Shown here: in pieces, positions 1 through 32,573 of the stretch
Numbering within the stretch: the first letter of the stretch is position 1
Layout: each line of letters opens with the position of its first letter
Source: Oscillospiraceae bacterium
Lineage (GTDB): Bacteria > Bacillota > Clostridia > Oscillospirales > Oscillospiraceae
DNA: 32,573 bases
NCBI GenBank assembly: GCA_017406005.1
Contig: JAFQZI010000038.1
Span: forward strand, 1-32,573
Reading direction: 5' to 3'
The notes under the pieces: model-generated
Database searches by the model: none
What the model was told of the DNA's origin: nothing
Seen by the model: the letters and a program-made list of their open reading frames with translations, nothing else
Translations under genes and position numbers: made by a program

Positions 1-429
1 CAGGCCGAAGGTTCCGCTGCCCATGCTGCGGGCCGCTTCGATCTTTCCATCCTCCACGCCTGAAAGCGCAACCTCTACCTGTCTCGTATAAAACGGGACC
101 GTTCCGAATACAAGAGGCAGAATGGCGCCCTTCACATTGATTGCAGTACCTACCACTGCCCTTGTCAGCGGGATCAGAAAAATCAGCAAAATGATAAACG
201 GGATGGAACGGAAGACGTTGATAACCAGGTTCGTCACCTGATAAACCAGCAAATTCTGGCGGATTCCGCCCTTCTTTGTGATCACCAGAATGATGCCGAA
301 ACAGAGCCCAATGGCGAAAGCGATCAGCCCCGCCTTGTAAAACATCTGAAATGTCGCACTGCAGGCGGTGAAGAATTTTGTCCGATAGGTATACAGATAA
401 GGCGCAATGCTTTTAATCCACTCTGCCAT
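1..429 (-). CDS. metI: Methionine ABC transporter permease MetI, partial (C-terminus off the left edge)
   Basis: This is the membrane permease of a D/L-methionine ABC importer of the MetNIQ type. The first 143 codons are present and the gene runs off the window. The visible protein begins MAEWIKSIAPYLY, followed by hydrophobic membrane segments around residues 28-48 and 68-88, and near the window edge a stretch EAARSMGSG that matches the EAA loop contacting the ATPase. The ATG at 429 lies inside the end of metN (17-bp overlap), so translation is probably coupled. MetI proteins are usually about 215-230 residues, so roughly 75-85 residues are missing. Gene order on the minus strand is metQ, metN, metI. 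The methionine assignment rests on MetN (NIL domain), the NlpA-family binding protein and the Met-rich leader upstream. Confidence 0.9.
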   Translation of the reverse strand, partial: MAEWIKSIAPYLYTYRTKFFTACSATFQMFYKAGLIAFAIGLCFGIILVITKKGGIRQNLLVYQVTNLVINVFRSIPFIILLIFLIPLTRAVVGTAINVKGAILPLVFGTVPFYTRQVEVALSGVEDGKIEAARSMGSGTFGL

Positions 430-1492
430 CTTTCAGCACCTCCGTTCTGACATGACTCTCCTCGAGGAAACGCATCCCGGCTTCCAGTTTTTCCGGGGGC
501 CCGCTGAGGATGCCGATGGTACCGCCGAGCGGATTGCCGTGCAAATATTCCACGTTGGCAAGAATGATGTTGAGATCGATCCCGTAACGCTGTGCCATCG
601 TTGTAAGAATATGCTCTCCTACGCAATCCTTCAGGAAGGTCGTTTTCACAAGAACCTCGCCGGGCCTGAGCTGCGTCAGGGAAGAATTGCGCGCAATCAT
701 TTTATCGATCTTCCCCAGAGGTGATGCCGAGGCGATAAACTTGCGTGTGATAGGTGCCTGAGGATCGGAGAAAATATCGTACACAGTGCCTTCTTCCACA
801 ATTTTTCCGTCTTCCATCACCGCAACACGGTCGGCAATAGATTTGATGACTGCCATTTCGTGTGTTATAATCACAATCGTGATGCCGAGCTTGCGGTTCA
901 GGTCTTTCAACAATGAAAGGATAGACTCCGTAGCATCGGGGTCCAGCGCGCTGGTGGCCTCATCGGACAGGAGGATTTTCGGGTTGGCTGCCAGCGCACG
1001 CGCGATGGCGACCCGCTGTTTCTGCCCGCCGGACAGCTGTGAAGGAAATGTATCGATCTTATCTGTCAGATCCACAAGTTCCAGAAGCTCTTTTACACGT
1101 CTGGCGATCTCCGCTTTGGATCTGCTGGTGTATTTCAGCGGATAGGCAATATTGTCAAATACGGAAGAACGTTCCAACAGATTGAAGTGCTGGAAAATCA
1201 TCCCGATTCCTCGGCGCATCTGGTTTTGCTGACGGGCTGTCATCTGTTTGCCCTGATAGTACGGAACCCCGTTTCGAGCCTCGATTCCCTGATAGTCGCC
1301 GATGGAAATCGTACCCTCATCCGGTACTTCCAGCAGGTTCAGGCACCGCACAACCGAGCTTTTCCCCGCCCCCGAATAACCGATTATACCGTATACTGCG
1401 CCGTCGTCAATGGAAAAGGAAACATCATCGACTGCGATGACGTCTCCGCTTTTTAAATGATAAGTCTTTTTCAGGTTTTTAACTTCAATCAT
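413..1492 (-). CDS. metN: Methionine ABC transporter ATP-binding protein MetN
   Basis: This is the cytoplasmic ATPase that powers methionine uptake through MetI. The 359-residue protein has a Walker A motif GYSGAGKSS (about 38-46), a Q-loop IFQHF (99-103), the ABC signature LSGGQ (153-157), a Walker B segment ILLSDEATSALDP (173-185) and the switch histidine in ITHE (209-212). Residues about 275-350 form the C-terminal NIL/ACT-like domain typical of MetN, which in studied homologues binds methionine and inhibits transport when the internal pool is high. Length fits the family (about 340-360). The gene follows metQ after an 85-bp gap containing a hairpin and overlaps metI by 17 bp. The start ATG at 1492 is the natural family start (MIEVKNLKKTY). 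Confidence 0.95.
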   Translation of the reverse strand: MIEVKNLKKTYHLKSGDVIAVDDVSFSIDDGAVYGIIGYSGAGKSSVVRCLNLLEVPDEGTISIGDYQGIEARNGVPYYQGKQMTARQQNQMRRGIGMIFQHFNLLERSSVFDNIAYPLKYTSRSKAEIARRVKELLELVDLTDKIDTFPSQLSGGQKQRVAIARALAANPKILLSDEATSALDPDATESILSLLKDLNRKLGITIVIITHEMAVIKSIADRVAVMEDGKIVEEGTVYDIFSDPQAPITRKFIASASPLGKIDKMIARNSSLTQLRPGEVLVKTTFLKDCVGEHILTTMAQRYGIDLNIILANVEYLHGNPLGGTIGILSGPPEKLEAGMRFLEESHVRTEVLKDGRVD

Positions 1493-1531
1493 GTGGAACT
1501 CCGATGATATCTTTTCGTGATAGGGAACAAA

Positions 1532-1566
1532 CGGCAGGCCGGTCTTCTGTTGAAAACCGGCTGCCG
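1532..1566 (-). other. GC-rich hairpin between metQ and metN
   Basis: An imperfect inverted repeat lies in the 85-bp metQ-metN gap. On the plus strand 1532-1536 (cggca) pairs with 1562-1566 (tgccg) and 1538-1543 (gccggt) pairs with 1556-1561 (accggc), with one bulged G. No long T-tract follows on the minus strand (only TTTG). It is therefore more likely an mRNA-stabilising or processing hairpin, which would raise binding protein over ATPase and permease, than a full terminator. This is inference from position and shape. Confidence 0.5.
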
Positions 1567-1577
1567 CTTAAAATCTG

Positions 1578-2486
1578 TTATGCTGCGATCTGTCCAGCAG
1601 CTTCTTTGAGGGCTTCCAGAGAATCAAACTTCTCGGAATAGAGTGTCAGCGGAGCGATGAGCGTGTCGCCGATGGCAACGAGATCATATCCATTGGCAGT
1701 GGAGTCATTTTTCAGATATGCCTTATGCTGGAAGGCGTTGAGGTCGATTTCTCCGGAATTGAGGGCTTCGTTCGGCAGATTGTAAGCATCGAACTCTACC
1801 AGCTCAATGTAAATGCCTGCATTTTCATCGTCCAGAACCTTCTGTACGGCCTGCCACTGATCATTTGCCGAGCCGCACACACCGACCGTCACAACCTGCT
1901 TGCCTTCTTTGGAGAAGACTGTCCCGGTAATTTCCTGTGCCTCTTCTTCCGTCAGGGTGATATTTGCATCATAGTCAAACACGGGGATCTGGGCTTCTTT
2001 TCTGGTGACGAGCAGGAACTCTGCCACAAGCTGCGTCTGATATGCCTCAACGACCTTCTTATACGTCTCGTTGTCCTCTTCTCCTGCACGAGCTACAATG
2101 ACGTTGATATACGGGTTGTCACTGCCTTCGCTCTGTTTCTCGCTGATGAGACCCTGCGATGGGAACAAGCCGTAAGGCACAGAATAGGTGCTGTTGATGG
2201 CAGAAGCTGCAAAGTCACCCAGCGTAGAGGGAAGGGTGTTTGCCTGCACGGGGGTAACTTCCACATCGTAGAGATAGCCGGTAATATCGGCAATTTCCGG
2301 AGTATAACCGGCTGCGGGGTCAACCGTGATCAGCCCTGCCGTCTCGAGCAGCTTGATGCCGCGGGAAAGGTTTGTGCCGTCATCGGGGATGCCGATCTGA
2401 AGGGTTTCTGCAAAGGCAGAACCTGCGAGAGAGAAAACAAGAACTGCTGCAAGAGCAATGGCAAAAAGCTTATTGGTACGTTTCAT
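1578..2486 (-). CDS. metQ: MetQ/NlpA-family methionine-binding protein with apparently circularly permuted domain order
   Basis: This is the extracytoplasmic substrate-binding protein of the adjacent transporter (302 residues). A signal peptide (1-26, ending LAGSAFA) is present but there is no lipobox cysteine; LAGS sits where LAGC would be expected. The mature protein starts at about residue 29 with LQIGIPDDGTNLSRGIKLLE, which in ordinary MetQ lies in the middle of the protein (compare VAVPNDPTNLGRSLLLL of E. coli MetQ). It continues through the usual C-terminal half (AINSTY, PYINVIVAR, VVEAYQ) to about 160. A linker of about 37 residues follows, then VVTVGVCGSAND...YIELVEFDAYNLPNEAL...DLNAFQHKAYL...DLVAIGDTLIAPL, which is the usual N-terminal half. 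The protein stops at SLEALKEAAGQIAA, just where the middle strand would begin. The start is supported by an AAGGAG Shine-Dalgarno sequence 8 bp upstream. A remnant of a tandem duplication is an alternative origin. Confidence 0.9.
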   Translation of the reverse strand: MKRTNKLFAIALAAVLVFSLAGSAFAETLQIGIPDDGTNLSRGIKLLETAGLITVDPAAGYTPEIADITGYLYDVEVTPVQANTLPSTLGDFAASAINSTYSVPYGLFPSQGLISEKQSEGSDNPYINVIVARAGEEDNETYKKVVEAYQTQLVAEFLLVTRKEAQIPVFDYDANITLTEEEAQEITGTVFSKEGKQVVTVGVCGSANDQWQAVQKVLDDENAGIYIELVEFDAYNLPNEALNSGEIDLNAFQHKAYLKNDSTANGYDLVAIGDTLIAPLTLYSEKFDSLEALKEAAGQIAA

Positions 2487-2673
2487 GATAAGTATCTCCT
2501 TAAATGAAATAAAAAATATAATATAATTTCCGTTAATCCGGATCGTTTATTGTTGCGGTATTCTCTGTTGATTTCGTCACATTCGCATTCGATCCGTCGC
2601 CCGGCCTGTATGCCAGAGCGTCCATTGTCTTTTGTTTTCTATTTCTTTTTTCATTCCAGAACTTCCTTTCCAC

Positions 2674-2716
2674 GAAAAAAGTAAAAACCGGGATGCCTGT
2701 TCTGGCTTCCCGGTTT
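2674..2716 (-). terminator. Intrinsic terminator (attenuator) of the metQNI leader
   Basis: On the plus strand 2685-2693 (aaaccggga) pairs perfectly with 2708-2716 (tcccggttt), and the stem is extended inside by gcc/ggc (2695-2697 with 2704-2706). In the minus-strand RNA the stem is followed by a U-rich tract ending about 2674. It lies between the leader-peptide stop codon and metQ, where it can abort transcription before the structural genes. Its 5' arm and loop overlap the antiterminator pairing with 2747-2759. Confidence 0.85.
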
Positions 2717-2759
2717 AAAGTTCTGAAAACAATCAAACTGGCTTAAGAAGCTGACAGGC
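2695..2759 (-). promoter_or_regulatory. Predicted antiterminator of the methionine attenuator
   Basis: In the minus-strand RNA the segment GCCUGU-CA-GCUUC (2759 to 2747, the last codons of the leader peptide) can pair with GAAGC-CAGA-ACAGGC (2709 to 2695). This gives 11 Watson-Crick pairs around a 2x4 internal loop. The second segment is the upper part of the terminator stem and its loop, so the two structures exclude each other. A ribosome stalled on the Met codons (last one at 2779-2781) leaves 2747-2759 free, while a ribosome at the stop codon covers it. The pairing is read directly from sequence; the regulatory logic is inferred from the classical trp/his/leu attenuators. Confidence 0.7.
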
Positions 2760-2844
2760 GGCAAACACAGGCGTGACTCATCATGCACATGTACATCCAC
2801 ATGCGCATAACAGGCATCATCATATTGCTGTGTCTGTTTGCCAT
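2743..2844 (-). CDS. Methionine-rich leader peptide of the metQNI operon
   Basis: A 33-codon ORF has ten Met codons: positions 1, 8, 9, 10, 13, 15, 17, 19, 21 and 22. It begins MANRHSNMMM and ends CRLSAS followed by TAA. A GAAAGG Shine-Dalgarno-like sequence lies 8 nt before the ATG, and the ORF begins about 32 nt after the predicted transcription start. It is followed by the antiterminator/terminator pair and then metQ. Its clustered regulatory codons, position and the downstream structures fit a ribosome-mediated attenuator sensing charged methionyl-tRNA. There is no homology-based support. The call rests on architecture, which is unusually complete. Confidence 0.85.
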   Translation of the reverse strand: MANRHSNMMMPVMRMWMYMCMMSHACVCRLSAS

Positions 2845-2882
2845 CGTTAGCAATCCTTTCAAAGTTTGATTTAACGAGTTAA

Positions 2883-2911
2883 AGTATAATCTTGCCTTCG
2901 TTTTTTGTCAA
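2883..2911 (-). promoter_or_regulatory. Sigma-A type promoter of the metQNI operon
   Basis: On the minus strand a perfect -35 hexamer TTGACA (2906-2911) is followed after exactly 17 nt by TATACT (2883-2888). The predicted start is near 2876, about 32 nt upstream of the leader-peptide ATG. Nothing in the 522-bp ftsH-metQ interval resembles a SAM-I (S-box) or T-box leader; it is accounted for by promoter, leader ORF, terminator and an unstructured-looking 200-nt stretch before metQ. Confidence 0.85.
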
Positions 2912-3008
2912 TTCTGAAAAATTCACAAAACCGCGCGCACCATTTTTGTAATATCCGTCTATCCTGCACAGTATATGCATATGTTCCTCAAAAGATCCGA
3001 GCTTCTTT

Positions 3009-4856
3009 TTACAATGAAACCAGTTTCTTTTCAGGCTCTTCTTTTGCATTGAGGATAGCCATGAACTCTTCTCCGGTGATAGTTTCATTTGCGTAGAGGT
3101 TCTCTGCCAGCTCATCCAGCTTTGCCCGGTTTTCACGGAGGATGCGGCTGGCTTTTTCATGCTGCTTTTTGACAAGCGCGACAACCTGACGGTCAATCTC
3201 CGTCTGCGTCTCCGCAGAACAGGTAAGAGAAGTATCCCCGCCGAGATACTGGTTTGTCACGGTTTCCATGGCAACCATATCAAAATCTTCGCTCATGCCG
3301 TAGCGCGTAATCATAGCGCGGGCAAGCTTTGTGGCCTGCTCAATATCATTGGCCGCTCCTGTTGTCACGGAACCGAATACCAGTTCTTCTGCTGCACGCC
3401 CGCCTGTGAAGGTTGCAATCTTGTTTTCGATTTCCTCTTTGCTCATGAGGTAGTGGTTGCCTTCTTCCACCTGCATGGTATAGCCCAATGCTCCGGAGGT
3501 ACGCGGCACAATGGTGATTTTTTCCACCGGAGCGGAATGGCTCTGCATGGCTGCAACAAGTGCGTGGCCGATTTCATGATAAGCAACAATCTTCTTTTCC
3601 TCATCAGTAAGAATGGCATTCTTCTTCTGATAACCGGCGATAACCACTTCAATACTTTCTTCCAGATCTTTCTGAGATACAAGGGAACGTCCGTCGCGGA
3701 CCGCACGGAGAGCTGCTTCGTTGAGGATGTTGGCAAGCTCCGCTCCCGAAGCCCCGGATGCCATGCGTGCGATCTTTGCAAAATCGACGGTATCTTCCAG
3801 TTTGAACTTCTTCCCGTGAACCTCCAGGATTTCCTCTCTGCCTTTTAGATCAGGCAGTTCAACCGGAACCCGTCTGTCAAAGCGGCCGGGCCGCGTGAGT
3901 GCAGGGTCGAGGCTCTCCGGCTGGTTGGTTGCGGCAAGAATAATGACGCCGTTATTGCTCTCAAATCCATCCATCTCCGTGAGGAGCTGATTGAGCGTCT
4001 GTTCCCGCTCATCATTGCCGCCATACTGGCCGCCTCGTTTTTTGCCGATTGCATCGATTTCATCAATAAAGACGATGCAGGGGGCTTTCTCTTTTGCCTG
4101 CCGGAACAGGTCACGCACCTTCGAAGCACCCATACCGACGAACATCTCTACAAATTCGGAACCGGAAATAGAAAAGAAAGGCACGTTTGCTTCACCGGCT
4201 ACCGCCTTTGCCAGGAGGGTCTTGCCCGTTCCCGGAGGTCCTACAAGAAGGATTCCTTTAGGCATAGATGCGCCGATATCCTTGTATTTTGATGGATCGT
4301 GCAGGTAATCTACAATTTCCGACAAGCTTTCTTCCGCCTCATCCACTCCTGCAACATCCGTAAATTTGATGCCTTCGGAAGACTTGACGTAGATCTTCGC
4401 GTTCGACTTTCCCATGTTGAACATCAGAGATCCCGGGCCGCCGCCTGCCTTGTTCATCATCTGGCGGGACAGAAACTGGCCCACCGCTACAAACAGCACC
4501 ACCGGGATTACCCAGCTCAGCAGCATAGTCACCAAAGGCGACTGTTCCTCGATAATCTCAGAGGAAAACTCCGCGCCGGCTTTGTACAGGCGCTCCGTAA
4601 GATTCGGGTCATCCATCAGCCCTGTGCGGTAAAACTCGGTCTCATCTTTGTTGGTAAAGATGATCCGGTTCGAGGTGATATCTACCAGGCCGATATCCCC
4701 TTCTTCCGTCATGCTCATGAAGGTGCCGTAATCCACGGTTTTTACCTGCTGATCCGAAAGCTTCGGCATTACAAACAGATTGAACAGCATGAGCAGGATT
4801 GCTGCGATACAGTAGAAATATGCCAGTGTTTTTTTAGGCCGTTTTACTTCATTCAT
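3009..4856 (-). CDS. ftsH: ATP-dependent zinc metalloprotease FtsH
   Basis: This membrane-anchored AAA+ protease degrades misfolded membrane and regulatory proteins. The protein (615 residues) has an N-terminal membrane segment (about 11-30), an extracytoplasmic domain and a second membrane segment (about 109-127). The AAA+ module has Walker A GPPGTGKT (206-213), Walker B IVFIDE (261-266) and the second region of homology with RPGRFDR (322-328). The peptidase domain has the zinc motif HEIGH (427-431) and a third ligand Asp in ANDIEQAT (about 504). The middle residue of the HExxH motif is Ile rather than the common Ala, which is within HExxH rules. Length is near the family norm (610-650). It appears monocistronic, with a CIRCE-overlapped promoter upstream, so heat-shock control by HrcA is likely. 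Confidence 0.97.
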
Positions 4857-4887
4857 TTAATCACGCCCTTTTCTTTTTACTGCTGAT

Positions 4888-4915
4888 AGTATAGCATTAT
4901 TTTTAGCACTGTCAA
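4888..4915 (-). promoter_or_regulatory. ftsH promoter
   Basis: On the minus strand TTGACA (4910-4915) and TATACT (4888-4893) are separated by 16 nt, with a predicted start near 4881 and about 25 nt to the ftsH ATG. The -35 box lies within the spacer and inner arm of the CIRCE element at 4903-4929, so repressor binding would block RNA polymerase. Confidence 0.75.
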
Positions 4916-4929
4916 GGTTAGAGTGCTAA
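4903..4929. promoter_or_regulatory. CIRCE operator (HrcA binding site) upstream of ftsH
   Basis: The plus strand reads TTAGCACTG, nine bases, then GAGTGCTAA. This matches the CIRCE consensus TTAGCACTC-N9-GAGTGCTAA at 17 of 18 arm positions, with the canonical 9-nt spacer. It overlaps the -35 region of the ftsH promoter. HrcA is known to repress groE and dnaK operons through this element in Bacillota; hrcA itself is not in the window. The divergent gene at 5042 starts 112 bp away and could also be affected. Confidence 0.9.
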
Positions 4930-4983
4930 CAGAACAATGAACATTCTTCAAACTTTTCCGTCAGCAAGTGGGAACAGGATGCG

Positions 4984-5012
4984 TTGACGTTTCTGCTGCT
5001 GAATGATAAAAT
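4984..5012 (+). promoter_or_regulatory. Promoter of the Mbeg1-like gene
   Basis: TTGACG (4984-4989) and TAAAAT (5007-5012) are separated by 17 nt, giving a predicted start near 5019, about 23 nt before the GTG start codon at 5042. It is divergent from the ftsH promoter and about 55 bp from CIRCE. Confidence 0.6.
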
Positions 5013-5041
5013 AAGAAAAAACGGTCAAAGCAGGTGAAAAT

Positions 5042-6190
5042 GTGGCAACCATCTTTGATTATCTCGAATGGCGGGGAGACGTCCCTTTCTCGGCTGACCC
5101 TTTTCAGGAAGTTGACAATCTGGTTCTGGCAGAGCTGGTGTATACGGACTTCAGCGGAATTGTCCCGTCAGACGGAACAGAAATCACCCTCCAGGACGCC
5201 TTTGATACCTATTTCCGTACACATAGCAGAGAGGAACTGCTGGCTGACAAGTCTTTTTATTCAAAGTGTCCTTTGTTGATGGATGAAATGGTAAAAGGCG
5301 GCCGTTTCGGTGAGATGAAGCTCAGCCGGTATATTGATGAAATTGATGTTCGTCGGGAGGCGCAGATCTCCGCCGTTACTTTCCGCTTGTCAGACGGAAC
5401 TGCCTATGTGGCCTTCCGGGGCACGGATGGTTCTCTTGTCGGTTGGAAGGAAGACTTCAATTTCAGTTTTCTCTCGGAAACAAAAGGCCAGAGCAGAGCG
5501 ATTCAGTATCTGAACAGGATTGGAGCAAAGCTAGACTGCCCCCTGCGTGTAGGCGGGCATTCCAAGGGTGGCAATCTGGCTGTGTATGCATCGGCTTTCT
5601 GTGAGCCGGCAGTCCGGGAAAAGATCCTGACGGTTTATTCCAACGACGGTCCGGGCTTTAAACAGGAAACAACGGATTCGGATGAGTATATGCAGCTTTT
5701 GCCGAAAATTGTGAGTATCATTCCGGATACCTCTATCATCGGCTTGCTGCTATCGAGCAAAAGCACGCACCGTGTCGTCAAGAGCTCTGCCAGCGGCATC
5801 CTGCAGCATGACGGATTAACCTGGCAGGTACATCGGAACCGGTTCGTTGAAGCCCCGCTCTCTCCGGCCGGAGAATTGATCCACAAAACGATGGGTGCCT
5901 GGCTGGAACAGATGGATGATGAGACAAGGCAGTCCTTCACCGACACGGTGTTCTTCCCAATTGAAGCAACAGGGATGGATACATTCAGCGAAATAAGCGA
6001 CCAGAAATGGAAGAGCGTAGAGGCAATGCTGGATGCCGTCAAACAGATTCCGAAGGAAAAGCAGAAGGAAGTATTCCGTCTTCTCGGACAGCTCGGTCAG
6101 ATCGGTACTCAGGCTGCTGCTGCTTACTTGTCTGATCTGGTGAAGGGGAAAGAATCCGAAGAACCGCCACAAGACGAACAGACGGTATAG
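5042..6190 (+). CDS. Mbeg1-like (DUF2974) alpha/beta-hydrolase-fold protein
   Basis: This 382-residue protein resembles the Mbeg1-like/DUF2974 family of Bacillota, whose function is poorly known. The N-terminal MATIFDYLEWRGDVPFSADPF and VDNLVLAELVYTDFSG segments are typical of the family. A lipase-class-3-like core is visible: RGTDGS (126-131), a nucleophile elbow GGHSKGGN (171-178) with Ser174, and NDGPGF (201-206), where Asp202 could be the acid residue. No signal peptide or membrane segment is seen, so it is probably cytoplasmic. The start is GTG at 5042, placed by AGGTGA just upstream. The tail after 340 is charged and low complexity (KGKESEEPPQDEQTV). It is a single gene closed by a strong terminator. 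Confidence 0.8.
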   Translation: MATIFDYLEWRGDVPFSADPFQEVDNLVLAELVYTDFSGIVPSDGTEITLQDAFDTYFRTHSREELLADKSFYSKCPLLMDEMVKGGRFGEMKLSRYIDEIDVRREAQISAVTFRLSDGTAYVAFRGTDGSLVGWKEDFNFSFLSETKGQSRAIQYLNRIGAKLDCPLRVGGHSKGGNLAVYASAFCEPAVREKILTVYSNDGPGFKQETTDSDEYMQLLPKIVSIIPDTSIIGLLLSSKSTHRVVKSSASGILQHDGLTWQVHRNRFVEAPLSPAGELIHKTMGAWLEQMDDETRQSFTDTVFFPIEATGMDTFSEISDQKWKSVEAMLDAVKQIPKEKQKEVFRLLGQLGQIGTQAAAAYLSDLVKGKESEEPPQDEQTV

Positions 6191-6225
6191 AAAAGCAGAG
6201 AGGTTCAATAGCCTCTCTGCTTTTT
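6191..6225 (+). terminator. Intrinsic terminator after the Mbeg1-like gene
   Basis: A 9-bp GC-rich stem (gcagagagg 6195-6203 with cctctctgc 6212-6220) is flanked by an A-run and a T-run, with an 8-nt loop, starting immediately after the TAG stop. The A/T flanks make it potentially bidirectional between convergent genes. Confidence 0.9.
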
Positions 6226-6277
6226 CGCGACCTAATAGCAATTATTCAGTTCTCCACTATACTGAGCATCCCGACGT

Positions 6278-6302
6278 GCGAGAAACGTGCGACGTTCCTC
6301 GC
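6278..6302. other. Hairpin without T-tract between convergent genes
   Basis: On the plus strand gcgag (6278-6282) pairs with ctcgc (6298-6302) and aacgt (6284-6288) with acgtt (6292-6296), with one A/C mismatch and a GCG loop. It lacks a T-tract, so it is not an ordinary terminator. It may serve as a 3' stabiliser or transcription barrier for the convergent gene that ends at 6337. Confidence 0.4.
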
Positions 6303-6336
6303 CTCGCATAGAATGCACTTGATAAGAAGTGACTGA

Positions 6337-7806
6337 TCAGTTACTTTCTGAATAGCTTTCCACTGTAATGGAATAAATGCCGGTTCCCTGAATCAGCACT
6401 GTTCCGTCTGCGCGAACGATAGAAACCGTATCGCCGTCCGCATCCGATATTGTCCCGCTGCAGATGAGCTCAGTCACCGCGCTGTCTCCCGTGACGATCC
6501 AGCTTGAGCTCTCATCAATCGTTATGCGGCAGGAGCCGCTTCCGCCTTCTCCGGCACAGGTCTCATCATCCAGCACGGCTCCTGTCAGGACGCTGCCTTC
6601 CGTAAGGGAAAGATCCAGAGTGGAGATGCTGTCCCAGAGGATGTCGCCGTCCATCTGCTGGCTGATTGCCGTAAAAATACAATCTGCGCCGTTGCTGCCC
6701 GTTTTGCCCCAGCCGCGCTGATTTGCATTGCCGGTGCAGCGGAGAAAGTACTCGCTGTCTTCGCTGCTTACAATCTCCACATTCCGAAGAGTGAAGACGC
6801 TCTCGATGTTTGTGGTGTAGAACAGCCCGCCGTTGAGGCTGACAAGCTTGCCTCCGTCCATCTCGAAGGAGCCCTGGCCGATTTGCGAATCCCCGCTCAT
6901 GCTCTGATAGAGGATAACCGTCCAGGTATTGTCATTCTGTTCCAGATCCGGCATATTGCCTGTCAGGGTGCAGTTTGTCATGCGCACGGAATTCAGCCCT
7001 TCGAGGCACAGTGCCTCAGACCCTGTTGCCGTAAGTTCCGCATCGTTGATCGTGATGTCTGCTGTCACATATACCGCAGGAGAACCGGAACCGTTTGAAG
7101 CATAGCTCCCGCCGTCAACAACCATGGTTCCGCTGCCCCTGTCAGAGCGGATAGCCGCCGAGGATGCTCCGTCCGTTGTGACGGTCAGATTCTTTGCATA
7201 CAGAGTTCCCCCTCCTGCAACGTGGATGCCTCCGGAGGTGCCCTGATGCGTGGTAATGACACTGTCGCTCACCGTAACAATCCCGTCTCCGTAGCTGAAA
7301 ACTCCGGCTCCGCCGGCAGCATCCGTCTCAATTGTGGCATCGGTTATGGTAAGATTTCCTCCGGTGGCCAGGATTGCAGATCCTACACCGTAAAAGCTAG
7401 AATTATCACCGCCGGTGGAATCATCCGAATTTCGGAAAACAGTAACACCGGATACGGTCACATTGCCGTCCGTAACAAGAATCCCGACTTCGTCTTTGCC
7501 TTCGGAATAAACAGAATCCGTCAGCACAGTATCTTCCGAAATCTCGACAAGTGCTTCGTATTCACCGGAAAAACTACTGTGTCCGCCGGGCATTCCGCCC
7601 GGGCCGCCCATCCCGTCAGGCGGTGTTTCCATTCCATCGGGAGGCATCCCGTCAGGGGGCGCTCCCATCCCTTCAGGCGGCATTCCGTCAGGACGATTGC
7701 CCATCCCTTCAGGGGACATTTGAGGTGGATTTTCCGCAGATCCAAACGTCTGGAATCCTGCGAGCATCAGGCACAAAGCTAAAACGATACTGATAAGTTT
7801 TTTCAA
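6337..7806 (-). CDS. Secreted protein with Pro-Asp/Glu-Gly-Met repeats and a right-handed beta-helix-like domain
   Basis: The 489-residue protein has a signal peptide (about 1-25, MKKLISIVLALCLMLAGFQT). Residues about 28-75 form a low-complexity tract of PPEGM/PPDGM/PGGM units. From about 80 to the end there is a long series of short beta-strand repeats rich in Gly, Asp, Thr and Ser (GNVTVSGVTV, GGNLTITDATIET, DGIVTVSDSVITT, GGTLYAKNLTVTT, TMVVDGGSY). This looks like a pectate-lyase-type beta-helix; the Cthe_2159-type carbohydrate-binding family is one candidate. No catalytic motif or wall anchor is visible. The start codon is TTG at 7806, fixed by AAAGGAG 8 nt upstream and by the signal peptide. 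It is divergent from the repeat protein and sigI-rsgI. A role in binding polysaccharide or metal ions at the surface is inference. Confidence 0.75.
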   Translation of the reverse strand: MKKLISIVLALCLMLAGFQTFGSAENPPQMSPEGMGNRPDGMPPEGMGAPPDGMPPDGMETPPDGMGGPGGMPGGHSSFSGEYEALVEISEDTVLTDSVYSEGKDEVGILVTDGNVTVSGVTVFRNSDDSTGGDNSSFYGVGSAILATGGNLTITDATIETDAAGGAGVFSYGDGIVTVSDSVITTHQGTSGGIHVAGGGTLYAKNLTVTTDGASSAAIRSDRGSGTMVVDGGSYASNGSGSPAVYVTADITINDAELTATGSEALCLEGLNSVRMTNCTLTGNMPDLEQNDNTWTVILYQSMSGDSQIGQGSFEMDGGKLVSLNGGLFYTTNIESVFTLRNVEIVSSEDSEYFLRCTGNANQRGWGKTGSNGADCIFTAISQQMDGDILWDSISTLDLSLTEGSVLTGAVLDDETCAGEGGSGSCRITIDESSSWIVTGDSAVTELICSGTISDADGDTVSIVRADGTVLIQGTGIYSITVESYSESN

Positions 7807-7928
7807 TTCTTTTTCTCCTTTCGAGAGATTGTCGGGAAGAGTATCATGGATTTTTGACGATAGTATGGAATTATTATGAATTTCTCTTGAACAATCCCAG
7901 AACAGTATACTCGACTTTAAAGCCGATC

Positions 7929-7957
7929 TTTACCTTATAATAGAAACATGATATAAT
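7929..7957 (+). promoter_or_regulatory. Candidate promoter for the 17-residue-repeat protein gene
   Basis: TTTACC (7929-7934) and TATAAT (7952-7957) are separated by 17 nt, which would give a 5' leader of about 100 nt. A second TATAAT at 7936-7941 lacks a good -35. Further downstream, ACCCCA (7989-7994) and CGTA (8014-8017) recall sigma-I promoter elements, but the spacing (19 nt between them) seems long, so a SigI promoter is only a weak possibility. Confidence 0.45.
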
Positions 7958-8065
7958 CCTGAAAATTTTTTAGTCCGTTTTTTCTTCGACCCCACTTTTC
8001 AGGCAATGATCTCCGTATTATTTGATGAGCGGGTAAAACCGCATTCCAAAAAAAGGAGAATCATT

Positions 8066-8599
8066 ATGAAGTATGTAAAATGGAATTACATGAGAGCAAT
8101 TGCTGCTATCTGCGCCGTGGTTATTCTTTTATCCGCTGTCGACCTCGCAGCCTCTGCTGACAGCACAGAAGCCACCCAGGCAGAAATGCAGCAAAACATG
8201 CCCAACGAACCACAGGGTAGACGCAACATGCCGGGTGGGCCGCGGCAGGGCGAACCGGGAATGCCGTTTGGAATGCAGAACGGCGACTTCGCTCCTCCCG
8301 CTGACGGCGAGCAGCCTCCCGAGAAGCCCGATGGTGACTTCGTTCCTCCCGCCGATAGCGAGCAACCGCACGAGAAGCCTGAAGGTGACTTTGCTCCTCC
8401 TGCTGACGGTGAACAGCCTCCCGAGAAACCCGATGGCAACTTCGCTCCTCCCGCTGACGGCGAGCAACCGCCCGAGAAGCCTGAAGGCGACTTCGCTCCT
8501 CCCGCTGACGGCGAGCAGCAAACCTCTGCTTCCGTTGGTTTCTTTGGAAGAATGTGGGGCCGTGTCAGGCAGTTGTTCAGCCGCAATAACGCATCCTGA
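8066..8599 (+). CDS. Small secreted protein with 17-residue Pro/Glu/Asp-rich tandem repeats and a basic amphipathic tail
   Basis: This 177-residue protein has no family I recognise. An N-terminal signal or membrane segment (about 9-30, ending AASA) is followed by a Met/Pro/Gly/Gln-rich stretch with MPGGP and GMPFGM. After that come 4.6 copies of a 17-residue repeat (GDFAPPADGEQPPEKPD/E), which is acidic and probably extended and disordered. The last 21 residues (VGFFGRMWGRVRQLFSRNNAS) form a strongly basic, aromatic, potentially amphipathic helix. The start at 8066 is chosen because AAAGGAG lies 7-8 nt upstream; an in-frame ATG at 8006 has no ribosome binding site. sigI-rsgI follows 72 bp downstream on the same strand. 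A spacer or surface protein role is inference only. Confidence 0.75.
   Translation: MKYVKWNYMRAIAAICAVVILLSAVDLAASADSTEATQAEMQQNMPNEPQGRRNMPGGPRQGEPGMPFGMQNGDFAPPADGEQPPEKPDGDFVPPADSEQPHEKPEGDFAPPADGEQPPEKPDGNFAPPADGEQPPEKPEGDFAPPADGEQQTSASVGFFGRMWGRVRQLFSRNNAS
8282..8518 (+). repeat. Tandem repeat of 51 bp, 4.6 copies, inside the CDS at 8066
   Basis: Units run 8282-8332, 8333-8383, 8384-8434, 8435-8485 and a partial unit 8486-8518. Each encodes the same 17-residue motif with a few substitutions (A to V, G to S, P to H, D to N, D/E at the end). The period is an exact multiple of three, so copy-number changes keep frame. The repeat contains no spacers and is not a CRISPR. Confidence 0.95.
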
Positions 8600-8617
8600 C
8601 AAAAAACTATAATCTGC

Positions 8618-8640
8618 GCAGGGCGGTGCTTCCGCCCTGC
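8618..8640 (+). other. Perfect 9-bp hairpin between the repeat protein gene and sigI
   Basis: gcagggcgg (8618-8626) and ccgccctgc (8632-8640) form a perfect stem with a 5-nt loop, 18 bp after the upstream stop codon. No T-run follows, so read-through into sigI is likely and the element may act as a partial terminator or mRNA-stabilising structure. A TATAAT-like stretch (about 8608-8613) lies just before it but has no convincing -35. Confidence 0.5.
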
Positions 8641-8671
8641 TGCAAAAGATACGGCATAGGAATCAATCCAC

Positions 8672-9391
8672 ATGGTAGAGTCGTTAAACAGCCTGGCTCT
8701 CTCCGCAAAAAATGACGAAGCCGCCAGGGAAAAACTGATCAAAAGCAACAGCCAGACCATTCTCCGCTCCGCTTCTTCCGTTGCTAAACGGTATATAACG
8801 GAGAACGATGACGAATGGTCTATTGCTATGTATGCCTTTTCCAGGGCTATCGATGTTTATTCGCCCGAAAGAGGTGACTTTCTTCCCTTTGCTCAAATGC
8901 TCATTCATCGCAGCCTGATTGATTACTTTCGGGCGGAAGCCAGGCATGCGCAGGAGGTTCCTGTTGACCCGGAAGTAATGGAGGGCAATGGAGAAGAGGC
9001 GGAAACTGATGCTGTCTATCTCGCGGTCGTCGAGCAGAGCACGCAGTCAGATGATCATTCACTGCGTGACGAAATTCTGGAAGCAAATGAACTGTTTTCC
9101 TCGTTCGGGTTCAGTTTTTATGATCTTACTGCCTGCTCTCCAAAGCAGGAGAAAACCCGGCGGGAATGCATCCTCGCTGTACGTTATATGCTGAAGCCCA
9201 AAGAAAGAACAGAAGATTTTAAACGCACCGGCAGGCTCCCCATTCGGGAAATCAGAAAAGCGACCGGCGCATCGGTGAAAACGCTCGATCGGTATCGAAA
9301 ATATCTGGTTGCTGTAATCATTTTATTAAGCGGAGACTTCCCGCACCTTGCGGAATACCTGAAGCCATTCAGAGAGGAGGGAAACAGATGA
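8672..9391 (+). CDS. sigI: RNA polymerase sigma factor SigI
   Basis: The 239-residue protein matches the SigI family of Bacillota sigma factors. The region-2-like N-terminal half contains the family's typical stretch DDEWSIAMYAFSRAIDVYSPERGDFLPFAQMLIHRSLIDYFR (about 46-87). The C-terminal half ends in a helix-turn-helix-like DNA-binding segment IREIRKATGASVKTLDRYRKYLVAVIILLSG (about 192-222), typical of SigI instead of a standard sigma-70 region 4. In Bacillus SigI responds to heat and cell-wall stress, and in cellulolytic clostridia paralogues respond to extracellular polysaccharides. The gene overlaps rsgI by 4 bp (ATGA), so sigma factor and anti-sigma factor are translationally coupled. 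Confidence 0.9.
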   Translation: MVESLNSLALSAKNDEAAREKLIKSNSQTILRSASSVAKRYITENDDEWSIAMYAFSRAIDVYSPERGDFLPFAQMLIHRSLIDYFRAEARHAQEVPVDPEVMEGNGEEAETDAVYLAVVEQSTQSDDHSLRDEILEANELFSSFGFSFYDLTACSPKQEKTRRECILAVRYMLKPKERTEDFKRTGRLPIREIRKATGASVKTLDRYRKYLVAVIILLSGDFPHLAEYLKPFREEGNR

Positions 9392-10455
9392 AAGCCGTTA
9401 TTGTAGAGATTCGCGGAAATCGCGCAGCCGCGCTTCTGGAAAACGGGCGCTTCGTCAGCATACCGGACAGTTCCTATTCCGTCGGGCAGGAGATCACACT
9501 TCTGCAGCGGGAATCCGGCAGAAAACAGCGCAGTTCCTTCCGGCAGCGTGTTGCAGCAATAGCAGCTTCTGCTGTTCTTATACTGGGAGCTGGGGGTGGT
9601 GGACTTGCGTACGCCATGCCGTACGGAACCGTCAGCATGGATGTGAACCCTTCGATTGAATACACCATCAACCGGTTTGACCGTGTTTTGCAGGTCTCCG
9701 GTGTCAATGAAGACGGGCAGGCTGTGATCGAGGCAATAGGCAAGAGCCGGCTTCTGAACAAAAAGATTGACGACGCTGTTACTGCAACCATCTTTCAGCT
9801 TGAAGAGGACGGATACCTGACCGGCGACGAAGATGCCATTGTGTTTTCCTCCGGAACCGGCAGTGAAGCGCACAGTGTCTCTCTTGCAGCTTCACTGGAA
9901 GAACAGTTCTCTCCTCGCGCAGAGATCTACTCTGTTGCCGTTTCCCGGGAAGAGATCGCATCTGCCCATGAGAAGGGCACAACAGCCGGGAAAATGAATC
10001 TGGTCGGCAGGCTTGCGCAGGAGTCCCCGGAAGTCTTCTCCGAACCGGACTGGATCGACAGGCCGGTAAATGAACTGATGCATGCTTTTCATCAGGAAGC
10101 CGATCCTGCTGCTCCGTCAAAACCGGGCGACATATCCTCCCTTCCTGATTCCCAAGGCCATACTGCTCCGCAGAAAGAGCCGGCACCAGCTCTGCACGAT
10201 GAAACAATTCCTGATTCAAGCTTTCCTGCCGGGGGACAGACTGAACACGTCCCCCAACAGCCGCAGACGGAAAACCGTCCGGAATCTGTCCCGGATAGAT
10301 CTCCCGATCATTCTCCTGATAGGGAGCCTTCTGGGAAAAATGAAGGATACCGTTCCGAAGTCCCTCCCGCTGCAGAGAGGAACATGTCACCGGGCAACGA
10401 AAGCCAGAATATGAAAGATGGAAACAGCCCGATGAAAGCACAGGCAGGTAAGTAG
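9388..10455 (+). CDS. rsgI: Anti-sigma factor RsgI with a long proline-rich extracellular tail
   Basis: This is a membrane-spanning anti-sigma-I factor of 355 residues. Residues 1-48 form the cytoplasmic SigI-binding N-domain (MKAVIVEIRGNRAAALLENG). One membrane helix spans about 54-76. An extracellular juxtamembrane domain begins YGTVSMDVNPSIEYTINRFDRVL, with the Asn87-Pro88 bond in the NPS motif at which RsgI proteins are reported to self-cleave. The domain continues to about 235. The tail (240-355) is rich in Pro, Ser, Glu and Gln, predicted disordered, with no carbohydrate-binding module or enzyme domain of the kind seen on clostridial RsgI sensors. The signal it senses is therefore unclear. 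The ATG at 9388 has AGGAGG 8 nt upstream and overlaps the sigI stop. Confidence 0.9.
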   Translation: MKAVIVEIRGNRAAALLENGRFVSIPDSSYSVGQEITLLQRESGRKQRSSFRQRVAAIAASAVLILGAGGGGLAYAMPYGTVSMDVNPSIEYTINRFDRVLQVSGVNEDGQAVIEAIGKSRLLNKKIDDAVTATIFQLEEDGYLTGDEDAIVFSSGTGSEAHSVSLAASLEEQFSPRAEIYSVAVSREEIASAHEKGTTAGKMNLVGRLAQESPEVFSEPDWIDRPVNELMHAFHQEADPAAPSKPGDISSLPDSQGHTAPQKEPAPALHDETIPDSSFPAGGQTEHVPQQPQTENRPESVPDRSPDHSPDREPSGKNEGYRSEVPPAAERNMSPGNESQNMKDGNSPMKAQAGK

Positions 10456-10510
10456 TTTATCCGTTTTCGGAAAGCGCTCCCGTGATCACAAAAAAATATG
10501 AATGTATAAC

Positions 10511-10556
10511 AAAACTTTCCGGAGGGCTCATTCCGCTCCGGAAAGTTTTTATTTTT
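10511..10556. terminator. Bidirectional terminator between rsgI and the methyltransferase gene
   Basis: A 14-bp stem (10511-10524 with 10536-10549, ctttccggag/ctccggaaag core) has A/T flanks on both sides and a T-rich tract to 10556 on the plus strand. It sits between two convergent genes and overlaps the last codons of the minus-strand methyltransferase. Confidence 0.9.
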
Positions 10557-11136
10557 TCCCAGTGACCTGATACATCCTGTCATCAGAAATCTGTGTTGTT
10601 ACTTCAAGCCCGCTCTGGGTAAAGATTTCCGCAAGTTCCTCTGCAGACATCAACCCGTTGGAAACGACCTTTGCACTCCCGTGATGATGGGCATCGATTT
10701 TCTCCCGGCTCATGCCGTGGGCTATCGTGAGTGTTCCGCCAGCCAGCAGTTTTGACGCAAGGCAGGTGATCAGCCTCTCTCCATCCTGAAAGTGCGGAAA
10801 GGCATTATATACCACCACACAGTCGAACTGCCGGTCAAATGCGGTCTCTTCCACATCTCCGCAGAGAATGGTAACATTCTCCTGCGCGAATTTTTTTCGT
10901 GCAATTTCTGCCATAGCGGGAGAAATATCAATTCCCGTTACTGAGGAGACGCCGCGATTTAGATAGTCCGGAATCAGTACTCCGGTGCCGCATGCAACGT
11001 CCAGCACGCATTTACCTTCTGAGATTTCGGCATTGTCGAGGATTCGCTTTATGATCTCTTCGTTCCGCACCAGTTCCGAATCCCATTCTGGTGCAAGCCG
11101 GTCGAAAAAAGCGATGACTTCTTCTTTGGCGATCAT
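10549..11136 (-). CDS. Class I SAM-dependent methyltransferase
   Basis: The 195-residue protein has a Rossmann-fold methyltransferase core. Motif I is VLDVACGTGVLIPDYL (about 44-59) with the SAM-binding GTG loop, followed by the acidic end of strand 2, GIDISPAM (about 68-75), and motif II-like CGDVEETAFDRQFDCVVVYNAF. Methyltransferases of this type act on small molecules; the substrate is unknown. It is the last gene of the FecCD-type transporter operon, 6 bp after the binding-protein gene. Its product may therefore modify the imported ligand, a metallophore or corrinoid, or act on a metal or metalloid. That link is inference from the operon only. The protein ends VTGKK with its stop inside the shared terminator. 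Confidence 0.85.
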   Translation of the reverse strand: MIAKEEVIAFFDRLAPEWDSELVRNEEIIKRILDNAEISEGKCVLDVACGTGVLIPDYLNRGVSSVTGIDISPAMAEIARKKFAQENVTILCGDVEETAFDRQFDCVVVYNAFPHFQDGERLITCLASKLLAGGTLTIAHGMSREKIDAHHHGSAKVVSNGLMSAEELAEIFTQSGLEVTTQISDDRMYQVTGKK

Positions 11137-11142
11137 TTTTTA

Positions 11143-12312
11143 TCAGGCTGCCTTTGCCTGTCCGTTTGCGAAGAACGTTGCCGTGTCGATCTTCTGATAT
11201 CCGCCGAAGCTTGACGGAGCCGCAGCAATCTGCTCTGCCAGTTCTTTCCCCAGGAAGATCTCAGTCACTTCGTTCGTCTTTACGGTGATGTCTATATCTT
11301 CAAAGAGCTCCGGATAAACGGTTTTGGCAATGAACCAGGTGTTGATCAGCGCGATCTCGTAATTGGTGTAATAGGCGTTGTAAGCCATCTCGAGATAGAC
11401 TTCGCCGTCCTGCCAGGCCTTGCAGGTGTCAAACATGTCCGGTGTCTCCGCGTAGAGGGGCTTGATGTTCTTTACCGCTGCAGCATCCATGATGATGATA
11501 TCCATATCATCGCCGAGAGCGACAAACTTTTCCTCTTCAATAGCCTGAATACCGTTCTTCTCAAGGTCGGACACGGTGTTTTTCACATTTGCCACATTGA
11601 AAGAAATATAGTTCTGGGCTGTCATCAGATGGTTTGTCGTACCCCAGTTGCCGAGCCCGCAGATATAGACTGAGGGCTTGTCCTCATCCTTTACATCTGC
11701 CGTACGGGCGGAGATTTCTTTCTGCTCTGCTTCAATGAAAGAAACCAGCTTTTCCGCTTTTTCTTCATTTGCAAAAATCACGCCCAGCATTTTCATGGTA
11801 GCTTTGAAGGACTCATCAAACACACCGGCAGGACCTGCTTTCAGGGTGATAACGGGAACGCCGAGCTGTTCCTGCAGGGCATCTTCTTTTTCCACATCCT
11901 CATACTCGGAAATGACGATGTCAGGGTTACAGCTCAGGATCTTTTCGGCTTCTGCAGCCTGTGCATTCGGTCCACCCACACCGCAGGAAGGGAGCGTTTC
12001 AAACACATCACCAAAAGCGAGAACATAAGGCCGGGCAACGGAATCAAACATCTTCGGGCGTTCGGCAAGGCTTCTGTTGTCGATATCCTCGACGCCGCAG
12101 AGCAGATTCACATCTCCGATATAGGTATACATACGCAGTGCACCGGCTCCGATGCAGACAACCCTTTCATAGCTTCCGGGGGTTACTTCCACTTCACGGC
12201 CGATCATATCCGTGAGCACCGTCGGTCCCGCTCCCTCTGCATGGGCAGCTGCGCAGAGCGCAAACACCATGGCACAGCAAAGCATCAGCGAAATCAGTTT
12301 TCTTGTTTTCAT
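11143..12312 (-). CDS. Metal-chelate (FepB/BtuF-like) ABC transporter substrate-binding protein
   Basis: The 389-residue binding protein has a signal peptide (1-26, ending AAAHA; no proper lipobox although FALC is present). The mature protein starts PTVLTDMIGREVEVTPGSYERVVCIGAGALRMYTYIGD, typical of the TroA/FepB-like fold. A central DVVISEYEDV-type strand (NPDIVISEYEDV) and a long backbone helix follow. Substrates of this class are ferric siderophores, haem, cobalamin or related chelates; the sequence alone does not decide. The ATG overlaps the ATPase stop by 4 bp. The downstream methyltransferase distinguishes this operon from a plain siderophore importer. Together with the permuted MetQ, this is the second binding protein in the window lacking a clear lipid anchor. 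Confidence 0.85.
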   Translation of the reverse strand: MKTRKLISLMLCCAMVFALCAAAHAEGAGPTVLTDMIGREVEVTPGSYERVVCIGAGALRMYTYIGDVNLLCGVEDIDNRSLAERPKMFDSVARPYVLAFGDVFETLPSCGVGGPNAQAAEAEKILSCNPDIVISEYEDVEKEDALQEQLGVPVITLKAGPAGVFDESFKATMKMLGVIFANEEKAEKLVSFIEAEQKEISARTADVKDEDKPSVYICGLGNWGTTNHLMTAQNYISFNVANVKNTVSDLEKNGIQAIEEEKFVALGDDMDIIIMDAAAVKNIKPLYAETPDMFDTCKAWQDGEVYLEMAYNAYYTNYEIALINTWFIAKTVYPELFEDIDITVKTNEVTEIFLGKELAEQIAAAPSSFGGYQKIDTATFFANGQAKAA

Positions 12313-13073
12313 GATGATTCTCCTCCGATTATGATTTTATTATTATCTATCTCTGCAATGCGGACATCCGCATCAAAGACCTCCCGTATGGCTTCCGCTG
12401 TTACGATTTCAGCCCCTCCGGATCGCCAGATCTCTCCATCCTTCAGGAAGAAAAACCGGTCTCCCAAATCGAGTGCCTGATTGAAATCGTGCAGTGAGGT
12501 CAGGATCGATAAATTCTGCTCTTTTGCCAGTCTTTTCGATTCCCGGATAATAAGCTGCTCGTTGGCGATGTCCAGGTTCCCGGTCGGCTCATCGAACACC
12601 AGCATTCTGGGGTTTTGGGCCAGTGCGCGTGCGATTGCCACTTTCTGCTGCTCGCCGCCGGAGAGTTCTTCCACATTACGAGCTGCATATGTCTCCAGCC
12701 CCATATCCTCCAGGATCTGCCCTACCGCGCGCTCATCCTCTTTACCTTCCTTCAGGCCAAAGTAGGAAATACGACCCATCATCACGGTGTCGAACACGCT
12801 GAGCGCCCCGAACTGCACATTCTGCGGCACATAGGCGATTCTCCGTGCCCGTTCTTTCCGGGAGAGCTTCTGCAGATCCTCCCCGTCAAAGAGGATCCGG
12901 CCGCTCAGAGGCTTGTGGATCCCGAGGATATTCTTGAAGAGGGTTGTTTTGCCCGAACCGTTTTTTGCAAGCAGAACGCCGATCTCTCCGTCGTTCAGCT
13001 GAAGGTTGACGTTCTTCAGGACGAGAGGGGCATTCCTCGCGTAGCGAAAGGAAAGCTGCTGGACTTCAAGCAT
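12309..13073 (-). CDS. FecE-type ABC transporter ATP-binding protein
   Basis: The 254-residue ATPase starts MLEVQQLSFRYARNAPLVL at the ATG at 13073, which overlaps the permease stop by one base (TGATG). An open frame continues further upstream, but that part is the permease region in another frame and is not coding here. Motifs are Walker A with an unusual AKNGSGKTT (the common form is GPNGSGKTT), a Q-loop YVPQ, the signature ELSGGEQQKVAIARAL, Walker B MLVFDEPTGNLD and the switch histidine in LTSLHD. It energises the FecCD permease encoded upstream. Confidence 0.92.
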   Translation of the reverse strand: MLEVQQLSFRYARNAPLVLKNVNLQLNDGEIGVLLAKNGSGKTTLFKNILGIHKPLSGRILFDGEDLQKLSRKERARRIAYVPQNVQFGALSVFDTVMMGRISYFGLKEGKEDERAVGQILEDMGLETYAARNVEELSGGEQQKVAIARALAQNPRMLVFDEPTGNLDIANEQLIIRESKRLAKEQNLSILTSLHDFNQALDLGDRFFFLKDGEIWRSGGAEIVTAEAIREVFDADVRIAEIDNNKIIIGGESS

Positions 13074-14137
13074 CAGATGTTCCCTCCTCTCCGGCTGAAG
13101 ATCACTGCCACAAAGAAAGGTGCTCCCAGCAGCGATGTGATCGCGCCGACAGGCAGTGCAGAGCCGTTGCCCATACTCCGGGAAAACGTGTCCGCCAGCA
13201 GCAGAAGCAGGCTTCCCGCCAGAGCCGAAGCCGGAACGGAAACCCGGTGATCCTGCCCCAGAATCCGTTTGACCACATGCGGGCAAATAATGCCGACGAA
13301 CCCGATAATACCGAGAAAAGATACGCACACTGCCGTGATGACAGACGCCAGCAGCATACAGGAAAAACGGAGCATATCCACGGAAATTCCCATGCTTTTT
13401 GCCGCTGCGTCTCCGATGAGCAGGGCATTGAGCTGCCAGCTGATGACGCGGAAGAACACCAGCCCGACAGTTACAACTGCGGCCATGATCAGATCCGTCC
13501 GGTAGGTTGCACGGCCAAGATCTCCGAAGGTCCAGATCACGGCAGCTGAGAGGCCGACGTCGGTTGCATAGAACTGCAGAATCGTTGTGCCTGCTGTCCA
13601 TACAGAACCTATGGCGATCCCCGCAAGAACGACCACTCCCGGCTGAAAGGCTTTCAGCCGGCAGAGCCCGAGGATCAGCAGGATCGACACCGTGGAAAAC
13701 AGGAATGCGACCATCGACGTCGCATAGGGGTTTGCCCCTACCGTGTAGCTGGTCAGGTTGTTTCCTGTGGAAAGAAAACCGCCTGCGAAGGCAATGATCG
13801 AGAGATTTGCGCCAAAAACCGCAGCATTGGAAACGCCTAAGGTTGAGGGCGAAGCCATCGGGTTGTTCAGGTTCGTCTGCATCACAAGGCCGGAAACGGA
13901 AAGTCCTGCCCCGGCGATGATTGCCGCAAGCACGCGGGGAATGCGGATGTTCCAGATAATGCGGTTGTTGGCCGCCGTGCTTTTTTTCATCAGCGCACGC
14001 AGACCGTCTGATATGCTCATATGGGAAGATCCGACAAACAGGCACAGCAAAGCAAGGACGATTACGGCCGCTGCAAGCTCCGCAAGTATCCTTCCCGCTC
14101 TCGCTTTATTTTTCTGTAGTTCTCCCATTTCTCTCAT
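13073..14137 (-). CDS. FecCD-family ABC transporter permease
   Basis: This polytopic inner-membrane permease of about 354 residues has roughly 9-10 hydrophobic segments. Family motifs are NIRIPRVLAAIIAGAGLSVSGLVMQTNLNNPMASPSTLGVSNAAVFG (the classic RLPR...G..Q...NPLA.P..LG block of FecCD/BtuC permeases) and a C-terminal SFLGIIGFVGIICPHVVKRILGQDHR. It is the first gene of a four-gene operon (permease, ATPase, binding protein, methyltransferase). The start is uncertain: the frame is open to a TTG at 14161 without a good Shine-Dalgarno, and in-frame ATGs exist at 14137 and 14128. I chose 14137. Confidence 0.9.
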   Translation of the reverse strand: MREMGELQKNKARAGRILAELAAAVIVLALLCLFVGSSHMSISDGLRALMKKSTAANNRIIWNIRIPRVLAAIIAGAGLSVSGLVMQTNLNNPMASPSTLGVSNAAVFGANLSIIAFAGGFLSTGNNLTSYTVGANPYATSMVAFLFSTVSILLILGLCRLKAFQPGVVVLAGIAIGSVWTAGTTILQFYATDVGLSAAVIWTFGDLGRATYRTDLIMAAVVTVGLVFFRVISWQLNALLIGDAAAKSMGISVDMLRFSCMLLASVITAVCVSFLGIIGFVGIICPHVVKRILGQDHRVSVPASALAGSLLLLLADTFSRSMGNGSALPVGAITSLLGAPFFVAVIFSRRGGNI

Positions 14138-14172
14138 GCTGACAGAATACTCTCCCGGCAAAACCCGCGCAA

Positions 14173-14185
14173 CCCCCCTGGGGGG
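14173..14185. promoter_or_regulatory. G/C palindrome upstream of the FecCD operon
   Basis: Six C, one T and six G form a perfect 13-bp palindrome directly between the terminator of the upstream gene and the first FecCD-operon start codon. In an interval of about 55 bp it is the only striking sequence. It could be an operator half-pair, a stem close to the start codon or chance. It does not match the AT-rich Fur or DtxR consensus. Confidence 0.3.
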
Positions 14186-14193
14186 ATATTATT

Positions 14194-14235
14194 TTTCAAA
14201 AAAGAACCCTTGCAGCTTTATTCGGGCTGCAAGGG
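14194..14235 (-). terminator. Intrinsic terminator of the 14257-15645 gene
   Basis: On the plus strand cccttgcagc (14207-14216) pairs with gctgcaaggg (14226-14235), a perfect 10-bp stem with a 9-nt loop. In the minus direction it is followed by TTCTTTTTTG. It begins 21 bp after the TAA stop. Confidence 0.9.
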
Positions 14236-14256
14236 CTTTCCAATTATTATCTTTTC

Positions 14257-15645
14257 TTATCCCTTCGAAGTCGTCAGGAAGATCGAATAGTCAATCCAGT
14301 CGCCGGGATATTGGTAAGGTCCCATGTATCTCGGGTTGGTGTATATGGCATAATCGCCATATCTGGCCTCGTTTGGGTAATACTCCCAGTTGTAAGGAAG
14401 CTGAATGGCTTCCGTGCGATAGGCAAAGTTCTGTATTGCAGGGTCGAAAGTTTCCCAGACCGCCGTGACGGTGCGCAGGGGCATATCCCACCCTTGCAGG
14501 GGTTCAAAGGCGGGAGGCGTATCGGTATAGACGAAGGTATTCTCCGCTGCAGGTTCCGTGCTGTCACCATAGAAAAACTGCATCTTTTTGAGCAAAAGCG
14601 TTCCTTTATCCACTGCTGCATTGGCGTGAAACCCGTATTGGTGGATGAGCTGGATCCAGATCAGATCATCATCTTCTTTCAGGAATTTGACACACTCATA
14701 ATCCGTCAGATAATTCTGGATCATCTTTTCCAGTTCTGCTTCGCGCATCGGGTCTCGGTTGACGCTGCCAACGCAGGGGCGCCTCACCCCGTCAGTGGAA
14801 TCGATCAGATCAAAGCTGTACATTCCGTAAGTGCCGAACGAATAGCGGCCGGAATCCGTATACTGCACATACTCTCCGTTGTGTTTATACGTCCACTGCC
14901 AGGCATTCGCATCAATCGCCGGCATGCTGATTTTGACGGATGGGAAAACTGCCAGGATATTGGATAGTTTGTTCTGTTCCATCAGAAGTTTCCAGGTGAA
15001 GTTTAGTGCAGGATCCCATTCCGGCTCTTCCTGATATTTCTCCACACCGATGACCTTGTAGGGGAACTTGCTGTTCGGATTGTCATTTGCAGCAAACGTA
15101 ATGAGAAAGGAATATTCTTGGGCATCTTCGAAGGCGTGTGAGATCGCAGTGAAGACCGCCGAATCGTCATCCTCCATGCGGACTCTCATCTCAGCTGTAA
15201 CACCGATCATGGCATCGAACATTTCTTTATGCTGCTCAAAATCATAGTTTCTGGAATTTCCCGCCCCGTAAACGATTTTGACGATGCCGTATTCTTCCCA
15301 TGTTGGAGGAAGAACAAGATCACCTTCATAACCCAGAGAGGCCAGGATATCTCTTGTGTCCGATTCTTTAAGCAATTTCAGGTTATACCGCCGGTTATTC
15401 AAGGCACTGTACCAACCCGCCGCATCCCAGAGGACGAGGTCGGTCTGCCAGCCTTTTTGCCAGTCTTCCCCCACACCGTTCAGCCACGCCGCCATGCCGA
15501 TGGCAATCACCTGGTCGCTGACAGCTTCTTTCTTGATTTGCCCTTTCGCCTCATCGGCAAATACTGAAATACTCATGCAGGAGAACAAGATGGACAATGC
15601 CAGAACCAGCAAAAAAGCACGGGAAATGATTCTTCTACATTTCAT
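14257..15645 (-). CDS. Secreted protein of unknown function
   Basis: The 462-residue protein has a clear signal peptide (about 1-30, hydrophobic core AFLLVLALSILF, cleavage near VFA-DEAKG) and no further membrane segment, lipobox or wall anchor. I do not recognise the family. It is rich in aromatic residues (many Trp and Tyr, for example WLNGVGEDWQKGWQ, NAWQWTYKHN, LPYNWEYYPNEARYGDYAIY), with few cysteines. That suggests a folded extracellular globular protein with mixed alpha/beta structure. The ATG at 15645 has AAAGGG 8 nt upstream. It lies 98 bp downstream of the gamma-glutamyltransferase gene on the same strand, and a shared transcript is possible. Confidence 0.75.
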   Translation of the reverse strand: MKCRRIISRAFLLVLALSILFSCMSISVFADEAKGQIKKEAVSDQVIAIGMAAWLNGVGEDWQKGWQTDLVLWDAAGWYSALNNRRYNLKLLKESDTRDILASLGYEGDLVLPPTWEEYGIVKIVYGAGNSRNYDFEQHKEMFDAMIGVTAEMRVRMEDDDSAVFTAISHAFEDAQEYSFLITFAANDNPNSKFPYKVIGVEKYQEEPEWDPALNFTWKLLMEQNKLSNILAVFPSVKISMPAIDANAWQWTYKHNGEYVQYTDSGRYSFGTYGMYSFDLIDSTDGVRRPCVGSVNRDPMREAELEKMIQNYLTDYECVKFLKEDDDLIWIQLIHQYGFHANAAVDKGTLLLKKMQFFYGDSTEPAAENTFVYTDTPPAFEPLQGWDMPLRTVTAVWETFDPAIQNFAYRTEAIQLPYNWEYYPNEARYGDYAIYTNPRYMGPYQYPGDWIDYSIFLTTSKG

Positions 15646-15743
15646 GATTCTTCCCTTTCTGTATTCTTTCTTGAAAATATGGCTTTACATAGATTGCCCC
15701 TATCAAGTAGTGTTTACAATGTTTAACAACAAAAAACTAGGTT

Positions 15744-17411
15744 TCAGTAGCAAGCGATATTACTGTCAGTACGGGATTCCGTCCCGCCTACGAGCATTCT
15801 GTCCGGCAGGCGAACAATCATCTGTCCGCGGCCGAAGTCCGCGGTGGAGAGGTTGACGTGTATATCATGGCCGAGGCGGGACAGGCCGCGCGCAAGCTCA
15901 CTGCTGAAGCGCGTCTCAACGGTTACGCTGCCGTCGCGCATCCACTGCCAGCGAGGTGCATCCAGTGCCTGCTGCGGATCCATATGAAAATCCACATAAT
16001 TCATAACGACCTGTACATGCCCCTGAGGCTGCATATAACCACCCATCACACCAAAGGGCCCGACAGGGATGTTTCCTTTCATCAGGAAACCCGGAATAAT
16101 CGTATGGTAGCTCCGCTTGCCGGGCTGCAGGCAGTTCACCGCTGCGGGATCCAGTGAAAAGTCCGCCCCGCGGTTCTGAAGGGCAATTCCTGTGCCATCC
16201 ACTACAATGCCGGAGCCAAACCCCATATAATTGGACTGGATATAAGAGACCATATTCCCCTCGCCGTCGGCACAGCAGAGATAAACGGTGCCGCTTTTCG
16301 CCGGAACAGCATGGGAATAGACCTGTGCCCTGCTTCCGATCTCGCGGGCACGCATGGCCCCGTATGCTGGGTCAAGAAGGGCCTGCACATCAATCGCCAT
16401 GTGATCTGGATCGGTAACGATATGCAAAGCATCCGCAAAGGCTATTTTGATAGCCTCCAGCTGCCGGTGGCAGGTTTCGATGCAGTCTTTCTCTTTAAAG
16501 TCAAATTCTTTCAGTATATTCAGCGCCATCAGGGCAACAATCCCCTGTCCGTTCGGAGGAATCTCACAAACTTCATAACCGCGATAGGCAATACGAATGG
16601 GGTCGACCCATTTTGCCCGGAAAGATGACAGATCTTCCAGCCGCAGGTACCCTCCGTAATACCGGCTCTGCTCATCCATACGGTATGCAAGATCTCCGGA
16701 ATAAAAAGCTGCAGCTTTCGTCTCTCCGATTGCGCGGAGTGTGGCAGCGTGATCGGGGAGAACGATCCTTTCTCCGGGCAGCGGCGCACGGCCTGCCGGT
16801 GCAAATGTTTTATACCACGCCTCAAAGACAGGCCCGGTGAGTTTGCCATTGAAGCGTTCAAACGCATATTGCCACATGAGGGAGAGGTTTGGCTGGCAGG
16901 GATACCCCTCTTCCGCATAACGAACAGCCGGCATCAGCACATCAGAAAGAGGGAGGCGTCCGAAGCGGCCGTTCAGTTCTGCCCAAGCCATGGGCGCACC
17001 AGGAACCGTTACAGGAGCCCAGCCATGCGTCGGCATTCGATTATTCACCACAGAGCAGTCCTGTTTCACGCGCTCAATGGATGCAAGCATCGGTGCAGGC
17101 CCGCTTGCATTGAGTCCGTAGAGCCTTTGATCCTCCTCCGACCATACAAGTGCAAAAGCATCAGAACCGAGGCCGTTAGCTGTCGGCTCCACCACAGTGA
17201 GTGCCGCAGCTGCGGCAACAGCAGCATCCATAGCGTTGCCGCCTCGGCGAAGGATCTCAAGCCCTGCAGCTGATGCCTGCGGGCTGGAGCAGTTTACCAT
17301 TCCGCCTCCGGCATAAATCGGAAACCGCTGGGAAGGATATTTCTGTGCAAGGGGATCAAAAACCGGTTCAACAGCATTTTGCTGGACTTGGGAGTGTCCT
17401 GTTTTCAACAT
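15744..17411 (-). CDS. Gamma-glutamyltransferase-family (Ntn-hydrolase) protein
   Basis: The 555-residue protein has the GGT fold. The N-terminal block GGMVNCSSPQASAAGLEILRRGGNAMDAAVAAAAALTVVEPTANGLGSDAFALVW is the family hallmark. The autocatalytic cleavage site is predicted before Thr375 in AKSGTVYLCCADGEGNMVSYIQSNYMGFGSG, giving large and small subunits. GPFGVMGGYMQPQGH further on matches the usual MGG..QPQ segment. No signal peptide is seen, so it is probably cytoplasmic, like Bacillus YwrD-type members, rather than a secreted glutathione hydrolase. The substrate (glutathione, gamma-glutamyl peptide or another acyl amide) is not certain. The start ATG at 17411 follows GGAAAGGAA. Confidence 0.9.
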   Translation of the reverse strand: MLKTGHSQVQQNAVEPVFDPLAQKYPSQRFPIYAGGGMVNCSSPQASAAGLEILRRGGNAMDAAVAAAAALTVVEPTANGLGSDAFALVWSEEDQRLYGLNASGPAPMLASIERVKQDCSVVNNRMPTHGWAPVTVPGAPMAWAELNGRFGRLPLSDVLMPAVRYAEEGYPCQPNLSLMWQYAFERFNGKLTGPVFEAWYKTFAPAGRAPLPGERIVLPDHAATLRAIGETKAAAFYSGDLAYRMDEQSRYYGGYLRLEDLSSFRAKWVDPIRIAYRGYEVCEIPPNGQGIVALMALNILKEFDFKEKDCIETCHRQLEAIKIAFADALHIVTDPDHMAIDVQALLDPAYGAMRAREIGSRAQVYSHAVPAKSGTVYLCCADGEGNMVSYIQSNYMGFGSGIVVDGTGIALQNRGADFSLDPAAVNCLQPGKRSYHTIIPGFLMKGNIPVGPFGVMGGYMQPQGHVQVVMNYVDFHMDPQQALDAPRWQWMRDGSVTVETRFSSELARGLSRLGHDIHVNLSTADFGRGQMIVRLPDRMLVGGTESRTDSNIACY

Positions 17412-17550
17412 AAATGTTCCTTTCCTGTATTAATTGACTCCTTACGCCCTATCTTTCGCGTCGCTGCTCGCGAAGGGAACACCATCTACGATCCCAGTGC
17501 TCATTCGCGAACTCCAGGAAAGGAAGGCTGAATTGTCCTGTTCCTTTATA

Positions 17551-17580
17551 AAAAACTACCTGCGCACGCAGGTAGTTTTT
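17551..17580 (-). terminator. Intrinsic terminator of the hydrogenase operon
   Basis: aaaaactacctgc (17551-17563) and gcaggtagttttt (17568-17580) form a perfect 13-bp stem with a 4-nt loop. On the minus strand it lies 12 bp after the ferredoxin-subunit stop codon and ends in a T-run. No other T-tailed terminator is visible in the hydrogenase operon. Confidence 0.92.
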
Positions 17581-17591
17581 CGTTTGGTATT

Positions 17592-18305
17592 TCACATGAT
17601 AATGGCGTCTTTCGGACAGGCAGACTGACAGGTTCCGCAGCAGACGCAGTCATCCTCGTTGAGGACCCAGGTTTTTGCCTTGCGGTCAACCGTGATGGCT
17701 TCCTGCGGGCACTTTTTTGCGCAGAGAGTGCAGTAGATACATTTGGATGGATCATTGACCGGTTTGCCGTCGTCACGTGGCTGGACTGCAGGCACAGCCT
17801 CCGGAGCTTTTTCTTCCGCATCGGGAGCAGGAGCAGCTTTTTCCGCGGCAGGGGCTTCGGCCGCAGCTATTTTGGCAGGGGCGGCTTCTGCCGGTGCTGT
17901 AACAGGTTTTGCAGCAACAGGCTTCGGTGCGGGCTTTTTCTTCTCTTTGAAGTGCGTACCGGTGACGATCAGATCTTCTTCTTTCGTGGCAATCATATGA
18001 TAGTCAGAAGTAAGGGTAATGGCATGCTCGTTGCAGAAATCAGCGCAGGTGTTGCAGAAGGTGCAGGATCCGAGGTCAAACGTGAGGGTGATATTCTCCC
18101 CGCCTTCCGCCGGGTCTCTTCTGAGGACAATAGCCTTTCCGGCGCAGACACGGACGCACATTCCGCAGCCTACGCACTTGTTGGGATCATAGGCAATTCT
18201 GCCGCGGTAATTCGGTGCAGCTTCACTGGGAACAAAGGGATACATGTCACAGCTGGGCTTACTGAAAAGCTGGGAAATTGCCTGTTTAACAAACGGAAAA
18301 TCCAT
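17592..18305 (-). CDS. Hydrogenase ferredoxin subunit with four [4Fe-4S] motifs
   Basis: This 237-residue electron-transfer subunit is the last gene of the cluster. Two CxxCxxCxxxC motifs at Cys44/47/50/54 and Cys81/84/87/91 correspond to the NuoI/MbhN-like ferredoxin that carries electrons from soluble ferredoxin to the small subunit. An Ala/Pro/Lys/Glu-rich flexible linker (about 120-178) leads to a second ferredoxin domain with Cys189/192/195/199 and Cys220/223/226/230. MbhN-like subunits normally hold two clusters, so the extra C-terminal domain is an addition. Its ATG overlaps the small-subunit stop by one base (TAATG). A role as a longer electron wire or docking arm is inference. Confidence 0.9.
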   Translation of the reverse strand: MDFPFVKQAISQLFSKPSCDMYPFVPSEAAPNYRGRIAYDPNKCVGCGMCVRVCAGKAIVLRRDPAEGGENITLTFDLGSCTFCNTCADFCNEHAITLTSDYHMIATKEEDLIVTGTHFKEKKKPAPKPVAAKPVTAPAEAAPAKIAAAEAPAAEKAAPAPDAEEKAPEAVPAVQPRDDGKPVNDPSKCIYCTLCAKKCPQEAITVDRKAKTWVLNEDDCVCCGTCQSACPKDAIIM

Positions 18306-18829
18306 TATGTTTCTTCCCCTTTCTCTTCCGGTTCAGCCTCTTTTGCAGCCTGCTCAGGCGCATAGGGGTTGGGAAGGGTTGCCTCCTTATTGCCGGTTTT
18401 CTTCTTCTCCGCAAGAATCTGTGCAGCAAGGAGAAGCCCGTCTATAATGGCCTCCGGTTTCGGGGAGCAGCCAGCGATATCCACATCCACATGGACATAT
18501 TTTCCAAGCGGGCCGCAGACAGAGTAGCTGTCCCGGAAAACATTCCCGCTCTGCGGGCAGGAGCCGCAGGTCACGATGCATCTTGGTTCCGGGATCTGGT
18601 CCAGCGTGCGGAGCACACGGGGTAGGCTCTGCTTGGTGACCGGCCCGGAAACCACGGCGATATCCGCATGGCGAGGGCTCCCAACCAGTTTGAAGCCTAC
18701 ACGCTCCGCATCATAACGTGGAGTGAGGACAGAGACGATTTCGATGTCACATCCGTTGCAGGAGCCTGCATTGATATGAAACAGCCAGGGGGACTTCCCG
18801 GTACTCTCAATGATAGTTTTCTTAAACAT
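18305..18829 (-). CDS. NiFe hydrogenase small subunit (NuoB/MbhJ/EchC-like)
   Basis: The 174-residue protein carries the proximal [4Fe-4S] cluster that feeds the NiFe site. Conserved cysteines are Cys24 and Cys27 (AGSCNGCDIE), Cys91 in CGSCPQSG (Cys88 also nearby) and Cys121 in AGCSPKPEAI. No Tat signal or membrane anchor is seen, as expected of group 4 energy-conserving hydrogenases in which the small subunit sits on the cytoplasmic side. The C-terminus (145-174) is a charged Glu/Ala-rich tail. It is 15 bp downstream of the NuoH-like gene with GGAGG upstream of the ATG, and one base overlaps the ferredoxin gene. Confidence 0.93.
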   Translation of the reverse strand: MFKKTIIESTGKSPWLFHINAGSCNGCDIEIVSVLTPRYDAERVGFKLVGSPRHADIAVVSGPVTKQSLPRVLRTLDQIPEPRCIVTCGSCPQSGNVFRDSYSVCGPLGKYVHVDVDIAGCSPKPEAIIDGLLLAAQILAEKKKTGNKEATLPNPYAPEQAAKEAEPEEKGEET

Positions 18830-18844
18830 AATCGCGCTCCTCCT

Positions 18845-19816
18845 TTACAGCCCAAACCATGCCAGAATCAGGCTGATTGCAGCCAGGCCTGAAACAACAG
18901 TCCAGTAGTACTTGAAAAGCTGCTCAATCTTGAGTCTTGCCGTTGATGCATCAATCAGAGCGACAACACAGATAATCACAACAACGCAGAAGAAAAAGTC
19001 AATCAGACCATCAACCAGCAGGATCCCCGTACCGAGGCCACCGAGGAACAGTGCCACAAACAGGCTTGTGAGGGTAAGCAGCTTCACAGCGTGGGAAAGC
19101 TTGTAAACGGCTAGCGGTTTCCCGCTGTATTCTGCGAGCATTCCTTCACAGATTTCGGTTTCGGCCTCTGCCGCATCGAATGGATGTGTCCCTGTTTCGC
19201 CGGGGATTGTCAACAGGAAAGCAATGGCGGCAGGGATCATGGACGCTTTGAACAGGAGACATCCGTTTTCTGCCTGGTAGGCGGATATCGTCTGCAGGGA
19301 GAAAACCACTCCGGAACCCACTGCATTCCCGACAACCTTTCCGACAGCGAGCAGAACCAGAACTAGCGGGAGCTCACAGGCGATAATCGTCACCATTTCA
19401 CGGCTGAGACCGACGCCTGCAAACGGCGACCCTGTTGCCGCTGCTCCGAATATTTCAGCGAGAGCCGGGATCAACAGCAGATAGAGGATTACAATGATAT
19501 CCGCGTTGCCGGTAAAAGCCGTAAAGTTGAACACGGGGATAAAAAGCTGAATCACTACAAGTGCCGCCAGCCCGATAATCGGCGCGGTAAGATAAACCGT
19601 TTTATTCGCCACAGCGGGAACGATTGTTTCTTTTCCGCAGAGTTTGAAAAAGTCATACATCGGCTGGAGAATCGGAGGTCCGACACGCTTCTGCATCCTC
19701 GCAACAATCTTGCGCTCAATACCGCATAGGAGCATACCGCACAGAAAACAGAAGAGGAAACCCGGGAAAATCAGGATATAACCAAGATCAACAAAGGCGT
19801 TCAGGATTACATTCAT
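18845..19816 (-). CDS. NuoH-like membrane anchor subunit (MbhM/EchB-like)
   Basis: The 323-residue integral membrane protein has about eight hydrophobic helices and links the hydrogenase arm to the ion-pumping arm. Hallmarks are IERKIVARMQKRVGPPILQPMYDFFKL near the N-terminus and the acidic loop ETGTHPFDAAEAETEICEGMLAEYSG, which corresponds to the E-channel region of NuoH. The start ATG at 19816 (MNVILNAF) is preferred to the open frame beginning at 19840, because AAGGAGG lies 8 nt before it. It is placed 13 bp after the MrpD-like gene. Confidence 0.93.
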   Translation of the reverse strand: MNVILNAFVDLGYILIFPGFLFCFLCGMLLCGIERKIVARMQKRVGPPILQPMYDFFKLCGKETIVPAVANKTVYLTAPIIGLAALVVIQLFIPVFNFTAFTGNADIIVILYLLLIPALAEIFGAAATGSPFAGVGLSREMVTIIACELPLVLVLLAVGKVVGNAVGSGVVFSLQTISAYQAENGCLLFKASMIPAAIAFLLTIPGETGTHPFDAAEAETEICEGMLAEYSGKPLAVYKLSHAVKLLTLTSLFVALFLGGLGTGILLVDGLIDFFFCVVVIICVVALIDASTARLKIEQLFKYYWTVVSGLAAISLILAWFGL

Positions 19817-19829
19817 TTCCGTATCCTCC

Positions 19830-21761
19830 TTAAAGCACAATCAGCATAAAGAGCATTGCAAGCGCAAGCGCAACAACTGCCCATAATGCGTAGTCATTCA
19901 GGATACCACTGTGGAGATCATGCATAAAGCTGAAATAATGCCTCCAGTTATGCTTGAAGCCCCAGAACAGATCAGACCCGCCGACCTGGCTGTATACGGT
20001 TTCTTCTCCGCTGAAGAACAGGGAATGCTTTGCATCTATCTCACCTGCAGCTAATGCACTGACTTTGTCATATTTCCCGGTGACGGCGATAATCGTGACC
20101 GCCAGCAGCACAATGCACAGGATCAGCAGCCAGGAGACAGGATTCCAGATACCTGCCTCAAAGAAGGTGACGTTTTGTGCCGCATTCATAAACGGGCCGA
20201 GCGCTGACGAGGCATATCCCTCGCCCATCATGGCGTCGATGTAACCATTTGCGTTGAAGGCAGATGTAGCCGCGGGATGTGTGAGGAACTTCCCGACGAG
20301 ATTGGGGAAGAGACCTGTAAGAACACAGAGTACTGCAAATATACTCATGGCAAGGCGCATACCCCAGGGTACCTCTTTCACATTCTCATATTTTTCAGGC
20401 AGCCTTCCGAAGAATACGCTCTGGCTGACTTTTACAAACGAGGCAAGCGTGAGCACAGATGTGACAAGGCAGACCACGGTTACCGCCAGATAGCCGATAT
20501 TGCCGCTTTCCACTGCTTTTTCATAGCAGGCCTGGTAGACCAGCCATTTGGAAGCAAAGCCGTTGAATGGCGGGATCCCGCTGATGGAGAAGGCACCAAT
20601 CAGGAACACAACCGTTGTGAAAGGCATTTTTTTGCTTAATCCGCCGAGTTCATCCAGATTAGTCGTCCCCGTTTCATGAAGGACGGCGCCGGCTGCAAGG
20701 AACAGAAGGCCTTTGAAGAGCATATGGTTCAGTGCATGGTAGATTCCGGCAGAAAACCCGATCGCCGTATAGAGGCCGACCGCTGTGAGAACATACCCGA
20801 TCTGAGAGATGGAGTGGAATGCCAGAAGACGCTTGAAGTCATGCTGGGCAAACGCCATTGTTACACATAGGAACATGCAGACACAGCCGATAAACACCAG
20901 CAGGAACCGGAAAGTTCCGAGCCCCATCGTCTGAAAAAGGAAATAGGTAAGGCGGATAATGCCGTAAATACCGCACTTTGTCAGAACACCGGAGATCAAC
21001 ACGGAAATGGAAGCCGGAGCTGCGCCGTGTGCATCTGCCGCCAGCGGATGGAAAGGCACAATAAAAGCCTTGGTGCCGAAGCCGATGAAAAGAAGGGCAA
21101 AGGCAATCTTCACGGAAGTATTGCTCATCATCCCGGGGATTATACCGGAGAGCTGGGCAAAGTTCAGCGTGTGGGCATTGGCATAGAGTATAATGACACC
21201 CGCAAGAATACAGGAAGAACCCATGCTCCCGACGACAAGATACTTGAAAGCCGCTTCCAGCGCGCCGTACACTTTATTCCGGAAAGCTGTCAGGGCGACG
21301 GCGGCAAAGGTCAGGATCTCCACCATGATGAACATGTTGAAGATATCCCCCGAAAGTACCAGGCCTATAACACCGCCGGCAAGCATCAGGAAAAGCGTAT
21401 AATACTGCGGAATATTGTCATCATGCGCCATATACTGAACAGAGTAAACGCAGGAAACAAAAACTGCCGTGGAAATCAGGAGGCCGAAGAAGAGGGACAG
21501 CGCATCCACTTCCATCGCTATGCCGATGGCATAGCCGCCTGCGGGTACACGGTTGCCCATCCAATAGGCAATCACCTCTCCGTTCACCATAACCGGACGG
21601 ATCAGGGCGATTATGCATGCCAGGGATACGGAGACCGACAGAATCGCAATCACGTTCCGGAGGAGCTTGCTCTTCCCCAGCACAACAATCAGAAATGCGC
21701 CAAGGAACAAAACCATCACCGAATAGATCGGGAAGTGGGAATAGTTCAGAAAGTTACTCAT
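19830..21761 (-). CDS. MrpD/NuoL-like antiporter subunit with an MbhI-like C-terminal extension
   Basis: The 643-residue polytopic protein belongs to the NuoL/M/N-MrpD family. The membrane core contains the usual Glu near helix 5 (MFIMVEILTFAAVALTAF) and the Lys/His block in PFHPLAADAHGAAPASISVLISGVLTKCGIYGIIRL and AFHSISQIGYVLTAVGL. MrpD and MbhH are usually about 490-520 residues. Here residues about 540-643 add a membrane segment, a soluble stretch (GEETVYSQVGGSDLFWGFKHNW...) and a terminal helix. This resembles a fused MbhI-like lateral subunit, and no separate mbhI gene is present in the cluster. It would conduct protons or sodium. The gene overlaps mrpC by 4 bp. Confidence 0.9.
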   Translation of the reverse strand: MSNFLNYSHFPIYSVMVLFLGAFLIVVLGKSKLLRNVIAILSVSVSLACIIALIRPVMVNGEVIAYWMGNRVPAGGYAIGIAMEVDALSLFFGLLISTAVFVSCVYSVQYMAHDDNIPQYYTLFLMLAGGVIGLVLSGDIFNMFIMVEILTFAAVALTAFRNKVYGALEAAFKYLVVGSMGSSCILAGVIILYANAHTLNFAQLSGIIPGMMSNTSVKIAFALLFIGFGTKAFIVPFHPLAADAHGAAPASISVLISGVLTKCGIYGIIRLTYFLFQTMGLGTFRFLLVFIGCVCMFLCVTMAFAQHDFKRLLAFHSISQIGYVLTAVGLYTAIGFSAGIYHALNHMLFKGLLFLAAGAVLHETGTTNLDELGGLSKKMPFTTVVFLIGAFSISGIPPFNGFASKWLVYQACYEKAVESGNIGYLAVTVVCLVTSVLTLASFVKVSQSVFFGRLPEKYENVKEVPWGMRLAMSIFAVLCVLTGLFPNLVGKFLTHPAATSAFNANGYIDAMMGEGYASSALGPFMNAAQNVTFFEAGIWNPVSWLLILCIVLLAVTIIAVTGKYDKVSALAAGEIDAKHSLFFSGEETVYSQVGGSDLFWGFKHNWRHYFSFMHDLHSGILNDYALWAVVALALAMLFMLIVL

Positions 21762-22111
21762 CCGTGCAACCTCCTGATTTCTCTGGTATCCAGAGTACCG
21801 TAGCTCTCATGAAGTTTCATTACGAGCGACATGGACATTGCCGTTACACATGCACCGATAACAATGGAGGTAAGTGTAAGAGCCTGCGGGATGGGATCGA
21901 CGAAGTAACTGAGCTGATTGATCTCACCTTCGGTAAAAATCGGAGCGGTGCCGCCCGGCACATAGCCGATTGAAATAATCAGCAGGTTCACGCCGTAGTC
22001 AACAATGGAAAGTCCAATGACTGTTTTAACGATGTTGTATTTTGTGACGATTGTGTAAAAGCCGAGGACAATCAGGAAGAAAGATGCAATATAGTTTATC
22101 GTCATCATCAT
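21758..22111 (-). CDS. MrpC/MnhC/NuoK-like subunit (MbhG-like)
   Basis: The 117-residue protein has three predicted membrane helices (INYIASFFLIVLGFYTIV, VKTVIGLSIVDYGVNLLIISIG, ALTLTSIVIGACVTAMSMSLVM). A conserved segment DPIPQALTLTSIVIG is typical of MrpC. It pairs with the MrpD-type subunit in ion transfer. Several start codons are clustered (GTG at 22117 and three ATGs from 22111). The ATG at 22111 is chosen because AAGGGGG lies 5 nt upstream. The gap to the previous gene is about 10 bp and it overlaps the next by 4 bp. Confidence 0.9.
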   Translation of the reverse strand: MMMTINYIASFFLIVLGFYTIVTKYNIVKTVIGLSIVDYGVNLLIISIGYVPGGTAPIFTEGEINQLSYFVDPIPQALTLTSIVIGACVTAMSMSLVMKLHESYGTLDTREIRRLHG

Positions 22112-22121
22112 ACGCACCCCC

Positions 22122-22577
22122 TTAAGAATCCTGTTTCATCTGGCCGATGATTGTCAGCATGTACAGAGCAAGCATACCGACACCGGTAAGAACCTTTGCT
22201 CCGACAGCTGCATTCATCAGGAAGATTGTTCCGGAAGACCAGAGATCCCCGATTCTGCCGCTTTGGAAAAGAACGTTTTCGCAGAAATATCCGCCGTAGA
22301 CAACCCCGAGCATAGCAAAGAGCACATAGAAGATCGAGGCAAAGCCTTCGGAACTATGCAGGAGATTACCGTTGACGGTTTTAACACTTTCATATCCGTA
22401 ACCGAGATAGATCAGCGTGAATACCGCAACCATCAGCACGCCGCCCTGGAAACCGCCGCCGGGAGAAAGGTGGCCGTGGAGGATAATGTCAAACAGGAGC
22501 ACAAGCGTGAGCGGAATCAGGTAATCGCAGCCGCAGCTTGTAATAACGTGCTTTATTATCAGCTTATCGTTATTCAT
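22122..22577 (-). CDS. MrpB/MnhB-like subunit (MbhF-like)
   Basis: This 151-residue membrane protein has about four helices and the MrpB/MnhB domain. The family motif HGHLSPGGGFQGGVLMVAVFTLIYLGYG is clear (about residues 33-60). The start ATG at 22577 (MNNDKLIIKHVI) overlaps the end of the preceding gene by 8 bp; an upstream in-frame ATG at 22589 sits directly against GGAGG and is less likely. It belongs to the Mrp-like ion-translocating module. Confidence 0.88.
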   Translation of the reverse strand: MNNDKLIIKHVITSCGCDYLIPLTLVLLFDIILHGHLSPGGGFQGGVLMVAVFTLIYLGYGYESVKTVNGNLLHSSEGFASIFYVLFAMLGVVYGGYFCENVLFQSGRIGDLWSSGTIFLMNAAVGAKVLTGVGMLALYMLTIIGQMKQDS

Positions 22578-22938
22578 CTTCTTTAGCATCCTCCTTTTCT
22601 TCTTCCTTTTTCGCGCTGGAAAGGATAACGGCTGAACCGGCAACTGCCGTAATCAGGATAAAGGCTTCTCCCATAGTATCGTATCCACGGAAGTCAAATA
22701 CGATAGATGTTACATCGTTGACGGCTTGGCTCTTTGTAAGGTTTTGCTGCACAATAGCGGCAGCGGCACCGTCCGCTGTGGAATCGTCAAAAGCATCGGG
22801 ATTCTGCTGCAGCTCATAGACGGGAACCGTTACCTGAGCAGGATCATACGTCCGGTTCAGCTTTCCCATGGAAAGTGCCGCCAGCACACAACAGACGAGA
22901 ATCGCACCGAGTGAAAACCAGGTCAGAAACTTTTTCAT
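22570..22938 (-). CDS. MbhE-like small membrane subunit
   Basis: The 122-residue protein has an N-terminal hydrophobic helix (LTWFSLGAILVCCVLAALSM), an extracytoplasmic stretch, the conserved-looking VTSIVFDFRGYDTMGEAFILITAVAGSAVIL and a highly charged C-terminus (KKEEEKEDAKEDE). The FDFRGYDTMGEA motif is characteristic of the MbhE/MrpA C-terminal module, equivalent to the end of NuoJ/MrpA. It overlaps the MbhD-like gene by 4 bp and mrpB by 8 bp. Confidence 0.85.
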   Translation of the reverse strand: MKKFLTWFSLGAILVCCVLAALSMGKLNRTYDPAQVTVPVYELQQNPDAFDDSTADGAAAAIVQQNLTKSQAVNDVTSIVFDFRGYDTMGEAFILITAVAGSAVILSSAKKEEEKEDAKEDE

Positions 22939-23189
22939 TTGCTGCCTCCCTTCCCGATTTTCTTCAGCGTCACAATCAGGATCACGGGAGCAAGCGCTGC
23001 TCCGACTGCCGCCTCGGAAATTGCAACATCAGGTGCATGCAGGATCAGGAATTCCGCAGCTGCAAACAGGCCGGTAATCGATAGCGCAATGACCGCAGAG
23101 AGAAGGTTTTCAAGCTCAGCGGCAAGTATCGCAGATACAACGAGTCCCAGCACAACAGCCACGTTCAGGATAAGAACCAGATTACTCAT
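22935..23189 (-). CDS. MbhD-like subunit (MrpA C-terminal/DUF4040 type)
   Basis: This 84-residue membrane protein has two to three helices. The motif HAPDVAISEAAVGAALAPVILIVTL is typical of the MbhD/DUF4040 module otherwise found inside MrpA. The start ATG at 23189 (MSNLVLILNV) is set by GGGAGG upstream and by the family; the longer frame to 23276 overlaps the MrpG-like gene and is not needed. It overlaps its neighbours by 8 and 4 bp. Confidence 0.87.
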   Translation of the reverse strand: MSNLVLILNVAVVLGLVVSAILAAELENLLSAVIALSITGLFAAAEFLILHAPDVAISEAAVGAALAPVILIVTLKKIGKGGSK

Positions 23190-23535
23190 TGAAATCCCTC
23201 CCGTAGTCATCAGGATTAAGCTTGAGATTCTTCGTGCCGCGCCGATCAGCTTTATAGGCGCCTTTCGCAAGCACATGCGACCCGATCGGGTTGGTGAAGA
23301 GAATCATCAGCGCAATCACGGCAATTTTAACGGCGTTATCGGCAGAGTGGAGAAAACATGCAGCATAGAGGATTCCGCCGAGTGCCACACAGAGCACGCC
23401 CAGCGTCGGGATACAGGTGGATGCCTGCATCCGGCAGAGCACGTCGGGCATTTTGAGAATACCGAGCGTCCCGGCCAGAGCAAAATATGCTCCGACAACA
23501 ATCAAAACATCAATCAGAAGTCTTACAGCAATCAT
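23182..23535 (-). CDS. MrpG/MnhG-like subunit (MbhC-like)
   Basis: The 117-residue protein has three hydrophobic segments and the MrpG signature GTLGILKMPDVLCRMQASTCIPTLGVLCVALGGILY. A membrane stretch ending NPIGSHVLAKGAYKA follows, the conserved end of MnhG/PhaG proteins. It is 3 bp downstream of the MrpF-like gene. It is a structural subunit of the Mrp-like module. Confidence 0.92.
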   Translation of the reverse strand: MIAVRLLIDVLIVVGAYFALAGTLGILKMPDVLCRMQASTCIPTLGVLCVALGGILYAACFLHSADNAVKIAVIALMILFTNPIGSHVLAKGAYKADRRGTKNLKLNPDDYGRDFNE

Positions 23536-23538
23536 ATC

Positions 23539-23793
23539 TTACAGACTCCCTTCCAGATACCTGCCGACAAGCATGGTATCAATTATTCCGAGAAAAGCTC
23601 CGATGAGTGCAATATTCAGATATATACCCCGCCCGGAGTACATGGAAAAGAGAATCATGGCGCAGCAAAGCAGATTGTCACAGGCATCTCCAGCAACCAT
23701 TCTGTCTGCGGCAGAAGGCCCTTTTGCTACCCGGAATACAAGGCTGAGTGCCATGAGCGCAAAGAATACAGCACCGATCAACAGTTCAATCAT
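23539..23793 (-). CDS. MrpF/MnhF-like subunit (MbhB-like)
   Basis: The 84-residue protein has three short membrane helices. The conserved RVAKGPSAADRMVAGDACDNLLCC and IALIGAFLGIIDTMLVGRYLE segments match MrpF/MnhF (family pattern R...GPT..DR...D). It overlaps the MrpE-like gene by one base and precedes mrpG by 3 bp. Confidence 0.92.
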   Translation of the reverse strand: MIELLIGAVFFALMALSLVFRVAKGPSAADRMVAGDACDNLLCCAMILFSMYSGRGIYLNIALIGAFLGIIDTMLVGRYLEGSL

Positions 23794-24311
23794 TACTCAA
23801 ACACCCTCCTTGTTCCTTTTTCCAATGTCCCTTTGATAGCGTCTCCGGCTGCCTCGCCGCTCTCTGCTGTTACATCAATCCAATGGATGTAAAGATAGTT
23901 CTGCCCTTCTTCTTCCGCAACGTCCATTGTGATGGTGCCCGGTGTCAGCGTAATAGAATCCGAGAGAAGGGCCAGCCCATAATCACTCTGCATCGCGGTA
24001 GGGACTCGGACAATACCCGGTTTCACCGCTTTGCAGCCGCCATAAACGATCTTCGCCATATTGACATTTGCTTTGACCAGTTCTGAAAAGAATGTAAAGC
24101 AATAGCCGAGCAGATTGAATATTTTGACGGGATTAAAGAATCGGACGGAATCTCCATGGACGAAGAATCTTGAAGAAAATACCGCCGTTGCGAGGCTTAC
24201 CAGCACACCTGCTGCAAGTTCCTGAATTGCAAAGCTCCAGGTAATCAGGACCCACACGACCATGCACAGGATAAATGTGGCAAGCGCCGCAGAAAATCTT
24301 GTTTTTTGCAA
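23793..24311 (-). CDS. MrpE/MnhE-like subunit (MbhA-like)
   Basis: This 172-residue protein has two to three N-terminal membrane helices and a soluble C-terminal domain ending in VALLSDSITLTPGTITMDV-like sequence (ALLSDSITLTPGTITMDVAEEEGQNYLYIHWIDV), the hallmark of MrpE/MnhE. The start codon is TTG at 24311, with AAGGGGGG 5-6 nt upstream and no better in-frame ATG. It opens the Mrp-like part of the operon, 49 bp after the HypA-like gene. Confidence 0.92.
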   Translation of the reverse strand: MQKTRFSAALATFILCMVVWVLITWSFAIQELAAGVLVSLATAVFSSRFFVHGDSVRFFNPVKIFNLLGYCFTFFSELVKANVNMAKIVYGGCKAVKPGIVRVPTAMQSDYGLALLSDSITLTPGTITMDVAEEEGQNYLYIHWIDVTAESGEAAGDAIKGTLEKGTRRVFE

Positions 24312-24360
24312 GAAAAACCCCCCTTACATAGTGAAAATGATACGTACGTTCATAATAATT

Positions 24361-24606
24361 TTACTCAACAGTAAGATACTCCACATAGCAGCGGAATGCA
24401 TCAGGGCTTTTGGTAAACGTCAGAGATGCTCCTTCGGCAATCGTTCCCTTCGCGGCGAGTGGGAAAAAATCCGTCACACAGTCCGGAACAATTCCTGAAA
24501 AATCTCCGACGGCAAGCGTAATGCCCAGGCATTTGCGAAAACCCTGTTTTTCTGCTTCATCGGAAACAAGCTTGATGATACCTTCCGTTATGGCAAGCTC
24601 GTGCAT
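24361..24606 (-). CDS. HypA-like hydrogenase nickel-insertion protein lacking the zinc domain
   Basis: The 81-residue protein begins MHELAITEGIIKLV with the nickel-binding His2 and the following Glu of HypA. It continues with a typical HypA core (ITLAVGDFSGIVPDCVTDFFPLAAKGTIAEGASLTF). HypA is usually about 113 residues with two CxxC motifs forming a structural zinc site. Here the protein stops after PDAFRCYVEYLTVE with a single Cys in that region, and no cysteine pairs occur in the following 49 bp in any continuation of this frame. It starts directly after the large-subunit stop (TAAATG). Either it is a minimal nickel-delivery protein or a decayed hypA replaced by another copy elsewhere. No hypB is present in the window. 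Confidence 0.8.
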   Translation of the reverse strand: MHELAITEGIIKLVSDEAEKQGFRKCLGITLAVGDFSGIVPDCVTDFFPLAAKGTIAEGASLTFTKSPDAFRCYVEYLTVE

Positions 24607-25689
24607 TTATCTGTCGAGGCAGGAGAAACACGGGTCAATGCTGGCAATGATCAATCCTGCATCCGCCACAGTGTTGTCCCGCAGCATATGCGGAATCGTC
24701 GGCGTATTCTTGTAGCTTGGCACATGCACCGAGATGCGGTAGTTCTCAAGTTTCCCGTTGCCGACGACCATATGGCTCAGCTGTCCGCGCGGGGCTTCAT
24801 GGCGGCAGACCGCGACGCCCTCCTGAATCTTCGGGAGCTTGTTGCCATTGTTGATGGGGCCTTCCGGCAGATTTTCAAGTGCCTGTTCCAGTATTTTGAT
24901 GCTTTCCACACACTCCAGTGCTCTTACCACGACACGGTCAAACACATCCCCGTTCTGGCAGACCGGAATGTCGAAATTGAAATCCTCATAGGAAGAATAG
25001 GGCGCATCCTTTCGTACATCCGTCATCACACCGGAAGCCCTCGCATGCGGGCCGACCGCTCCCAGACGGATTGCATCTTCACGCTTCAGTATGCCGACGT
25101 TTTTGGTGCGCATGGCAATCGTCTTATCATTGAGAACAATATCAACGATCTTATTCAGCGGATTTTTCAACGCTTCGCAGCCTTTGAGCAGATCGCGGCG
25201 GAGATCATCATCAATATCCCGCCGGGAACCGCCGATTGTCACCATCGCATAGTTGACGCGGTTGCCGCTCAGCCTTTCCAGCAAATCCATGATGAGTTCC
25301 CGTTCATCCCAAATATGCATAAACAGGGAATCATGCCCGATGATATGGCATGCAATTCCCATCCACAGAAAATGGGAGTGGAGCCGTTCCAGCTCGGCTG
25401 TGATCACACGGATATATTGACCGCGCTTCGGAACTTCCGTCTTATTAATTGCTTCCACACACATCGCATAGGTAAAAGCATGAGAATGTGAGCAGATTCC
25501 GCAAACACGCTCCACGAGAACAAGCGTCTGAATCGCATTGCGCTCGGTGGCAAGCTTTTCTATTCCGCGGTGGTTATAACCGACGAATACTTCCGCGTCT
25601 TTGATCACTTCCCCCTCGGTATAGAGTGTCGCATGAACCGGCTCCTCCAGAGCAGGATGGTAAGGGCCTATCGGGACAATATAGCTCAT
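24607..25689 (-). CDS. NiFe hydrogenase large (catalytic) subunit, group 4, Mbh-like
   Basis: The 360-residue protein carries the NiFe active site. The N-terminal ligand motif is RVCGICSHSH (Cys63, Cys66) and the C-terminal motif is DPCFSC (Cys354, Cys357), so all four Ni-ligand cysteines are present. This makes it a true hydrogenase rather than an Mbx/Mbs or complex I homologue. NuoD-like blocks such as ELERLHSHFLWMG and AVGPHARASGV are also seen. The protein ends CLDR-stop, exactly where the maturation protease normally cuts, so no C-terminal extension exists. It overlaps the NuoC-like gene by 4 bp. Likely reaction: reduction of protons to H2 with ferredoxin electrons. Confidence 0.95.
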   Translation of the reverse strand: MSYIVPIGPYHPALEEPVHATLYTEGEVIKDAEVFVGYNHRGIEKLATERNAIQTLVLVERVCGICSHSHAFTYAMCVEAINKTEVPKRGQYIRVITAELERLHSHFLWMGIACHIIGHDSLFMHIWDERELIMDLLERLSGNRVNYAMVTIGGSRRDIDDDLRRDLLKGCEALKNPLNKIVDIVLNDKTIAMRTKNVGILKREDAIRLGAVGPHARASGVMTDVRKDAPYSSYEDFNFDIPVCQNGDVFDRVVVRALECVESIKILEQALENLPEGPINNGNKLPKIQEGVAVCRHEAPRGQLSHMVVGNGKLENYRISVHVPSYKNTPTIPHMLRDNTVADAGLIIASIDPCFSCLDR

Positions 25690-26090
25690 TTTCTCTCCTC
25701 CTTCTCTGTGCCATTCAGTTTGCGGAGTTCTGAGAGCGGTTTGACCATAATCTGGCCCTTGCCCTCATCCTCCAGCAGATCATACGGCAGGAACAGGCGC
25801 TTGGAAACATCCAGCCCTTCAAAGGTCCAGCCGAAGAGTTCGTTGAGCTCCCTTTCCGGCCACTCCGCCGCCACGTCATAAATCCCGCTGATCGAAGGCA
25901 GGACCGTCTCTCCCACGACATGGTATGACTCCAGCACTGGGCCTACCGCATACTCGTAGGATACATCCGGTCTTCCCTCCATGTCGAGAAAGCCGTGGAT
26001 CATGACAAGGTAGATTTCCTTTTTGCGCATCCGTTCTGCAATGGGTACGATCTCATCTTTTGTGATGTCGATTCTCTTGTACTCCTGCAT
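25686..26090 (-). CDS. NuoC-like hydrogenase subunit (MbhK/EchD-like)
   Basis: The 134-residue protein resembles the 30-kDa subunit of complex I. It shows YEYAVGPVLESYHVVGETVLPSISGIYDVAAEWPERELNELFGWTFEGLDVSKRLFLPYDL, where the W.ERE..E.FG..F.G.....RL..P pattern is the NuoC signature. It supports the NiFe large subunit in the peripheral arm. The start ATG at 26090 (MQEYKRIDI) is preferred to GTG at 26099 because GAGAGGTGAA lies 7 nt before it. It follows hypE after 52 bp and overlaps the large-subunit gene by 4 bp. Confidence 0.9.
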   Translation of the reverse strand: MQEYKRIDITKDEIVPIAERMRKKEIYLVMIHGFLDMEGRPDVSYEYAVGPVLESYHVVGETVLPSISGIYDVAAEWPERELNELFGWTFEGLDVSKRLFLPYDLLEDEGKGQIMVKPLSELRKLNGTEKEERK

Positions 26091-26142
26091 CAACTTCACC
26101 TCTCTACTCTTATTTCTCTATATAGTACGGCGCAAGCCGTTT

Positions 26143-27141
26143 TCAACAGATTCTCGGCAGCTGTGCTCCTGCCAGCTTCTGTATTATTCTGCTGCCTCCA
26201 AAGTTTGTTTTCATCACGACCCAGCCCGGACAGGTATCCGTTACCGTTCCGATCTGGGCAGCAGACTGCCCTTCCGGCAGCGAATGCATTGCTTCCAGCA
26301 CCGGAGATGCATCTTCCTGCGCAACAACGCAAAGGAGTTTCCCCTCATTGGCACAGTAAAGCGGGTCAAGCCCCAGCAGTTCACAGGCCGCTTTTACTTG
26401 GTCCCTTACGGGAACAGCCGCTTCTTCCATCAGTATTCCGAGCGGAGAACTCTCGACAAACTCGTTGAGTGTTGTGGCGATTCCGCCTCGTGTGGGGTCC
26501 CGCAGGACGCGCACTCCTGCACTTGTTTTTAAAACAGCATCGCACAGCCTGTTGAGCGGAGCGCAATCACTTCTCAGATCACCCTGCATCATTCCGCTTC
26601 GGGCAAGCATGACAGCCGTTCCGTGGTCTCCCACAGTACCGGAGAGAATAACCGCATCACCGTTCCTTATTGTCTTGGGTGACAGACCCGGATACTTCAG
26701 TGCTCCGATTCCGGCTGTGTTGATGTACAGTTTGTCTCCCCTGCCCTTTTCCACCACTTTGGTGTCACCGGTAACGATCCTGACCCCTGCCCGTTCCGCT
26801 GCATCATGCATGGAAGAAAGTACTTTTTCAAGAACAGCTGTTTCCAGCCCCTCTTCCAGAATCAAAGCGCAGGAAAGAAATTTCGGTTCTCCTCCACAGA
26901 CAGCAATATCATTTACCGTACCGTAGACAGAGAGCTCTCCGATATCTCCTCCCGGGAAAAACAGGGGATCTACCACAAAACTGTCGGTTGAAAAAACGAG
27001 TTCCGGATCCCCGGGCAGGATAGCTCCGTCCCCCAGCTCTGAAAGAAATGGATTATTCATTCTGGGGACGATCATTGTTTCAATCAGACGCGAAGTCTTC
27101 TTTCCTCCGCTGCCGTAATCGAGTGTAATAATTTCATCCAT
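26143..27141 (-). CDS. hypE: Hydrogenase maturation protein HypE (carbamoyl dehydratase)
   Basis: HypE dehydrates the carbamoyl group handed over by HypF to a thiocyanate, the source of the CN ligands of the NiFe site. The 332-residue protein starts MDEIITLDYGSGGKKTSRLI (N-terminal DYGSGGK.. motif of the PurM-like family). It contains FSTDSFVVDPLFFPGGDIGELSVYGTVNDIAV and DPTRGGIATTLNE. It ends in PRIC, the conserved C-terminal tail whose Cys accepts the carbamoyl. The ATG at 27141 overlaps the hypD stop by 8 bp. An upstream extension of the frame to 27186 lies within hypD and is not used. Confidence 0.95.
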   Translation of the reverse strand: MDEIITLDYGSGGKKTSRLIETMIVPRMNNPFLSELGDGAILPGDPELVFSTDSFVVDPLFFPGGDIGELSVYGTVNDIAVCGGEPKFLSCALILEEGLETAVLEKVLSSMHDAAERAGVRIVTGDTKVVEKGRGDKLYINTAGIGALKYPGLSPKTIRNGDAVILSGTVGDHGTAVMLARSGMMQGDLRSDCAPLNRLCDAVLKTSAGVRVLRDPTRGGIATTLNEFVESSPLGILMEEAAVPVRDQVKAACELLGLDPLYCANEGKLLCVVAQEDASPVLEAMHSLPEGQSAAQIGTVTDTCPGWVVMKTNFGGSRIIQKLAGAQLPRIC

Positions 27142-28243
27142 TTTTGTCGAACATATCGTAGTCCATATACTTATATGCCGCTGCACAGGCTCCTTCCGAA
27201 CTTACCATACAAGGTCCTACAGGATCCTCCGGGACACAGCGTTTTCCAAACAGCGGGCATTCTGTCGCGGAAATCCGCCCGGTGATTACATCCCCGCACC
27301 GACAGGCAGAATGTACGGAGAAAGCTCCGGACTCCTTTCGCGCTTCTTCTCCGAGGATATCCGCAAACCGGTTCTCCGCATCGAGGTCAGAAAACTCCTC
27401 CCGGAACTTCAGGCCGCTTGCCGGAATGCTCCCGAGCCCTCGCCAGTCTGCAGTTTCCCGCTCGAAGAAGTTATCCATCATTTTTTGTGCCAGAAGATTT
27501 CCCTGCGGAGAAACTGCCCGTATATATTCATTTTCCAATTTACAGTCATGGTTTATGATCTGCCAAAGCAGTCGCCATATGGCGGATAGAATGTCCTCCG
27601 CCTCAAATCCGGCAATTACTGCCGGCATTGAAAACTCGTCCGGCAGAAAAGCAAAGCCCTTTTCTCCTATGATGGTTGCCACATGTCCCGGGCAGAGAAA
27701 CCCCTGCACCCGGAAATCTTCCATAGCCATTAAAGCCCTGAGTGCCGGTTCTACTGTTTTCAGCATGGAAAAAACTGTAAAATTCGAAACGCCGCTTTCT
27801 TTTGCCGTCAGTGCGGCAGCAGCGGTACCCGGCGCTGTTGTCTCAAACCCGACACCGAGGAAGACTACTTCCCGTCCCGGATTCTGTTTTGCCACTTCCA
27901 CAGCGTCTACCGGAGAATAGACAACCTGTACCTGTGCGCCGAGTGCTCTGCGCCTTGCAAGATTATCCCCCGGTAAACTCCCCGGAACCCGAACCATATC
28001 TCCATAGGTCGCAAGGATCACATTTCTGCACATGGAGAGGTTTAATATGGCGTCAATATCTGAAGGCGGTGTCACACAGACCGGGCACCCCGGTCCAGAC
28101 AGAAGCTTCACCTGATCCGGAAGGATACTCCTGATCCCGCTGCTGGCAATAGCCATCGTATGCGTGCCACATACCTCCATCAGGCAGATCTCATGATCCG
28201 TTTCGAGTCCTGCTGTCGCTCTGCGAAACTGTTCCGTATTCAT
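27134..28243 (-). CDS. hypD: Hydrogenase maturation protein HypD
   Basis: HypD is the [4Fe-4S] scaffold on which, with HypC, the Fe(CN)2CO unit is assembled. The 369-residue protein has the motif CGTHTMAIASSGIRSILP (Cys25 region), SGPGCPVCVTP (about 49-59) and GVGFETTAPGTAAAA. Its C-terminal cluster-binding region is CRCGDVITGRISATECPLFGKRCVPEDPVGPCMVSSEGACAAAYKY. Its ATG overlaps the hypC stop by 4 bp, and hypE starts within its last codons. Confidence 0.96.
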   Translation of the reverse strand: MNTEQFRRATAGLETDHEICLMEVCGTHTMAIASSGIRSILPDQVKLLSGPGCPVCVTPPSDIDAILNLSMCRNVILATYGDMVRVPGSLPGDNLARRRALGAQVQVVYSPVDAVEVAKQNPGREVVFLGVGFETTAPGTAAAALTAKESGVSNFTVFSMLKTVEPALRALMAMEDFRVQGFLCPGHVATIIGEKGFAFLPDEFSMPAVIAGFEAEDILSAIWRLLWQIINHDCKLENEYIRAVSPQGNLLAQKMMDNFFERETADWRGLGSIPASGLKFREEFSDLDAENRFADILGEEARKESGAFSVHSACRCGDVITGRISATECPLFGKRCVPEDPVGPCMVSSEGACAAAYKYMDYDMFDKNG

Positions 28244-28494
28244 CGCTTTTCCGCCCGTTGGATACCATACCCGGCAGTTATCGCTTCTTCCAGTTCCTCC
28301 CAGGCTTCCAAATCCTCTCTTGCCTGCTTATCCGGGAGACGTTCTATGGCAAATCCAGCATGGACAATGACATATTCACCGATCTTTGGGTTCTCAATAA
28401 AGTCTACACGGATTCTCCTGCGCATCCCCATAGATTCCGCTACAGCTTCTTTGCCGTTGATCTCCGTTATTTTAAGTGGAACTGCCAAACACAT
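28240..28494 (-). CDS. hypC: Hydrogenase maturation chaperone HypC
   Basis: The 84-residue chaperone forms a complex with HypD and delivers the Fe unit to the large subunit. It starts MCLAVPLKITEING, with the essential Cys2, and continues GMRRRIRVDFIENPKIGEYVIVHAGFAIERL, the standard HypC/HupF core. The ATG at 28494 is chosen so that Cys follows Met, as the family requires; AAGG lies 7-8 nt upstream. It overlaps hypF by 23 bp and hypD by 4 bp. Confidence 0.95.
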   Translation of the reverse strand: MCLAVPLKITEINGKEAVAESMGMRRRIRVDFIENPKIGEYVIVHAGFAIERLPDKQAREDLEAWEELEEAITAGYGIQRAEKR

Positions 28495-30757
28495 TTTTTC
28501 CCTTTCCAAGCTGATGAAGCGCGATGACAGCCTGTCCGAGGCTCAGCCCTTCATCATTACAGGATACTCTTTTATGGTGATAGACGGTAAAACCGCACTT
28601 TCTTAATTGCTCCGGGAGACGCTGTAATAAATATCGATTCTGAAAACATCCGCCGGATAACACCACACGCGAAAGGCCTGTCGCTTCCCGCGCTGCTTCG
28701 CACTGCATCACTGCCATTCGGATCAGTGTGTTTATAAACCGTGCCGCCAGCTGTCCGGTCGGGATTCCGTGTCCCTTGTATTCCGCAAGGGCAGCAACCG
28801 TCTTTCGCCAGTCAAAGAGCAAAATATTCTTCTCTGAAACAAGTTCAAACGGAAGAAGCCCTGTTTCCATTTCATCTGCTGCAGCTTCCAGAAGAACAGC
28901 TCCCTGTCCCTCATAGCTGGCAATGTGTTTTATATCCAGGATAGCCGCAGCCCCGTCAAAGAGCCGTCCCATCCCGGAAGAAAGCGGACAATTCAGCCCG
29001 GATGTTATCATGCCTTCGTACAGTCCGGCATTTTCCCAGGTGGATACATCCGCTCCGGTTTCCCTCAGAAGCGCAAAAGCGACCCTGTCCAGCTCTTCCG
29101 CTGCCCGATCGCCTCCGATCAGACGGACAGGCTTTATGGAACCGAACCGCAGAAAACCCTCGTATCCTCCAGTCAGGCATTCTCCGCCCCAGATGGTTCC
29201 GTCCGTTCCGAGACCGGTCCCATCCCATATGAGCCCGATCACATCCCCATCTAGGCGGTTATCCGCCATACAGGATGCAAGATGCGCATGATGGTGCTGT
29301 ACGAGAAAAAGCGGAATCTGAGCCTGTTCGCTGATCTCCCTGGCATACTCACTCGACAGATAATCCGGGTGCAGATCACGGGCCACAGCGTGCGGTTCTA
29401 TGTCAAAGAGGCGTTGAAAATGGCGGATCTGCTCCCGATAGTGTTCATAGGTCTCAAAGTTCTTTAAATCTCCGATATGCTGGCAAAGAAAAGCATTCGT
29501 GCCTTTTGTCAGGCAGAAGCTTGCCTTTTGCTCTGCCCCGCAGGCCAGAACAGGTGGGAACTGTTCCCGATCCGAGAATCGGATCGGATAAGGCACATAT
29601 CCCCGGCTGCGGCGAAAGAAATACTCGCCGCCATCTAGGACCATACAAAGTGAGTCATCACATCGTGTCTGGATTTCCCGATCATGGAGCAGAAAACCAT
29701 CTGCTATGCCACGGAGCTTTTCTACTGCTTCCGAATTTCGGTGCAGAATCGGCGTATCACTCAGGTTCGCACTCGTCATCACGAGGGCATCAAAGGTTTC
29801 CCCGAAAAGCAGATAGTGAAGCGGCGTATACGGGAGCATTACTCCCAGATAGCGGTTTTCACTCAAGTGGAGAAGTTTCGCTTCCATCCCGTGCTTTTTT
29901 CGAAGCAGGACGATCGGTCTGCGGCTTCCCGTCAGGACAGCCTCTTCTTCCGGTGTAATTTCACAGTATTTCCCGGCGCAGGTAACATCTCTGCACATGA
30001 CGGCAAATGGCTTTTCATCTCTCTCTTTGCGTCTGCGAAGCTGCTCAGCAATTGCACTGTCGTCCACCCGACACGCGAGGTGAATTCCTCCAAGTCCTTT
30101 TACGGCGAGAATCTTTCCCGCTTTCAGAAGTCCCTTCGCCAGGGAAACAGCCTCGTCACCTTCCGCCTGCCTGGTTCCGTCTGCATCCAGAAAGAAAGCG
30201 GCAGGCCCGCAGGCAGGGCACGCATTCGGCTGTGCGTGATATCTTCTGTTTTCAATGTCATGGTATTCCGCATCACATTCCGGGCACATGGGGAAACTGC
30301 ACATAGATGTTTTTACCCTGTCATACGGAACGTCTTTAATAATCGTAAAACGGGGGCCGCAGTTTGTACAATTGATGAACGGATAATGATACCTTCTGTC
30401 GCCGGGAGTCATCAGTTCCCTTAGACAGTCATCACAGATGCAGATGTCCGGTGAAATCAAAGTATTGCGAAACGCTTCTTTTTTGCTTTTTATGATTTCA
30501 AAAGACTCAAACCCTGCGCAAGGCAGCCCGTATTGCGGCTCAATGCTCTCTATCACTGACAGGCCGGGAGCTCTACGGGGAATTTCCGCAACGAGCCGTT
30601 CCAGATCGCTTTTCTCACCGTCAAGCTCAAGTTCAACGCCGGAGGAAGTATTCTTGATGTTTCCGTTCAAGCCATATTCCCGGACAAGGCGATGAATATA
30701 TGGTCTAAATCCGACTCCCTGTACTATTCCATGAATTTTGATAAGTGCTCTTTCCAT
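28472..30757 (-). CDS. hypF: Hydrogenase maturation carbamoyltransferase HypF
   Basis: The 761-residue protein converts carbamoyl phosphate and ATP to carbamoyl-adenylate and transfers it to HypE. Domain order: acylphosphatase-like (about 1-90, GIVQGVGFRPY), two zinc fingers (CDDC at 108-111, CTNC 130-133, CSFPMC and CPEC 153-161, CPAC 180-183), a YrdC-like domain (about 200-385) and a Kae1-like carbamoyltransferase domain with HHHAH (488-492), DGTGLGTDG (512-520) and SGGCFQNRYL (701-710). All expected elements are present and length is normal. It is the first gene of the hydrogenase operon, starting about 118 bp downstream of the predicted promoter. Confidence 0.96.
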   Translation of the reverse strand: MERALIKIHGIVQGVGFRPYIHRLVREYGLNGNIKNTSSGVELELDGEKSDLERLVAEIPRRAPGLSVIESIEPQYGLPCAGFESFEIIKSKKEAFRNTLISPDICICDDCLRELMTPGDRRYHYPFINCTNCGPRFTIIKDVPYDRVKTSMCSFPMCPECDAEYHDIENRRYHAQPNACPACGPAAFFLDADGTRQAEGDEAVSLAKGLLKAGKILAVKGLGGIHLACRVDDSAIAEQLRRRKERDEKPFAVMCRDVTCAGKYCEITPEEEAVLTGSRRPIVLLRKKHGMEAKLLHLSENRYLGVMLPYTPLHYLLFGETFDALVMTSANLSDTPILHRNSEAVEKLRGIADGFLLHDREIQTRCDDSLCMVLDGGEYFFRRSRGYVPYPIRFSDREQFPPVLACGAEQKASFCLTKGTNAFLCQHIGDLKNFETYEHYREQIRHFQRLFDIEPHAVARDLHPDYLSSEYAREISEQAQIPLFLVQHHHAHLASCMADNRLDGDVIGLIWDGTGLGTDGTIWGGECLTGGYEGFLRFGSIKPVRLIGGDRAAEELDRVAFALLRETGADVSTWENAGLYEGMITSGLNCPLSSGMGRLFDGAAAILDIKHIASYEGQGAVLLEAAADEMETGLLPFELVSEKNILLFDWRKTVAALAEYKGHGIPTGQLAARFINTLIRMAVMQCEAAREATGLSRVVLSGGCFQNRYLLQRLPEQLRKCGFTVYHHKRVSCNDEGLSLGQAVIALHQLGKGKNVFGSST

Positions 30758-30849
30758 TCAGGCCCCGCTTTCAGGATCACAAAGCCCGTAATCAGGGCAT
30801 TTTTATAACAAAGGCACTACCACACCTATTTTATCATTCAATTGATATC

Positions 30850-30878
30850 ATTATAGTATCCTCGTTCGTATTCTGCAA
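30850..30878 (-). promoter_or_regulatory. Promoter of the hyp-hydrogenase operon
   Basis: On the minus strand TTGCAG (30873-30878) and TATAAT (30850-30855) are separated by 17 nt. The leader to hypF is about 85 nt. Just upstream of the -35 is the imperfect dyad aagtgttaactt (30878-30889), and the region between the two divergent promoters is AT-rich, a plausible site for the divergent LysR-type regulator. No other promoter-like signal was found in the short gaps of the operon, which suggests one transcript of about 13 kb. Confidence 0.65.
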
Positions 30879-30946
30879 GTGTTAACTTATTATTATAAGG
30901 AAAACTCGTATCCTCTTGTGAAATTGCACAGTTTTTCTTATCCCTC

Positions 30947-30975
30947 TTGATTATTTTCCCATTCTATATTATAGT
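30947..30975 (+). promoter_or_regulatory. Promoter of the LysR-type regulator gene
   Basis: TTGATT (30947-30952) and TATAGT (30970-30975) are separated by 17 nt. The predicted start is near 30983, which lies after the upstream in-frame ATG at 30979 and supports translation from the ATG at 31042. The two divergent promoters are about 70 bp apart, -35 to -35. Confidence 0.65.
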
Positions 30976-31041
30976 ACTATGAGGTTTTGTAATAACGATA
31001 ACCGTTTTTCTCATCATTGTTCAGAAAAGCAGGAAGAAACT

Positions 31042-31923
31042 ATGGATACGAAGAAAGTCAGTGCATTGTTAACAGCTCTAAATCGCGGTTCTCTGTCGGC
31101 AGCCGCGGAGGAGCTCGGTTATACACAGTCAGGCCTTACGCACATGATGAATTCCCTTGAAGATGAACTGGGGCTTACACTCCTGGTACGAAACAAGGCA
31201 GGTGTACAGATCTCCTCTTCCGGGCAGGAACTATTGGAAGATCTGGAGGCACTGGCAAACGCTGCCGATAAGCTGGAACAAGATGCGGCAGCCCTGCATG
31301 ACCGAACCTTTAAAACCATCCGTATCGGATCCTATTCTTCCGTTGCGCGCCACTGGCTTCCTGCTATCCTTTCGGAATATAAATATTCCAGCCCGGAAAC
31401 CGGAACTTCCCTTTCTATGCAGAACATTTCTGAACAATACAGTGCTGTCAAAAACGGAACTCTGGACTGTGCAATTGTCAGCTATCAGCCCGATCTGATG
31501 GCTGGCCTTGTCTGGACGCCTCTGAGAGATGATGAGCTCGTCGCAATTCTTCCGGGAACTTACTCTGTAGAGGATGGTCCCTTCCCCGTTGCCTATTTCG
31601 CCGGAATGGAGTTCCTTATGCCATCCGGTGGGTTTGATATGGATATTCTCCCTATTTTTCAGAATATTCCTCCGAAACAAGCTCCCGACTTTCGCTATAC
31701 CAATATGGAAGACGCCGCTATTATCTCCATGGTCGCGCATGGGCTGGGTGTAAGCATTCTCTCCCGGCTGATCATGCAGGACAGCAAAGATCACCCGGCT
31801 GTTGTCTCCCTCGATCCCCCGGCCTATCGAAAGCTTGGGATCATTGTAAAAGAAAAACGCCAGAATGAAAAAGCCATCCGCAGTTTTATCTCCTGTGCAC
31901 GCAACACTTTAAAAGATTTATAA
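31042..31923 (+). CDS. LysR-family transcriptional regulator
   Basis: The 293-residue protein has an N-terminal winged helix-turn-helix (about 1-60: MDTKKVSALLTALNRGSLSAAAEELGYTQSGLTHMMNSLEDELGLTLLVRNKAGVQISSSG). A linker helix and a periplasmic-binding-protein-like effector domain (about 90-290: KTIRIGSYSSVARHWLPAILSEYK..., LDCAIVSYQ, GLGVSILSRLIM) follow. The start ATG at 31042 follows AGGAAG and matches the usual family start. The frame is open to an ATG at 30979, but that lies at or before the predicted transcription start. It is divergent from the hydrogenase operon, so it is the best local candidate for its regulator, with an unknown co-inducer. Confidence 0.88.
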   Translation: MDTKKVSALLTALNRGSLSAAAEELGYTQSGLTHMMNSLEDELGLTLLVRNKAGVQISSSGQELLEDLEALANAADKLEQDAAALHDRTFKTIRIGSYSSVARHWLPAILSEYKYSSPETGTSLSMQNISEQYSAVKNGTLDCAIVSYQPDLMAGLVWTPLRDDELVAILPGTYSVEDGPFPVAYFAGMEFLMPSGGFDMDILPIFQNIPPKQAPDFRYTNMEDAAIISMVAHGLGVSILSRLIMQDSKDHPAVVSLDPPAYRKLGIIVKEKRQNEKAIRSFISCARNTLKDL

Positions 31924-31966
31924 TATAGATTTACGCCTACATTTTATATTTACGCCAAAATAATTG

Positions 31967-31996
31967 TTGACAACGACAAGGCAAATGTGGTATCAT
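31967..31996 (+). promoter_or_regulatory. Promoter of the tRNA cluster
   Basis: A perfect -35 TTGACA (31967-31972) is followed after 18 nt by TATCAT (31991-31996). The predicted start is near 32003, about 20 nt upstream of the first tRNA. Confidence 0.75.
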
Positions 31997-32022
31997 ACTC
32001 AGGCTGACAAGGGAACGGCCAT

Positions 32023-32096
32023 GCGGGTGTAGTTCAATGGTAGAACACCAGCCTTCCAAGCTGGATACGTGGGTTCGATTCCCATCACCCGCTCCA
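32023..32096 (+). tRNA. tRNA-Gly (anticodon TCC)
   Basis: The cloverleaf is complete: acceptor gcgggtg/cacccgc, anticodon stem ccagc/gctgg around the loop cttccaa, a T-loop ttcgatt, discriminator T, and an encoded 3' CCA (32094-32096). It is the only member of the cluster with an encoded CCA. Confidence 0.95.
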
Positions 32097-32115
32097 AGTG
32101 ACCTGCCTTAGATTT

Positions 32116-32189
32116 GCGCCAATAGCTCAGCAGGATAGAGCAACTGCCTTCTAAGCAGTAGGTCGGGGGTTCGAATCCCTCTTGGCGTG
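32116..32189 (+). tRNA. tRNA-Arg (anticodon TCT)
   Basis: Acceptor gcgccaa/ttggcgt has a G-U first pair. The anticodon stem actgc/gcagt encloses the loop cttctaa (anticodon TCT), and the T-arm has ggggg ttcgaat cccct. The discriminator is G. CCA is not encoded. Confidence 0.93.
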
Positions 32190-32202
32190 CTTTTTATAAT
32201 TT

Positions 32203-32276
32203 GGTGGGATTAGCTCAGTTGGTAGAGCACCGGATTGTGGTTCCGGGTGTCGTGGGTTCGAGCCCCATATCCCACC
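32203..32276 (+). tRNA. tRNA-His (anticodon GTG)
   Basis: Acceptor gtgggat/atcccac is preceded by the extra G-1 at 32203 opposite discriminator C, the identity element of tRNA-His. The anticodon stem ccgga/tccgg encloses the loop ttgtggt. CCA is not encoded. Confidence 0.95.
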
Positions 32277-32320
32277 CTCTAATTTGTTCAGTGTCGAGAG
32301 GTCGGCATTGGCGGAATTGT

Positions 32321-32392
32321 TGGGATGTAGTGTAAGAGGTAACACACCGGACTTTGACTCCGTCATTGTGGGTTCGAGTCCCGCCGTCCCAG
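32321..32392 (+). tRNA. tRNA-Gln (anticodon TTG)
   Basis: Acceptor tgggatg/cgtccca starts with the U1-A72 pair typical of bacterial tRNA-Gln. D-stem gtgt/acac and the anticodon loop ctttgac (TTG) are clear, and the discriminator is G. CCA is not encoded. Confidence 0.93.
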
Positions 32393-32402
32393 TTTAATAT
32401 CT

Positions 32403-32475
32403 GCCCCAGTAGCTCAGCAGGTAGAGCACCGCCCTTTTAAGGCGGGTGTCCGGGGTTCGAGTCCCCGCTGGAGCA
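32403..32475 (+). tRNA. tRNA-Lys (anticodon TTT)
   Basis: The anticodon stem ccgcc/ggcgg encloses the loop cttttaa (TTT). The T-arm is cgggg ttcgagt ccccg and the discriminator is A. The acceptor gccccag/ctggagc has a C3-A70 mismatch in an otherwise perfect 7-bp stem. CCA is not encoded. Confidence 0.92.
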
Positions 32476-32486
32476 TAACGCAAAAT

Positions 32487-32520
32487 GAAGCGAGAAGTTA
32501 TCAAAACTCCTCGCTTCTTT
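32487..32520 (+). terminator. Intrinsic terminator of the tRNA cluster
   Basis: gaagcgag (32487-32494) and ctcgcttc (32510-32517) form the stem, extended inside by agtt/aact, followed by TTT. It lies 11 nt after tRNA-Lys. The last 53 bases of the window hold no feature I can support. Confidence 0.8.
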
Positions 32521-32573
32521 CATTTCTATGAACTTTTCAGCTACGTTTCGTTTTGGTTTTCCTGCTCCGTTAG

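Follow-up and report, generated by a model that had tools for sequence, protein, structure and literature searches.

A candidate ribosome-mediated attenuator with methionine control codons upstream of metQNI in an Oscillospiraceae bacterium

The window analysed here is a stretch of 32,573 nt from an Oscillospiraceae bacterium (GCA_017406005.1, contig JAFQZI010000038.1), and the leader under study lies on its minus strand. Direct reading places a consensus promoter, TTGACA-N17-TATACT, at 2883..2911 (-), with TTGACA at 2911-2906, a 17-nt spacer and TATACT at 2888-2883. A Shine-Dalgarno sequence, GAAAGGA (2854..2860, -), precedes a short leader ORF, uORF1 (MANRHSNMMMPVMRMWMYMCMMSHACVCRLSAS; 2743..2844, -; ATG at 2844, stop at 2743), whose 33 codons include ten Met codons, the start among them, and three Cys codons located inside or directly past the Met run. 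The ATG is the likely start; the TTG start given in the ORF list yields a longer frame of 39 aa. The Met-codon cluster (2779..2823, -), recognized by reading, by comparison with relatives and by shuffling, is taken as the control codons, or region 1. When 2680-3010 was shuffled 5000 times with dinucleotides preserved, ORFs of up to 60 codons never contained more than six ATG codons, compared to the observed ten, and a loose filter for Met-rich frames passed one further short ORF in the whole window. An intrinsic terminator (the 3:4 hairpin; 2685..2716, -; -19.8 kcal/mol alone) is followed by a T-rich stretch. Promoter, Met-rich ORF with its Shine-Dalgarno sequence and terminator had each been claimed in an earlier note on this DNA, and each is found in the sequence. 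The ftsH gene, on the same strand, ends 98 nt ahead of the promoter, and metQ starts about 200 nt past the terminator. A second short ORF, uORF2 (MKKEIENKRQWTLWHTGRATDRMRM; 2577..2654, -), with the Shine-Dalgarno sequence GAAAGGA at 2670-2664, ends with CGA-AUG-CGA-AUG-UGA.

The genes downstream are metQ (1578..2486, -; MetQ model, 159.6 bits, cut-off 374), metN (413..1492, -; TIGR02314, E 1.5e-104, 349.8 bits, cut-off 499.7) and metI (1..429, -; PRK10782, E 1.1e-31, 110.2 bits, cut-off 212), the last truncated by the window end. All three fall under the curated cut-offs; judged by these matches, their products are clear relatives of MetQ, MetN and MetI, in agreement with the placement before metQNI that had been claimed. 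The window MetQ is a circularly permuted methionine-binding protein: positions 32-130 of E. coli MetQ (4yah) align to 198-296 of the query and positions 131-257 to 29-156. It has no obvious lipobox Cys. The term 'circularly permuted' was not met in the literature searched on MetQ. At another leader locus (L152, a 3265-base record), where metQ lies about 211 nt past the leader, MetQ begins with VDANYFQH and continues round to what is normally the N-terminal portion, and it seems to be permuted at a different point from the window MetQ. Elsewhere in the window are a gene whose product is predicted to be exported and carries PPDGM/PPEGM repeats close to its start (6337-7806, -) and a cluster of five tRNA genes at the window end (32023-32475, +).

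Duplex and folding computations define two further leader segments. Region 2 (2747..2759, -), the end of the ORF, is the 5' strand of a predicted antiterminator, and region 3 (2695..2709, -), the 5' arm and loop of the terminator, is its 3' strand. The 11-bp antiterminator previously claimed between these segments is exact in its base pairs: GCCUGU (2759-2754) pairs with ACAGGC (2700-2695), and GCUUC (2751-2747) with GAAGC (2709-2705). The RNA from 2766 to 2693, which is the free RNA present when the last cluster Met codon is in the A site and the 3' arm of the terminator does not yet exist, folds at -21.1 kcal/mol into both antiterminator helices plus a lower stem. This nascent fold is by itself only modestly unusual (z -1.9; 9 of 200 shuffles equally good). 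For the entire leader (2876-2674), the computed fold has -70.4 kcal/mol (z -5.0), a value reached by none of 200 shuffles.

A MetQ search gave matches in 93 of 200 genomes of the family. Of 16 co-linear metQ relatives that were read upstream, a Met/Cys-rich ORF is present in 11, the window among them; the other five (L004, L007, L017, L018 and L019) have no Met leader. The 11 leaders share the core MMxMMEMCMxxMCM, and at a threshold of E<=0.01 a profile built from them matched 24 of 400 genomes in the family; reading confirmed every one of these matches as a leader. Six of the 30 family-profile loci (L057-L062) were dropped as lying inside other ORFs or having no ORF, and among the weaker rows, which span E 0.03 to 4.2, the two that were fetched, G174:C17 and G000:C133, both proved to be genuine leaders. 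In the alignment of 24 leaders, M1, M19 and C20 are invariant and three further Met columns are conserved at 90% or more; uORF1 residues other than Met and Cys are variable, as is the spacing of the cluster. At the level of the order, the 24-leader profile matched nine of 394 genomes, five of which, belonging to three other families, had not been met before; its sole match among 391 genomes of the class was the window's own. At E<=0.01, genomes that yielded no leader numbered 376 of 400 in the family, 385 of 394 in the order and 390 of 391 in the class. These profile searches show a genuine leader family with a patchy distribution, mostly restricted to one order, and the Cys codons belong to the cluster in many copies.

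A pattern scan, from which frames of more than 110 codons were skipped, returned at least 118 stretches, all of which were put through the leader scripts; a leader is present in 23 of them, among the matches listed. Leader-bearing relatives named among the matches listed are Oscillospiraceae, Ruminococcaceae, Faecousia, Ruminococcus and Clostridia, with Peptostreptococcaceae and Herbinix once each. L127, L131 and L153 were dropped as repeats of G109, G298 and G102. The set of leaders analysed below numbers 55. In a separate look at 13 stretches of viral contigs whose frames were read, only L271, a contig of a viral collection, has a leader-like frame, a Met leader containing MMMMQMCMGSMCMPRRTHF.

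A motif script placed 26 of the 55 leaders before permuted metQ, 15 before metN, eight before metY and one before a metQ of ordinary type, and left five unassigned. Two of the unassigned leaders (L078 and L138) precede permuted metQ on reading, so that permuted metQ follows 28 of 55 leaders and metQ, metN or metY lies downstream of 52 of 55. The leader at L079 precedes an AGCS amino acid carrier, that at L210 a polar-amino-acid ABC permease, and that at L151 (Herbinix) a peptidase, with a gene of the cystathionine synthase/lyase type third in line. Profile matches confirm metY, AGCS and the permease, and weakly the MetQ of a spirochaete described below. The window genome, an assembly with an estimated contamination of 6.62%, contains three leaders, before metQNI, AGCS and metY; the latter two lie back to back on G000:C133 (L063), from 921 downward and at 2400-2700. 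The metY and permease leaders, MYKASFICMMCCDMRCEMRVRFAIPI and MRKLSSSFMMCCDMCCEMHMRFVIPI, have four Cys codons each and four or five internal Met codons, which suggests that cysteine may be read too. Inverted repeats or half-sites resembling CCTAT..ATAGG surround the -35 box of the metQ or metY promoters at L047, L050, L217, L234 and L235, and are perhaps a repressor operator.

Similar leaders occur in other phyla. Among the matches listed, a Met-Cys leader stands before metY in two Acidobacteriota (L129 and L135) and in one MAG assigned to Anaerolineaceae; one Spirochaetales MAG (L194) has such a leader before metQ. The script found no terminator at L129 and a very weak one at L194. An exact pattern occurs in two of 120 Acidobacteriota genomes. 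An Acidobacteriota profile matched 23 of 119 genomes at E<=0.1; L279 is the leader of the query itself, and the reading covered 15 loci, with L292-L294, L296 and L299-L301 outside it. Six of the 15 (L280-L284 and L298) precede metY and the other nine do not. The further metY copies come from six genomes: L276 (the same as L282), L280, L281 (cut by a contig end), L283, L284 and L298. Together with L129 and L135, leaders before metY are found in at least eight Acidobacteriota genomes, seven of them within the 119-genome sample. These leaders have a Met-Cys run, and several end with RMR or QMR; little else is common with the clostridial form. GC-rich hairpins lie below the Met-Cys run at L129, L135, L276, L280, L281, L283, L284 and L298. 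In Chloroflexota, one of 101 genomes matched, the Anaerolineaceae query genome itself.

A hairpin followed by a T-run is found in 54 of the 55 leaders by a relaxed script, at only -2.1 kcal/mol in L194, and in 46 of 55 by a stricter script. The pairing between region 2 and the terminator arm was compared among 51 leaders (L129, L135, L173 and L194 being left out) by permuting the arms, a procedure that treats related leaders as independent. Cognate duplexes average -21.0 kcal/mol and non-cognate duplexes -16.5 kcal/mol, and none of 20000 permutations reaches the cognate mean. The cognate arm beats the row median in 49 of 51 leaders and is weaker in L033 and L034; it is the best of all 51 arms only in L078 and L098. 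With 32 non-redundant leaders the difference persists (-20.4 versus -16.2 kcal/mol; z -7.3; 0 of 50000 permutations). Against shuffled versions of region 2, the same number of leaders gives a moderate effect, with a mean z of -1.76, 16 of 32 leaders below -1.64 and the window at -1.54. A common form of the antiterminator pairs CCGAUGUGCUUUC with GGGAAGC..CAUCGG. The window pairs GCCUGU..GCUUC with GAAGC..ACAGGC, which has the two-helix layout of the common form in different letters.

The end of the ORF also appears to be conserved as RNA. The region 2 motif CGAUGUG is read in different frames, as FPMCF in L033, SDVL in L044 and SDVFS in L072, and lies past the stop codon in L046, indicating that it is kept as RNA. 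AUGUGCAUG is nearly its own complement, which leaves room for RNA structure as a cause of part of the MCM conservation. The earlier note had proposed examining related genomes for a conserved Met-codon cluster and for compensatory changes in both stems. Both comparisons bear it out: related genomes keep the cluster upstream of metQ, metN or metY, and, by the cognate duplex permutations, the two alternative stems change together between species. These comparisons point to a mutually exclusive antiterminator with coordinated changes across the family, the significance for any single leader being modest.

The spacing of these elements fits the dimensions of a ribosome. With the A site on the last cluster Met codon, the distance to the first paired base of region 2 has a median of 20 nt and is at least 13 nt in 43 of 51 leaders; 20 nt is about one ribosome front. 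On folding, the nascent RNA below a Met-stalled ribosome adopts the antiterminator in 53 of 53 leaders, and with the ribosome at the stop codon the terminator is formed in 53 of 53. The outcome of an attenuator is usually set while the last arm is still unmade. Once the RNA is complete, 42 of 53 leaders, that of the window among them, favour the terminator at equilibrium for every stall position tested, which means that the decision has to be made kinetically. In L051, L072, L074, L076 and L133, region 2 starts 41-47 nt ahead of the stop codon and would be poorly masked by a ribosome located there.

The window leader and its relatives combine a leader ORF and Shine-Dalgarno sequence, a cluster of Met codons, a terminator, a mutually exclusive antiterminator and a predicted stall and stop geometry, which are sequence features expected of an attenuator. 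It is highly probable, judging from sequence comparison and folding, that the element is a ribosome-mediated transcription attenuator that uses Met control codons and may respond to cysteine as well. With ample charging of elongator Met-tRNA, the ribosome would reach the stop codon and cover region 2, and the terminator would form. When charging of Met-tRNA falls, the ribosome would stall in the Met cluster, its leading edge halting just short of region 2; region 2, left free, could pair with region 3 once the latter is transcribed, and RNA polymerase would continue into metQNI. Without a ribosome, the leader would fold on itself and the terminator would form. The earlier proposal that the speed of translation through the Met codons decides between termination and expression of the transport genes is supported by the conserved cluster and the co-changing stems.

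Other explanations of the locus have to account for the same features. An arrest peptide, in which the ribosome is halted by the nascent chain, alone or together with a bound metabolite such as SAM, and not by hungry Met codons, would agree with the short core MCM, which is invariant or nearly so, and with the presence after uORF1 of a second peptide that has a conserved end. Against this, uORF1 residues besides Met and Cys vary along with the spacing of the cluster, the leaders of Acidobacteriota share little except the Met-Cys run, and the different frames in which region 2 is read in L033, L044 and L072 and its position past the stop in L046 argue that the ORF end acts as RNA; an arrest peptide is therefore considered improbable.

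It is still less probable that the hairpin is a mere ftsH terminator and the Met-rich ORF a product of chance or a metal-binding micropeptide. The proximity of ftsH on the same strand would suit such a terminator, and Met/Cys-rich peptides can bind metals. The leader has a promoter of its own, however, the set of ORF, terminator and antiterminator recurs upstream of met genes, and neither the excess of ATG codons over 5000 shuffles nor the cognate stem pairing is expected by chance. SAM-I and T-box leaders are the usual means of methionine control in Bacillota, and searches of the genome give two matches to SAM-I and four to T-box models (one above the cut-off), yet no Rfam match occurs at the leader or at nine loci including the window's own. 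One SAM-I precedes metK, and the T-boxes precede genes that are valS-, trpB-, binding-protein- and thrS-like as read from their translations. Regulation of the operon by a SAM-I riboswitch or Met T-box is accordingly the least credible of the alternatives, and next to no weight is given to it. Attenuation at Met codons is the reading retained.

The second ORF, uORF2, belongs to a family of its own. It is led by a Shine-Dalgarno sequence, lies 3' of the terminator and ends with CGA-AUG, which in most copies is followed by UGA, UGU or UGC; copies in close relatives end with L[VLI][RT]xN[FYW]RxGRM. In an alignment of 24 rows, R17 is invariant, and M1, L8 and M18 are conserved at 90% or more, so that uORF2 has the conserved C-terminal peptide characteristic of arrest peptides, as far as alignment can indicate. 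A uORF2 profile matched 34 of 245 class genomes at E<=0.05. The reading covered 31 of the 38 profile rows: 24 lie before metY and two before metQ, nearly all within 90 nt, and the matches at L252, L255, L257, L259 and L260 were judged to be chance. The other rows are G000:C133 (already known), G919, G946, G983 (twice), G877 and G769. In a separate profile search, the matches at L214, L216, L225, L226 and L229 were found to be chance when the loci were read, and the frame in G061 (L212) is broken by a stop codon; the weak loci L215, L219-L224, L227 and L228 stand outside this reading. No Rfam match was found in ten uORF2 loci and no NCBIfam match for three copies.

The terminal Arg codon of uORF2 is CGA in 50 of 50 copies, about half of which were first found via the letters CGAATG, with a script that favoured CGA where there were several Arg-Met pairs. 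Among 24 copies from protein-profile searches alone, which are without that bias, the codon is CGA in 24. An apparent CGG at Arg-Met in L041, in a set of 37 rows, was due to a misplaced motif; the actual Arg-Met codon is CGA. Elsewhere in these peptides, CGA accounts for 22 of 134 Arg codons, and the Gly preceding the terminal Arg uses all four codons. The constancy of the terminal CGA while other Arg and Gly codons vary suggests that both the peptide and that codon are kept. uORF2 stands directly before metQ even where metQ follows metI (L213 and L247), and it occurs with no Met-rich ORF within 500 nt upstream at L209, L211 and L217 (metY) and L017 (metQ). Pairing of uORF2 with the Shine-Dalgarno sequence of metY was seen by eye in L230 only. 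From its sequence and position, uORF2 is interpreted as a separate conserved leader peptide that recurs before metQ and metY in Clostridia, and its CGA-AUG may be a slow or arrest site.

A joint reading of the two ORFs can be offered tentatively and at somewhat less than even confidence. The supply of sulfur amino acids in Clostridia may be under two stacked translation sensors on one mRNA: the Met/Cys-codon attenuator, and then uORF2, whose invariant CGA-AUG, common to metQ and metY leaders over many families, would act as an inbuilt slow or arrest point, responsive to methionine (or to SAM or homocysteine) and controlling the final step ahead of metQ or metY. The same reading gives Met-codon attenuation an independent origin in Acidobacteriota, with Chloroflexota and Spirochaetota as possible further cases.

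Rfam, NCBIfam and the literature searched, most subscription papers lying outside that search, yielded no methionine attenuator, which makes priority tentative. Attenuation on methionine poses a difficulty: one synthetase charges both the initiator tRNA and elongator Met-tRNA, so starvation that stalls ribosomes at internal Met codons should also slow initiation at the leader. A natural family that seemingly attenuates on Met, with narrow spacing and coordinated stems, makes this initiation question testable. It would add a methionine control beside the SAM-I and T-box leaders in Bacillota, and the second ORF is indicative of a uORF, so far absent from catalogues, upstream of metY and metQ across many clostridial families.

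Ribosome-stalling attenuators are classical for trp, his, leu, ilv and thr. The leaders described here share with those systems a leader ORF with control codons, the 1:2, 2:3 and 3:4 pairings and an intrinsic terminator. Classical leader-peptide attenuators are named in PMC1262725 and PMC2965389, and PMC2965389, PMC1262725 and PMC8632094 together describe His, Cys, Trp, Leu and Phe leaders; the text of PMC10219788 contains no methionine-related terms. Within Bacillota, leader-peptide attenuation is shared with the His leader before hisS/hisZ in bacilli (PMC2965389) and with the Leu-rich attenuator peptide of S. aureus (PMC5794164), which differ in using His and Leu codons, respectively, and in the genes controlled. 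PMC1262725 describes Cys leader peptides in Actinobacteria that likewise are short ORFs with sulfur amino acid codons before sulfur genes, but these have no obvious terminator, and no conserved RNA structure is reported there before the methionine operons of Actinobacteria. The uORFC-8-2 attenuator of cysS in Rhodobacterales (PMC8632094) also shares ribosome-mediated attenuation, a run of sulfur amino acid codons and a terminator below; it differs in having Cys codons, cysS as its target and an alphaproteobacterial host, and methionine goes unmentioned in the text of that paper. Unlike the trp, his, leu, ilv and thr attenuators, the window family would use Met codons, together with Cys, as control codons, and its targets would be methionine transport and metY.
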